Below are positions 1-44,243 of a stretch of 44,243 nucleotides of DNA, piece after piece. The notes beneath the pieces were generated by a model. It was not told where the DNA came from, did not search any database, and was given only the letters and a program-made list of their open reading frames with translations. The translations under genes and the position numbers were made by a program. The number at the start of each line of letters is the position of its first letter. The first letter of the stretch is position 1. The stretch is from an uncultured Saprospiraceae bacterium (GTDB lineage Bacteria; Bacteroidota; Bacteroidia; Chitinophagales; Saprospiraceae). The stretch lies in the NCBI GenBank assembly GCA_938010785.1, contig CALLVC010000202.1:1-44243 (forward strand). Direction: 5' to 3'.

Positions 1-51
1 GCTGTTCCAGAAGAAACTTTCCTCAAACCTATTTTACAAAATGACTATTAA
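1..51 (+). CDS. C-terminal end of an unknown gene, cut by window edge
   Basis: Frame 1 is open from the first base and ends in TAA at 49-51, giving a 16-residue tail (AVPEETFLKPILQNDY). The composition looks like normal protein and the following 130 bases read as an ordinary spacer, so this is probably the end of a gene entering from the left. The fragment is too short to name a family. It could also be a chance open stretch. Confidence 0.4.
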   Translation, partial: AVPEETFLKPILQNDY

Positions 52-183
52 TCCATATGGATGATAGGCAGTAACATTATTTTCAAAACCTTAGTTGTTC
101 GGAATTCAATCTCAAATCCTAATTAGTTGTCAGTCAATTAATTACAGACCTCCGCACGACCTTTTCAAACACCGTTTTACAAC

Positions 184-822
184 ATGAACACTTTTAAAGC
201 AATCCTATTCGTAGCCCTTCTTGGTTTCATCAATTATTCTTTTTCAGCAATCAACACATCAGAATCAACTATGCTTAATTCAGCAGCAGTAGAAGCATTC
301 AATCAAGAGTTATGTGATGCCTATAATATGGGAGAGAACTTGGTTTTGGTTACCAAAGAAGGCAAGGAAATTATTAATCCAAATGCAGCAGATTTAAAAG
401 CTTTATCTCCTTCTCTATTTTCGGAAAACAGAGTTAGAGTAACCCTTACAGGAAGAAGTGATAATGATTTATGTTCTACGGAATTGGTCATAATGAATCA
501 GTTAAGTCAAATTATTGGAAACTATACAGTTAACGCTTGTTCTTCTTATGGTTGGATTTTCTTTACTGAATCTGACTGTTTTGAAGTGGCTTTATTCCAC
601 GATGCAGGCTTAGAAGCACCATTTGGAAACAGTGTCAATGGAAGTGTAGATTGGACCTTTCAATTCAATAATCAATCCAGAATTTCTGGGACGTATTCGG
701 ACATGGGTGCCGCTAATATGTTCAAAGTAGCAACTCCTTGTTATAATAGAAAAGATACGCCATTAACAGCCGTAGGTGCTAGAAAAATGGCACAAAATCG
801 AACAAGAATTTTAGGCATGTAA
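184..822 (+). CDS. Secreted hypothetical protein
   Basis: A 212-residue protein starting with a clear Sec signal peptide (residues 1-22: Lys at 5, hydrophobic AILFVALLGF, Ala-x-Ala-like end), so it should be exported to the periplasm or outside. The mature part has four or five cysteines, including one near residue 43 and the pairs around 97/118 and 131/186, compatible with disulfides. There are no catalytic motifs or known domain that I recognise. It stands alone, followed by two hairpins that probably end the transcript. Function unknown; that it is a real gene is fairly sure from codon use and the signal peptide. Confidence 0.75.
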   Translation: MNTFKAILFVALLGFINYSFSAINTSESTMLNSAAVEAFNQELCDAYNMGENLVLVTKEGKEIINPNAADLKALSPSLFSENRVRVTLTGRSDNDLCSTELVIMNQLSQIIGNYTVNACSSYGWIFFTESDCFEVALFHDAGLEAPFGNSVNGSVDWTFQFNNQSRISGTYSDMGAANMFKVATPCYNRKDTPLTAVGARKMAQNRTRILGM

Positions 823-846
823 GAAATATTATCATATATAACCGTT

Positions 847-923
847 AAAGGAAATATTATCGTAAAATTTCCTTTAGTGGCACTTAGCAGGTTGTTCCAT
901 AAAAGGGATACCCTGCTTTTTTT
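847..923 (+). terminator. Tandem hairpins ending the secreted-protein transcript
   Basis: Two stem-loops follow the stop codon at 822. The first has a perfect 9-bp stem (847-855 with 867-875). The second pairs 886-891 with 912-917 and runs straight into a T7 tract (917-923), the form of a rho-independent terminator. The second is the better terminator; the first may be an mRNA end-protecting hairpin. Confidence 0.65.
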
Positions 924-947
924 GTTTTTGGACGCTTGTAATTAATT

Positions 948-1253
948 AAGGTTACGAAGAAGTAAAAACTGGTAGCACAAACTTCTGTTAGTTTGGGATG
1001 CTGACCTTTAGCTTAGCAAATGATAAATTTTCCAACACTATAAGTCAATTCAGGTCTTCAGACCATAGCCGTCAGGCAAAAGAAAGAGATACGCTGAAAG
1101 TATCGCTTTCTAGGCTCCCCTAGCAGGAGATACTTTCAAAGTATCTCCTGCTTTTCGGTCAATAATCCCTTAGCCTGACGGTTATGGTCTGAAGACCTAT
1201 ATCCTGAACAAACTAAAGTTTGTGCTACCAGTTTCTCAATATACTTCGTACCT
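948..1253. repeat. 306-bp nested palindromic (MITE-like) element
   Basis: Three nested inverted repeats share one centre. The outer arms are 966-983 and 1217-1234, a perfect 18-bp match, and can be extended with gaps to 948 and 1253. The middle arms are 1052-1077 and 1173-1198 (26 bp, one mismatch). The inner hairpin is 1123-1136 with 1138-1151 (14 bp perfect, one-base loop). There is no ORF inside, so it is non-autonomous. A partial second copy of the middle arm lies at about 30055-30100. The right end stops 28 bases before the start codon of the flavin monooxygenase. Confidence 0.8.
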
Positions 1254-1281
1254 TTCCGACCAAAATAGAAATAGATCATAT

Positions 1282-2415
1282 ATGACAACTACTCCGAATC
1301 TAATTATAGGTGCTGGACCAGCAGGCTTAGGTCTTGCAGGAAGATTGCGAAAAGCTGGAATTGATTTTGAAATCATTGAAAAATCTAACCATGTAGCAAA
1401 TGCTTGGCACAATCATTATGACCGTTTACACTTACATACCGTAAAGCAACTTTCAAACTTACCCCATTTACCATTTCCAGAAGATTACCCATTATATGTT
1501 CCAAGAGAAAAAGTGGTGGAATATTTTGAGAATTACGCTTCAACATTTGATATAAAGCCCCATTTTGGTACAACAGTGAATTCAGTAAAAAAAGAAGGAG
1601 CTGAATGGATAACTCGAACAAAAAATGGAGCGACTTATAAATCAAAAAATGTAATTATCGCTACAGGAGTCAATAGAATTCCAAATATACCAAGATGGGA
1701 AGGACAAGAAAACTTCGAAGGAGAAATCATTCATGCAAAAGATTATAAAAATGCCAAACCTTTTGTGGGTAAAAAAGTCCTAGTCATCGGGATGGGAAAT
1801 ACAGGAGCAGAATTAGCACTTGATTTGAGTGAACATGATTGTGAGACTTATATTTCAGTAAGAGGTCCAGTAAGTATTGTCCCTAGAGATTTGAATGGGC
1901 GACCTGTTCAATTAACGAGTATTCAATTAGCAAAATTACCGTTTGGATTTGGCGATTGGTTGGGTAATTTTATTAGAGGAATTTATTTAGGAGATTTAAC
2001 AAAATATGGATTAAAAGCACCAAAGTTGTCTCCTGCCAAACAACTAAAAGTTACTGGTAAAACACCCGTAGTAGACATCGGTACAGTCAATCAAATCAAA
2101 GCAGGAAAAATTAAAGTAAAACCAGAAGTGCAATCCCTTACCTCTAATGGTGTAAAGTTTAAAAATGGAACGGAACAGCCAGTAGATGCCATTATATTGG
2201 CAACAGGTTATCGAGCTAAGGTAGAAGATTTCATAGATGATACCTCAGGTTTGTTAAATAGTGATAATTTGCCAAAACAAGCTATATTTGATGGTAAAAA
2301 TAAGGGACTATATTTCATTGGATTTGACAATTATAAACTAGGTGGAATTCTGGGTATTATCCAGTCCGAATCATTAACTATATCGGAGCATATTCAAAAA
2401 AATCAAATAATTTGA
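1282..2415 (+). CDS. Flavin-containing monooxygenase (CzcO/YUCCA-like)
   Basis: 377 residues from ATG 1282. FAD-binding GAGPAG at residues 10-15 and NADPH-binding GMGNTG at 170-175 give the two Rossmann folds of class B flavoprotein monooxygenases; ATG motifs occur near 124-129 and 325-333. The family uses NADPH and O2 to oxygenate N-, S- or carbonyl-containing substrates; the substrate here cannot be told. An earlier in-frame ATG at 1222 would add 20 residues, but these are encoded by the right arm of the palindromic element and lie outside the fold, so 1282 is chosen. The element occupies the place where the promoter would be. The next gene starts 49 bases downstream, so they may be co-transcribed. 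Family call sure, substrate unknown. Confidence 0.85.
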   Translation: MTTTPNLIIGAGPAGLGLAGRLRKAGIDFEIIEKSNHVANAWHNHYDRLHLHTVKQLSNLPHLPFPEDYPLYVPREKVVEYFENYASTFDIKPHFGTTVNSVKKEGAEWITRTKNGATYKSKNVIIATGVNRIPNIPRWEGQENFEGEIIHAKDYKNAKPFVGKKVLVIGMGNTGAELALDLSEHDCETYISVRGPVSIVPRDLNGRPVQLTSIQLAKLPFGFGDWLGNFIRGIYLGDLTKYGLKAPKLSPAKQLKVTGKTPVVDIGTVNQIKAGKIKVKPEVQSLTSNGVKFKNGTEQPVDAIILATGYRAKVEDFIDDTSGLLNSDNLPKQAIFDGKNKGLYFIGFDNYKLGGILGIIQSESLTISEHIQKNQII

Positions 2416-2464
2416 TTAGGGTGTCGATTGAACAAAATAAACTTTAAGGGGTTATTGTCTTGAT

Positions 2465-2869
2465 ATGAATAAAACTTTTTCGGTATTTGAGAAAATAATT
2501 TTTATAAAGCTATTTAGTATCTACTTAATAGCTAATTTCTCGCTACCTCTTATTGAAGGCATTCACTTTTTGCTTCACTTAGGGGACGATACTGAAATTC
2601 ATTCCTATAGTTCTCATCAAAATAATCATTCGCATTCTACCTTAAATATTATAAATCAATTCACAAATAAGCAAGATTCTAAAAATACCACTACTACTGA
2701 TTTGATAGTAAAGATTAAAAAAAATATTCAGTGTAGCGAATTAGAAACATTACGCAGTTTCACTCCATTACTAAGTAATACACAGGAGTTTATTTTTATT
2801 GACAAATACAACGCTTCTCCATTTCTCTCCTTAACTTCCCCTCCTCCAAAGTCTAAATATCTTTTATAA
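2465..2869 (+). CDS. Small membrane/exported protein with His-rich segment
   Basis: 134 residues. Residues 9-38 are strongly hydrophobic (signal anchor or one membrane helix). A polar stretch follows with histidines spaced HxxxSSHQNNHSHS (about residues 46-58), which could hold a metal ion, and the tail has a PPPKS motif. No named domain is recognised. It lies 49 bases after the monooxygenase and upstream of the TonB receptor; small His-containing membrane proteins of this sort often precede metal-related TonB receptors in Bacteroidota (inference from general experience). A role in metal homeostasis is therefore a guess, not a demonstration. Confidence 0.55.
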   Translation: MNKTFSVFEKIIFIKLFSIYLIANFSLPLIEGIHFLLHLGDDTEIHSYSSHQNNHSHSTLNIINQFTNKQDSKNTTTTDLIVKIKKNIQCSELETLRSFTPLLSNTQEFIFIDKYNASPFLSLTSPPPKSKYLL

Positions 2870-2910
2870 AACGTAGGTATTACAGTGTGTATTAAATTTT
2901 TTATAATTCT

Positions 2911-2955
2911 GCTCGGCGCCTCGCAAGGGGATTTTTAAGGGTGAGAATTTTTCAC
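2911..2955. repeat. Copy of the GGGGATTTTTAAGGG palindrome family (half element)
   Basis: A GC-rich head (2911-2925) leads into a core at 2927-2952 that matches the arm of the large palindrome at 29760-29831 with few changes (GGGGATTTTTAAGGGTGAG here). Only one arm is visible, so it looks like a decayed copy. Confidence 0.6.
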
Positions 2956-3190
2956 ACAGTAGTATTTCACAGTACCACTAATTCTTATTTTTTTGATCTT
3001 AAAAAACCTATAGTAGTTTTCCATTTAAACAATTAAGCAAACAAATAGCTGATATTTTTAAACAATGGTATTCATTGTTCAATTGGAACTATCTATGAGT
3101 TATAAATAGATATTTTAGTCATGTTTAGAAGTACACTTTTAATCTTAGGGCGTTTTCTCATAAAAACACAAACAAGTAGATTAATTTTTC

Positions 3191-3292
3191 TTGAAACACA
3201 AAAGATACAAAGTTCACAAAAGAAAGTCTCAAAAGATTGTTTATTATATTCTTTTGTAAATCTCTTTTGTGTCCTTATATGTCCTTTGTGCC
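3191..3292. repeat. Inverted array of ACAAAG-type words before the TonB receptor
   Basis: The left arm (3191-3236) repeats ACAAAAG/ACAAAG words at about 9-base spacing; the right arm (3249-3292) repeats the complement, CTTTTGT/CTTTGTG, at 10 to 13 bases. The arms can pair imperfectly into one long hairpin. The spacer 2870-3327 otherwise holds only the half palindrome and AT-rich sequence. Confidence 0.6.
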
Positions 3293-3327
3293 TGCCTGCC
3301 AGCATAAGCAAAGTTCAAAATAATTTT

Positions 3328-5544
3328 ATGAGAATACCCTATTTAATCTTATTTATTGCCTTGAGTAATCCTCTCTTTGGTATGGATGTTATTGGCAAAA
3401 TTGTAGACAATCAAGGAACCCCGATAGTAGATGCCTATGTTTTAAAAATGGATGGGAGTTTTCATGCAAGCAGTAATGAGTTGGGGATTTTTACTTACAA
3501 AGATGCCAATGTTGGAGACACCTTGGTCATTAGTTATTTAGGCTACGAAGATAAACAAATCATTATAGAAGAAACCAGTTTTCAAGAATCACTGACGGTT
3601 GTTTTAGAGGATGCTTTTTTTGATTTAGCACAAGTTCACATTACAAATAGTCTAAAATCAATTAATCAATTAGCCAATATTGATTTAATTACCCAGCCTG
3701 TTAATTCTTCGCAGGAAATATTACGAAAAGTACCTGGCTTATTCATTGGACAACACGCTGGTGGAGGAAAGGCAGAACAGCTATTCCTGAGAGGATTTGA
3801 TATTGACCATGGAACCGATATTGCTGTTTCTGTGGATGGTATACCAGTCAACATGGTATCTCATGCCCATGGACAAGGCTACGCGGATTTACATTTTCTA
3901 ATTCCAGAAACCGTTCAACGCTTAGATTTTGGTAAAGGTCCATACTATGCCGACAAAGGAAATTTCACTACAGCAGGATATGTCAATTTTCAAACCAAAG
4001 ACCAACTAGAAAATAGCAGTATTAGCTTAGAAGCTGGAAGATTTAATACTCAAAGAGCCGTCGCTTTGATTGATTTATTAAAAAATACGAAGCAGCAGCA
4101 TGCCTATATTGCAGGGGAATATCTAATAAGTGATGGACCATTTGAAAGTCCTCAAAATTTTCATCGTTTGAATCTGATGGGAAAATATACTGCCAATTTT
4201 TCCAATAATGATAAATTGACTTTTTTAGCGTCTTACTTTGATAGTGAATGGACCGCTTCTGGACAAATTCCGCAAAGAGCTATCGACAATGGATTAATCA
4301 ATAGATTTGGGGCGATAGATGACACAGAGGGCGGAACAACAGGTAGAACCAATATAGCTTTAAATTACACCAAAAATACAGGAAAGAATTCCTTTTTGAA
4401 AAGTAGAGTTTTCTATTCAAACTATCATTTTGACCTGTTTTCCAACTTTACATTTTTTGCCAACGACCCTATAAATGGCGACCAGATTCGTCAAACGGAA
4501 AATCGAAATTTATTTGGTGTAGAAAGTGTCTGGCATAATAATAAACTATCCAATTTTAATTATAAAATCGGTGCTGGATTGAGACAAGACCATGTCAATG
4601 ATGTAGGATTATGGAGAACGTTAAGTAGAAATACTATTCTGTCCACTTTAGCGCAAGGTACGGTTAAAGAAACTAATTATTATAGTTTTATCAATACCGA
4701 ATTTACTTTCGGAAAATGGATGATTAACCCAGCCCTTCGAATAGATTATTTTGATTTCAATTATGCGGATGAGTTGCTGCCCATCAACCAAAATGATTCG
4801 GAAAATGATTTGATGGTCAACCCTAAGTTAAATATTATCTATACCGCCAATCCAAATTTACAGTTTTTTGCAAAATCTGGAATTGGCTTTCATTCGAATG
4901 ATTCTAGGGTTGTTTTAGCAAGGGATGGGAAAGAAACACTTCCCGGTGCATTTGGTGCAGATGTAGGCACCATCTGGAAGCCAACCCCAAAATTGTGGGT
5001 TAATACTGCCTTATGGTATTTATTTTTACAACAGGAATTTGTTTATGTCGGAGATGAGGGAATAGTAGAACCAAGTGGAAAAACTAGACGATTCGGTGTA
5101 GACGTAAGTTTAAGAGGTCAACTATCAAAAGTGCTTTTTTTCAACACGGATTTCAATTATACCATTGCTCGGTCTATTGAATCGCCCAAAGGAGAAGATT
5201 TAATTCCTTTGGCACCAGAACTAACGATGACAGGAGGATTGTCCATGCAATTTGAAAATGGATTAAATGGAGGAATTAATTATCGTTTTATCAAAGATAG
5301 ACCAGCAACAGAAAGTAATAGCATTGTGGCAGAAGGCTATTTTATTACGGACCTAAATGTAAATTATCAATTTAAAAAAATCATTTTTGGTGTAGAAATA
5401 CAAAATCTATTTAATCAAGAATGGAATGAAGCTCAGTTTGCCACAGAATCTAGATTATTTGATGAATTGGAAGCAGTAGAAGAATTACATTTTACACCGG
5501 GGGCGCCTTTCTTTTTTAAAGGGAAAGTGACCTATAATTTTTAA
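3328..5544 (+). CDS. TonB-dependent outer-membrane receptor
   Basis: 738 residues from ATG 3328. Residues 1-18 are a signal peptide (MRIPYLILFIALSNPLFG), followed by a carboxypeptidase-regulatory-like domain (about 20-90: DVIGKIVDNQGTPIVDAYV, YLGYED), a plug (about 105-220, with LFLRGFDIDHGTDIAVSVDG and the His-containing SHAHGQGYADLHF) and a 22-strand-type barrel ending in an aromatic residue (YNF). Such receptors import large or scarce ligands using ExbBD-TonB energy. The plug histidines and the His-rich protein upstream make a metal or metal-complex ligand possible (inference). The open frame runs back to 3121, but those 69 codons translate a repeat array and lack a signal peptide, so 3328 is preferred. 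No SusD partner is adjacent, so a polysaccharide-utilisation locus is unlikely. Confidence 0.9.
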   Translation: MRIPYLILFIALSNPLFGMDVIGKIVDNQGTPIVDAYVLKMDGSFHASSNELGIFTYKDANVGDTLVISYLGYEDKQIIIEETSFQESLTVVLEDAFFDLAQVHITNSLKSINQLANIDLITQPVNSSQEILRKVPGLFIGQHAGGGKAEQLFLRGFDIDHGTDIAVSVDGIPVNMVSHAHGQGYADLHFLIPETVQRLDFGKGPYYADKGNFTTAGYVNFQTKDQLENSSISLEAGRFNTQRAVALIDLLKNTKQQHAYIAGEYLISDGPFESPQNFHRLNLMGKYTANFSNNDKLTFLASYFDSEWTASGQIPQRAIDNGLINRFGAIDDTEGGTTGRTNIALNYTKNTGKNSFLKSRVFYSNYHFDLFSNFTFFANDPINGDQIRQTENRNLFGVESVWHNNKLSNFNYKIGAGLRQDHVNDVGLWRTLSRNTILSTLAQGTVKETNYYSFINTEFTFGKWMINPALRIDYFDFNYADELLPINQNDSENDLMVNPKLNIIYTANPNLQFFAKSGIGFHSNDSRVVLARDGKETLPGAFGADVGTIWKPTPKLWVNTALWYLFLQQEFVYVGDEGIVEPSGKTRRFGVDVSLRGQLSKVLFFNTDFNYTIARSIESPKGEDLIPLAPELTMTGGLSMQFENGLNGGINYRFIKDRPATESNSIVAEGYFITDLNVNYQFKKIIFGVEIQNLFNQEWNEAQFATESRLFDELEAVEELHFTPGAPFFFKGKVTYNF

Positions 5545-5654
5545 GCTTGAATGAAAATTTGCAGGATATTCTCTACTACCAACAAGAGACCAACTGATGG
5601 CGAAAAAATTGGAAATGCCAAAATCTTAGCGTAAAACCATTCGAACCAATCCCC

Positions 5655-6986
5655 TTATAAGGAAGGAATTACCCTAGTGCTTTTATCGATTTTTCCAAAA
5701 GAAAATCCCATTCCTAATCTAAAATTGAAGGTTCGATTTCTTTCAATTTGATAAAGCCCTAAAAAATTATCGGTTAAAACATATAATTGAAAAGGACCAA
5801 GCTGAAAGGTAGCATTTAATCCAAGTAGAAAATAATCCTTATTCATTATCCCATAGGTGGTTCCAATATTAAAGAATTTAGCTAGTTGATAGTTGGTTCC
5901 TAAAGAAAAGGAAGAAAAGGTATTATTTTGAATAGAAGTAAAGTATCCAGTCGCATTTAATCGCCATTTCTCGTTTATATTATACCCCAAACCGACATAT
6001 AATTCTGGGGGCAATCTCGTAGAAAATGGTGCAGCAGTTGCTTCAAATTCAATAATATCTAAAGAGTCTATAACATTTTCAAAATCAAAAACTTCTTCCC
6101 CATTAAGCGTCAATTGCCCCAAACTAAGTCCGTCGAATTCAAATGTCTCATTGGCAGTATAAGTTCTAGGTGATTTTTTCCAATTAATTGTCCCTAAATC
6201 TAATACACTAACCGAAAAGGATAGCTCATCATTGAATTGCCAATCCAAGCCAAAATCTACCCCAACTCCATGGTTTCCAGCAAAATTTAAAGATATAGGG
6301 CCAGCATTGATATCATCCCAAGAATTCGTATTGTTGCCTGCTACTTGCACTTCCAAATCCGTATCTAAAAATAACTGGTAGATATCATCGTCTGTAAAAA
6401 GATTAATAGTTGATTTTATAGACCTAGAAGTAGCTTGTCCAGATAAATATTTAAATCGACCACCTATCGTAATATTATCCAATTGAACCGTCATTCCAAA
6501 TGCAAGTTCTCCATAAGCCATAAAGGAAAAATCAGTATCTAAAGGCACATTTTGACCAATGTAAGGGCTGTTACCTGCAATGGCTATATCAAGTAAAGCA
6601 CCAGAGTAATCTATTATTACATCGCCTTTTAAAGAATGGCTTAAAGAAAAAGTCCAATTATCTGGTTGGTATATTAAACGGACAGTTTCTACACTAAATC
6701 CTGTTCTAAGTACATTTCCCTGTCCAAATGATAATTTATCTGTTGGGTATATCAAAAAATTAGAAGTGCCAGTCTCATTTACAAAATCTTCGTAAGCAGG
6801 TCCATTTGAGAAAATATTAAAAGATGTCGGAAATATACTTACTTCAAAGCGATGCTCGCTAGTATAAGAAGGTTTAAGGGATTGCTGGTCAATCAAATGA
6901 TTTAACCCATAAAGACTTAAATCTTGTTGACCAAAGCAATTAATTGTAAAGAATAAAAAACAGCAAAAAAGTAGATGTTTGTTCAA
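5655..6986 (-). CDS. DUF5723-type outer-membrane protein
   Basis: 443 residues with a signal peptide (1-19, ending CFGQ) and then long alternating amphipathic strands rich in aromatic and Asn/Asp residues, typical of a Bacteroidota beta-barrel of the PorV/DUF5723 kind. Features such as FSNGP in the N-terminal third, LSFGQGN and YVGLGYNINEKWRLNATGYF fit. It is convergent with the TonB receptor (110 bases between stops, no clear terminator). Proteins of this class are linked to gliding or type IX secretion or are simple porin-like barrels; the role here is unknown. Fold and location are fairly sure. Confidence 0.75.
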   Translation of the reverse strand: MNKHLLFCCFLFFTINCFGQQDLSLYGLNHLIDQQSLKPSYTSEHRFEVSIFPTSFNIFSNGPAYEDFVNETGTSNFLIYPTDKLSFGQGNVLRTGFSVETVRLIYQPDNWTFSLSHSLKGDVIIDYSGALLDIAIAGNSPYIGQNVPLDTDFSFMAYGELAFGMTVQLDNITIGGRFKYLSGQATSRSIKSTINLFTDDDIYQLFLDTDLEVQVAGNNTNSWDDINAGPISLNFAGNHGVGVDFGLDWQFNDELSFSVSVLDLGTINWKKSPRTYTANETFEFDGLSLGQLTLNGEEVFDFENVIDSLDIIEFEATAAPFSTRLPPELYVGLGYNINEKWRLNATGYFTSIQNNTFSSFSLGTNYQLAKFFNIGTTYGIMNKDYFLLGLNATFQLGPFQLYVLTDNFLGLYQIERNRTFNFRLGMGFSFGKIDKSTRVIPSL

Positions 6987-7013
6987 ACTAAAATAGGTTA
7001 TGAGTTAAATTTG

Positions 7014-7066
7014 ACAGGCAGCCGCCACCAGTTCTAACGAGTTCCTACACGCTGAGGCCAACTGCA
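7014..7066. repeat. GC-rich islet in the DUF5723 upstream region
   Basis: About 53 bases with well over 50 percent GC in an otherwise AT-rich spacer, just upstream of the DUF5723 start codon. It has no ORF and no strong hairpin. Its base composition suggests a piece of an inserted repeat; a second copy was not found in this window. Confidence 0.35.
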
Positions 7067-7116
7067 AAAATTAAACTTTTGATTTTCAATAACATATGCA
7101 TTGTCATTTTTTGTTG

Positions 7117-7160
7117 TTCAGTAGAATAGCAAATAAGTAATAATCAGTAATTAATAATGT
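7117..7160. repeat. Heptad array downstream of fabH
   Basis: Read on the minus strand, words of the form xxTTATT recur every 7 bases (GATTATT, ACTTATT, TGCTATT), starting 17 bases after the fabH stop codon. One of about fifteen such arrays in the window. Confidence 0.55.
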
Positions 7161-7177
7161 CCTCCCACTTACTACGG

Positions 7178-8167
7178 CTAAATAGCCCATTTCAAGTAAA
7201 TCGCTCCCCAAGTATATCCGCCACCAAAAGAAGTCAAGATAATATTATCGCCTTTTTTCAATTGGTCTTCGTAATCCCAAAGACAAAGTGGAATAGTTCC
7301 AGCAGTCGTATTTCCATATTTCTGAATATTCATCATCACTCGTTCCATTGGGTAATCCGCCATTTTTGCAACAGTCTCAATTATCCGACGGTTAGCTTGA
7401 TGAGGCACCAACCATTTAACGTCATCGGCAGTCATATTATTCCGAGAAATTACCTTTTTGACAACATCTGACATATTGGATACCGCCGCTTTAAAAACTG
7501 GGCGACCATTTTGAACGACAAATTGTTCTCTTGCTAGTACATGGTCTACCGTTATTGGATGAGCCGAGCCGCCCGCTTTAATATATAAGTTCTCAGAACC
7601 TTTTCCATCAGATTTTAATAAAGCATCCTGAATCCCCAAACCTTCTTGTGTTGGTTCTAATAAAACCGCTCCTGCTCCATCGCCAAAGATTATACAGGTA
7701 GCTCTATCTTGGTAATCAATTATTGAAGACATTTTATCCGCCCCTAAAACGATAACCTTTTTATGAGTACCGCTCTCAACGAATTTGGTCCCGGTTGTCA
7801 AGGCAAATAAAAAACCGGAACAAGCAGCACTTAAATCAAAAGTAAAGGCATTATTACACCCCGTACCTTTCGCCACTAGATTTGCGGTATCGACAACTCG
7901 CATATCTGGTGTAACGGTTGCACAAATAATCAAATCTATATCGCTAGGCGCTGTATTCGTTTTTTCCAAAAGTAATTTCACTGCGGCTATCCCCATAACA
8001 GAAGTTCCCTTCCCTTCTCCTTTAAGAATTCGACGTTCTTGTATACCCGTCCGAGAACGAATCCACTCATCATTCGTATCCACCATGGTTTCCAATTCCT
8101 TATTGGTCAAAATATAATCTGGTACATATCCAGCAACTCCAGTAATAGCAGCGTTCAATTTAGACAT
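7178..8167 (-). CDS. fabH: 3-oxoacyl-[ACP] synthase III (KAS III)
   Basis: 329 residues, normal length for FabH. It condenses acetyl-CoA (or a branched acyl-CoA) with malonyl-ACP to begin fatty-acid synthesis in the cytoplasm. The catalytic triad is visible: Cys116 in AACSGF, His256 in VPHQANRR and Asn286 in YGNTTAG. The glycine-rich C-terminus (FGGGYTWGAIYLKW) is also typical. Bacteroidota often have several FabH copies, and the acyl-CoA preference cannot be read here. It stands alone, without the plsX, fabD or acpP neighbours seen in many species. A 7-period repeat array follows its stop codon. Confidence 0.95.
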   Translation of the reverse strand: MSKLNAAITGVAGYVPDYILTNKELETMVDTNDEWIRSRTGIQERRILKGEGKGTSVMGIAAVKLLLEKTNTAPSDIDLIICATVTPDMRVVDTANLVAKGTGCNNAFTFDLSAACSGFLFALTTGTKFVESGTHKKVIVLGADKMSSIIDYQDRATCIIFGDGAGAVLLEPTQEGLGIQDALLKSDGKGSENLYIKAGGSAHPITVDHVLAREQFVVQNGRPVFKAAVSNMSDVVKKVISRNNMTADDVKWLVPHQANRRIIETVAKMADYPMERVMMNIQKYGNTTAGTIPLCLWDYEDQLKKGDNIILTSFGGGYTWGAIYLKWAI

Positions 8168-8980
8168 ATAATATTTTTTAAAATATTTTCGAGTTTAAAC
8201 AATAATTTAAATTAAATTAGGTTTAATAAGTAACTACAATATTTTATTAAGTACTTACCTGCATTTAATCAAAAAAGAAAGAATTCTTATTGGCAAAAAT
8301 CTAAGATACAAGCTGCGAAGATATTAACACTTGTTTCAATTATTGAATTTTTATCATTAAAATTTTATTTCTACACTCTTCAAAAGTTAAAGTACAGAAA
8401 ATCAAATCTACCTTTTGCAATTAAAATATTGATTATCAATATTATATAGATAATTAATATTTTGAAAGGACTTAAAAAAAGTCTAGTCTACACTTGTACC
8501 TAAAAGCAATAAACAAACTTCTTGATTCAAATGAAACTCAAATTACCTTGAAAATAGCTTCATCTCTTCCTACAGTTACCTAGAAAAAGTAATTTTATTT
8601 AAAACATATTGTCATTTTAAATAATATATGGCATGGATTTTGGAATATGTATTTCAACAAATTAGTATTTAAAATTACTTACCAACTCAATTAGCTTGTG
8701 TTTTTATATTTTCAAGAAATATCGCAATAATTCTTGACAAAGATAAAGAAGCACAAAGTTTAACGACCAAGAGAAAAGGATTAAACCACTCTCAGGACTC
8801 TTTACACAACAACAAAAAAGGTATTAAAACAACTCCTATTTACAATAGCTGAATGGACGAGCACCAAATTATTCATTCAACTATTTAGGATAGCTACTGA
8901 CACTATTGGCTATTTATTTTGGCATCGTCAAAATAGGTTGTAGGACCCCTATTTTATAATCTAAATACAACTTTCGGACT
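8168..8980. other. 813-base divergent spacer, non-coding
   Basis: AT-rich spacer between the divergent fabH and thioredoxin-SPOR genes. No ORF above about 15 codons looks real. On the minus strand CAAATCTA at 8403-8410 reads as a TAGATTTG -7 box and could serve fabH, but there is no matching -33 box. Nothing else could be supported; it is long enough to hide a small RNA. Confidence 0.4.
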
Positions 8981-10012
8981 ATGAAACTTAAAAAAACGCC
9001 CATTATTTTTGCATTATTATTAGCTTGTTTTTGTAGCTACGCGAACAATTCGCTAAAAATTAACTTCATTGAAAACAACCTTGAAACAGCGAAAGTAGTC
9101 GCTGAAAAAGAGGGTAAACTAATCATGGTTGACTTTTGGGCGACTTGGTGCAGCCCTTGTAAATGGATGGATGAAGAAACCTTCAGCAAACCAGAAGTAG
9201 CAAATTATTTAAATAAAAACTACATCTCTGTCAGAGTTAATATTGATAATTTTGATGGCATTGAATACAAAAACAAATATGATATTCGATTCCTACCAAC
9301 AATAATGGTAATAGATGCTAATGGAAAAGTGATAAAGAAATACGAAGAATCAATGGCACCATCTAAGTTGCTAAGAGTCCTGAAAGATTTAGATGAAAAC
9401 AAAGTATTACCACCTTATATTAATAGAACAATGGTTCAATCAGTGAGTCAACCAGTGTTCCAAAAAGAAAAGGAAATAAAAGAAGCTCCTAGTTTTACCC
9501 CTTCAACTACAGGAACTAGTACTTCCAAGCTCAGGTCAAATAAGGACCTAGTTACCAAAAGAAAAAAGATAGCTGAACCAAAAACAGAAGCAAGGATTAC
9601 AAGTGCTAATGAAGGCGTAAGTTATACTCCTGATAATAGTTATAATGCTCCAATATATCAGCCAACAAATCCTAGTTCTTCGAAGGCTAATAAAAATTAT
9701 TCTATTGGCAATAATGAAGCAGTGAGCGATGTGGGATTATACCAATTGAATGTCAAAAAAGCGCCAAGACATGGTTTTAGTGTTCAGGTGGGGGCATATT
9801 ACGATTATAAAAACGTATTAATAGAAGTAGCCAAATTTCAAAAATCATTTGCGGAAGAAGTATTGGTGCATATCTCGGAACATAATGGTTCTACCTGTTA
9901 TAAAATAATGCTAGGTCATTATGCATCGCACCAAGAAGCTAGTAATGATAAGGCTATTTTAAAGGAAGCTGGTGCATTTGATGCATTTGTAAAAGATTTA
10001 TCTTCTTTATAA
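8981..10012 (+). CDS. Exported thioredoxin-like protein with C-terminal SPOR domain
   Basis: 343 residues. Signal peptide 1-21; thioredoxin domain about 28-140 with active site WCSPC (Cys57, Cys60) and cis-Pro106 in FLPT; a Ser/Thr/Asn/Lys-rich linker about 145-255; and a C-terminal SPOR-like domain about 260-343 (GFSVQVGAYYDYKNVL, then YKIMLGHYASHQEA). Thioredoxin domains of this type reduce or exchange disulfides in the periplasm. SPOR domains bind peptidoglycan stripped of stem peptides at division sites, so the design suggests a redox enzyme held at septal wall (inference). It stands alone and is followed by a strong terminator. Both domains are clearly seen; the combination is unusual. 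Confidence 0.85.
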   Translation: MKLKKTPIIFALLLACFCSYANNSLKINFIENNLETAKVVAEKEGKLIMVDFWATWCSPCKWMDEETFSKPEVANYLNKNYISVRVNIDNFDGIEYKNKYDIRFLPTIMVIDANGKVIKKYEESMAPSKLLRVLKDLDENKVLPPYINRTMVQSVSQPVFQKEKEIKEAPSFTPSTTGTSTSKLRSNKDLVTKRKKIAEPKTEARITSANEGVSYTPDNSYNAPIYQPTNPSSSKANKNYSIGNNEAVSDVGLYQLNVKKAPRHGFSVQVGAYYDYKNVLIEVAKFQKSFAEEVLVHISEHNGSTCYKIMLGHYASHQEASNDKAILKEAGAFDAFVKDLSSL

Positions 10013-10088
10013 AATCTTTTTTCTCAGGAATGGTAAATTGATTATTATACCATTCTTCCATACGATACTACTATTTTACAACTATACT

Positions 10089-10123
10089 AAGTGAAGCATC
10101 CTTCGGGAGCTTCACTTTTTTTA
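10089..10123 (+). terminator. Rho-independent terminator after the thioredoxin-SPOR gene
   Basis: Perfect 9-bp stem (10089-10097 with 10109-10117) with a TTCGGG-containing loop, followed by a T-rich tail. Confidence 0.85.
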
Positions 10124-10279
10124 TTTCCTTGAGAACACTTGATTCCCTCTTATAAGTTTTAATAAATACGCTTATTTTAGAATAAAGAATTGATAGTCAA
10201 CCTATTAAAATAATCGAACAATTTTTTTGGTAGTTTAATTTATGCTAGCTTTTTTGTATATTGCTGCCGATTCAGGGAA

Positions 10280-10858
10280 ATGGGCCTAACTACCCTCAAC
10301 TATCGAGCAACGAAAGATTACAAATTTATGCACTTTGAGAGGCGTGAAGAATTTTCTATAAGTAGCATTGTTAATGCTAATATACAAGTACTTTTACAGG
10401 CTTGTTTCCCTGATTATCCATCTCACCAAAGCTATTTCAAGCAGGTTCCGCATTCAAGAATTTTAGTCTGGGAAAAAGAAACGCTGATTGGTCATGCCAG
10501 CTTGGAATATCGAAAAATTAAGGTTGGAGAAACTATTATGAAGGCTTTCCTAATAGGTGACATCTGTGTGCATCCAACTTTTCAACATCAGCATATTGCA
10601 TCAAAAATCATAGAACAAATTGAGACTTTAGGTAAAGAAAATGGTTTAGATTTAATGATTGTGACCGTTTCTGATACAGCACTTTATAAAAAAAATGGCT
10701 TCGTTGTGGTAGACAATATATGTAGATGGGTTATGCTACAAAATCATAGTACTTTAGGTGTAATAGAACGTAATTTAAACAATAGTTTAATGGTGAAAAT
10801 GCTAGGTCAAACGAGCTGGAATGAAGGAACCATAGACTTTATGGGGTATATTGTTTGA
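10280..10858 (+). CDS. GNAT-family N-acetyltransferase
   Basis: 192 residues. The acetyl-CoA-binding motif A is visible (IGDICVHPTFQHQHIASKIIEQI, with the usual R/Q-x-x-G/A loop changed to QHQHIA), followed by the motif B region (LMIVTVSDTALYKKNGF). It should transfer an acetyl group to an amine; the substrate is not apparent. The start could be 10280 or ATG 10328 (MHFERREE), since the first 16 residues add little; 10280 is kept with doubt. It stands alone with no obvious operon. Family fairly sure. Confidence 0.8.
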   Translation: MGLTTLNYRATKDYKFMHFERREEFSISSIVNANIQVLLQACFPDYPSHQSYFKQVPHSRILVWEKETLIGHASLEYRKIKVGETIMKAFLIGDICVHPTFQHQHIASKIIEQIETLGKENGLDLMIVTVSDTALYKKNGFVVVDNICRWVMLQNHSTLGVIERNLNNSLMVKMLGQTSWNEGTIDFMGYIV

Positions 10859-10956
10859 GTAAGTTTTTCAGTATAATATCTAAGTCAATTTTCATTTATT
10901 TAGGAACTTAGGAATTAATAAAGTTAATCTCTTTAGCTTCAAGATTTTTATTCTAA

Positions 10957-12066
10957 TCAAACAGAAATTTTCCGTTTTCTAGCCACTACTTCCCAATTTT
11001 TTTCCCATTTATTATTCTCAATTACATGCGCTTCTTCGTGCAAGGCTACTGATGGACAAACATGATAAGGTATTCCATATAAAACATCTCCGACTTTCAA
11101 TGCTGACCAATTTTTCACTTTGACCATTAAATGTTCTTCACTATGTTTATAAGCTTCGTAATGAGCTAAATTTAAAAATCGAATCCTTTTGGACATGGGA
11201 TTTTCTGAACCAACCGCCTTATGTCCCAAATCTACCGTTATAATTCCTTCTGTTGGCTTTGAAATAATTCTTGTCATCAAGACCGCTGCCCATTGAATAT
11301 CCAATTCTGGAACCATCTCAGCATAGCCTGCATCCCATAAAAGCACCGTTCCTGGGCTACAATATATATTGCTTCGCATGGTAGCAGAAGTAAATGATGG
11401 AGAACCACCACTTATAACTTCCATTTCTTTATTATAAGTTTTTTTCACTTGGTCTAATAATCCATAAACAGGGCGAAAAGCTTTATCGCTACCACTTTTT
11501 CGCTCAGCTAAATTAGCAGCACGAAATTGCCCGTCATAAACATGGAATCCTATAAGATTAAGGTTAGAAATTTGAAATAAAGAGGCGATTAGAGAAAAGG
11601 TAGTTTCATCCAAAGGACAACCAGTTCTATTCAATCCATTATCAATATCTAAATAAATATTAGCTGTTAATCCCTTCTCTGCAAAACTAGTCGCTAATTG
11701 TACAGCCGAAGCCAAATTGTCAACTAAAGAAGCAATTGTTGCTGCTGGGTATTTTTCAGACAAAGTCCTCAATCGTTCAATCTTTGGTCCAGTCATTTGA
11801 TAAGCAATTAAAACAAATTTTGCCCCAGCTAAAATACTCATTTCCATCTCTGCGATAGTAGCGCACTTAAATCGTTGAATACCCACTTTCAGTTGCATTT
11901 CAACTACTTCCTTCATTTTATGTGTTTTCACATGCGGAAACAATCGGTTGGTATTGCCATCCACATTGGCAATCATCGCATCAATATTATGTTGAATGCG
12001 TTGTGGGTAAACCAATAAAGCAGGGCTATCTATTTGATTAATATTTGAAACTTCGTACCAATCCAT
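10957..12066 (-). CDS. D-threonine aldolase / D-serine dehydratase-like enzyme
   Basis: 369 residues, fold type III PLP enzyme. The alanine-racemase-type N-terminal barrel carries the PLP lysine (Lys47 in PHVKTHK), and the C-terminal beta domain shows the metal site His335-x-Cys337 (YHVCPSVALH), as in metal-activated D-threonine aldolases and D-serine dehydratases. It would cleave D-3-hydroxy amino acids to glycine and an aldehyde, or dehydrate D-serine; the sequence alone does not choose. Divergent from mutS2 with a 168-base spacer. Confidence 0.85.
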   Translation of the reverse strand: MDWYEVSNINQIDSPALLVYPQRIQHNIDAMIANVDGNTNRLFPHVKTHKMKEVVEMQLKVGIQRFKCATIAEMEMSILAGAKFVLIAYQMTGPKIERLRTLSEKYPAATIASLVDNLASAVQLATSFAEKGLTANIYLDIDNGLNRTGCPLDETTFSLIASLFQISNLNLIGFHVYDGQFRAANLAERKSGSDKAFRPVYGLLDQVKKTYNKEMEVISGGSPSFTSATMRSNIYCSPGTVLLWDAGYAEMVPELDIQWAAVLMTRIISKPTEGIITVDLGHKAVGSENPMSKRIRFLNLAHYEAYKHSEEHLMVKVKNWSALKVGDVLYGIPYHVCPSVALHEEAHVIENNKWEKNWEVVARKRKISV

Positions 12067-12143
12067 ATTTATATAATTAATCGTAGTAAATGGAACTTTC
12101 TTTCCAAAAAATCATTGTATAATATCGGAGTTTATCCTTCAAG

Positions 12144-12174
12144 TTTCAAAAGTAAGCAAATAGCCTTATTTTTG
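12144..12174 (+). promoter_or_regulatory. Candidate Bacteroidota promoter for mutS2
   Basis: TTTC at 12144-12147, 19 bases, then TATTTTTG at 12167-12174 (fits the TAnnTTTG -7 box of Bacteroidota sigma ABfr). The predicted start of transcription is near 12180, about 55 bases before the mutS2 ATG. Confidence 0.45.
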
Positions 12175-12234
12175 ATAAAATTTATAATTGAATATTGAAA
12201 ATAATTCAAAGTCAAAATATACTAAGCAGCGATA

Positions 12235-14634
12235 ATGAAATTAGAGCCAAAGGATTTATTTGAGAAATTAGAGTTTGATAAAATACTCGATTTAGTTGAA
12301 GCAGAATGTTTCGGAGAATTGGGCCGAGAAGTGGTAAAGAAAATAACACCTGATACCAATCGAGTACGAATAATTAAGAAACTAAAAGAAGTAAAGGAAT
12401 ATCAAGTCACCTTGGGAAATGACCCTTTTCCGATGCAGGCTTACGAAGATATTAGCCAAGATTTAAAAATGTTGGACATAGAAGATTATGTCCTCCCGAT
12501 TGAAGGATTGCAACGAATAAATATTATTCTGCGGTCGGTCAATTTAATTTTTAAATATTTTGCAGATGCGCGTCAACAGGTCTACCCCTCTTTATACGGA
12601 CTAATTCAACCAATTGTATTTGATGCAACTTTGATAAAAGAAATAGACCGAGTGGTCGATGAAGAAGGTCAAATAAAACCTGATGCTTCTCCCAAGCTGA
12701 TGAAAATTCGTCGAACTATGGGCGGCAAGGTCAAAGAGCTGGATAGGCAATTTAGGTCTGTCATCACAAAATATCGGTCGAATGGTTGGTTAACAGATAA
12801 CGTGGAGAGTTTTAGAAATGGACGTAGAGTATTATCTGCCCCTTCAGAGCATAAGCGAAAAATTCGTGGAATTATTCATGATGAATCCACCACAGGACGA
12901 ACAGCTTTTATCGAGCCCGAAGAAATCATCAGCATTAATAATGATATTTTTGAATTAGAAGTAGAAGAAAAAAGAGAAATCTACCGCATCCTTAAGGAAT
13001 TAAGTGCTACACTACGGCCTTACGTCCCAGCAATGCATACGTATTTACAGTTAATGATTCGACTAGATGTCATTCAAGCGAAAGCTAGGCTTTCCTACAG
13101 GATGAACGGAAATCTGCCTAAGGTAATGGGTAAACCACATTTAGGAATCAAAACAGGCTATCATCCACTACTCTATTTAAAAAATCAGCACGTCAATAAA
13201 AAGACCATTCCGTTTGATTTAATTTTATTTCAAGACAATCGGATTTTGATGTTGAGTGGGCCTAATGCAGGAGGAAAATCCATTACTTTAAAATCAGTAG
13301 GTTTATTGCAGTTAATGCTGCAATCGGGCATGCTTATCCCCGTTGACCCAATTAGTGAAATGGGTATTTACGAAGACATTTTTGCTGACATCGGTGACCA
13401 ACAATCTATCGAAGACGAATTAAGTACTTATAGTTCTAGGTTGGCAAACATGAAAGTGTTCATGGAAAATGCCACTAAAAAATCATTGATTTTAATAGAT
13501 GAATTTGGTTCTGGTACGGACCCTCAAATAGGTGGGGCAATTGCCGAAGCTATTTTAATGGAATTAAATAAGAAAAAAGTTTTTGGTGTAATTACCACCC
13601 ACTATTCAAATTTAAAAATATTTGCTTTCAAAACTCAGGGAATTATTAATGGTTCGATGATATTCGATAAGGATACTTTATCTCCAACCTATGAATTGAG
13701 AGTCGGTCGGCCAGGAAGTTCTTATGCCTTTGAAATTGGAGAAAAAACGGGTTTAGACCCCAAATTGCTAAAGTATGCACGAAAGAAAGTAGGAAAGAAA
13801 GAAAATGCGGTGGAAACTTTATTGGTAAATTTACAAAGAGACAAACAGGTTTTAGAGGAAAAACTAGCAGTATCAGAACAACGAGCAAAGCAATTAGAAA
13901 AACTGATTAAAAACTATGATGAGCTTCATAAAAATCTAGAATACAGAAGGAAGAAACAGAAATTAGAAGCAAAAGAACAAGCACTTCAAAATACAGCACA
14001 GGACAATCGATTATTAGAAAACTTGATTCGAGAGTTAAAAGAGAATGAAAAATTAGCAGAAGCTGAAAAATTAAAGAAGGCTAAGGCGATAGCTAAAAAA
14101 GTTAGAGAAGAGCGTAAAGATATTGTGGAAGAAGTTCAAGATTTAAAAGAGGAAATCTATTATAAGCCTGAGCGTAATCGTCCTGCTAAACCAATAACGG
14201 TTGGTGATTTTGTAAAATTAAAAACGGGGGGAGCAACAGGTCAAGTGGAATCCATCAATAAAAACAAAGCAGTTGTACAGATGGGGATTATGCATATGAC
14301 GGTTCCTCTACGAGACTTACAACAGGCAGGAGAGCCTTTAGAAATTCGGCGCAACAAAAGTATCCAATTGGATACTACAGCTGCTAACGCAAAATTTGAA
14401 TCAAAAATTGACTTAAGAGGGATGAGTAAAGAAGAAGCATTGGCAGTATTACAAGAATTTGTAGACCAAGCTTTAGTGGCAAGTGTTAGTAATTTAGAAA
14501 TTATTCACGGAAAAGGAACAGGGGTATTGAGGAAGGCAGTTAGGAAAAAATTGAGAGAATATAAAGATATTCAATCTGTTGCCTATGCACCACCAGAACG
14601 TGGTGGAGATGGTTTGACGATTGTAGAGTTATAA
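12235..14634 (+). CDS. mutS2: MutS2 endonuclease/ATPase
   Basis: 799 residues, full length for MutS2. The order is clear: core and clamp helices, ATPase with Walker A GPNAGGKS (342-349) and Walker B LILIDEFGSGTDP, a long Lys/Glu-rich coiled coil (about 515-645), a KOW-like segment (GDFVKLKTGGATGQVESI) and a C-terminal Smr domain (from about 726: DLRGMSKEEA; HGKGTGVLR near 758). MutS2 suppresses recombination and, in some bacteria, splits collided ribosomes; the Smr domain is the nuclease. It lacks the mismatch-recognition domain I of MutS1. Single gene. Confidence 0.97.
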   Translation: MKLEPKDLFEKLEFDKILDLVEAECFGELGREVVKKITPDTNRVRIIKKLKEVKEYQVTLGNDPFPMQAYEDISQDLKMLDIEDYVLPIEGLQRINIILRSVNLIFKYFADARQQVYPSLYGLIQPIVFDATLIKEIDRVVDEEGQIKPDASPKLMKIRRTMGGKVKELDRQFRSVITKYRSNGWLTDNVESFRNGRRVLSAPSEHKRKIRGIIHDESTTGRTAFIEPEEIISINNDIFELEVEEKREIYRILKELSATLRPYVPAMHTYLQLMIRLDVIQAKARLSYRMNGNLPKVMGKPHLGIKTGYHPLLYLKNQHVNKKTIPFDLILFQDNRILMLSGPNAGGKSITLKSVGLLQLMLQSGMLIPVDPISEMGIYEDIFADIGDQQSIEDELSTYSSRLANMKVFMENATKKSLILIDEFGSGTDPQIGGAIAEAILMELNKKKVFGVITTHYSNLKIFAFKTQGIINGSMIFDKDTLSPTYELRVGRPGSSYAFEIGEKTGLDPKLLKYARKKVGKKENAVETLLVNLQRDKQVLEEKLAVSEQRAKQLEKLIKNYDELHKNLEYRRKKQKLEAKEQALQNTAQDNRLLENLIRELKENEKLAEAEKLKKAKAIAKKVREERKDIVEEVQDLKEEIYYKPERNRPAKPITVGDFVKLKTGGATGQVESINKNKAVVQMGIMHMTVPLRDLQQAGEPLEIRRNKSIQLDTTAANAKFESKIDLRGMSKEEALAVLQEFVDQALVASVSNLEIIHGKGTGVLRKAVRKKLREYKDIQSVAYAPPERGGDGLTIVEL

Positions 14635-14640
14635 AAAATG

Positions 14641-14664
14641 AAAGGGCATCAAACGATGCCCTTT
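14641..14664. terminator. Hairpin after mutS2
   Basis: Perfect 9-bp stem (14641-14649 with 14656-14664), six bases after the mutS2 stop. There is no T-tract on the plus side, but the A-run before it would give one on the minus strand. Probably marks the 3' end of mutS2. Confidence 0.5.
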
Positions 14665-14875
14665 ACAACAATAACAAACAAAACCAACTAAAAAATTCTT
14701 ATATAAATAATAATTATATTTTATTTGAAAAATAGGAATAACCCTACTATAGAACTATAACGTTCAAAGGAGGAAAAAGCTGTCAGAAAATAGAACTTTA
14801 ACAGTCCTATTGTTAGCTAGTAGTCAAAAATGAAAATAGATGTTAATTTATTTGCTTTTTCAAGGAAGAGGTAAA

Positions 14876-14922
14876 ATAAAAAAGCACAATATCTGTCTCA
14901 AGACGAATATTGTGCTTTTTTA
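14876..14922. terminator. Bidirectional rho-independent terminator
   Basis: 12-bp perfect stem (14881-14892 with 14907-14918), flanked by A5-6 and T6 runs, lying 20 bases beyond the stop of the S4 gene. It suits termination of the minus-strand S4 transcript and of any readthrough from mutS2. Confidence 0.85.
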
Positions 14923-14942
14923 ATATTAAAATGGACTATAAT

Positions 14943-15329
14943 CTATTCATAATCTTTAAACTTATCAATATCTCTTCTATCCCTTTTGGTAGGTCTTCCT
15001 GTCCCCTTCTCTCTTACTTCTGATCTACCTTTTCCAACAAACCAATCTTTATATTTATTTAGTTCTTCCGCTGGTGTCAAATCTTCGTAGCATGGTTGAG
15101 CCAAAACAGCAGACACTCTTTTATCCAATAAGTCTATCACTTTATAGGTAAGGTTAAACCCATTTTTTTTAACAGAAACTATTTCTTCTCGCTTGAGCAA
15201 ATAGGAAGGTTTGACATTTAATTCGCCGATTTTTATTTTACCTGACTTACAGGCATCGGTTGCCATGGAACGAGATTTAAAAATACGAACGCTCCACAAC
15301 CATTTATCAATTCTTACTTTTTTTAACAT
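14943..15329 (-). CDS. S4-domain RNA-binding protein (Hsp15-like)
   Basis: 128 residues from ATG at 15329 (MLKKVRIDKWLWSVRIFKSR). The S4 fold is shown by RIDKWLW, RSMATDACKSGKIKIG and VKPSYLLKREEIVSV; the tail is basic and Arg/Lys-rich. Hsp15 (HslR) binds the 50S subunit carrying nascent chains after stalled translation. An upstream in-frame ATG at 15374 overlaps the previous gene by 8 bases, but its residues are outside the domain, so 15329 is preferred. It follows the response regulator closely and probably shares its transcript. Confidence 0.85.
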   Translation of the reverse strand: MLKKVRIDKWLWSVRIFKSRSMATDACKSGKIKIGELNVKPSYLLKREEIVSVKKNGFNLTYKVIDLLDKRVSAVLAQPCYEDLTPAEELNKYKDWFVGKGRSEVREKGTGRPTKRDRRDIDKFKDYE

Positions 15330-15366
15330 GGAAACTTGAATAGGATTTATAAATAAAAACCTAAAA

Positions 15367-15774
15367 CTAAGCAATTACATTCAAATCTGCTTGAATTTCC
15401 ATTAAATGTGCTTCCGTTAAAGGCTTATTCTTCAAACCTCGTACCAATGGATTTAGTTCCGCTTTTTCCAAATCATCAGGATTTAAAGAAGTAGTCAACA
15501 TGATATAAATTGGTGCTTTATCCATATCTGTTTCCTGATACAACTCTAAAAACTCCCAGCCATTAATTTCCGGCATATTGATATCTAAAAAAATGGCATC
15601 AGGCTTTTCCCAATTACCAATTTCTTTTTGTTCATTAAAATAATCCAAAGCTTCTCTAGCTGTCGAGAAAAATAGATAGTTGTCCACCAATCCAGAATCC
15701 CTAACAATTACTTTATGGTAAAAGTTAGTAGCATAATCATCATCAATAAATACAAGTAAATTAATTTTTTCCAT
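15367..15774 (-). CDS. Receiver-only response regulator (CheY-like)
   Basis: 135 residues from ATG 15774 (MEKINLLVFIDDD). It is only a receiver domain: acidic pocket Asp11-13, phospho-acceptor Asp64 (FLDINMP), Thr94 (MLTTS) and Lys117 (KNKP). There is no output domain, so it must act through protein contacts or as a phosphorelay step. An alternative start at 15816 would add 14 residues without domain homology. No histidine kinase is adjacent; the only kinase sequence in the window is a broken fragment at 27.4 kb. Confidence 0.88.
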   Translation of the reverse strand: MEKINLLVFIDDDYATNFYHKVIVRDSGLVDNYLFFSTAREALDYFNEQKEIGNWEKPDAIFLDINMPEINGWEFLELYQETDMDKAPIYIMLTTSLNPDDLEKAELNPLVRGLKNKPLTEAHLMEIQADLNVIA

Positions 15775-15883
15775 GGAATCAAATTGAAAGAGAGATAATA
15801 AGTGGTGGGGGAACACGAAATTATAATGTGTACTTCAAAAATAATTCCAAATAATTCTAGAAGAGGAGAGAATGAATAAAAAT

Positions 15884-15934
15884 AATAGTTTAGTGATTAG
15901 TCAAGATAAATTAGTCAAGATAAAATTGACTACC
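15884..15934. repeat. Heptad array downstream of the MBL gene
   Basis: Words ATTAGTC, AAGATAA recur with a 7-base period; the 14-base unit is present twice in tandem. It begins 2 bases after the MBL stop codon (minus strand) and resembles the TTAGTGG arrays after etfA and groEL. Confidence 0.7.
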
Positions 15935-15936
15935 CA

Positions 15937-16701
15937 CTATAGGAAAAACGACAAGCCATCAAAAGCGAGTTTCACTCCTTTTGGTAAAGTGCCATTCACT
16001 TTTTCTGCTAAGCCCATTCTATGGCTTATATGAATGAGGTAGGCTTGTTCTGGTTGAATAATTTCAATCAGAGCTAAGGCTTGTTCTAAATTTAAGTGTG
16101 AATGATGCTCAGAATGATGTAAAGCATCGATGGCAAGAAATTTAGTACCGTTTACTTTGGCTAAATCCTCTGGGGCAATACTTTTTATGTCCGTCAAATA
16201 GGTAAAATCTCCAAATCGAAAACCAAAAACGGGTAAGGTCCCATGCATTGCCCGAATGGGTTTTATCAAAATTTCATCAATCACGATATCTGATTGGTTA
16301 TCAATATTTTTTAAAATTATTCTTGGAGCACCGGGATAGGGAATTTCATCAAAAATATAGGCAAATCTTGTTTTTAGTTCTTCCTGTACTCTCGGTTCAG
16401 CATATACAGGCATATGCTTTCTGTGTTTAAAGTTCAATGGCCGAACATCATCCAATCCTATAATATGGTCATTATGTTCATGGGTCATTAAGATGGCCGA
16501 GACATCCGAAACATGAGCTCTTAACAATTGTTGTCTAAAATCAGGCCCCGCATCAATAATAATAGTTTTTCCATTCCATTCTACCATGGCTGAAGTGCGC
16601 AATCGATTATCTTTTGGGTCAGTAGAAGTACAAACTTCACAATCGCATCCAATTACAGGAACGCCTTGAGAAGTCCCAGTTCCAAGGAAAGTTACTTTCA
16701 T
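15937..16701 (-). CDS. MBL-fold metallohydrolase (PhnP-like)
   Basis: 254 residues from ATG 16701 (MKVTFLGTGTSQGVPVIGC). Metallo-beta-lactamase fold with THEHNDH as the dinuclear metal motif, an Asp/Gly strand IIIDAGPDFR, the late metal ligand in IDALHHSEHHSHL, and C-terminal HISHRMG. The N-terminal CDCEVC pair may hold zinc, as in PhnP-like phosphodiesterases. It probably hydrolyses a phosphodiester; substrate unknown. It starts 4 bases after the stop of the upstream conserved hypothetical, so the two are likely co-translated. A longer start at 16731 would overlap that gene. Confidence 0.88.
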   Translation of the reverse strand: MKVTFLGTGTSQGVPVIGCDCEVCTSTDPKDNRLRTSAMVEWNGKTIIIDAGPDFRQQLLRAHVSDVSAILMTHEHNDHIIGLDDVRPLNFKHRKHMPVYAEPRVQEELKTRFAYIFDEIPYPGAPRIILKNIDNQSDIVIDEILIKPIRAMHGTLPVFGFRFGDFTYLTDIKSIAPEDLAKVNGTKFLAIDALHHSEHHSHLNLEQALALIEIIQPEQAYLIHISHRMGLAEKVNGTLPKGVKLAFDGLSFFL

Positions 16702-16705
16702 AATT

Positions 16706-17041
16706 TTAGGTTTCCTTTTCATCTTTATCAACTGCTTCCGTTTCGGCAGCTTCCGCTTCTTTATCTTTTTTATCTCCTTTTTTAGAAACTTGCTTATATG
16801 TTTTTAATGATTTTTCTGATAAGGCTTCTACATCTATTTCCACTTGGGAAAGAATTTCAATTAAGACCCCAGCTCGACCTTCCGTATCAAAAAATTTATT
16901 GATTACCGCTACTTTTTGGTTTTCTACCATACAATAACCAGAATTAAAAGACCCCTTTGCATAGCGAATAGTGTAGCCAATTTCTTCAAATAATTCCTCT
17001 ATTTTCTTAAGTAAGTGTTTCGTTAATTTTAATTCTGCCAT
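16706..17041 (-). CDS. Conserved Bacteroidota hypothetical protein
   Basis: 111 residues. The first 75 are a compact conserved-looking domain (LLKKIEELFEEIGYTIRY, KGSFNSGYCMVENQKVAVINKFF); the remaining 35 are a charged Lys/Glu/Asp tail, probably disordered. I recall similar short proteins across Bacteroidota without an assigned function. It is the first gene of a minus-strand pair with the MBL hydrolase (4-base gap), which hints at a shared task. Confidence 0.75.
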   Translation of the reverse strand: MAELKLTKHLLKKIEELFEEIGYTIRYAKGSFNSGYCMVENQKVAVINKFFDTEGRAGVLIEILSQVEIDVEALSEKSLKTYKQVSKKGDKKDKEAEAAETEAVDKDEKET

Positions 17042-17487
17042 ATAATTTTTTAAATAGTAGCTAAAATTTCAATTGCGGGCTAAAAATAATACTATTAAAT
17101 TTACACCCCAAGTTTAGCTAATGATAATCCAAACTTTTTGAGAACCGAGAGTAGTCATCGGGAGCAGAGATAAGAGACTTGATTTTAAGTATACTGGAAT
17201 ATTTTGGGTTTTAAAAGCTATATATTTTCAGCAATTCTCATTTTAGAAAATCAAGAAGTGATTAAACATGAATAACTCCGAGCAGACGCTACCGTATGGT
17301 TATTGACATTCAATCTCATTCGGGATTGGCAGTTTTCCAAATTGGGAACTACTGCTCTGCTCTCTACTCTCTGTTCTATATTTTATATGGTTTCAAAAAC
17401 ATAAAAAATTACTTAGTAACTTTATAATAATAATCCCGTCAAAATTGAGGAAGTTATTATTTTGCGGTTATCATCATTAATGATATT
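17042..17487. repeat. Divergent spacer with inverted GAGAGTA-type heptad arms
   Basis: The left arm (17140-17178) carries GAGAGTA/GAGCAGA words and the right arm (17344-17379) the complement, CTCTCT words, at a 7-base period; the arms can pair around a 165-base loop. The motif AGAACAGAGAGTAGAGA in the right arm (minus strand) is identical to the array after the SDR gene at 36403. No ORF. A TTATTTTGCGG near 17457 may be the -7 region of the next gene. Confidence 0.7.
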
Positions 17488-18906
17488 ATGAAAAGACAAT
17501 TATTAGAAACTGAACAAAAAGCCTTAGAAATTAATCTAAACGATAAAATCTATGGCTCTTTTGCAGAAATTGGCGCAGGGCAAGAGGTAGCTCGACACTT
17601 TTTTCAAGTAGGAGCAGCAGCAGGTACCATAGCAAAGACGATTTCTGCTTATGATAAAGTAGTATCAGATAAAATTTATGGGATACAATCTACCGGTCGC
17701 TATGTTTGTGAGGCAAGAGTCTACAAAATGCTGGACCATGAATACGAATTGATGGAGTCCCGGCTAGATAATGAGCGACCAGATACTTGTTTTTTCTCCT
17801 TTGCAGATTCGGTAGCCGCCATTAATTTTAGTCGAACGATTAAAGGAAATGGTTGGTTAGGCATCCGATTTCAATTACGACCAGATTCCCCACCGAATGA
17901 TTTAGTTATTCATGTCAAAATGTTAGATAAGAATAACCAACTTCAGCAACAAGCCATTGGTGTTTTAGGCGTAAATATGGTTTATGCTTGCTACAATTAT
18001 CACGAAGCACCAGAAACACTTTTAGAATCTTTAATTGATAGTTTAAGAGGTAGAATAAAAATTGATATGGTTCGGCTAACAGGGCCTGATTTTGAGGATG
18101 TAGATAATCGAAGATTAAGTTTAATGCTCGTAAAGCATAAACTATCCGAAGTGGCCATGTTTAATGAAGAAGGTCAAAATGTTCATGCTTCAGAATTCTT
18201 ATACAAAAAGAATTTAATGGTTGTCAGAGGTAGTTTCAGACCTGCTACCTTGGTCAATATGGATATGATTAAAACTGCCTACAAACAATTTCGAGAGGAT
18301 GCAGAAGAATCCAATAAGTGCTTTTTGTTGACAGAAATAACGATGGATAATTTATTGTCAGATGGAGACTTAGATGAAAAAGACTTCTTAGACCGTGCTG
18401 ATTTGCTTTGCGAATTAGGACAAACTGTAGTCATTTCCGATTGTTCCAAACAACAGAAATTAATTGATTATTTTAAAGACTATAAAGTTAAAAAATTAGG
18501 CTTAGTTACTGGTGTTCGAGAGTTACTAGAAATGATTAATAATACCTATTATCAAAACCAAGAAGGAGCTTTGCTATCTGCTTTTGGCTCTTTGTTTACT
18601 AGAAACGTAGCATTTTATGTATATCCTGCTTTACAAGAAGGTAGCGGAGAAACCATTAATTGTCAGAATTTACCAGTACCAGAAGATGTAAAATTCATTT
18701 ACAAGCACCTAATTGAAAGTAATCAAATTAGAGATATTAAAGGTTTCAAGGAAGAAGTCCTCCATATTTTCTCACAACAGGTACTGAAAATGATTAAAGA
18801 AGACGAGAAAGGATGGGAAAAACTAGTACCAGCAAAAGTCGCCAAGTTGATTAAAGAAAAATGCTTATTTGGTTTTCCATATGAGCAAATGGAGTTTGAA
18901 TATTAA
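17488..18906 (+). CDS. Conserved protein of unknown function, about 470 residues
   Basis: 472 residues, soluble, no signal peptide. It starts with an unusually well-conserved type of sequence (LNDKIYGSFAEIGAGQEVARHFFQVGAAAGTIAKTISAYD). Proteins like this are widespread in Bacteroidota and some other phyla and are often labelled 'TonB-dependent receptor' or 'nicotinate adenylyltransferase' in databases (from memory); neither fits, since there is no signal peptide, barrel or HxGH nucleotidyltransferase motif. Later motifs include TGRYVCEARVYKMLDHEYELMESR (residues about 71-94) and GVRELLEMIN. Single gene, ending at a hairpin. Real and probably important, but its function is unknown. Confidence 0.8.
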   Translation: MKRQLLETEQKALEINLNDKIYGSFAEIGAGQEVARHFFQVGAAAGTIAKTISAYDKVVSDKIYGIQSTGRYVCEARVYKMLDHEYELMESRLDNERPDTCFFSFADSVAAINFSRTIKGNGWLGIRFQLRPDSPPNDLVIHVKMLDKNNQLQQQAIGVLGVNMVYACYNYHEAPETLLESLIDSLRGRIKIDMVRLTGPDFEDVDNRRLSLMLVKHKLSEVAMFNEEGQNVHASEFLYKKNLMVVRGSFRPATLVNMDMIKTAYKQFREDAEESNKCFLLTEITMDNLLSDGDLDEKDFLDRADLLCELGQTVVISDCSKQQKLIDYFKDYKVKKLGLVTGVRELLEMINNTYYQNQEGALLSAFGSLFTRNVAFYVYPALQEGSGETINCQNLPVPEDVKFIYKHLIESNQIRDIKGFKEEVLHIFSQQVLKMIKEDEKGWEKLVPAKVAKLIKEKCLFGFPYEQMEFEY

Positions 18907-18931
18907 ATAGGGTTTTCTCATAAAATTATTT

Positions 18932-18961
18932 TTGAACCCTGCTAGTATAGGCAGGGTTCAA
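18932..18961. terminator. Shared hairpin between convergent genes
   Basis: 11-bp perfect stem (18932-18942 with 18951-18961) in the 73-base gap between the unknown gene and hemF. T/A runs on both sides are only moderate, so it can serve both transcripts with medium strength. Confidence 0.65.
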
Positions 18962-18979
18962 GAAAAATTAATCTACTTT

Positions 18980-19897
18980 TTAGTAACTTACCCAATCTAC
19001 GCCTTTTCTAAGCAATGATAGCGTTTCGGCTTCTCTACTACCCTCCTCTACTTGATGATTATAGACCCAATTAGCAACAGGTGGCATACTCATTAAAATA
19101 GACTCTGTTCGTCCGTCTGTATCCAAACCAAACTTAGTTCCTCTATCCCAAACTAGATTAAATTCTACATATCGTCCTCGACGAATAAATTGCCAATTTT
19201 TCTCTGCCTCACCATAGGGCAACCCTCTATTTTTTTCAACAAGGTTTAAATAAATAGGGCAAAAGGCATTACCAACAGATTGCATAAAATCAAATCGTTG
19301 GGCTTTCGTGAATCCATCTTGTTTACTCAAACGATCATAAAAAATACCGCCAATTCCTCTAGTTTCTTTTCGATGTTTGATATAGAAATAATCATCTGCC
19401 CATTGCTTAAATTTTGGATAATAAGCTTTTGAATGTTTATCACATGCTGCTTTTAAAAATTCATGGAAAAATTGGCTATCGGCTTCAACTACATAATGCG
19501 GTGTCAAGTCAATACCTCCACCAAACCACCAAGTCGTTTCTTCTGGTTTTTCTTTATTCTCTGTTTCAAAATACCGAACATTCATATGAATAATCGGTAC
19601 CATCGGGCTAACAGGATGCAAAACAATAGAAACTCCTGTGGCAAAAAATTGAGAAGCAGGTAAGTTCAAAGCTTGACTAATTTTCTCAGGTAAATTCCCT
19701 TCTACTGCCGAAAAATTCACCCCCCCCTTTTCTATCAAGGCCCCTTGAATAACTCTCGAACGACCTCCTCCTCCACCAGGTCGAGACCATTTATCTTCTT
19801 GAAATTTTCCAACACCATCCGCATTTTCCAATTGCTGACAAATATCGTCTTGCAATCCTTTCAAATAAGCTACAATTTCTGTTCTAGTTACACTCAT
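18980..19897 (-). CDS. hemF: Oxygen-dependent coproporphyrinogen III oxidase
   Basis: 305 residues, usual length. HemF converts coproporphyrinogen III to protoporphyrinogen IX with O2 in haem synthesis. The family signature is plain: WSRPGGGGGRSRVIQG, HMNVRYFE, WWFGGGIDLTPHYV, KHRKETRGIGGIFYD and GRYVEFNLVWDRGTKFGL. Its presence implies aerobic growth. It lies 82 bases downstream of the TPR gene on the same strand, separated by a heptad palindrome, so co-transcription is possible. Confidence 0.97.
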   Translation of the reverse strand: MSVTRTEIVAYLKGLQDDICQQLENADGVGKFQEDKWSRPGGGGGRSRVIQGALIEKGGVNFSAVEGNLPEKISQALNLPASQFFATGVSIVLHPVSPMVPIIHMNVRYFETENKEKPEETTWWFGGGIDLTPHYVVEADSQFFHEFLKAACDKHSKAYYPKFKQWADDYFYIKHRKETRGIGGIFYDRLSKQDGFTKAQRFDFMQSVGNAFCPIYLNLVEKNRGLPYGEAEKNWQFIRRGRYVEFNLVWDRGTKFGLDTDGRTESILMSMPPVANWVYNHQVEEGSREAETLSLLRKGVDWVSY

Positions 19898-19916
19898 TAA
19901 ATTTGCTTAAGGCAAA

Positions 19917-19977
19917 GACCTAGGGCTTAGGGCTTGGGTTTGCTTAACCCTCCGCCCTAGGCCCTCTGCCCTACACC
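19917..19977. repeat. Inverted heptad array between TPR gene and hemF
   Basis: TTAGGGC-type heptads (left arm, 3 units) meet CCGCCCT/TAGGCCC-type heptads (right arm, about 5 units) around a short TGC centre. The two arms are complementary, so the transcript would fold into a GC-rich hairpin between the two genes. It begins 2 bases after the TPR stop codon and ends about 20 bases before hemF. Confidence 0.8.
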
Positions 19978-19979
19978 AA

Positions 19980-20303
19980 TTATAATTCCATTTCTAAATT
20001 CATCTTTGCCCCCATTAATTCGGACAAAGCATGTTGGTCTTTCATTTTTTTGGCTGTTTCGATGCCTTTTTGGTAAATTTTCAAAGCCTTTTCTCCCTGC
20101 GCTACTTCTTCATACAATTTGCCTAAATGGTAATAAGTCCCTACATAATCAGGGTCTATAGTCACTAGTTTATGATAATATTCAAAAGCAGTTTCATGTA
20201 CTTCCAATTTCTCGTATTCTTTAGCAATCGCAAATAAAATAAAAGCGTCATCGGGGCTTTCTTCCAAAAAAGAAAATAACTGCTGCAATCGTTTACTCGT
20301 CAT
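19980..20303 (-). CDS. Small TPR protein
   Basis: 107 residues with two tetratricopeptide repeats (about 17-50, SPDDAFILFAIAKEYEKLEVHETAFEYYHKL, and 51-85, DPDYVGTYYHLGKLYEEVAQGEKALKIYQKG) plus a capping helix. No signal peptide, so cytoplasmic; a scaffold for protein contacts. It lies upstream of hemF on the same strand. The partner is unknown. Confidence 0.85.
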   Translation of the reverse strand: MTSKRLQQLFSFLEESPDDAFILFAIAKEYEKLEVHETAFEYYHKLVTIDPDYVGTYYHLGKLYEEVAQGEKALKIYQKGIETAKKMKDQHALSELMGAKMNLEMEL

Positions 20304-20345
20304 AATAAAATCATTTTAGCGAATATTCGCTAGACAGGGTTTTAA

Positions 20346-20370
20346 TTTGAAAACAAAATAACTATATTTG
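20346..20370 (+). promoter_or_regulatory. Candidate promoter for etfB
   Basis: TATATTTG at 20363-20370 fits the TAnnTTTG -7 box well. The TTTG at 20346-20349 is 13 bases before it, closer than the usual spacing, so the -33 element is doubtful. It would give a leader of about 135 bases before the etfB ATG. Confidence 0.4.
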
Positions 20371-20512
20371 CTGTTTGAATAACGTATTTTGAATGAACTA
20401 TTTTTTTCAAGTTACGTAACTATAGCAAATTCAACTATTTAATGAAAATGAAAAACGAATTTAGATTTTACTTCTTGTTTTTCATTATTACTTATAACCA
20501 CAAATAGCAAAT

Positions 20513-21253
20513 ATGAAGTTATTAGTTTGTGTTAGTAAAACACCCGAAACAACCGCAAAAATATCATTTTCGGGGGACAATACGCAGTTTAATGAAGCTG
20601 GTGTACAATTTATCATGAATCCATATGATGAATGGTATGCATTAGTTAGAGCATTGGAATTGAAAGAAAAAGCAGGTGGTTCTGTTACGATTCTTAATGT
20701 TGGTCCAGCAGCAAATGATACTGTAATCAGAAAAGGATTGGCGATTGGTGCGGACAACGCAGTACGTATAGATGCTGAGCCTAAAAGTTCTCTTTTCGTA
20801 GCCAAGCAAATTGCTGCACATGCTAAAGAAGAAGGATACGATATGGTTTTCTTAGGAAAAGAGACCATCGATTATAATGGTTCTGAAGTAGGTGGAATGG
20901 TTGCCGAATTATTAGGACAACCTTACATTTCTTTTGCAACCGCAATGGAAGTCAATGGAAGTACGGCTACTGTCACTAGAGAAATCGAAGGTGGTGTAGA
21001 AGTTGCTGAAGTGGACACACCATTTGTAATTAGTGCTTCAAAAGGATTGGCAGAGCAAAGAATTCCTAACATGAGAGGAATTATGATGGCAAAGCGTAAG
21101 CCTTTGAAAGTTGTTGCTGCGACAGATGCTACTGATTTAGCAGTTGTTGCTAGTTATGAATTACCACCAGCCAAGTCAGCAGTTAAATTAATCGACCCTG
21201 AGAATATGACTGAATTAGTAAGATTGTTATCAGAAGAGGCGAAGGTTATTTAA
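20513..21253 (+). CDS. etfB: Electron transfer flavoprotein, beta subunit
   Basis: 246 residues, standard EtfB. Together with EtfA it carries electrons from acyl-CoA dehydrogenases to the quinone pool via ETF-quinone oxidoreductase. Typical features: N-terminal MKLLVCVSKTPETT, the NPYDEWYALVRALELKEKAGG segment, FLGKETIDYNGSEVGGMVAELLGQPYISFA, and the C-terminal NMRGIMMAKRKPL, which contacts AMP. Followed, unusually, by a 224-base repeat-bearing spacer before etfA. Confidence 0.96.
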   Translation: MKLLVCVSKTPETTAKISFSGDNTQFNEAGVQFIMNPYDEWYALVRALELKEKAGGSVTILNVGPAANDTVIRKGLAIGADNAVRIDAEPKSSLFVAKQIAAHAKEEGYDMVFLGKETIDYNGSEVGGMVAELLGQPYISFATAMEVNGSTATVTREIEGGVEVAEVDTPFVISASKGLAEQRIPNMRGIMMAKRKPLKVVAATDATDLAVVASYELPPAKSAVKLIDPENMTELVRLLSEEAKVI

Positions 21254-21254
21254 A

Positions 21255-21325
21255 AATGTAAAATTTAAAATTACAAATGTAAAATTTAAAAGTAGCTCAA
21301 TCAGCAAATTTCAATTTTACAGGTG
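21255..21325. repeat. Heptad array after etfB with inverted partner
   Basis: AATGTAA, AATTTAA, AATTACA heptads form a 21-base unit present twice (21255-21296); a partly complementary stretch follows at 21307-21322. It starts one base after the etfB stop. Further on, 21351-21360 pairs with 21394-21403 (10 bp), giving another hairpin before etfA. Confidence 0.7.
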
Positions 21326-21477
21326 TGAGTTTTTTAAAAACTAACTGAAAAATAGGTTTTGCGTTTTTTAAATAGATTTTTTTAAATGGGTTAAAAACCT
21401 ATTAAAAAACATTCAATTTACAAACTAAGTGCAAAATATTTTTTAGTTTATTAAATATGACTAAAAATTAAACCAAT

Positions 21478-22437
21478 ATGGTACTAGTATATGCAGAAAG
21501 TCCAAAAGGTAAGTTTAAGAAATCTGCTTTCGAAGCAGTGACTTATGGACACAAGACCGCACAAGTATTAGGCACCCAATGTGTCGCTTTGACCCTTGGA
21601 GATACTGAGAATGCAGGTCAATTAGGGAAATATGGTGCAGCCAAAGTTGTAAGTGTAGGAGATGCTGCCTTGAATAACTTTGATAGCCAAGTTCATGCTG
21701 CGGTTATAGCAGATGCTGCTAAAGCCGTTGGTGCCTCAGTTATTGTCGTTAGCCACTCTTCAAGTGGAAAAGCACTATTAGGAAGATTAGCAGCAAGAAT
21801 GGATGCAGGTTCTGTATCTGCGGCTAAAGCTGTTCCAACGAATGATGGCGCATTTAAAGTTAAAACAAATGTTTTTTCTGGAAAGGCCATCGCTGAATAC
21901 CAAATTAATTCTGCCAATAAAGTATTGTCCTTAATGGGTAATGCGATTCAACCAGAAGAAGTCGGAGGAGACGTAGCGGTAGAAGCTATTTCTGTAGCAG
22001 TTCCTGCCTCGAGAGTGACAATCAAAGAAGTAAAGACAGTAGAAGGTACGGTTCCTTTACCAGAAGCTGAATTAGTTGTTTCTGCGGGTAGAGGAATGAA
22101 AGGTCCTGAAAATTGGGGAATTATTGAAGATTTAGCAGCAACTTTAGGTGCAACTACAGCTTGCTCTAGACCAGTAGCTGATACAGGTTGGAGACCTCAC
22201 CACGAACACGTTGGTCAAACAGGTGTAGCAGTTAGACCGAATTTATATATCGCTGCGGGTATTTCTGGTGCCATCCAGCATTTAGCTGGTGTTAATAGCT
22301 CAAAAGTCATTGTTGTAATCAATAAAGACCCAGAAGCACCTTTCTTTAAAGCAGCAGATTATGGAGTGGTAGGAGATTTATTTGATGTTGTTCCAGCATT
22401 AAATGAGGCGCTGAAAGCTTATAAAGCTACTAGTTAA
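21478..22437 (+). CDS. etfA: Electron transfer flavoprotein, alpha subunit
   Basis: 319 residues. The C-terminal FAD-binding half is diagnostic: SAGRGMKGPENWGIIEDLA, CSRPVADTGWRPHHEHVGQTG, and LYIAAGISGAIQHLAG, followed by INKDPEAPFFKAADYGVVGD. Same strand and order as etfB, so still one functional pair, but the genes are separated by 224 bases with hairpins, which could lower readthrough (inference). A TTAGTGG heptad array and a terminator follow. Confidence 0.96.
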   Translation: MVLVYAESPKGKFKKSAFEAVTYGHKTAQVLGTQCVALTLGDTENAGQLGKYGAAKVVSVGDAALNNFDSQVHAAVIADAAKAVGASVIVVSHSSSGKALLGRLAARMDAGSVSAAKAVPTNDGAFKVKTNVFSGKAIAEYQINSANKVLSLMGNAIQPEEVGGDVAVEAISVAVPASRVTIKEVKTVEGTVPLPEAELVVSAGRGMKGPENWGIIEDLAATLGATTACSRPVADTGWRPHHEHVGQTGVAVRPNLYIAAGISGAIQHLAGVNSSKVIVVINKDPEAPFFKAADYGVVGDLFDVVPALNEALKAYKATS

Positions 22438-22439
22438 AA

Positions 22440-22473
22440 TTTAGTGGTTAGTGGTAAAGTGGTTAGTGGTAAA
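22440..22473. repeat. TTAGTGG heptad array after etfA
   Basis: TTAGTGG is repeated at 7 to 8 base steps, three perfect units and a TAAATTA variant, starting 2 bases after the etfA stop. A related array follows groEL at 33490. Confidence 0.8.
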
Positions 22474-22522
22474 TTAATTACTTTGTACTGGTTAGCCATT
22501 TATGATTAATTGACTATAAAAT

Positions 22523-22563
22523 AAAAAAGCCCTTTCAAAATTAATTTTTGGAAGGGCTTTTCA
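22523..22563. terminator. Rho-independent terminator after etfA
   Basis: An 11-bp stem around AAAGCCCTTT (about 22526-22536 with 22550-22561), A-rich before and T-rich after, so it can act on either strand. The rest of the 348-base spacer to the enoyl-CoA hydratase holds only repeats. Confidence 0.85.
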
Positions 22564-22587
22564 TTTGAAAACTAAGAAGTACAAACT

Positions 22588-22660
22588 CAAGTGTCAAGCT
22601 CAAATCCAAAATTACCAAGCATTGAAACCAATTACTTAAAAATGACCTTTTAATTTTGAC
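22588..22660. repeat. Dispersed AAGTGTCAAG repeat, copy 1
   Basis: About 60-70 bases alignable with 24460-24535: both start AAGTGTCAAG, continue with AAGCATTGA and an ATTA-TTAAAA stretch, and reach ACATTCCT. The first 30 bases also have a 7-base period. Confidence 0.6.
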
Positions 22661-22735
22661 ACACATTTCTAAACATTCCTTTGAAAACGATAAAACTCTG
22701 ATAAAATTCAATGTTGACAAATCAACGAATTTCTA

Positions 22736-22779
22736 CCTGTCGGTAGACAGGCATCGTTCATCATTCATAATTCATCGTT
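22736..22779. repeat. Hairpin plus CATCGTT heptad array after the enoyl-CoA hydratase
   Basis: Four exact-phase heptads at 22752-22779 (CATCGTT, CATCATT, CATAATT, CATCGTT), 6 bases beyond the stop of the minus-strand hydratase, preceded by a 6-bp CCTGTC/GACAGG hairpin (22736-22751). The clearest phase-7 array in the window. Confidence 0.8.
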
Positions 22780-22785
22780 AAAAAA

Positions 22786-23580
22786 CTAAGCTTTCTTCTT
22801 ATTTTTACTAGCTAAACTCATCATAAATTCAACAACCTTAGCTTGTAATGCAGGGTCTTTATTAAACTCCACCGTCTCTTTAGCTAAGTTAGGTACATCT
22901 CGGTCAAATACAATTTTATTCAGTTCTCTTCTAAAGTATTTTTTAGAAGTAGCATACACTTTAGGGAAGACAATCATTAGCTTTTTTAAATATTGCTCTG
23001 CTCGGTCCATTACTTCCTCTACCTCCACAGATTCATCAACCAAGCCTTCTGCTAAAGCTTCATCACTATTATATAATTTTGCTTGCTGGACCGCTTTCCA
23101 CGATTTTAGTTCTCCTAAGTGATAAGCATATACATCGCAAAGCATTTCAGGGATTTGCATATGCATTTTAAACTCATGCATACCCATTACGTGTTTGGCG
23201 CCTTTTCCCATTATTCGATAATCTGTACATAAAGCTAAAATAGTTGCTCCTGCTGGGGCATATCCAGTAATGGCACATACTAAAGGCTTGGAAAAACCTA
23301 CGAGCGCTTGCATCACGTACATATACCTTTCCCAAAAATCTTGCAATTGGGTTTCGTTCATAGTGGCTAAGCTCATAACATCTAAACCCGCACTAAAGAC
23401 ATGAGGTCTTCCTGCTAAAATAGCTCCTCTAATATTAACATCCTTATCCAAAGCTTCAAAAGTTTTTTGTAAGTCTGTCAATAAAGGAGTGTTAATGGCA
23501 TTTACTTTTCCATTGTTTAATTGAACAATGGCATAGTTCTCTTTTATCTCAATATTTAAAGTATCCGCTGCGTAGGTCAT
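22786..23580 (-). CDS. Enoyl-CoA hydratase/isomerase family protein
   Basis: 264 residues, crotonase fold. The CoA-binding and oxyanion-hole segments are visible (ILAGRPHVFSAGLDVMSL; CAITGYAPAGATILALCTDYRIMG). The usual catalytic Glu pair of hydratases is not at the standard places (the second loop reads FKMHMQIPEMLCD), so isomerase or another crotonase activity is possible. Part of the acyl-CoA theme with the ETF genes, though convergent to etfA. Confidence 0.85.
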   Translation of the reverse strand: MTYAADTLNIEIKENYAIVQLNNGKVNAINTPLLTDLQKTFEALDKDVNIRGAILAGRPHVFSAGLDVMSLATMNETQLQDFWERYMYVMQALVGFSKPLVCAITGYAPAGATILALCTDYRIMGKGAKHVMGMHEFKMHMQIPEMLCDVYAYHLGELKSWKAVQQAKLYNSDEALAEGLVDESVEVEEVMDRAEQYLKKLMIVFPKVYATSKKYFRRELNKIVFDRDVPNLAKETVEFNKDPALQAKVVEFMMSLASKNKKKA

Positions 23581-23939
23581 TTGACTTATCTTTATTTTTA
23601 TAAAATTTTATCTATTTATTTTGGGTTGCCAAGATACCAATTTCTGGTGTCTTTCTTGGTAAGTTTTCAATGTACCGACGAATTCTATAGGTACTTGTTC
23701 GGTTTGAGCTATTTGTTCCGCATTTTGAAAAATCGCATTGCGATAAGGAGCTACAAGCCGGCAAAGGCAGGCGCAGTAGAAGGGCAAAATAAAGTCGCAG
23801 AACTGGTAGGTTATATTTTTCCTATTCCCTTAAGCTAAAATATTATTGGGCAGCTTATTTTTCCCTGCTCCTTGAAATAAAAAAACGTTTACGAAACCAC
23901 AAAGGTTTCGTAAACGTTTTTACAGATTGCTACGAGTTT
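23581..23939. other. 359-base spacer with repeat pieces, no gene
   Basis: Holds a GTACCGACGAATTC word (23672-23685) that recurs inverted at 25905-25918, a GCCGGC/GCAGGC-containing segment near 23758-23776, and the terminator at 23881. An 85-codon plus-strand reading frame runs through these repeats and is judged spurious. Confidence 0.5.
23881..23921. terminator. Strong bidirectional terminator after the OsmC gene
   Basis: 18-bp perfect stem (23881-23898 with 23904-23921) with a 5-base loop; A5 and T5 ends make it work on both strands. It lies 18 bases beyond the OsmC stop. Confidence 0.9.
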
Positions 23940-24353
23940 TTATACTGCTAAATCTTCGGATGGATTTATTTTCCAATCCCCTCTAACAAGTCGAGTAACA
24001 TAACAATTATCAGCTTCTTCAATCAACATCTCCCGTGTTTCTTCAGAAATCTCCCCCTCAATTTTTATAGCAGAATCAATTGTTGTGGTAAATGTTCCAT
24101 CTGCACTTCTTCTTACCACTTGCTTTAGTTCAGCATCTACATTACCAATTTCTATCCCTTTTCTCCTCGCTACATTTCTAATTGTTGCAACTTTGCACAT
24201 GGAGATTCCAGCCAAAACTAATTCTGTAGGCGACATACCCAAATCGGTTCCTTTTGATTTTATAGGTTCATCTCCAACAATTGCATGTCTTCCATTACTG
24301 ATGAAAGATTGGTAACCAGTTGGGATATTCTTTATTTTAATTTCCGTTGCCAT
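23940..24353 (-). CDS. OsmC/Ohr-family protein
   Basis: 137 residues. OsmC-like fold with the two redox cysteines in context: Cys in GISMCKVATIRNVARRKG (first helix) and Cys in EEADNCYVTRLVRGDW (second helix). Family members detoxify organic hydroperoxides with thiol reductants. The second site is NCYVTR rather than the classic CPYS of Ohr, so it belongs to the broader OsmC group. Single gene with a strong terminator. Confidence 0.88.
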   Translation of the reverse strand: MATEIKIKNIPTGYQSFISNGRHAIVGDEPIKSKGTDLGMSPTELVLAGISMCKVATIRNVARRKGIEIGNVDAELKQVVRRSADGTFTTTIDSAIKIEGEISEETREMLIEEADNCYVTRLVRGDWKINPSEDLAV

Positions 24354-24459
24354 GATTTATTTGTTTAAATGATTAATTAAATGATAGCACAAAGATGCAG
24401 GCAAATGGAAGGTTAAAGAATAGATAAAGGTTCTTAGAAGTTGGACAAAAGTACTTTTT

Positions 24460-24535
24460 TAAGTGTCAAGTTCAAGTATCAAGTTCAAATTCGCAAAGCA
24501 TTGATAATCAATTATTTTAAAATATTTTTTTGAAC
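24460..24535. repeat. Dispersed AAGTGTCAAG repeat, copy 2
   Basis: Homologous to 22588-22660. Here the AAGTGTC and AAGTTC words alternate twice (13-base unit). Confidence 0.6.
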
Positions 24536-24577
24536 ATTCCTAATACCATAGAAATCAGAAGACAGACAAGAAACTAT

Positions 24578-24982
24578 TTAAACTTTAGTCATTCCCCAAA
24601 GTACCTCCATTGCTTTTTCTTTATCTTTTACATCCACAAAAATATGGTCATGATAAAAACCAGCAATGACGTTACAGCTAATATTATTTTCTCCCAATGC
24701 AGTAGCAAAAGCAGCTGTTAATCCAACCGCCTCCAAAGCAGAATGAATATTTAAAGTAATCCACGCAGCGACAAAATCAAAGGCAATACCTAAAGATTCC
24801 GCATCCTTTTTAGCAAGAACCACCGTCATCCCTTCTTTTTCTTTCATTTCACAAATGGTCATAGTTCTGGGTATAGTAGAAACATCTCGCACCGAAGCAA
24901 AAATATATTCCCCCTCATTTAACACAGGTTCCATGTTGGCTATCAATTGGGCTAAATTGGAAATTCCTTTTTTATTTTCCAT
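24578..24982 (-). CDS. ACT-domain protein
   Basis: 134 residues made of two ACT-like halves: an N-terminal part with EGEYIFASVRDVSTIPRTMTICEMKEKEGMTVVL and a C-terminal part with WITLNIHSALEAVGLTAAFATALGENNISCNVIAGFYHDHIFVDVKDKEKAMEVL. ACT domains bind amino acids and act as allosteric sensors; free-standing ones like this (DUF2241/YhaR-like) have no settled function. Single gene. Confidence 0.85.
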   Translation of the reverse strand: MENKKGISNLAQLIANMEPVLNEGEYIFASVRDVSTIPRTMTICEMKEKEGMTVVLAKKDAESLGIAFDFVAAWITLNIHSALEAVGLTAAFATALGENNISCNVIAGFYHDHIFVDVKDKEKAMEVLWGMTKV

Positions 24983-25065
24983 TATCGAGTAATTAAGTTT
25001 TATTTTTCAAGCGGTAAAGATACTGACTTTGATAAAAGTCAAAACCATGTAACAAAATTTAATAT

Positions 25066-25147
25066 ACATTGGACTTTATTCGAAAAGTTACCTTAAAGCC
25101 GACCGTACACCGTAGGCCGTGAACCATGAACCGAATAAAATCCATTA
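25066..25147. repeat. Hairpin enclosing an ACCGTAN heptad array
   Basis: The core 25098-25134 has heptads of the form xACCGTA/xCCGTGA in strict 7-base phase. Flanks at 25066-25082 and 25132-25147 are complementary (GGACTTTATTCG against CGAATAAAATCC). Same heptamer family as in the groES-groEL spacer. Confidence 0.7.
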
Positions 25148-25231
25148 TAGTTAACCTCTTCATCTTCTCCCTTTATAATTATAATCCCTTTTTATATAAG
25201 CATCTTTGGTCATGTAACAATTCTTGTGTAT

Positions 25232-25499
25232 CATAGCTAAATATTCCTCCAGAAAATAGCAAAACATGTCACGAACGCTCCTTTTCTTTTCTCATTTTTA
25301 AACCCCTGTAATTTTCTAATTCCAGCTATCGGATGGTCGGAAGGGAAATAGACATGGTCACTTGTATAGGCTCTTTTGGGATATCGCCCTGTCAATAAAC
25401 CAGCTCTGGAAGGCGAACAAACTGGGGAACAGCTATAAAAATTAGTAGCATTTACTTTTGATTGCAGAGTGCTATATAGAATTCCGTCTCGACAAACCT
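25232..25499 (-). pseudogene. Sulfatase fragment with the active-site signature
   Basis: Minus-strand reading gives NFYSCSPVCSPSRAGLLTGR followed by YPKRAYTSDHVYFP. CSPSR-x-x-LLTGR is the sulfatase signature whose Cys becomes formylglycine. After about 25330 the frame turns into unrelated residues and stops near 25232; on the upstream side it is cut at the boundary of the inverted-repeat element at 25500. It is a dead piece of an arylsulfatase-like gene. Confidence 0.8.
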
Positions 25500-25632
25500 G
25501 TACAGATAAATATCAGTAGATAAAAGTTAGTAGTAGAATTTGAAATAAAGCTATATTTATATGCTTTAAAATGAGTTTTTAGATTCAAATTAATACTATG
25601 TTTTTGATTTGCACGGGCAATCTTTCCCGCTG

Positions 25633-25690
25633 GCGAGGATTGAGGGGTGGAATTTTGATAAGTTTAGCATTTTCCACCCTCCGAGGGGTT
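25633..25690. repeat. Palindrome of the GGGTGGAATTTT family
   Basis: GGGTGGAA (25645-25652) pairs with TTCCACCC (25672-25679), flanked by GCGAGGATTGAGG and CTCCGAGGGG. The core resembles the arms of the big palindrome at 29760-29831. Confidence 0.6.
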
Positions 25691-25813
25691 GTGTAGAAAG
25701 TCAAAATATGTCAAATCTCCGAAGATTTGACATATTTAAAACCATCAAAATAAACGATAAACATTTTATTAAAATAATAATTTGTTGATAAAATCGACTT
25801 TTTACACAACCCC
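25685..25813. mobile_element. 129-bp MITE with 18-bp terminal inverted repeats
   Basis: Termini GGGGTTGTGTAGAAAGTC (25685-25702) and its complement (25796-25813) match 17 of 18. Inside is a 13-bp perfect hairpin (25706-25718 with 25723-25735). No coding capacity. The terminal sequence has the look of insertion-sequence ends, suggesting mobilisation by a transposase elsewhere. Confidence 0.7.
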
Positions 25814-25895
25814 AGAACATCCTGCAAATTCAAGGCATTTTTACTGAAATGACTAAAATTTTGCTATTAAAATCACTACATAAATTTATCTGTAC

Positions 25896-26325
25896 CCGTC
25901 GAATGAATTCGTCGGTACTTTAAGGCAAACTATTGAGAACTAATGGTTCTTCTTAATGCTTGATATTTAATTTCTTTTACTACAATATTAGAAGACGCTA
26001 ACGTTAAAATCGACTTAGTTCGATAAGTACTTGGAATTAATAGATTTTCCAAGTAGGTTTACTGTTTTAGGGTATGGAGGCGTCGGTATAAAAGTAAAAA
26101 ATAAAATAATTTCAAAAAAAATACTGCTTTCAACTTCAATACATACTGCTAACAAACTTCTAAAAATCCAAATAAAATTTCTAGAATCAATCTTAGTACC
26201 TCATTATTTGGAGGTATATACCTATACCTCTTTTAAATAAAAATATTTTAACAAAGTGCAAATAAACAAACTTCAAATTCTTCTCAGAATTTAATTAGAA
26301 CTTTATATTAAAATAAATCAAAAAA
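25896..26325. other. 430-base region without a supported gene
   Basis: Contains the inverted GTACCGACGAATTC word (25905-25918). The minus strand is open for about 42 codons from 26043 down to an in-frame stop near 25929 (TYLENLLIPSTYRTKSILTL...), which looks protein-like but is unrecognised; it may be another gene remnant. A 69-codon plus-strand frame (26031-26240) has poor codon quality and is rejected. Confidence 0.35.
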
Positions 26326-26685
26326 ATGAATTTAAATAGCCCATCAAGAATGATATTTAACAATATCAAAATCAGTTCTAGTAAGCAAGTTAATGCCTTT
26401 GATATATTCTTAACTCAAAATGCTATCTTATTAGATGTTCGAACACTTCAAGAGTTTGCGCGAACCAAAATAGCAGGAGCGAAACATATTGCTTTAGAAG
26501 AATTAGCCGACCAAATTGATTTAATCAAATCATGGAATGCGCCTATTATCACCTATTGTAGTAATGGAAGCAAAAGCCAAGCCGCTGCTCAGCTATTGAA
26601 AGACGAAAATATTCAAGCGATTGATGGCGGAGGTAGAATAGAGTTAATCAAATTGCTGCAAAAAAAGGAAGCTAGTCTGAATTAA
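26326..26685 (+). CDS. Single-domain rhodanese
   Basis: 119 residues: one rhodanese domain with the substrate strand ILLDVRTLQEF (residues 33-43) and the active-site loop YCSNGSKS (Cys78). Rhodaneses move sulfane sulfur as a cysteine persulfide. No signal peptide. It is the only apparently intact gene in the 25-28 kb graveyard and has AT-rich surroundings without a clear terminator. It is complete in length, so probably active. Confidence 0.85.
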   Translation: MNLNSPSRMIFNNIKISSSKQVNAFDIFLTQNAILLDVRTLQEFARTKIAGAKHIALEELADQIDLIKSWNAPIITYCSNGSKSQAAAQLLKDENIQAIDGGGRIELIKLLQKKEASLN

Positions 26686-26785
26686 TATCTAGCAAATTTC
26701 TAAAAACTTTATTGGTTTAATTTGAAAAATAGGAATTTTTGCATTATGCTAGAAGTATTGAGATTATATAAAAGTCTACGCTAAT

Positions 26786-26960
26786 TTATGCCCCTTTAAC
26801 TTTATCAATTATACGCAAAGCATCCTCATGCATAATATTACCTCGCCAAGCAACATATTGGTCAGGGCAAACCAAAATCAATTTCTTTTCATAAATATTA
26901 GCTGCATGTTCCTCTCTAATATCTAAAATTATTAAGGGGAAACTCTGTTTTTCAGCTGCT
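26786..26960 (-). pseudogene. C-terminal fragment of a FAD-dependent monooxygenase
   Basis: Minus-strand reading gives about 50 residues with LILVCPDQYVAWRG and a TAA stop at 26786-26788. (L)VRPDxxVAWRG is the conserved C-terminal end of PheA/TfdB/MhpA-type aromatic hydroxylases; here the usual Arg is Cys. Upstream of about 26960 the frame is lost. A plus-strand reading from about 26950 to 27047 (NGFGMNKAINEPMKV... to TGA) overlaps its end and may be the tail of yet another lost gene. Confidence 0.7.
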
Positions 26961-27053
26961 TAATGGGTTTGGTATGAATAAAGCTATTAATGAACCTATG
27001 AAAGTAACAACTGAAAATATTGGGGAATATATTGGAGTATGAGGAAAACGAAT

Positions 27054-27395
27054 TTAAATTAACCTCTCATATATTTCTTCCAAATTCAACTCATCCTCCA
27101 TTTCTTTCTGCAACTGAATTAAATCTTTAAAAAGACTTCGTACTTTTTCTTTTTGCTTTGGACCCTCCGCTAAATTTTCTATCTCATCAGGATCATTTTG
27201 CAAATCAAATAATAGCAATTTTTTGATTTTAGGATAAACAATTAACTTAAATCCATCTTTACGAATCATCCGCTGCAAGTTAATATAAGCTCCATATATT
27301 TCTTTATAATTTCCTTCTTTTTGAGTCCCTTTTGCCTGTGCCAAAAAGCTATTAAAATCTACGTATTTAGGCTTATCAATTTGAGCATCTAGATG
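27054..27395 (-). pseudogene. C-terminal fragment of a sulfatase
   Basis: Reads [20 protein letters not shown], then RMIRKDGFKLIVYPKIKKLL and FDLQNDPDEIENLA: the C-terminal subdomain of arylsulfatases (FNS, 'R-x-x-x-YKLI', 'LYDLxxDPxExxNLA'). Residues before 27395 are missing and the reading collides with the histidine-kinase fragment on the other strand. The matching N-terminal piece at 25.2-25.5 kb lies on the wrong side to be the same gene, so this is a second sulfatase or a rearrangement. Confidence 0.8.
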
Positions 27396-27803
27396 GCTGA
27401 TAATTGCATAGAGGAAAATAGTGAAGAGGTTTTTTGGAAGTTTTCTGTCAAGGATAATGGGATTGGAATAAACCCAAAATATACGGATAAAATTTTTGGA
27501 ATATTCAAAAGATTACATAACAAAAGAGATTATGAAGGAACAGGTATCGGCCTCTCTCTTTGTCAAAAAATTATTTTTAGACACCAAGGTAATATTTGGA
27601 TAGAATCTGAATTAAGAAAAGGAAGCACTTTCTTTTTCACCATAAAAAAAACCTTGAACAATTTTATGATTACAGCCAATCAAACAAAAAAGCATCAAAA
27701 AAATAAAAAAGATTGGGTGATATTTTTCGTAGCACATATATCGAATATAAAAAGAAAATTCACAGAAAATCAATCCATTATAAATATTTTTTATCACAAA
27801 TGA
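27393..27803 (+). pseudogene. Histidine-kinase ATPase-domain fragment
   Basis: Contains the end of an HATPase_c domain: G1 box DNGIGI, F box (KIFGIFKRL), G2 box [13 protein letters not shown] and the final GSTFFFTI strand. The sensor, dimerisation (H) and N boxes are absent, and the reading begins abruptly at the sulfatase junction, so it cannot be a working kinase. From about 27660 the frame continues as a Lys/Asn-rich tail with no homology. Confidence 0.85.
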
Positions 27804-28045
27804 AAAAATTACTCAAGTCAATTTTTAAAAAATTCCTTGTGGCTGTAATGTCACCCTAAGGTAAAAAACATTTCTTATTATTTTTCAAAGGCTAAAATTA
27901 TAACTATTTATCAAGTCTATTAGTAATGTTCTCAGTAAATAAGACAATGGAATTTTAAAAATATAACATTTAAATACTCTTTCCTAAAAATACCTGAGTG
28001 TCACATATTTCTTTACCAAAACAAGAATCAACACAACTTTGTCCT

Positions 28046-28126
28046 TATCTTTGAAGTGTCTTTTATCATCGGGGGGTAGATAAAAGACATTTGGGGGCAA
28101 ACTTCGGTTTGTTCCCATTTTTTTTT
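28046..28126 (+). ncRNA. Candidate small structured RNA
   Basis: TATCTTTG at 28046-28053 is a good -7 box. Right after it come a 10-bp perfect stem (28058-28067 with 28079-28088, loop with six Gs), a GGGGG run, and a hairpin 28095-28102/28107-28116 with a TTCG loop followed by T9 (28118-28126). Promoter, two hairpins and T-tract would make an RNA of roughly 65 bases. A -33 box is not convincing and there is no gene nearby on this strand. It could instead be a leader whose product continues past the T-tract. Confidence 0.4.
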
Positions 28127-28493
28127 AGGTGTATTTCCCGGAGTAGAATCTTCTGAGCCATTCATTAGCTCTAGGTAGTGCGGTCTTAAATTTCCAATTG
28201 CTTGGCCATTTAAAGGGTAGATTGATTCATTGCATCTTTTTAGAAATAGTAACTATTGGTTAGTCAACGTTGAAATGACGAGTGTAAGTTTGAGTGAATT
28301 TTGAGACTGACCAAGGCAAAAAACGCAGACATAGCCGTAGCTATGGCGAGCCTGCCTGCCGGCAGAGGCAGGTTTTTTTAACGCAGGGTTTGAGGTTCAA
28401 AAATGAAAAACCCATTTCACTTAAAAGCAAAATGGGTTTTAGGATGCACTTATCATTTCTTATTAAAAAATGATACTGCTGAATAATTATAAT
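28127..28493. repeat. Spacer with hairpin repeat (CCTGCCTGCCGGC type)
   Basis: 28294-28404 can fold: outer arms GAATTTTGAGACTGACC and TTTGAGGTTC-AAAAATG, an inner CATAGC-CGTA-GCTATG hairpin (28330-28345) and CCTGCCTGCC paired with GGCAGAGGCAGG (28351-28372) followed by T7. The last stem with its T-run could end the RNA that starts near 28060. No ORF. Confidence 0.55.
28406..28440 (-). terminator. Terminator after the class II aldolase gene
   Basis: 11-bp stem AAAACCCATTT with AAATGGGTTTT (28407-28417 with 28430-28440); on the minus strand it is followed by a U-rich run. It lies 54 bases beyond the stop codon of the aldolase. Confidence 0.8.
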
Positions 28494-29312
28494 TTATATT
28501 ACCAAAGCTGGTTCAGGTACTTCAATATCCATGAAATCGGGTTGTTCATGCACGATATCTTGCCACATTGGAGAAAAACTAAAATGTCCAGCTAAAGGAA
28601 AACCAACTTCATAATTTCTAGTTTTCAAAGCAACCTCATGGCTAATTTTTATAGGTTCATCTTTACAAGCGTTCGCCAGTAATTGGGATTGACAAGTACG
28701 CTCCATCGTTACAAACCAGAAAATGCATTCTTCAATACTATGTCCAACCGTTAGCAAGCCATGGTTTTTAAGAATAACGGCTTTTTTATCTCCCAAAGCT
28801 AAACCAATCTGGTCTCCTTCGCTCAAATCTCCTACGACTCCAGTGTAATCATCATATAAGCCATGGTCTTCATAAAAAATACAAGAATCTTGCGTCAAAG
28901 GGTCTAATAATTTGCCAAAAGCAGACCAAGTCTTACCGTATACAGAATGCGTATGTGCCGCTGCAATCACGTCTGGTCTAGCTTTATGGATAGCCGCATG
29001 AATAGCGAATGCCGCATTATTTAAGAGGGTATGTTTACCAGCAACTACTTTTCCTTCTTCGTTGACCAAAATAAGGTCAGACATTTTCAGTCTTTTAAAG
29101 GAAACGCCGAATGGGTTCACCCAAAAACAATCTGTATGTTCTGGGTCTCTACAGGTAATATGTCCTGCCACCCCTTCAGAAAAACCAAATTTTCCACAGA
29201 TTCGATAAGCTCCTGCTAAAACCTTTTTCAAGTGATGTCTCTTTTGCTCCAGACTATCAAATTTAGGATAAGCAATCATTTTTTCAATGCCAGGTGGGTT
29301 TTGTACAGCCAT
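28494..29312 (-). CDS. Class II aldolase/adducin family protein
   Basis: 272 residues. The zinc site is visible: His120 and His122 in AAAHTHSVYG and the third His in LKNHGLLTVG (about 183), with the glycine-rich EGVAGHITCRDPEH at 46-59. Relatives include fuculose-1-phosphate and ribulose-5-phosphate aldolases/epimerases and, outside enzymes, adducin. Length and insertions (FYEDHGLYDDYTGVV) match the poorly defined adducin-like group rather than FucA. It lies 58 bases downstream of a broken DUF1330 gene on the same strand. Confidence 0.85.
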   Translation of the reverse strand: MAVQNPPGIEKMIAYPKFDSLEQKRHHLKKVLAGAYRICGKFGFSEGVAGHITCRDPEHTDCFWVNPFGVSFKRLKMSDLILVNEEGKVVAGKHTLLNNAAFAIHAAIHKARPDVIAAAHTHSVYGKTWSAFGKLLDPLTQDSCIFYEDHGLYDDYTGVVGDLSEGDQIGLALGDKKAVILKNHGLLTVGHSIEECIFWFVTMERTCQSQLLANACKDEPIKISHEVALKTRNYEVGFPLAGHFSFSPMWQDIVHEQPDFMDIEVPEPALVI

Positions 29313-29369
29313 TTTATTTGTTTTTTTTGTGATTAAGTTTATAAATTTAGTTAGGTTTTGTCTCTTTCC

Positions 29370-29671
29370 TTATTTCGCAGGAATGATGAAAACATTTCCT
29401 CCTGTCGATAATTCATTAATCCGTATTGCTGCCAAAGGAGCATATTCTTCAGAATTGATACAAGCATGCGCTAATTCCTCTGAAAGGAACTTTATTAGAA
29501 CGGTCCAATTGCCAAAACGTTCCCCTTCTATCACCTCGGCTTTGGTTGTTCCTGATAAGACCTCGCCTTGAAATTTGGGCAGTATCTCATTAAATTTCAG
29601 CGCATATTGTTCAAATTTTTTTTATAATCTTTTACTGCTATTTGTGCAATTACGTATACTTCTTTGCTCAT
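29370..29671 (-). pseudogene. DUF1330 gene with one-base frameshift in an A8 tract
   Basis: From ATG 29671 the minus strand reads MSKEVYVIAQIAVKDYKKN and then meets a stop. Shifting frame within the run of eight As (plus-strand T8 at 29616-29623) gives FEQYALKFNEILPKFQGEVL, EVIEGERFGNWTVLI and a normal end at TAA 29370, together a typical DUF1330 protein of about 100 residues. The total of 302 bases is one short of a full frame, so a single A is missing (A9 would restore DYKKKFEQ). Possible causes are an assembly error, a recent null, or slippage-based expression. Confidence 0.8.
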
Positions 29672-29730
29672 AAAATTAGTCAATTTTAGCCTAAATTTAC
29701 AAAAATAAATGACTTGGAAATTGATTTAAT

Positions 29731-29855
29731 ATGCCTCGTAGCCTTCGGCTACTCGGCAGAGGGATTTTAAGGGTGGGAATTTTTGGATTTTCCCATGGAA
29801 AAATCAAAAAATTCCCACCCTTAAAATCCCCTAGTCGAGCTCGCGAAGCGAGCGA
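29731..29855. repeat. Large palindrome flanked by two small hairpins
   Basis: 36-bp arms (29760-29795 with 29796-29831, about 33 of 36 matching) meet at CCATGG with no loop. The flanks are GTAGCC-TTC-GGCTAC (738-752 in the 29-kb line) and GCTCGC-GAA-GCGAGC (29839-29853). The arm sequence GGGATTTTAAGGGTGGGAAT recurs in degenerate form at 2927 and, shorter, at 25645 and 37164. It may extrude as a cruciform. No ORF. Confidence 0.85.
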
Positions 29856-30054
29856 AACAAAACTCACAACAATTTTTGTTATACAATATTCAATCATAAA
29901 AAAAATAAGTATCATAATAAAAAACATTTACGTTAGCAAATTAAAAATTTCCTAAAACTTAACATTCCCCTTAATTAATTTGATACTTTGCAGTGATAAA
30001 AGAAGTTGTATTGAATGGAATTAAATGAATAATATGTTGTTAAAAGAAGAAAGG

Positions 30055-30100
30055 ATTCAAGAGTATCTCTTTCTTTAGCCTGACGAATATGGTCTCCAGA
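30055..30100. repeat. Partial copy of the element upstream of the monooxygenase
   Basis: GAGTATCTC, then TTAGCCTGACG and ATATGGTCT, in the same order and close spacing as at 1141-1190. Only this half is present. It lies in the 495-base spacer between the DUF1330 remnant and the EI24 gene, which holds no gene. Confidence 0.65.
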
Positions 30101-30166
30101 CTAGAAATATCGACAATTTATTGGTTTTAAAATTGGTATAAAAACCTAATTCAATGCAAAATTAGG

Positions 30167-30928
30167 CTAGACATATCCCTCAGACAAAGAAGGCTTTAAT
30201 TCCAATCGTTTGGTCGTTTCAATCGTTGCCGCAACCGCTGCTAGTGGTGGAGCAATCAAAAAGCCGATTCCAATCGCTAATAAGCCCATAAAAACTAGAC
30301 CATTTCCAAATGCTAAACTTTTATTCCCTTTAACAAAACGAATACTATTTCGGACATTAGCATGTCGTTCTAAAGTATAGTCTATATTCCCAAAACCAGC
30401 ATAAAAAGATTGTACCCCAAAGATTAAAAATGGAGCAAAAGGGCTAAAAATTGGAATCAATCCAGCAATTAATAATAAAAGAATATAGAAGGTTTCTCGA
30501 ATAATATTTCTAAAGGCAATCCGCAATCCTCGCAATAAATCTTTTACCATTTGGGTCATCGAAAATTGAATAGTCGTCGTTTTACCTAATAAATGATTTT
30601 CCACCTTTTCAGATAATGGACTCATAAAAGGTGCACTCAATAAAATGATTAAGTGCTTATAGAGCATTAAGCCCAAAGCAATCATCAAGACCCCACTAAA
30701 GACCGTCCCAATACGTTCGACTATGGATGCACCCAATTCCCATGGATACCAAGCAATCAGTTGTTGCCCCATATCATCCGATAAATTCCACGCAGCAGTT
30801 CCGATAATAGCTGCTAAAAATAAACTCAATAAGGCAGGGATAAGCACATATCCCCACAATCCTAATTTTGAAATGAGTCGAAGTGCTTTTCCGTAAGCGG
30901 TGATACCATTGGATATTCCTTTAAACAT
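30167..30928 (-). CDS. EI24/CysZ-like membrane protein
   Basis: 253 residues with four to five hydrophobic segments (about 22-48, 75-95, 140-170, 205-240). The N-terminal GISNGITAYGKALRLI, the central LLSAPFMSPLSEKVENHLLG and the FGVQSFYAGFGNIDYTLERH segment fit the EI24/CysZ family. CysZ moves sulfate in Gammaproteobacteria, but in Bacteroidota the family has no proven substrate. Single gene, divergent from groES. Confidence 0.8.
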   Translation of the reverse strand: MFKGISNGITAYGKALRLISKLGLWGYVLIPALLSLFLAAIIGTAAWNLSDDMGQQLIAWYPWELGASIVERIGTVFSGVLMIALGLMLYKHLIILLSAPFMSPLSEKVENHLLGKTTTIQFSMTQMVKDLLRGLRIAFRNIIRETFYILLLLIAGLIPIFSPFAPFLIFGVQSFYAGFGNIDYTLERHANVRNSIRFVKGNKSLAFGNGLVFMGLLAIGIGFLIAPPLAAVAATIETTKRLELKPSLSEGYV

Positions 30929-31394
30929 ATTTTTTTTGATGGTAAAATAGGTATCTATTAAAAGATTAGTCTATTTTTATCGCTCAATATACTGATAAAA
31001 CCGTCCAAAGCCATCAAAAATCAACTCGGTCATCTATTTTTTATGCTAGGACACTCTAAATTTACACTCAAAGCCTTAAAAAAGACCTTCTAAAGGGTTA
31101 TTCTTTCCACAATAAACTTTTCTTAACACTTCTTTAACAAATAATTATCCCCTTTCAGCTATTTTTGCGACCTCTCAAAGCAGTTTTGAGAGATTCTGAC
31201 ATAATTTCCGTCCATTACTGACACATTTTCATCAAAATTTAACAATTTCGGCAAAAATGGCGGATTTAGTGGCATGGTACAGAAGTTGATGACAGAATGA
31301 AAGACTTAACATTTTCAAAAGAGGCAATTTACAATAAATCCTCTTTTAAAATCCTAAATAATTTTTTTTAACCTTACTTAAAGTTTAAACTACA
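30929..31394. other. 466-base divergent spacer upstream of groES
   Basis: Contains the candidate groESL promoter and palindrome (see separate entry) and two CTGACA words, 31196-31201 and 31218-31223, 22 bases apart. No CIRCE (TTAGCACTC-N9-GAGTGCTAA) is present. Predicted leader of groES about 220 bases. No ORF. Confidence 0.5.
31160..31192 (+). promoter_or_regulatory. groESL -7 box with palindromic operator candidate
   Basis: TATTTTTG at 31160-31167 fits TAnnTTTG. The predicted first transcribed base is about 31174, and the perfect palindrome CTCTCAAA-N5-TTTGAGAG (31172-31179, 31185-31192) sits exactly there. This placement is what a repressor site would need. The -33 region (TTTAAC, about 31133) is weak. 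Confidence 0.5.
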
Positions 31395-31658
31395 ATGAAG
31401 CCTATTAATGATCGCGTAGTTGTAAAACCAGCACCCGCTGATACAAAAACTAAGGGTGGCATCATCATTCCTGATACTGCAAAAGAAAAGCCGCAAAGAG
31501 GCGAAATCGTAGCAGTCGGACCTGGTAAAGACGGAAACAAAATGACTGTTTCTAAAGGAGATATCGTTCTTTATGGCAAATATGCTGGACAAGAATTGAA
31601 TTACGAAGGTGAGGATTACCTCATCATGAGAGAAGATGACATTTTAGTTATTCTTTAA
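31395..31658 (+). CDS. groES: Co-chaperonin GroES
   Basis: 87 residues. Begins [29 protein letters not shown], containing the mobile loop that docks on GroEL, and ends [17 protein letters not shown]. Forms the heptameric lid of the GroEL folding chamber. First gene of a two-gene unit; the gap to groEL is 186 bases, longer than usual, and is filled by inverted ACGGTNN/ACCGTNN arrays. Confidence 0.97.
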
Positions 31659-31659
31659 A

Positions 31660-31820
31660 GACGGTATCCGGTGTACGACACGGTGTACGGTATTAAAGTA
31701 CGCTGTTACATTTTCACCAGTTTACCGAGGTTCCTGAGTTTAGGTTTCCTTAAAAACCCAACTCTCCCAATTTCTATTTGGTTGGCCGTCAACCGTATAC
31801 CGTTGACCGTAAACCGTATT
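31660..31820. repeat. Inverted heptad arrays between groES and groEL
   Basis: The left arm (31660-31694) has ACGGTAT/ACGGTGT-type heptads and the right arm (31784-31820) ACCGTAT, ACCGTTG, ACCGTAA; the arms are complementary over about 35 bases across a 90-base loop. It starts one base after the groES stop and ends 25 bases before groEL. Confidence 0.8.
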
Positions 31821-31838
31821 TTTAAACAAAAAAAGTAA

Positions 31839-33488
<1,650 letters not shown>

Positions 33489-33489
33489 A

Positions 33490-33518
33490 ATTAGTTTTTA
33501 GTGGTGAGTTGTAAATCA
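33490..33518. repeat. TTAGTGG-type heptad array after groEL
   Basis: TTAGTTT, TTAGTGG, TGAGTTG, TAAATCA follow the groEL stop at once with a 7-base period, like the array after etfA. Confidence 0.6.
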
Positions 33519-33551
33519 GTTTTATCATTCATTGCTGAATCTATAAAAAAT

Positions 33552-33586
33552 AAAGGCCTTCTCGGAGTGATTCGGGAAGGCTTTTT
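33552..33586 (+). terminator. Terminator after groEL
   Basis: Stem AAGGCCTTC with GAAGGCTT (33552-33561 with 33576-33583, one bulge), then T5. Confidence 0.8.
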
Positions 33587-33641
33587 GTTGTAATATATTG
33601 CAATTTAAGTTGGTGATAGAAAGTGTCACCCTTTTGATTTT

Positions 33642-34733
33642 CTACAAATTCTTTACTTCCAAATAAATCGCTAAGTGGTCACTAAACCCACCAAAATATT
33701 GGTCTCCACCATAAGTTCTATCTGGTCTCGGTCCATCTGTTGGATGGTCAAATAAAACCATTGGGTCATTATACACATTATAACCGACGACCTTCATTTT
33801 GCCTGTATCATCTAATAGTTGTCCAGATACCACGGCTTGGTCAATCATTTGCCAGCCATCAAAGAAATAACTTCCGACATTGGGGTCCGTTATTACTGTT
33901 GAATAATTGTATAATTGATTGTCCGCAGATGTAGGACTTGAAGTGTTCGCCTCTAAAACTTGAGTCATACTTACATTCGTAGGCTCATCATTAAAATCTC
34001 CAATAGCAATGATATTTGCAAAAGGCTCATTTTCCAAAAGGTCATCGATTTCTTGTCTTAATATGGAAGCAGCATATTCTCTTTTCAGCGTGGTCTCTGC
34101 TACCCCTCCGCTCCGTGACGGCCAATGATTCACATATATATATAGAATTTCTCCCTCATAAGTCCCTTTAACCAAAAGTATATCTCTAGTCGTACTAAAT
34201 TGGGAGACACTTTGGGGTAAAGACACCTCAATTGCTTCTGAGGATAAAACACTAAAAGCGGCCTTTTTAAAAATTAGTGCATTATCAATTCCTCTAAAAT
34301 CTGGTGAATTGAAATGCACAATACCATAATCTTCATTTTTTAAAAGTTCGGAATCCACTAAATCTTCTAAAACTGTTTTATTTTCTACTTCAGAAAACGC
34401 CATCAAAACGGGAAATTCAATTCCTTGCATTACCAAACCGATATTGGTAATCTTTGCTTGATACCGCTCCATCGTCCATTCCTTGGCAGCATTCGGTAAG
34501 AATTCATCGTCTTTCTCATTATTGGGGTCATCAATTGTATCAAAAAAATTCTCTACATTATAGTAGCCTATCCTAAAATCACCTTCTTCTTGCAAAAAAG
34601 GAGTCTCGGTCGCAGTAGGCGGCGTTTCGGTCGATGGATTTGGGGTAATAGTTGGCGTTTCTTCTTTTTCACAACTAGTAAAAAAAAGTAAGCAAAAAAC
34701 TAAATGGAAGCCGAGTAGGTGACGAATATTCAT
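33642..34733 (-). CDS. Lipoprotein of the endonuclease/exonuclease/phosphatase family
   Basis: 363 residues from ATG 34733 (MNIRHLLGFHLVFCLLFFTSC), a signal peptide with lipobox FTSC, so a lipid-anchored periplasmic or outer-membrane protein. A Thr/Pro-rich linker (about 24-48) precedes an EEP domain: RIGYYNVENFF, metal-binding Glu in AFSEVEN, VNHWPSR, GDFNDEP and the final GFSDHLAI His. These hydrolyse phosphodiesters (DNA/RNA or lipids). An ATG 7 codons upstream (34754) would weaken the signal peptide. Probably a nuclease for phosphate or nucleotide scavenging (inference). Confidence 0.87.
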   Translation of the reverse strand: MNIRHLLGFHLVFCLLFFTSCEKEETPTITPNPSTETPPTATETPFLQEEGDFRIGYYNVENFFDTIDDPNNEKDDEFLPNAAKEWTMERYQAKITNIGLVMQGIEFPVLMAFSEVENKTVLEDLVDSELLKNEDYGIVHFNSPDFRGIDNALIFKKAAFSVLSSEAIEVSLPQSVSQFSTTRDILLVKGTYEGEILYIYVNHWPSRSGGVAETTLKREYAASILRQEIDDLLENEPFANIIAIGDFNDEPTNVSMTQVLEANTSSPTSADNQLYNYSTVITDPNVGSYFFDGWQMIDQAVVSGQLLDDTGKMKVVGYNVYNDPMVLFDHPTDGPRPDRTYGGDQYFGGFSDHLAIYLEVKNL

Positions 34734-34883
34734 TTTTGTGTATAAATTTTTCAAAGAGTGCTTCTCTGAGAACTAAGTAAAGAAAAAAATTGGGGGGTCA
34801 TAGGAATTTTATCTCCCCGTTTAAACTTTAGAATGTAGAAATTAATTATATTTTATTTAATAAAACAATCAAATTGTCAGTTT

Positions 34884-35393
34884 TTAGCGATTCCCTCTAA
34901 AGTACTTGTAAAGCAATTGTACCATAAACGTGTGGGAGACAAAAATTAACGGAATAAAAGTAGTCAAAACTGCAAATAATCTGGCATCTAAAGTATCGAC
35001 TTGAGAAACAAACTGGGGCACATCATACAAGGTAGCAATCAATAAATCTAAAAGTCCAACTACATTTAACAACACTACAAATAACATCGCTCCTTTCCAT
35101 TTTTTATGTAGAAACATCAAAGACAACATGCTTAATACAGAACAAGCCACATCAAATAGTGTCAATCTTAGCACATCGCTAAAAGGTAAAATTTCACCAA
35201 TGGATGTCAATCCCGGTATCATTAAAGAAATAGAAATATATCTAAAAAGATGAATACAGATGAAAGGCATAATCAATTTTTCAATCGGCCATTCTTTAAA
35301 GTTTTCTAAATAAACAGTAGCTATTAAAAATCGCCAGCTAATGGTACCCATAATAAAAGACAAAGGTACTAGCATCCCATAGTTGAAGTCCAT
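34884..35393 (-). CDS. Membrane protein of unknown function
   Basis: 169 residues with about five hydrophobic segments (6-28, 42-62, 72-95, 102-125, 138-160). The charged loops HKKWKG and RGNR put the C-terminus inside. No family recognised. Single gene between the lipoprotein nuclease and a divergent SDR gene. Confidence 0.65.
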   Translation of the reverse strand: MDFNYGMLVPLSFIMGTISWRFLIATVYLENFKEWPIEKLIMPFICIHLFRYISISLMIPGLTSIGEILPFSDVLRLTLFDVACSVLSMLSLMFLHKKWKGAMLFVVLLNVVGLLDLLIATLYDVPQFVSQVDTLDARLFAVLTTFIPLIFVSHTFMVQLLYKYFRGNR

Positions 35394-35412
35394 AATTCAT
35401 TTTGAAGATTCT

Positions 35413-35506
35413 AATGCAGTGAGCAATTGGCAGTAGAAAATTAGTGCTGTTACTTTAAGGTTAAGCACTTAAAATCTACCAATTATTTCCTACTTCCTGC
35501 ACCAGT
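35413..35506. repeat. Inverted heptad arrays upstream of the membrane protein gene
   Basis: Left arm 35413-35451 (GCAGTGA, GCAATTG, GCAGTAG words), right arm 35464-35506 (CTACCAA, CTACTTC, CTGCACC), each in 7-base phase and partly complementary. It begins 19 bases before the start codon of the minus-strand gene, in a 263-base divergent spacer. Confidence 0.65.
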
Positions 35507-35656
35507 CAAATATAGTAAAAATAAGTTTTTAGGATTTTTATACTAAAAAAAGCCAAACAGCTCCAAAATTATAATTATTTTCGCCATCTAAAACATTTAA
35601 AGAACTAAATATTAAATTTTTATTCCATCAATATTTTAAATTCAAACCATAGATAA

Positions 35657-36394
35657 ATGAGATTAAAAAATAAAGTTGCCATCGTTACAGGTGGGTCAAG
35701 AGGAATTGGTGAAGCTATTTCTCAATTGTTCGCCAAAGAAGGTGCTATTGTTCATATTTGGGATTTATTAGAGGAGGGGGAAATAGTCGCAGAGCAAATA
35801 CAGCAACAGGGCGGCAAAGCTTCTTTCAAAAAAATATCCATCACTGATAAAGAAGCCGTTGAAGCAGAAATGGCAAAAATCCACGAAGCACATGGCAAGA
35901 TTGACATTTTAATTAACAATGCAGGTATCACCAGAGATAAGACCTTGACAAAAATGTCTGATGAGGATTGGGATGCTGTAATTAATGTTAACTTAAAAGG
36001 AGTTTTCTTATGTACAAGAGCAGTAGTGCCTTATATGAAAGCTCAAAATTATGGTCGAATCGTTTGTGCTGCCTCTAACGTAGGTATCCGAGGTAATTTT
36101 GGTCAAACCAACTACGTGGCGACCAAAGCAGGTGTTATTGGTATGTGCAAAACATGGGCTATGGAACTTGGAAAGTATGGCATCACCGCGAACAGTATCG
36201 CTCCTGGCTATACGGTAACCCCAATGACGGATAAGATTCCAGATGCACTTGCCGACCAAGCCGTTAAATTTATTCCACTTCGTTTTAAAGCCGACCCCAT
36301 TGATATTGCTTACGGCTATTTATATTTAGCATCCGATGAAGCAAGATATGTAACAGGTATTTGTCTACCAATTGATGGTGGAACTTCTAGATAA
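35657..36394 (+). CDS. SDR-family 3-oxoacyl-ACP/acetoacetyl-CoA reductase
   Basis: 245 residues. NAD(P)-binding GGSRGIG at 12-18, NNAG at 87-90, catalytic Ser140, Tyr153 and Lys157 (NYVATKAG). FabG or PhaB type: reduces 3-oxoacyl thioesters to (R)-3-hydroxyacyl thioesters with NADPH. The next gene is a MaoC-type (R)-specific hydratase 161 bases downstream, which supports action on 3-hydroxyacyl-CoA. No PHA synthase is in the window. Confidence 0.9.
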   Translation: MRLKNKVAIVTGGSRGIGEAISQLFAKEGAIVHIWDLLEEGEIVAEQIQQQGGKASFKKISITDKEAVEAEMAKIHEAHGKIDILINNAGITRDKTLTKMSDEDWDAVINVNLKGVFLCTRAVVPYMKAQNYGRIVCAASNVGIRGNFGQTNYVATKAGVIGMCKTWAMELGKYGITANSIAPGYTVTPMTDKIPDALADQAVKFIPLRFKADPIDIAYGYLYLASDEARYVTGICLPIDGGTSR

Positions 36395-36402
36395 TTATAT
36401 AT

Positions 36403-36533
36403 TCAGAACAGAGAGTAGAGACCATTACATAGAGAGAAAAGAGACCTCTTATAGGACTAATCTAGACTCTTTATCGATTATAAATCAATTTTACCGATTA
36501 TCAATCTCAATGCTATGTTCTCAATTTTGAATA
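36403..36533. repeat. Inverted GAGAGTA heptad arrays after the SDR gene
   Basis: Left arm 36403-36444 (GAACAGAGAGTAGAGACC and a second GAGAGAA block 26 bases later), right arm 36496-36533 with complement-like TCTCAA/GTTCTCAA words. Shares 17 identical bases with the array at 17360-17379. Confidence 0.7.
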
Positions 36534-36555
36534 ATTAAAATAAAACAAAATAATC

Positions 36556-37014
36556 ATGACAGAATTTAAAAATTTAGCAGAATTCAAAGCTGCTAAAGGT
36601 AAATCATTAGGCGCTTCAGAATGGATGACTGTAACGCAAGAAATGGTTAACGATTTTGCGAAAGCTACATTAGATTTTCAATGGATTCATATTGATGTTG
36701 AAAAAGCTAAGAAACATTCTCCATTTGGCGGACCAATTGCTCACGGATTTATGTCCTTGTCTTTGTTACCAAGACTTTTAGAAGATGTTTCTTCTATTAA
36801 AAGTGCAAAAATGGGTGTTAATTATGGATTGAATAAAGTTCGTTTTGCACATCCTGTACCATGCGGAAGTCGCGTAAGAGCACATGTAACTTTAGCGGAT
36901 GTAGAAGATTACGGAGACAATGGAGTCAAGTCTACTTGGAAAGCAACAATCGAAATTGAGGGCGTTGAAAAACCAGCTTGTGTAGCAGAGTTTCTTTCTT
37001 TGGCATTTGAATAG
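36556..37014 (+). CDS. MaoC-like (R)-enoyl-CoA hydratase
   Basis: 152 residues, single hot-dog domain. The MaoC hydratase 2 motif is clear: DFQWIHID (catalytic Asp/His) and FGGPIAHGFMSLSLLP (hydratase overhang). Adds water to trans-2-enoyl-CoA to give (R)-3-hydroxyacyl-CoA. Together with the preceding SDR it forms a reversible 3-oxoacyl to enoyl path. Confidence 0.92.
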   Translation: MTEFKNLAEFKAAKGKSLGASEWMTVTQEMVNDFAKATLDFQWIHIDVEKAKKHSPFGGPIAHGFMSLSLLPRLLEDVSSIKSAKMGVNYGLNKVRFAHPVPCGSRVRAHVTLADVEDYGDNGVKSTWKATIEIEGVEKPACVAEFLSLAFE

Positions 37015-37060
37015 GTACTTGATGTTGGATACTGGATACCTGGCATCCAATATCCCGCAT
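37015..37060. repeat. TTGGATA heptad array after the MaoC gene
   Basis: TTGGATA, CTGGATA, CCTGGCA heptads run into the reverse form TCCAATA, TCCCGCA, all in 7-base phase, starting directly at the stop codon. Confidence 0.75.
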
Positions 37061-37098
37061 AAGGATTTTCTCCTAAAAATAGAACATCCAAGTAAATA

Positions 37099-37271
37099 TT
37101 GATTAATTGGGACATTCCCGAAATAAATTCGGGACAGGCAGAGTCCCAATTAATCAAAAAAAAGGGGATTAAAGGGTAAGCTAAAATAGATTTTCTTTGA
37201 AAATTCATTTTAGCTTACCCTTTAAAACCCTTCTTACAAATTTTGCCGTTCGACACGGCAAAATTTGTAAG
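37099..37271. repeat. Cluster of three perfect hairpins
   Basis: Hairpin A: 15-bp arms 37099-37113 and 37143-37157 with an inner TCCCGAA stem. Hairpin B: 17-bp arms 37171-37187 and 37207-37223, preceded by GGGGATTAAAGGG. Hairpin C: 16-bp arms 37233-37248 and 37256-37271 with a TTCGACA loop. No T-tract follows. It fills the 338-base spacer before the DUF3604 gene. Confidence 0.85.
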
Positions 37272-37352
37272 GAACACCCTATTTTAGCATCTTTAGAAGA
37301 AAGCCCTTTATAAAGCAATCAATCTTCCTCTTACCAAAACGTAAAACTTATC

Positions 37353-39218
37353 ATGTCAAAAACTATCAAAATAGTTCTTGCGGTTCTAGCCCTATTAGCC
37401 ATCATTGGCTTTTTTGTATATAAATCTTTGTTCCCAGCAATGATTTTAGATGAAGTTCCAAACCCAGTAAGAGATAGGGCTACTTTATCAAAAAATGCAG
37501 CTGAATCAGCTGTTCCTAAAAATCCCAATAGGAATTTGTATTGGGGGGATTTACATGTGCACACTACCCTATCTTTTGATGCTTATATTGGTGGAAATCG
37601 CGCTACGCCTAATGATGCCTATCGCTTTGCCAAAGGAGAAACTATTTCCGTTTTAGAGCAAGAAGTAAAAATAGACAGACCTTTAGATTTTGCCGCAATT
37701 ACTGACCATGCTGAATTTTTAGGAGAATTATATTCTATACATACGCCTGAGGCAGCAGGCCATAATGCAGCGTTTGCACGCTATTTTAGAAGTGTAGGTT
37801 TAGATACAACAAAGCAAAGACAATTATTTTTGGCATCTTTAGATAGAGTATCAGAAGCACCCTCCCATATGCCATTCTTTCAAGGTTTTGAAACGACCAA
37901 AAAGGCATGGGATATAGAATTGGAAGCAGCAGAAAAACATTACGAACCTGGGAAATTTACAACTTTTGCTGCCTACGAATGGACCAATGGTGCCGCTCAA
38001 TCTCATATCCATAGAAATATTATTTTCAAAGACATGAAGGTGCCTGATTATCCAATCAGTGCTTTGGAAGCAAGAGATGGAGAAAGCATATTAAGTTTTC
38101 TAAATGAGATAACTGAGCAAGGAGCAACTGTCATGGCGATTCCCCATAATACCAATCTTTCGGTTGGAGCAGGTTTTGCAGAAAAGACAAAAGAATATGC
38201 TATTCTTAGGAATAAATTTGAACCCTTGGTAGAAGTGCATCAAGCTAAAGGAAATTCTGAAGTACATGCTTCTTTTTGGGAAGCGGATGAATTTGCTAAT
38301 TTTGAAAACTATACATATGACCCTGCATCTGAAAATAATTATGTGCGTTATGCTTTAAAAGAAGGCTTACGTCAAAAGGAAAAATATGGCGTTAATCCCC
38401 ATAAATACGGATTAATCGGAAGTACAGACACTCATAATAGTGTTCCAGGAAATACCGATGAATGGAGCGATTATTTGGGCAATCATTCTTTGTTAGATAG
38501 AGATGCCAAGGTAAGGTCTACAAGGGATTGGGTTTTAGAGTTCGGTAGTGGTAAAAAAATAGAAGATGCGCTCAATCCTGGAGGCTTAGTTGCTGTTTGG
38601 GCAGCAGCGAATACCCGTCCAGAAATATATGATGCATTGGCAAGAAAAGAAGTTTATGCCACTAGTGGAGGAAGAATTCAAGTTCGATTTTTTGGTGGTC
38701 ATGATTTTGTAGGAAATTATGAAAATTATGATGCCTTAGTCCAAGATGGGTATGCAAAAGGAGTCCCTATGGGCAGCGATTTAAGTAAAGATGACAGTCC
38801 CCCTTCCTTTTTAATTTGGGCAGGAAAAGACCCTGAAGGAGCAAATTTAGATAGAATACAAGTTGTTAAAGGCTGGTATAAAAACGGAAAATTATCAGAA
38901 AAGATTTATACGGTAGCTTTATCTGACAATCGAAGGGTAAATGAGGATGGAAGTGTTCCCTCTAATGGTGCTAAGGTAAATATGGAAACTGGAGAATGGG
39001 ATAAATCTAAAGGAGCAGTAAGTTTACAAACGGTTTGGACAGACCCTGAATTTGACGCAAATGCTGATGCTTTTTATTACTTAAGGGTCATTGAGAATCC
39101 TACTGCTAGATATACTTTGTGGGACATCATTCGATATGGTGTTACCTATAAAGCATCAACTCCTTTAACAACTCAGGAAAGAGCTTGGTCTTCGCCAATT
39201 TGGTATACGGGGCTTTAA
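37353..39218 (+). CDS. DUF3604 protein (PHP-like)
   Basis: 621 residues. One N-terminal membrane anchor or signal (residues 5-28), then a DUF3604 domain: NLYWGDLHVHTTLSFD (metal-type His68 and His70), ITDHAEFLG, IPHNTN and GLIGSTDTHNS near residue 355, a set of His/Asp residues like those of PHP phosphoesterases. The C-terminal part has LKRIQVVKGW-like and YYLRVIENPTARYTLWDIIRYG segments typical of the family. Function not established; it is probably exported and metal-dependent. Confidence 0.88.
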   Translation: MSKTIKIVLAVLALLAIIGFFVYKSLFPAMILDEVPNPVRDRATLSKNAAESAVPKNPNRNLYWGDLHVHTTLSFDAYIGGNRATPNDAYRFAKGETISVLEQEVKIDRPLDFAAITDHAEFLGELYSIHTPEAAGHNAAFARYFRSVGLDTTKQRQLFLASLDRVSEAPSHMPFFQGFETTKKAWDIELEAAEKHYEPGKFTTFAAYEWTNGAAQSHIHRNIIFKDMKVPDYPISALEARDGESILSFLNEITEQGATVMAIPHNTNLSVGAGFAEKTKEYAILRNKFEPLVEVHQAKGNSEVHASFWEADEFANFENYTYDPASENNYVRYALKEGLRQKEKYGVNPHKYGLIGSTDTHNSVPGNTDEWSDYLGNHSLLDRDAKVRSTRDWVLEFGSGKKIEDALNPGGLVAVWAAANTRPEIYDALARKEVYATSGGRIQVRFFGGHDFVGNYENYDALVQDGYAKGVPMGSDLSKDDSPPSFLIWAGKDPEGANLDRIQVVKGWYKNGKLSEKIYTVALSDNRRVNEDGSVPSNGAKVNMETGEWDKSKGAVSLQTVWTDPEFDANADAFYYLRVIENPTARYTLWDIIRYGVTYKASTPLTTQERAWSSPIWYTGL

Positions 39219-39241
39219 AAATGGGCATTTCCAATGTATTA

Positions 39242-40084
39242 TTACCCTTCCACCACTACTTCCCTATTTTCATCTACAATCCATTCACTCCATGAACCAG
39301 GATATAATTTGGGGGAGGTTATTCCCAAATGATGCATTGCTAATAGATTGTGGCAAGCAGTAACGCCTGAACCACAATAAAAGATAGTATTTCCTTTCGG
39401 TTGGTTTTCCAATATTTTTATAAATCGTTTCGCCAAAGATTTCTTATCTAAAAACAAACCGTCAGAATCTACATTTTCTGTCCACGGGGCAGAAAGGGCA
39501 CTAGGAATATGCCCTGCTACTGGGTCAATTGGTTCTTGCTCACCCCGATATCTTTCAGCAGTTCTCGAATCTATATAAATTAACTCAGGTGTATTAATAT
39601 TTGCCTCCATAAATTGTACATCTACAATTAAATCTTGATTAGGCTTTGCTACGAAGGAGGTAGGTGTTGGCGTCCGAATTTCAGCAGTTGTTGGTAATTT
39701 TTGTTCCAACCAATATTTCCATCCGCCATTTAAAACAGCCACATTTTCATGACCTAACCATTTTAGAATAAACCAAAGTCTTGCCGCTAAACCACCATTA
39801 CTTGCATCATAAACCACTACTTGGCTACTAGCCTCTATTCCCCAATCGGATAATTTTTTTACAATTTTTTCTATTGGTGGAAAGGGATGTCTTCCTGTTT
39901 TACCTTTAACAATTTCACCAGATAAATCTTCATCCATATGCGCAAACAAAGCATTCGGAATATGGCTTTCCTTGTAGGCATTTCTTCCGCTTTCTGTATC
40001 AGCTAAAGCATGTCGGCAGTCAATAATAGTAAGTTTTTTTTGGTCTAAAATACCATTCAATTCATTGGCAGAAATGAGGGTCAT
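39242..40084 (-). CDS. Tandem-rhodanese sulfurtransferase (SseA/3-MST-like)
   Basis: 280 residues from the second Met (MTLISANELN); an ATG two codons earlier (40090) is equally possible. Two rhodanese domains; the second has the active-site loop YCGSGVTA (Cys239 counted from 40090), the CGSGV(T/S) type of 3-mercaptopyruvate sulfurtransferases, and the N-terminal domain has DCRHALADTESGRNAY. Moves sulfur from mercaptopyruvate or thiosulfate to an acceptor. Convergent with the DUF3604 gene (23 bases between stops). Confidence 0.9.
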   Translation of the reverse strand: MTLISANELNGILDQKKLTIIDCRHALADTESGRNAYKESHIPNALFAHMDEDLSGEIVKGKTGRHPFPPIEKIVKKLSDWGIEASSQVVVYDASNGGLAARLWFILKWLGHENVAVLNGGWKYWLEQKLPTTAEIRTPTPTSFVAKPNQDLIVDVQFMEANINTPELIYIDSRTAERYRGEQEPIDPVAGHIPSALSAPWTENVDSDGLFLDKKSLAKRFIKILENQPKGNTIFYCGSGVTACHNLLAMHHLGITSPKLYPGSWSEWIVDENREVVVEG

Positions 40085-40151
40085 AAACATAATTATTAAA
40101 TTAATATTTTAGTTAAATTCGAAGTACTATGCTAAGTTGTTAGGCTTATTT

Positions 40152-40304
40152 TCAGTTATCTAATTCATTAAAAAACTGGATATTTTTCATATGTGATGCA
40201 CCTGCTTGCCAACAATCACTCTTTCCTTTTTTAACCATCTCTGCATGAATATTTCTATCCATCTTTTTATACCTTCCGAAGTCAATCAAGTAGGGTAAGC
40301 CCAT
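40152..40304 (-). CDS. Possible 50-residue small protein
   Basis: ATG 40304 to TGA 40152 gives a polar, protein-like sequence (MGLPYLIDFGRYKKMDRNIH... to FFNELDN) with normal amino-acid balance and one Cys and one Trp. There is no known family and no strong ribosome-binding site, as is usual in Bacteroidota. Its first codons lie between inverted copies of CTTCCGAAGT (40273-40282 and 40320-40329). It may be real, the tail of a lost gene, or chance. Confidence 0.3.
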   Translation of the reverse strand: MGLPYLIDFGRYKKMDRNIHAEMVKKGKSDCWQAGASHMKNIQFFNELDN

Positions 40305-40443
40305 TCATTCAATAAAATTACTTCGGAAGCCTATTCTTATCTTTTGAGGATGATTATCAAGAATACAAGGCTACTAAAATAATAAAATAGCTACCAAATA
40401 ACAAATTATTATTTCAATAGATTATTCAACAAATAGGAATTAT

Positions 40444-40632
40444 AAAAAAATAGCCGGATTGAATATTTAAATTCCAATCCAGCTATTGGGGGTGTAAAAT
40501 AAGTAAACAGTTGCAGTCTATGGTTAAGGGGTAATGGGGGTAACTGCAACTGTTACCTATTTGGGGGTTTCTTAAAAGCCTAACGGATTTTAGGTTGTGA
40601 GCTTAGTAATCAGACCACAACTTAAAATTTTG
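40444..40632 (-). ncRNA. Structured 3' region / possible 3'-derived sRNA with C-rich loops
   Basis: On the minus strand, after the stop of the 128-residue gene, come a CCTAA/TTAGG hairpin (about 40578-40597), a CCCCC run, an 11-bp perfect stem (40507-40517 with 40543-40553) whose 25-base loop holds CCCCC and CCCC, another CCCCC run, and a 13-15-bp stem (40449-40463 with 40472-40487) followed by U7, a classic terminator. C-rich unpaired loops can pair with Shine-Dalgarno-like G runs in known sRNAs of other phyla; here that is inference. Confidence 0.45.
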
Positions 40633-41019
40633 CTAAGCCGCTTGATTTCTTTGTTTGATATCAAGTCTATATTCAAGGTCTTTTTGGCTTAATTTAGTTA
40701 ATTGGTCGTCCGCCAAAAGAGACAAGACCAAAAAAGCATTTTCTTTATTCAAGTAATTTCTTAGTAACAACAATACTTTTTTGACTTTACTATATTTTTC
40801 AAAAGCCAAAAACCATTGTTCTTCATTTTTAAGGTCTTCAAGACCTTTTTCTGTGTTGGACACTTGGTCCTCTTGTGTGTTTTCTCCAGCTAGGGGGCGA
40901 ATGAGTTCTCTCGTTTGATAATCTAAGTACTGAATTTTTGAATCAATAATACTGTAGATATTTTCAACAACAGAAACCGTTAATTTGCCAGCCTTGGGAG
41001 TGCACGTTCCTTTTTTCAT
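40633..41019 (-). CDS. Hypothetical protein, 128 residues
   Basis: Soluble, mostly helical (VENIYSIIDSKIQYLDYQTRELIRPL; ALEKYSKVKKVLLLLRNYLNKENAFLVLSLL), no signal peptide and no recognised domain. The upstream leader has a CCCCC run about 20 bases before the ATG. The long, structured 3' region with terminator indicates a real transcript. Confidence 0.55.
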   Translation of the reverse strand: MKKGTCTPKAGKLTVSVVENIYSIIDSKIQYLDYQTRELIRPLAGENTQEDQVSNTEKGLEDLKNEEQWFLAFEKYSKVKKVLLLLRNYLNKENAFLVLSLLADDQLTKLSQKDLEYRLDIKQRNQAA

Positions 41020-41881
41020 GTTCGAAGAGATTAAGGGGGTGAAATAATCCTCGAAATGTAAGATTCAATGTACTGTCAAAGACTAATTAAGCCAATTATA
41101 AGTTACTTTGAAGTTATTATAAGTTATCAATCAAGGTTTAAACCTACATAACTATAAACAATTTCAAAAAATGTTTATAACCGATTAATTTTTTCTTGAA
41201 ACGGGTTAGTGTTCCTAGTGCATATTCATTGAAAAATACAATTTCAATAAACGTGTGCAAAGTTTGCATGACTTGTAAGCATAATTTGGTCTGCTTAAGT
41301 GTCGTAACCATAGTCTTAAAAAATGGAAACATGGAAGTGGGGGCAATCTAACGATTATCAATTACTTATAAGCAGGTTCTATGAGAAAACAGATAAAGTA
41401 AAAAATACAGATAATCCTTAAATCTACAATTCCATGAATCCATTTGGAAAAAATCACTTTGCATCATCAAGATATTACTGACCAAGATCAGCATACTTAT
41501 TTTTTTGATGATTAATTCCGTGTTTTTTAACCTTGAGACTAAATTTTTACAACCTAAATTAGTGTTGAATTTTTAGCATAGGCAAGTTTTTTAGAAGGCA
41601 GAAAATCTACGTTCTGTTTTAATGTTGAGATATGTTTCCGTGGGAAAAAATTTGTTGTGAGATTAACATTGTTGTATATTCATATATAAAGCAAAGACTA
41701 TGCCTAAAACATATTTCAGTAAAAAATAATTTAATTTTAACCAAAATATATTTTAAATGGTGAGTAGTAAATAGAAAATGATTAATGGCATATGTTAAAT
41801 TAGCGCATAAAAAAAGGAGTCAACTTTTGTCAACTCCTATTTAAGGATTATCTATTCTCAGATTCACTCCTCCATCTGGAC
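41020..41881. other. 862-base region without a convincing gene
   Basis: A 62-codon minus-strand frame (41144-41332) is Phe/Lys/Thr-rich with no homology and is doubtful. Elsewhere it is AT-rich, with short direct words such as CAAAGACTA (41077, 41694) and the yaaA terminator at 41809-41838. Confidence 0.4.
41809..41838 (-). terminator. Terminator after yaaA
   Basis: 10-bp stem including two G-U pairs (41815-41824 with 41829-41838), followed on the minus strand by U6-7; 44 bases beyond the stop of yaaA. Confidence 0.75.
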
Positions 41882-42646
41882 CTACAACTTAATAAAGGTA
41901 TAATTGGTATCATCCGACATACTTTCATTAAAAACATATCCATTTACTTCTAAGGATTTAAGATGAGTTTCATCCGTGATTTTAAATTTGACAATTTGCT
42001 TAGCCATAGCACCTCGAGCCTTTTTAGCATTAAAGGCTATTACCTTAAATTTATCACCTCTTTTTTCACGAAAGTGAATATTTATTAATTTTCCTTTCAA
42101 TTCTTTTTCTTTTACCGAATGAAAGTATTCTTTTGAAGCCAGATTTATTATCGCGTCTCCTTCTGTGTCTGAAAGGTCCTGATTAATAAGTTTAGTGATT
42201 CTATTATCCCAAAATTCATAGAGATTTTTAAATTTTTCACTTTTTAATTTTGTCCCCATTTCTAATCTATAAGGCTGCATCAAATCCATTGGACGTAAAA
42301 TACCGTATAACCCAGAAAGTATTCGCACATGAGCTTGTGCAAACTCATGGTCAGCAGTATCAAAAGTATTCGCTTCCATACCTTGATAAACATCCCCTTT
42401 AAAGGCCAAAATGGATTGCTTGGCATTTTCAGGGGTGAAAGGTGTAGAGAATTTTTGGAAGCGTTCAACATTTAAAGTAGCAATATTATCACTGACTTTC
42501 ATCAACGTTTTAATATCCGTTACAGATTTCTTTTTCAAGACTTTGACCAATTTGCTACTATCTTTCAATAATCTTGGGTCCGAATGTGTCCCCATTGGCG
42601 ATTCAGTGAAGTCTAAAGTTTTAGCAGGGGAAAGTAAAACAATCAT
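41882..42646 (-). CDS. yaaA: YaaA-family peroxide stress protein
   Basis: 254 residues from ATG 42646 (MIVLLSPAKTLDF), the conserved start of the family; the open frame extends 22 codons further only via a TTG. Other signatures: ILAFKGDVYQGM, VRILSGLYGILRPMDLMQPYRLEMGTKL, INLASKEYF and FNAKKARGAMAKQIV. In E. coli YaaA lowers free iron and protects DNA from hydrogen peroxide. Single gene. Confidence 0.95.
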   Translation of the reverse strand: MIVLLSPAKTLDFTESPMGTHSDPRLLKDSSKLVKVLKKKSVTDIKTLMKVSDNIATLNVERFQKFSTPFTPENAKQSILAFKGDVYQGMEANTFDTADHEFAQAHVRILSGLYGILRPMDLMQPYRLEMGTKLKSEKFKNLYEFWDNRITKLINQDLSDTEGDAIINLASKEYFHSVKEKELKGKLINIHFREKRGDKFKVIAFNAKKARGAMAKQIVKFKITDETHLKSLEVNGYVFNESMSDDTNYTFIKL

Positions 42647-42858
42647 GATATATTTATTAAGTGTAGTTAAATTTGAACAAAAGTAAGTGCTAGCATTTTT
42701 CAAAAAAAACAAAGAATTATTAAAATAGTTCTTTAAAAGAAATTAGTTCACTTATTTTAGCGCACAAATTTACAATTCTTTCTTGGTCGAAGATAGAATT
42801 AGAAACAAAACATTGAGAAAATTACATTTATTATCAACTTATTTATATTCGGAATTAT

Positions 42859-43773
42859 ATGCGAGCATTAGTTATTTCAGGAGGTGGGTCTAAAGGAGCA
42901 TTTGCAGGAGGCGTGGCAGAATACCTGATTAAGGAGCAAAAAAAAGATTATGATATATATGTGGGTACTTCTGCTGGTAGTCTGTTGTTGCCCTTGTTAG
43001 CATTGGGTGAAGTTGATAGAATAAGAGATGGATTTACTAAAGTCACACAAAAAGATATTTTTACCAATTGCCCATTTGTTGTAAAGAAAAAAGGAAAGAT
43101 TTATACTTCTAAAATTAATCACCTCAATTCGGTGAAAATGTTTTGGAAGAAAAAAACTACATTCGGAAATAGTACTGCTTTAAGAAAATTAATTTCTAGA
43201 ATTTTTCTAAAATCGGATTACGACCGATTAGTTAAAAGTAAAAAAGAAGTAATCGTTACCGTTTGTAATTTTACCAATTATAAAACAGAATACAAATCCA
43301 TTCAAGACCATAGCTATGAAGATTTTTGTGATTGGATGTGGATTTCTGCCAATTTTGTTCCCTTCATGAGTTTGGTTATTAAGAATGGGCATGAATACGC
43401 TGACGGTGGATACGGTGACTATTTGCCTGTTCATCCAGCTTTGGACATGGGCGCTAAACATGTAGATGCCATTTACCTCCGTCCAGAAAAATTAAGTGTA
43501 AATAATCTTAGATGTACCGACCCTTTCGATGTGCTTTTAAGAACGCTTCAATTTATGATGGATAAAATTGGAAAGGATGATATTTTAATTGGAAAATACA
43601 AAAGTATTCAGGATGATTCTACTATTAATTATTATTTCCCACCGCATGTATTAGTAGAAAATGCCTTCATTTTTGACCCAGATTTAATGTCTAAGCTTTG
43701 GCAAGAAGGTTTAGATTATGCAAGAGATAAAGAACCACAAAAAATTAGAACTGAAGAAGATTTGCCTGATTAA
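42859..43773 (+). CDS. Patatin-like phospholipase
   Basis: 304 residues. Oxyanion loop GGGSKG (8-13), nucleophile Ser38 in GTSAG and catalytic Asp182 in ADGGYGD form the Ser-Asp dyad of patatins. No signal peptide, so cytoplasmic or membrane-associated from inside. Hydrolyses acyl esters of lipids. It overlaps the end of the convergent PqiA-like gene by 4 bases, leaving no room for a terminator. Confidence 0.92.
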   Translation: MRALVISGGGSKGAFAGGVAEYLIKEQKKDYDIYVGTSAGSLLLPLLALGEVDRIRDGFTKVTQKDIFTNCPFVVKKKGKIYTSKINHLNSVKMFWKKKTTFGNSTALRKLISRIFLKSDYDRLVKSKKEVIVTVCNFTNYKTEYKSIQDHSYEDFCDWMWISANFVPFMSLVIKNGHEYADGGYGDYLPVHPALDMGAKHVDAIYLRPEKLSVNNLRCTDPFDVLLRTLQFMMDKIGKDDILIGKYKSIQDDSTINYYFPPHVLVENAFIFDPDLMSKLWQEGLDYARDKEPQKIRTEEDLPD

Positions 43774-44243
43774 ACAACAGCTTCTTCTTTCACTTCCATA
43801 ATTTGAGATGCTAAAATGGAAATAAGACAATAAGCTAAGAAGTAATAGAAACCTTCATGTAAATTAGCTTCGATTGCATCCTCTGAGGAAGTCGCTAAAG
43901 CTGCTAATAATACGCCTACCACAAAGACGTCTGCCATTGACCACTTACTTATTATTGCCACAAATTTGTGCAGTTTAGAACGCATGCCAATCTTTTTCAC
44001 AAAAAGTACTAATAATAGAATAACTGCCTTTAAAATGGGAACTATTACACTAAACAGGAGAATAAGTCCAGCTACTAGCGAATTATCATTTTCATGCAGG
44101 GTCTGAATCGTATTCAAAATACTTTGCGTGGTTTCATGTACGACCATTTCTCCAAGAATCGGTATCGTTGCCCCAATTTTTAAACTAATCATTGGCATAG
44201 TTAATCCAGGATATAGAAAAACTAACGAAAGTAGAATTAAAAT
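43770..44243 (-). CDS. PqiA-domain membrane protein, N-terminus cut by window edge
   Basis: The frame is open to the last base: 15 codons upstream of the ATG at 44198 read ILILLSLVFLYPGLT and join MPMISLKIG, the usual start of a PqiA helix, so the true start lies beyond 44243. Four membrane segments are seen in the 157 residues present. Motifs: VPILKAVILLLVLF and KWSMADVFVVGVLLAALA (KWSMxDVF is typical of PqiA). PqiA proteins partner MCE lipid-transport proteins in Gram-negative envelopes; the MCE partner is not visible here. Confidence 0.85.
   Translation of the reverse strand: MLILLSLVFLYPGLTMPMISLKIGATIPILGEMVVHETTQSILNTIQTLHENDNSLVAGLILLFSVIVPILKAVILLLVLFVKKIGMRSKLHKFVAIISKWSMADVFVVGVLLAALATSSEDAIEANLHEGFYYFLAYCLISILASQIMEVKEEAVV

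Follow-up and report, generated by a model that had tools for sequence, protein, structure and literature searches.

The nested palindromes upstream of a flavin-binding monooxygenase-like gene are very probably two dispersed repeats, one inside the other: a miniature inverted-repeat transposable element (MITE), termed E, inserted in a palindromic repeat, termed O, with E likely moved by an IS4-family enzyme. The window, i.e., the whole stretch of DNA analyzed, is 44,243 nucleotides long, and the region at positions 948 to 1253 and its surroundings contain the following features.

966..1234, no strand: outer repeat O, dispersed and interrupted by E; arms tagged with GTAG at 966-984 and 1216-1234, further hairpin at 1000-1017
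1064..1186, no strand: inner MITE-like element E, 123 bp; boundaries from comparison of copies
1064..1080, + strand: left end repeat of E, CATAGCCGTCAGGCAAA; one change relative to the family form
1170..1186, - strand: right end repeat of E, CATAACCGTCAGGCTAA; one change relative to the family form
1081..1111, + strand: first hairpin of E, from fold and sequence
1122..1152, + strand: second hairpin of E, with perfect 15-bp arms
1054..1063, + strand: left target half, GTCTTCAGAC
1187..1196, + strand: right target half, GTCTGAAGAC; an inverted copy of the left half (its reverse complement) instead of a direct one
1282..2415, + strand: downstream flavin-binding monooxygenase-like gene (PF00743, 123.9 bits); start as in the ortholog of genome G005

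An earlier note on this DNA described a single element made of three inverted repeats around one centre. The inverted repeats are real, and the outer arms were found to be perfect as claimed (19/19 at 966-984/1216-1234); the middle arms match at 25 of 26 positions (1052-1077/1173-1198) and the inner hairpin at 15 of 15 (1122-1136/1138-1152). The common centre did not hold up. The three pairs are centred at 1100, 1125, and 1137, respectively, and the idea of a single concentric element is not supported. The middle arm is a composite of 17 bp of the E end and about 10 bp of the host repeat O, the inner hairpins are parts of E, and the hairpin at 1081-1111 within E comes in addition to the three pairs described before. 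The nesting comes from separate elements in layers. Both the DNA fold of 940-1260 (z -14.5) and the RNA fold of 948-1253 (z -15.6) were more stable than all of 100 shuffles.

E was found to be abundant in its own genome. A search with positions 940-1260 gave 136 candidates, of which 40 were scored, and 37 of these 40 places had an identity of at least 90%. The limits of the unit, deduced from the aligned copies, are CATAGCC and GGCTATG, and the end repeats of the family are CATAGCCGTCAGGCTAA. We parsed E at 43 loci in 44 rows, two of the rows coming from a single locus; L023 and L038, which have common flanks, may represent one place at contig ends. The length was exactly 123 bp in 24 rows and 130-138 bp in 11, and some rows were diverged or cut. 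The two ends match each other at 15 of 17 positions in the window copy and at 17 of 17 in other copies. None of the 44 rows overlapped an open reading frame of at least 100 amino acids by more than 60 nt. With terminal inverted repeats, a short length and no coding sequence, E resembles a MITE. The suggestion that the region is a mobile repeat with more structure than a simple MITE agrees with these observations, E recurring throughout the genome and lying within another dispersed repeat.

Some longer copies of E contain an inserted palindrome of the CCCCAGATAGCTATCGGGG type, which in L032, L034, L036, L037, L039, and L040 is located in the first hairpin of E and forms a further layer. L103 (824-1009) has E-like ends around a wholly different interior of other hairpins. 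In L097 and L030 an E end is joined to another repeat starting with TAGTAAGTCAAG; in L097 that repeat ends with CTTGACTTACTACTA.

The outer repeat O has the form CTGGTAGCACAAACTTTAGTTTG...GCTGACCTTTAGGTTAGC...AGGTCTNNAGACCT...AAACTAAAGTTTGTGCTACCAG. Positions 948-1050 gave 33 matches in the own genome, several of them as inverted pairs, and both flanks of the window E match copies of O. O with its third hairpin (GTCT-AGAC) and without E was found at nine loci (L337, L341, L343, and L346-L351, with one base changed in L343), and L339 and L345 carry a variant form of this hairpin. In the window the third hairpin is split by E. Being dispersed and carrying two inverted, GTAG-tagged arms, O is built like a REPIN, which consists of two inverted tagged REPs.

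Exact 9-bp direct repeats flank E in L010, L011, L012, L015, L020, L022, and L032. Among 22 clean-ended copies of E in the own genome, 15 had direct repeats matching at 8 or more of 9 positions, compared to 8% of mismatched copy pairs. We extended the flank tests to elements with the same type of ends in genomes of the genus and in named genomes, giving 102 distinct end pairs out of 108, six having been left out for flanks that were short or identical. Direct repeats of 9-11 bp were found in 52 of the 102 (own genome 12/24, genus 14/23, named genomes 26/55) and inverted flanks with at most one mismatch in 10 (three, three, and four, respectively); 40 had neither (9, 6, and 25). The duplication is 9 bp in the genus of the window and 9-11 bp elsewhere.

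Empty targets were also present. Forty-seven palindromes of the GGTTTGAAGATGCAATC type occur without E, 42 of them identical by our count, compared to 0 for the reversed pattern. The first empty-target pattern, GATATTTNAAG-N7-CTTNAAATATC, was found 0 times with up to two mismatches, so the evidence for empty sites rests on the GGTTTGAAGATGCAATC palindromes and on O. The empty sites and target duplications that the earlier note had proposed to look for thus both exist for the E family, whose targets are found filled as well as empty in the own genome; the window copy itself is flanked by inverted 10-mers.

The GGTTTGAAGATGCAATC palindrome forms the middle of a further dispersed element, T. This element (own genome, L114-L158) is about 152 bp in the measured copy, with ends TAGGGCGAACGAAAAGTC/GACTTTTCGTTCGCCCTA; 28 distinct copies were seen, often at contig ends, and E has frequently landed at its centre. 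When the flanks of the 43 E loci were compared, 11 were located in T, three matched O (L036 weakly), five matched relatives of E (L011 and L024 over 19 bp only), and 24 matched none of these.

The targets tend to be palindromic. With 8-bp arms taken beside the duplication and a match required at 6 or more positions, 21 of the 52 direct-repeat insertions had palindromic arms, compared to 0.62% of 56,000 random positions. The proportion was 7/12 in the own genome, 9/14 in the genus, and 5/26 in the named genomes; counted by distinct duplication sequence it was 4/8, 4/8, and 5/25. The excess was smaller relative to mismatched copy pairs of the own genome (10/22 vs. 24%), because targets common to several copies inflate this control. 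The preference for palindromes is real, but not absolute, and it is weaker in the named genomes.

Two cases were found of one member inside another. In L179 of genome G007 a 329-bp unit encloses a 155-bp copy that has the same ends and the exact duplication GATACAATC; the duplication of the outer unit has two mismatches. L029 of the own genome has E close to the axis of an older element, which starts with CATAGCCATCAAGCTAACG, ends with CTTATG, and has GTTTCAAAC on each side. The element of G007 was also found to have the form of the targets at its own centre.

Matches to E itself were limited to two genomes (G002 and G006) of 59 relatives, and the loci examined there share hairpins only. In G002, which belongs to the same genus, the E-type hairpin AGCAGGAGATACTTTSAAAGTATCTCCTGCT stands alone between genes at L042, L045, L047, L050-L052, L056, and L064. 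The ends are more widely distributed than E. With up to three mismatches, end matches exceeded those of the reversed pattern in G007 (45 vs. 25), G008 (85 vs. 12), G001 (43 vs. 8), G004 (32 vs. 8), and G003 (24 vs. 5), and no excess was seen in G002 (8 vs. 13), G005 (7 vs. 16), or G006 (7 vs. 8). The elements between these ends differ between genomes, being 154-156 bp in G007 and mostly 167 bp in G008, and the MITEs of both genomes have exact 9-bp duplications, e.g., GTTGCAAAC and GTTTGTAAC. The 18-base end was found in at least 112 stretches from named genomes (Bacteroidota, Desulfobacterota, Legionella, and others) compared to about 7 expected by chance according to our estimate; this set was chosen by the exact 18-base end, and the uniformity of ends within it is uninformative. 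The pattern for E itself was found 0 times in the named genomes, a set that the own genome may be outside of.

At seven loci (L205, L206, L231, L264, L277, L278, and L313) two such ends are located 1431-1706 bp apart around one gene. All seven gene products match DDE_Tnp_1 (PF01609) and the NCBIfam IS4 model NF033592 (180-232 bits, cut-off 115), and the YxxRxxxExxxxxxK or YREK motif, as defined in PMC2266710, was present in all four transposases aligned. The flanks are direct repeats in L205, L277, and L278, inverted in L313, and neither in L206, L231, and L264. L313 is from G004, of the same genus as the window; two stops interrupt its longer alignment, and this transposase copy may be damaged. 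A DDE transposase with YREK and direct repeats of about one helix turn place the partner in the IS4 family. Its ends fit the CA------T and CAT-type patterns and its repeats are 9-11 bp, which going by the descriptions in PMC2266710 is compatible with more than one IS4 subgroup, IS4Sa, IS231, and ISH8 being those considered; for a subgroup name, the plasmid annotation rows listed held general labels only. No solved structure related to the transposase was found at an E-value of 1 or below. In the own assembly (88.75% complete) there was no IS4-family match at an E-value of 1e-20 or below, and no end pair more than 400 bp apart was found among the own-genome loci examined; the sharing of ends between E and an autonomous partner is seen through the seven loci, none of which is in the own assembly. 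A further IS4-family element was observed in G008 (L334, contig C636, about 383-1872) with ends CATACGCGTCAACTTAA, located between CCCCCAAGGGG and CCCTTCGGGG, a hairpin-like target.

The closest relative examined, G005, has the same promoter without the insertion. Positions 1-923 and 1244-1299 of the window align to G005, and the 320 bp between them compare to 94 bp in G005 that lack the repeats. The promoter region is thereby about 226 bp longer than in G005 through mobile repeats. The last 38 bp before the start codon align, and the G005 ortholog, which is 90% identical, begins at the position equivalent to ATG 1282, the likely start of the gene. Codon 1222, previously thought to be a false upstream ATG, is GTG. 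Four other orthologs (L161-L164) did not align upstream and neither support nor oppose an insertion. From the one relative compared, the repeats may have been gained here, or alternatively lost in G005. Scans of the region for consensus sites gave nothing on the + strand; promoter-like sites on the - strand numbered two vs. 1.2 expected, and no terminator-like site was present. Any effect of the insertion on the gene is putative.

A very stable RNA fold upstream of a gene is what would be expected of a local regulatory structure, i.e., a riboswitch, attenuator or long hairpin controlling the monooxygenase. The earlier note had reasoned that a region unique and conserved in place would point in this direction. 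Instead, the inner part is repeated throughout the genome at intergenic places and is absent from the G005 promoter, and the one Rfam match in the region was below threshold (E-value 0.57), which makes a regulatory RNA very improbable. Hardly more probable is a composite of the REP/REPIN kind that owes all of its movement to a REP-associated tyrosine transposase (RAYT). The GTAG-tagged inverted arms of O do resemble REPs, head-to-head pairing is described as frequent among REPs (PMC3733652), and E-like hairpins stand alone in G002, but E makes 9-bp duplications and its ends are common to IS4-family insertion sequences. O itself may still be of the REP/REPIN-RAYT kind.

Palindromes could also lengthen where they are, with no transposition, through template switching or fold-back replication, recombination being what spreads them. 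The 10 of 102 end pairs with inverted flanks, the window copy included, agree with this, as does the report that template switching homogenises inverted-repeat arms in yeast (PMC8604942). Neither direct duplications in 52 of 102 end pairs, empty targets, nor ends common to transposase-bearing elements are expected from such growth, and we consider it very improbable as the main process and plausible as a secondary process only.

Returning to E as a MITE inserted in O, the events were very probably as follows. O is palindromic, bounded on either side by a GTAG-tagged arm and with smaller hairpins in its interior, and the non-coding, 123-bp E landed on the axis of the O hairpin CAGGTCTTCAGACCT. 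An IS4-family DDE transposase recognizing ends of the CATAGCCGTCAGGCTAA form most likely moved E in trans. It would prefer targets with dyad symmetry, so that landings tend to be at palindrome axes, and with each landing an existing palindrome gains a further layer of inverted repeats. Some members have a target-type palindrome at their own centre, so that copies can stack.

GTCTTCAGAC and GTCTGAAGAC, which flank E in the window, are the reverse complement of each other and form inverted, not direct, repeats. Inverted flanks with at most one mismatch were also found in L002, L004, L175, L188, L216, L224, L235, L248, and L313, and in the own genome they were no commoner than in mismatched pairs (2/22 vs. 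6%). In the window copy they would have arisen after insertion, by homogenisation of the arms through template switching, as reported for yeast inverted repeats, or by recombination between copies, as proposed for ISRm22 (PMC1525189). At a palindromic target with an uneven centre, complementing one duplication to the other would give arms that pair perfectly.

The nested copies in L179 and L029 and the target-like centre of the G007 element raise the question of a self-stacking system. With somewhat less than even confidence, we suggest a group within the IS4 family that occurs in Bacteroidota, Desulfobacterota, Legionella, and others and has non-autonomous members inserting on the axes of palindromes. 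In this picture the members of some species would offer a fresh target palindrome at their centre, the ever longer nested palindromes serving as new landing sites, and template switching may polish the duplications into perfect inverted repeats. If this is true, nested palindromes would be a by-product of target choice and not of selection for structure.

Insertion sequences that target REPs are established, and a close likeness is to ISRm22 of Sinorhizobium meliloti, an IS4-family element (subgroup IS4Sa in PMC2266710), copies of which are described as lying in REPs on the axis of a highly palindromic target (PMC1525189; PMC2266710). Some of its copies lack matching direct repeats, which was attributed to recombination (PMC1525189). 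Compared by description only, ISRm22 is an autonomous insertion sequence with 6-bp repeats (PMC1525189), whereas here stacked MITEs have 9-bp repeats. IS1397, IS621, ISPpu9, ISPsy8, and other REP-targeting insertion sequences likewise use palindromic repeats as landing sites, but are described as autonomous members of other families with other duplication lengths (PMC1525189). The ISHwa2-related MITE of Haloquadratum is similar to E in being short and non-coding with 17-bp ends assigned to an IS4 element, and differs in its 237 bp and 5-bp repeats; palindrome targeting is not mentioned in the description of that MITE (PMC3852290). REP/BIME/REPIN sequences are, like O, dispersed palindromes in inverted pairs whose outer edges carry GTAG (PMC3733652). 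O differs from them by its additional hairpins, and E by its target duplications and IS4-type ends.

The open-licence literature matches listed include no self-nesting, palindrome-targeting MITE; "Russian dolls" is used there as a name for nested elements in general (PMC3852290). As far as these matches go, what appears to be new is such MITEs, the way they stack, and how widely the end sequence is spread. For the elaborate nested palindromes of intergenic DNA in bacteria, a series of insertions on palindrome axes would be a simple origin, and with the partner it can be tested whether a transposase responds to symmetry more than to sequence. Such structures should not be mistaken for riboswitches or local regulators. 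The other perfect inverted 17-mers, up to 300 nt apart, were found in the window at 23881-23921, 29761-29830, and 37169-37271.
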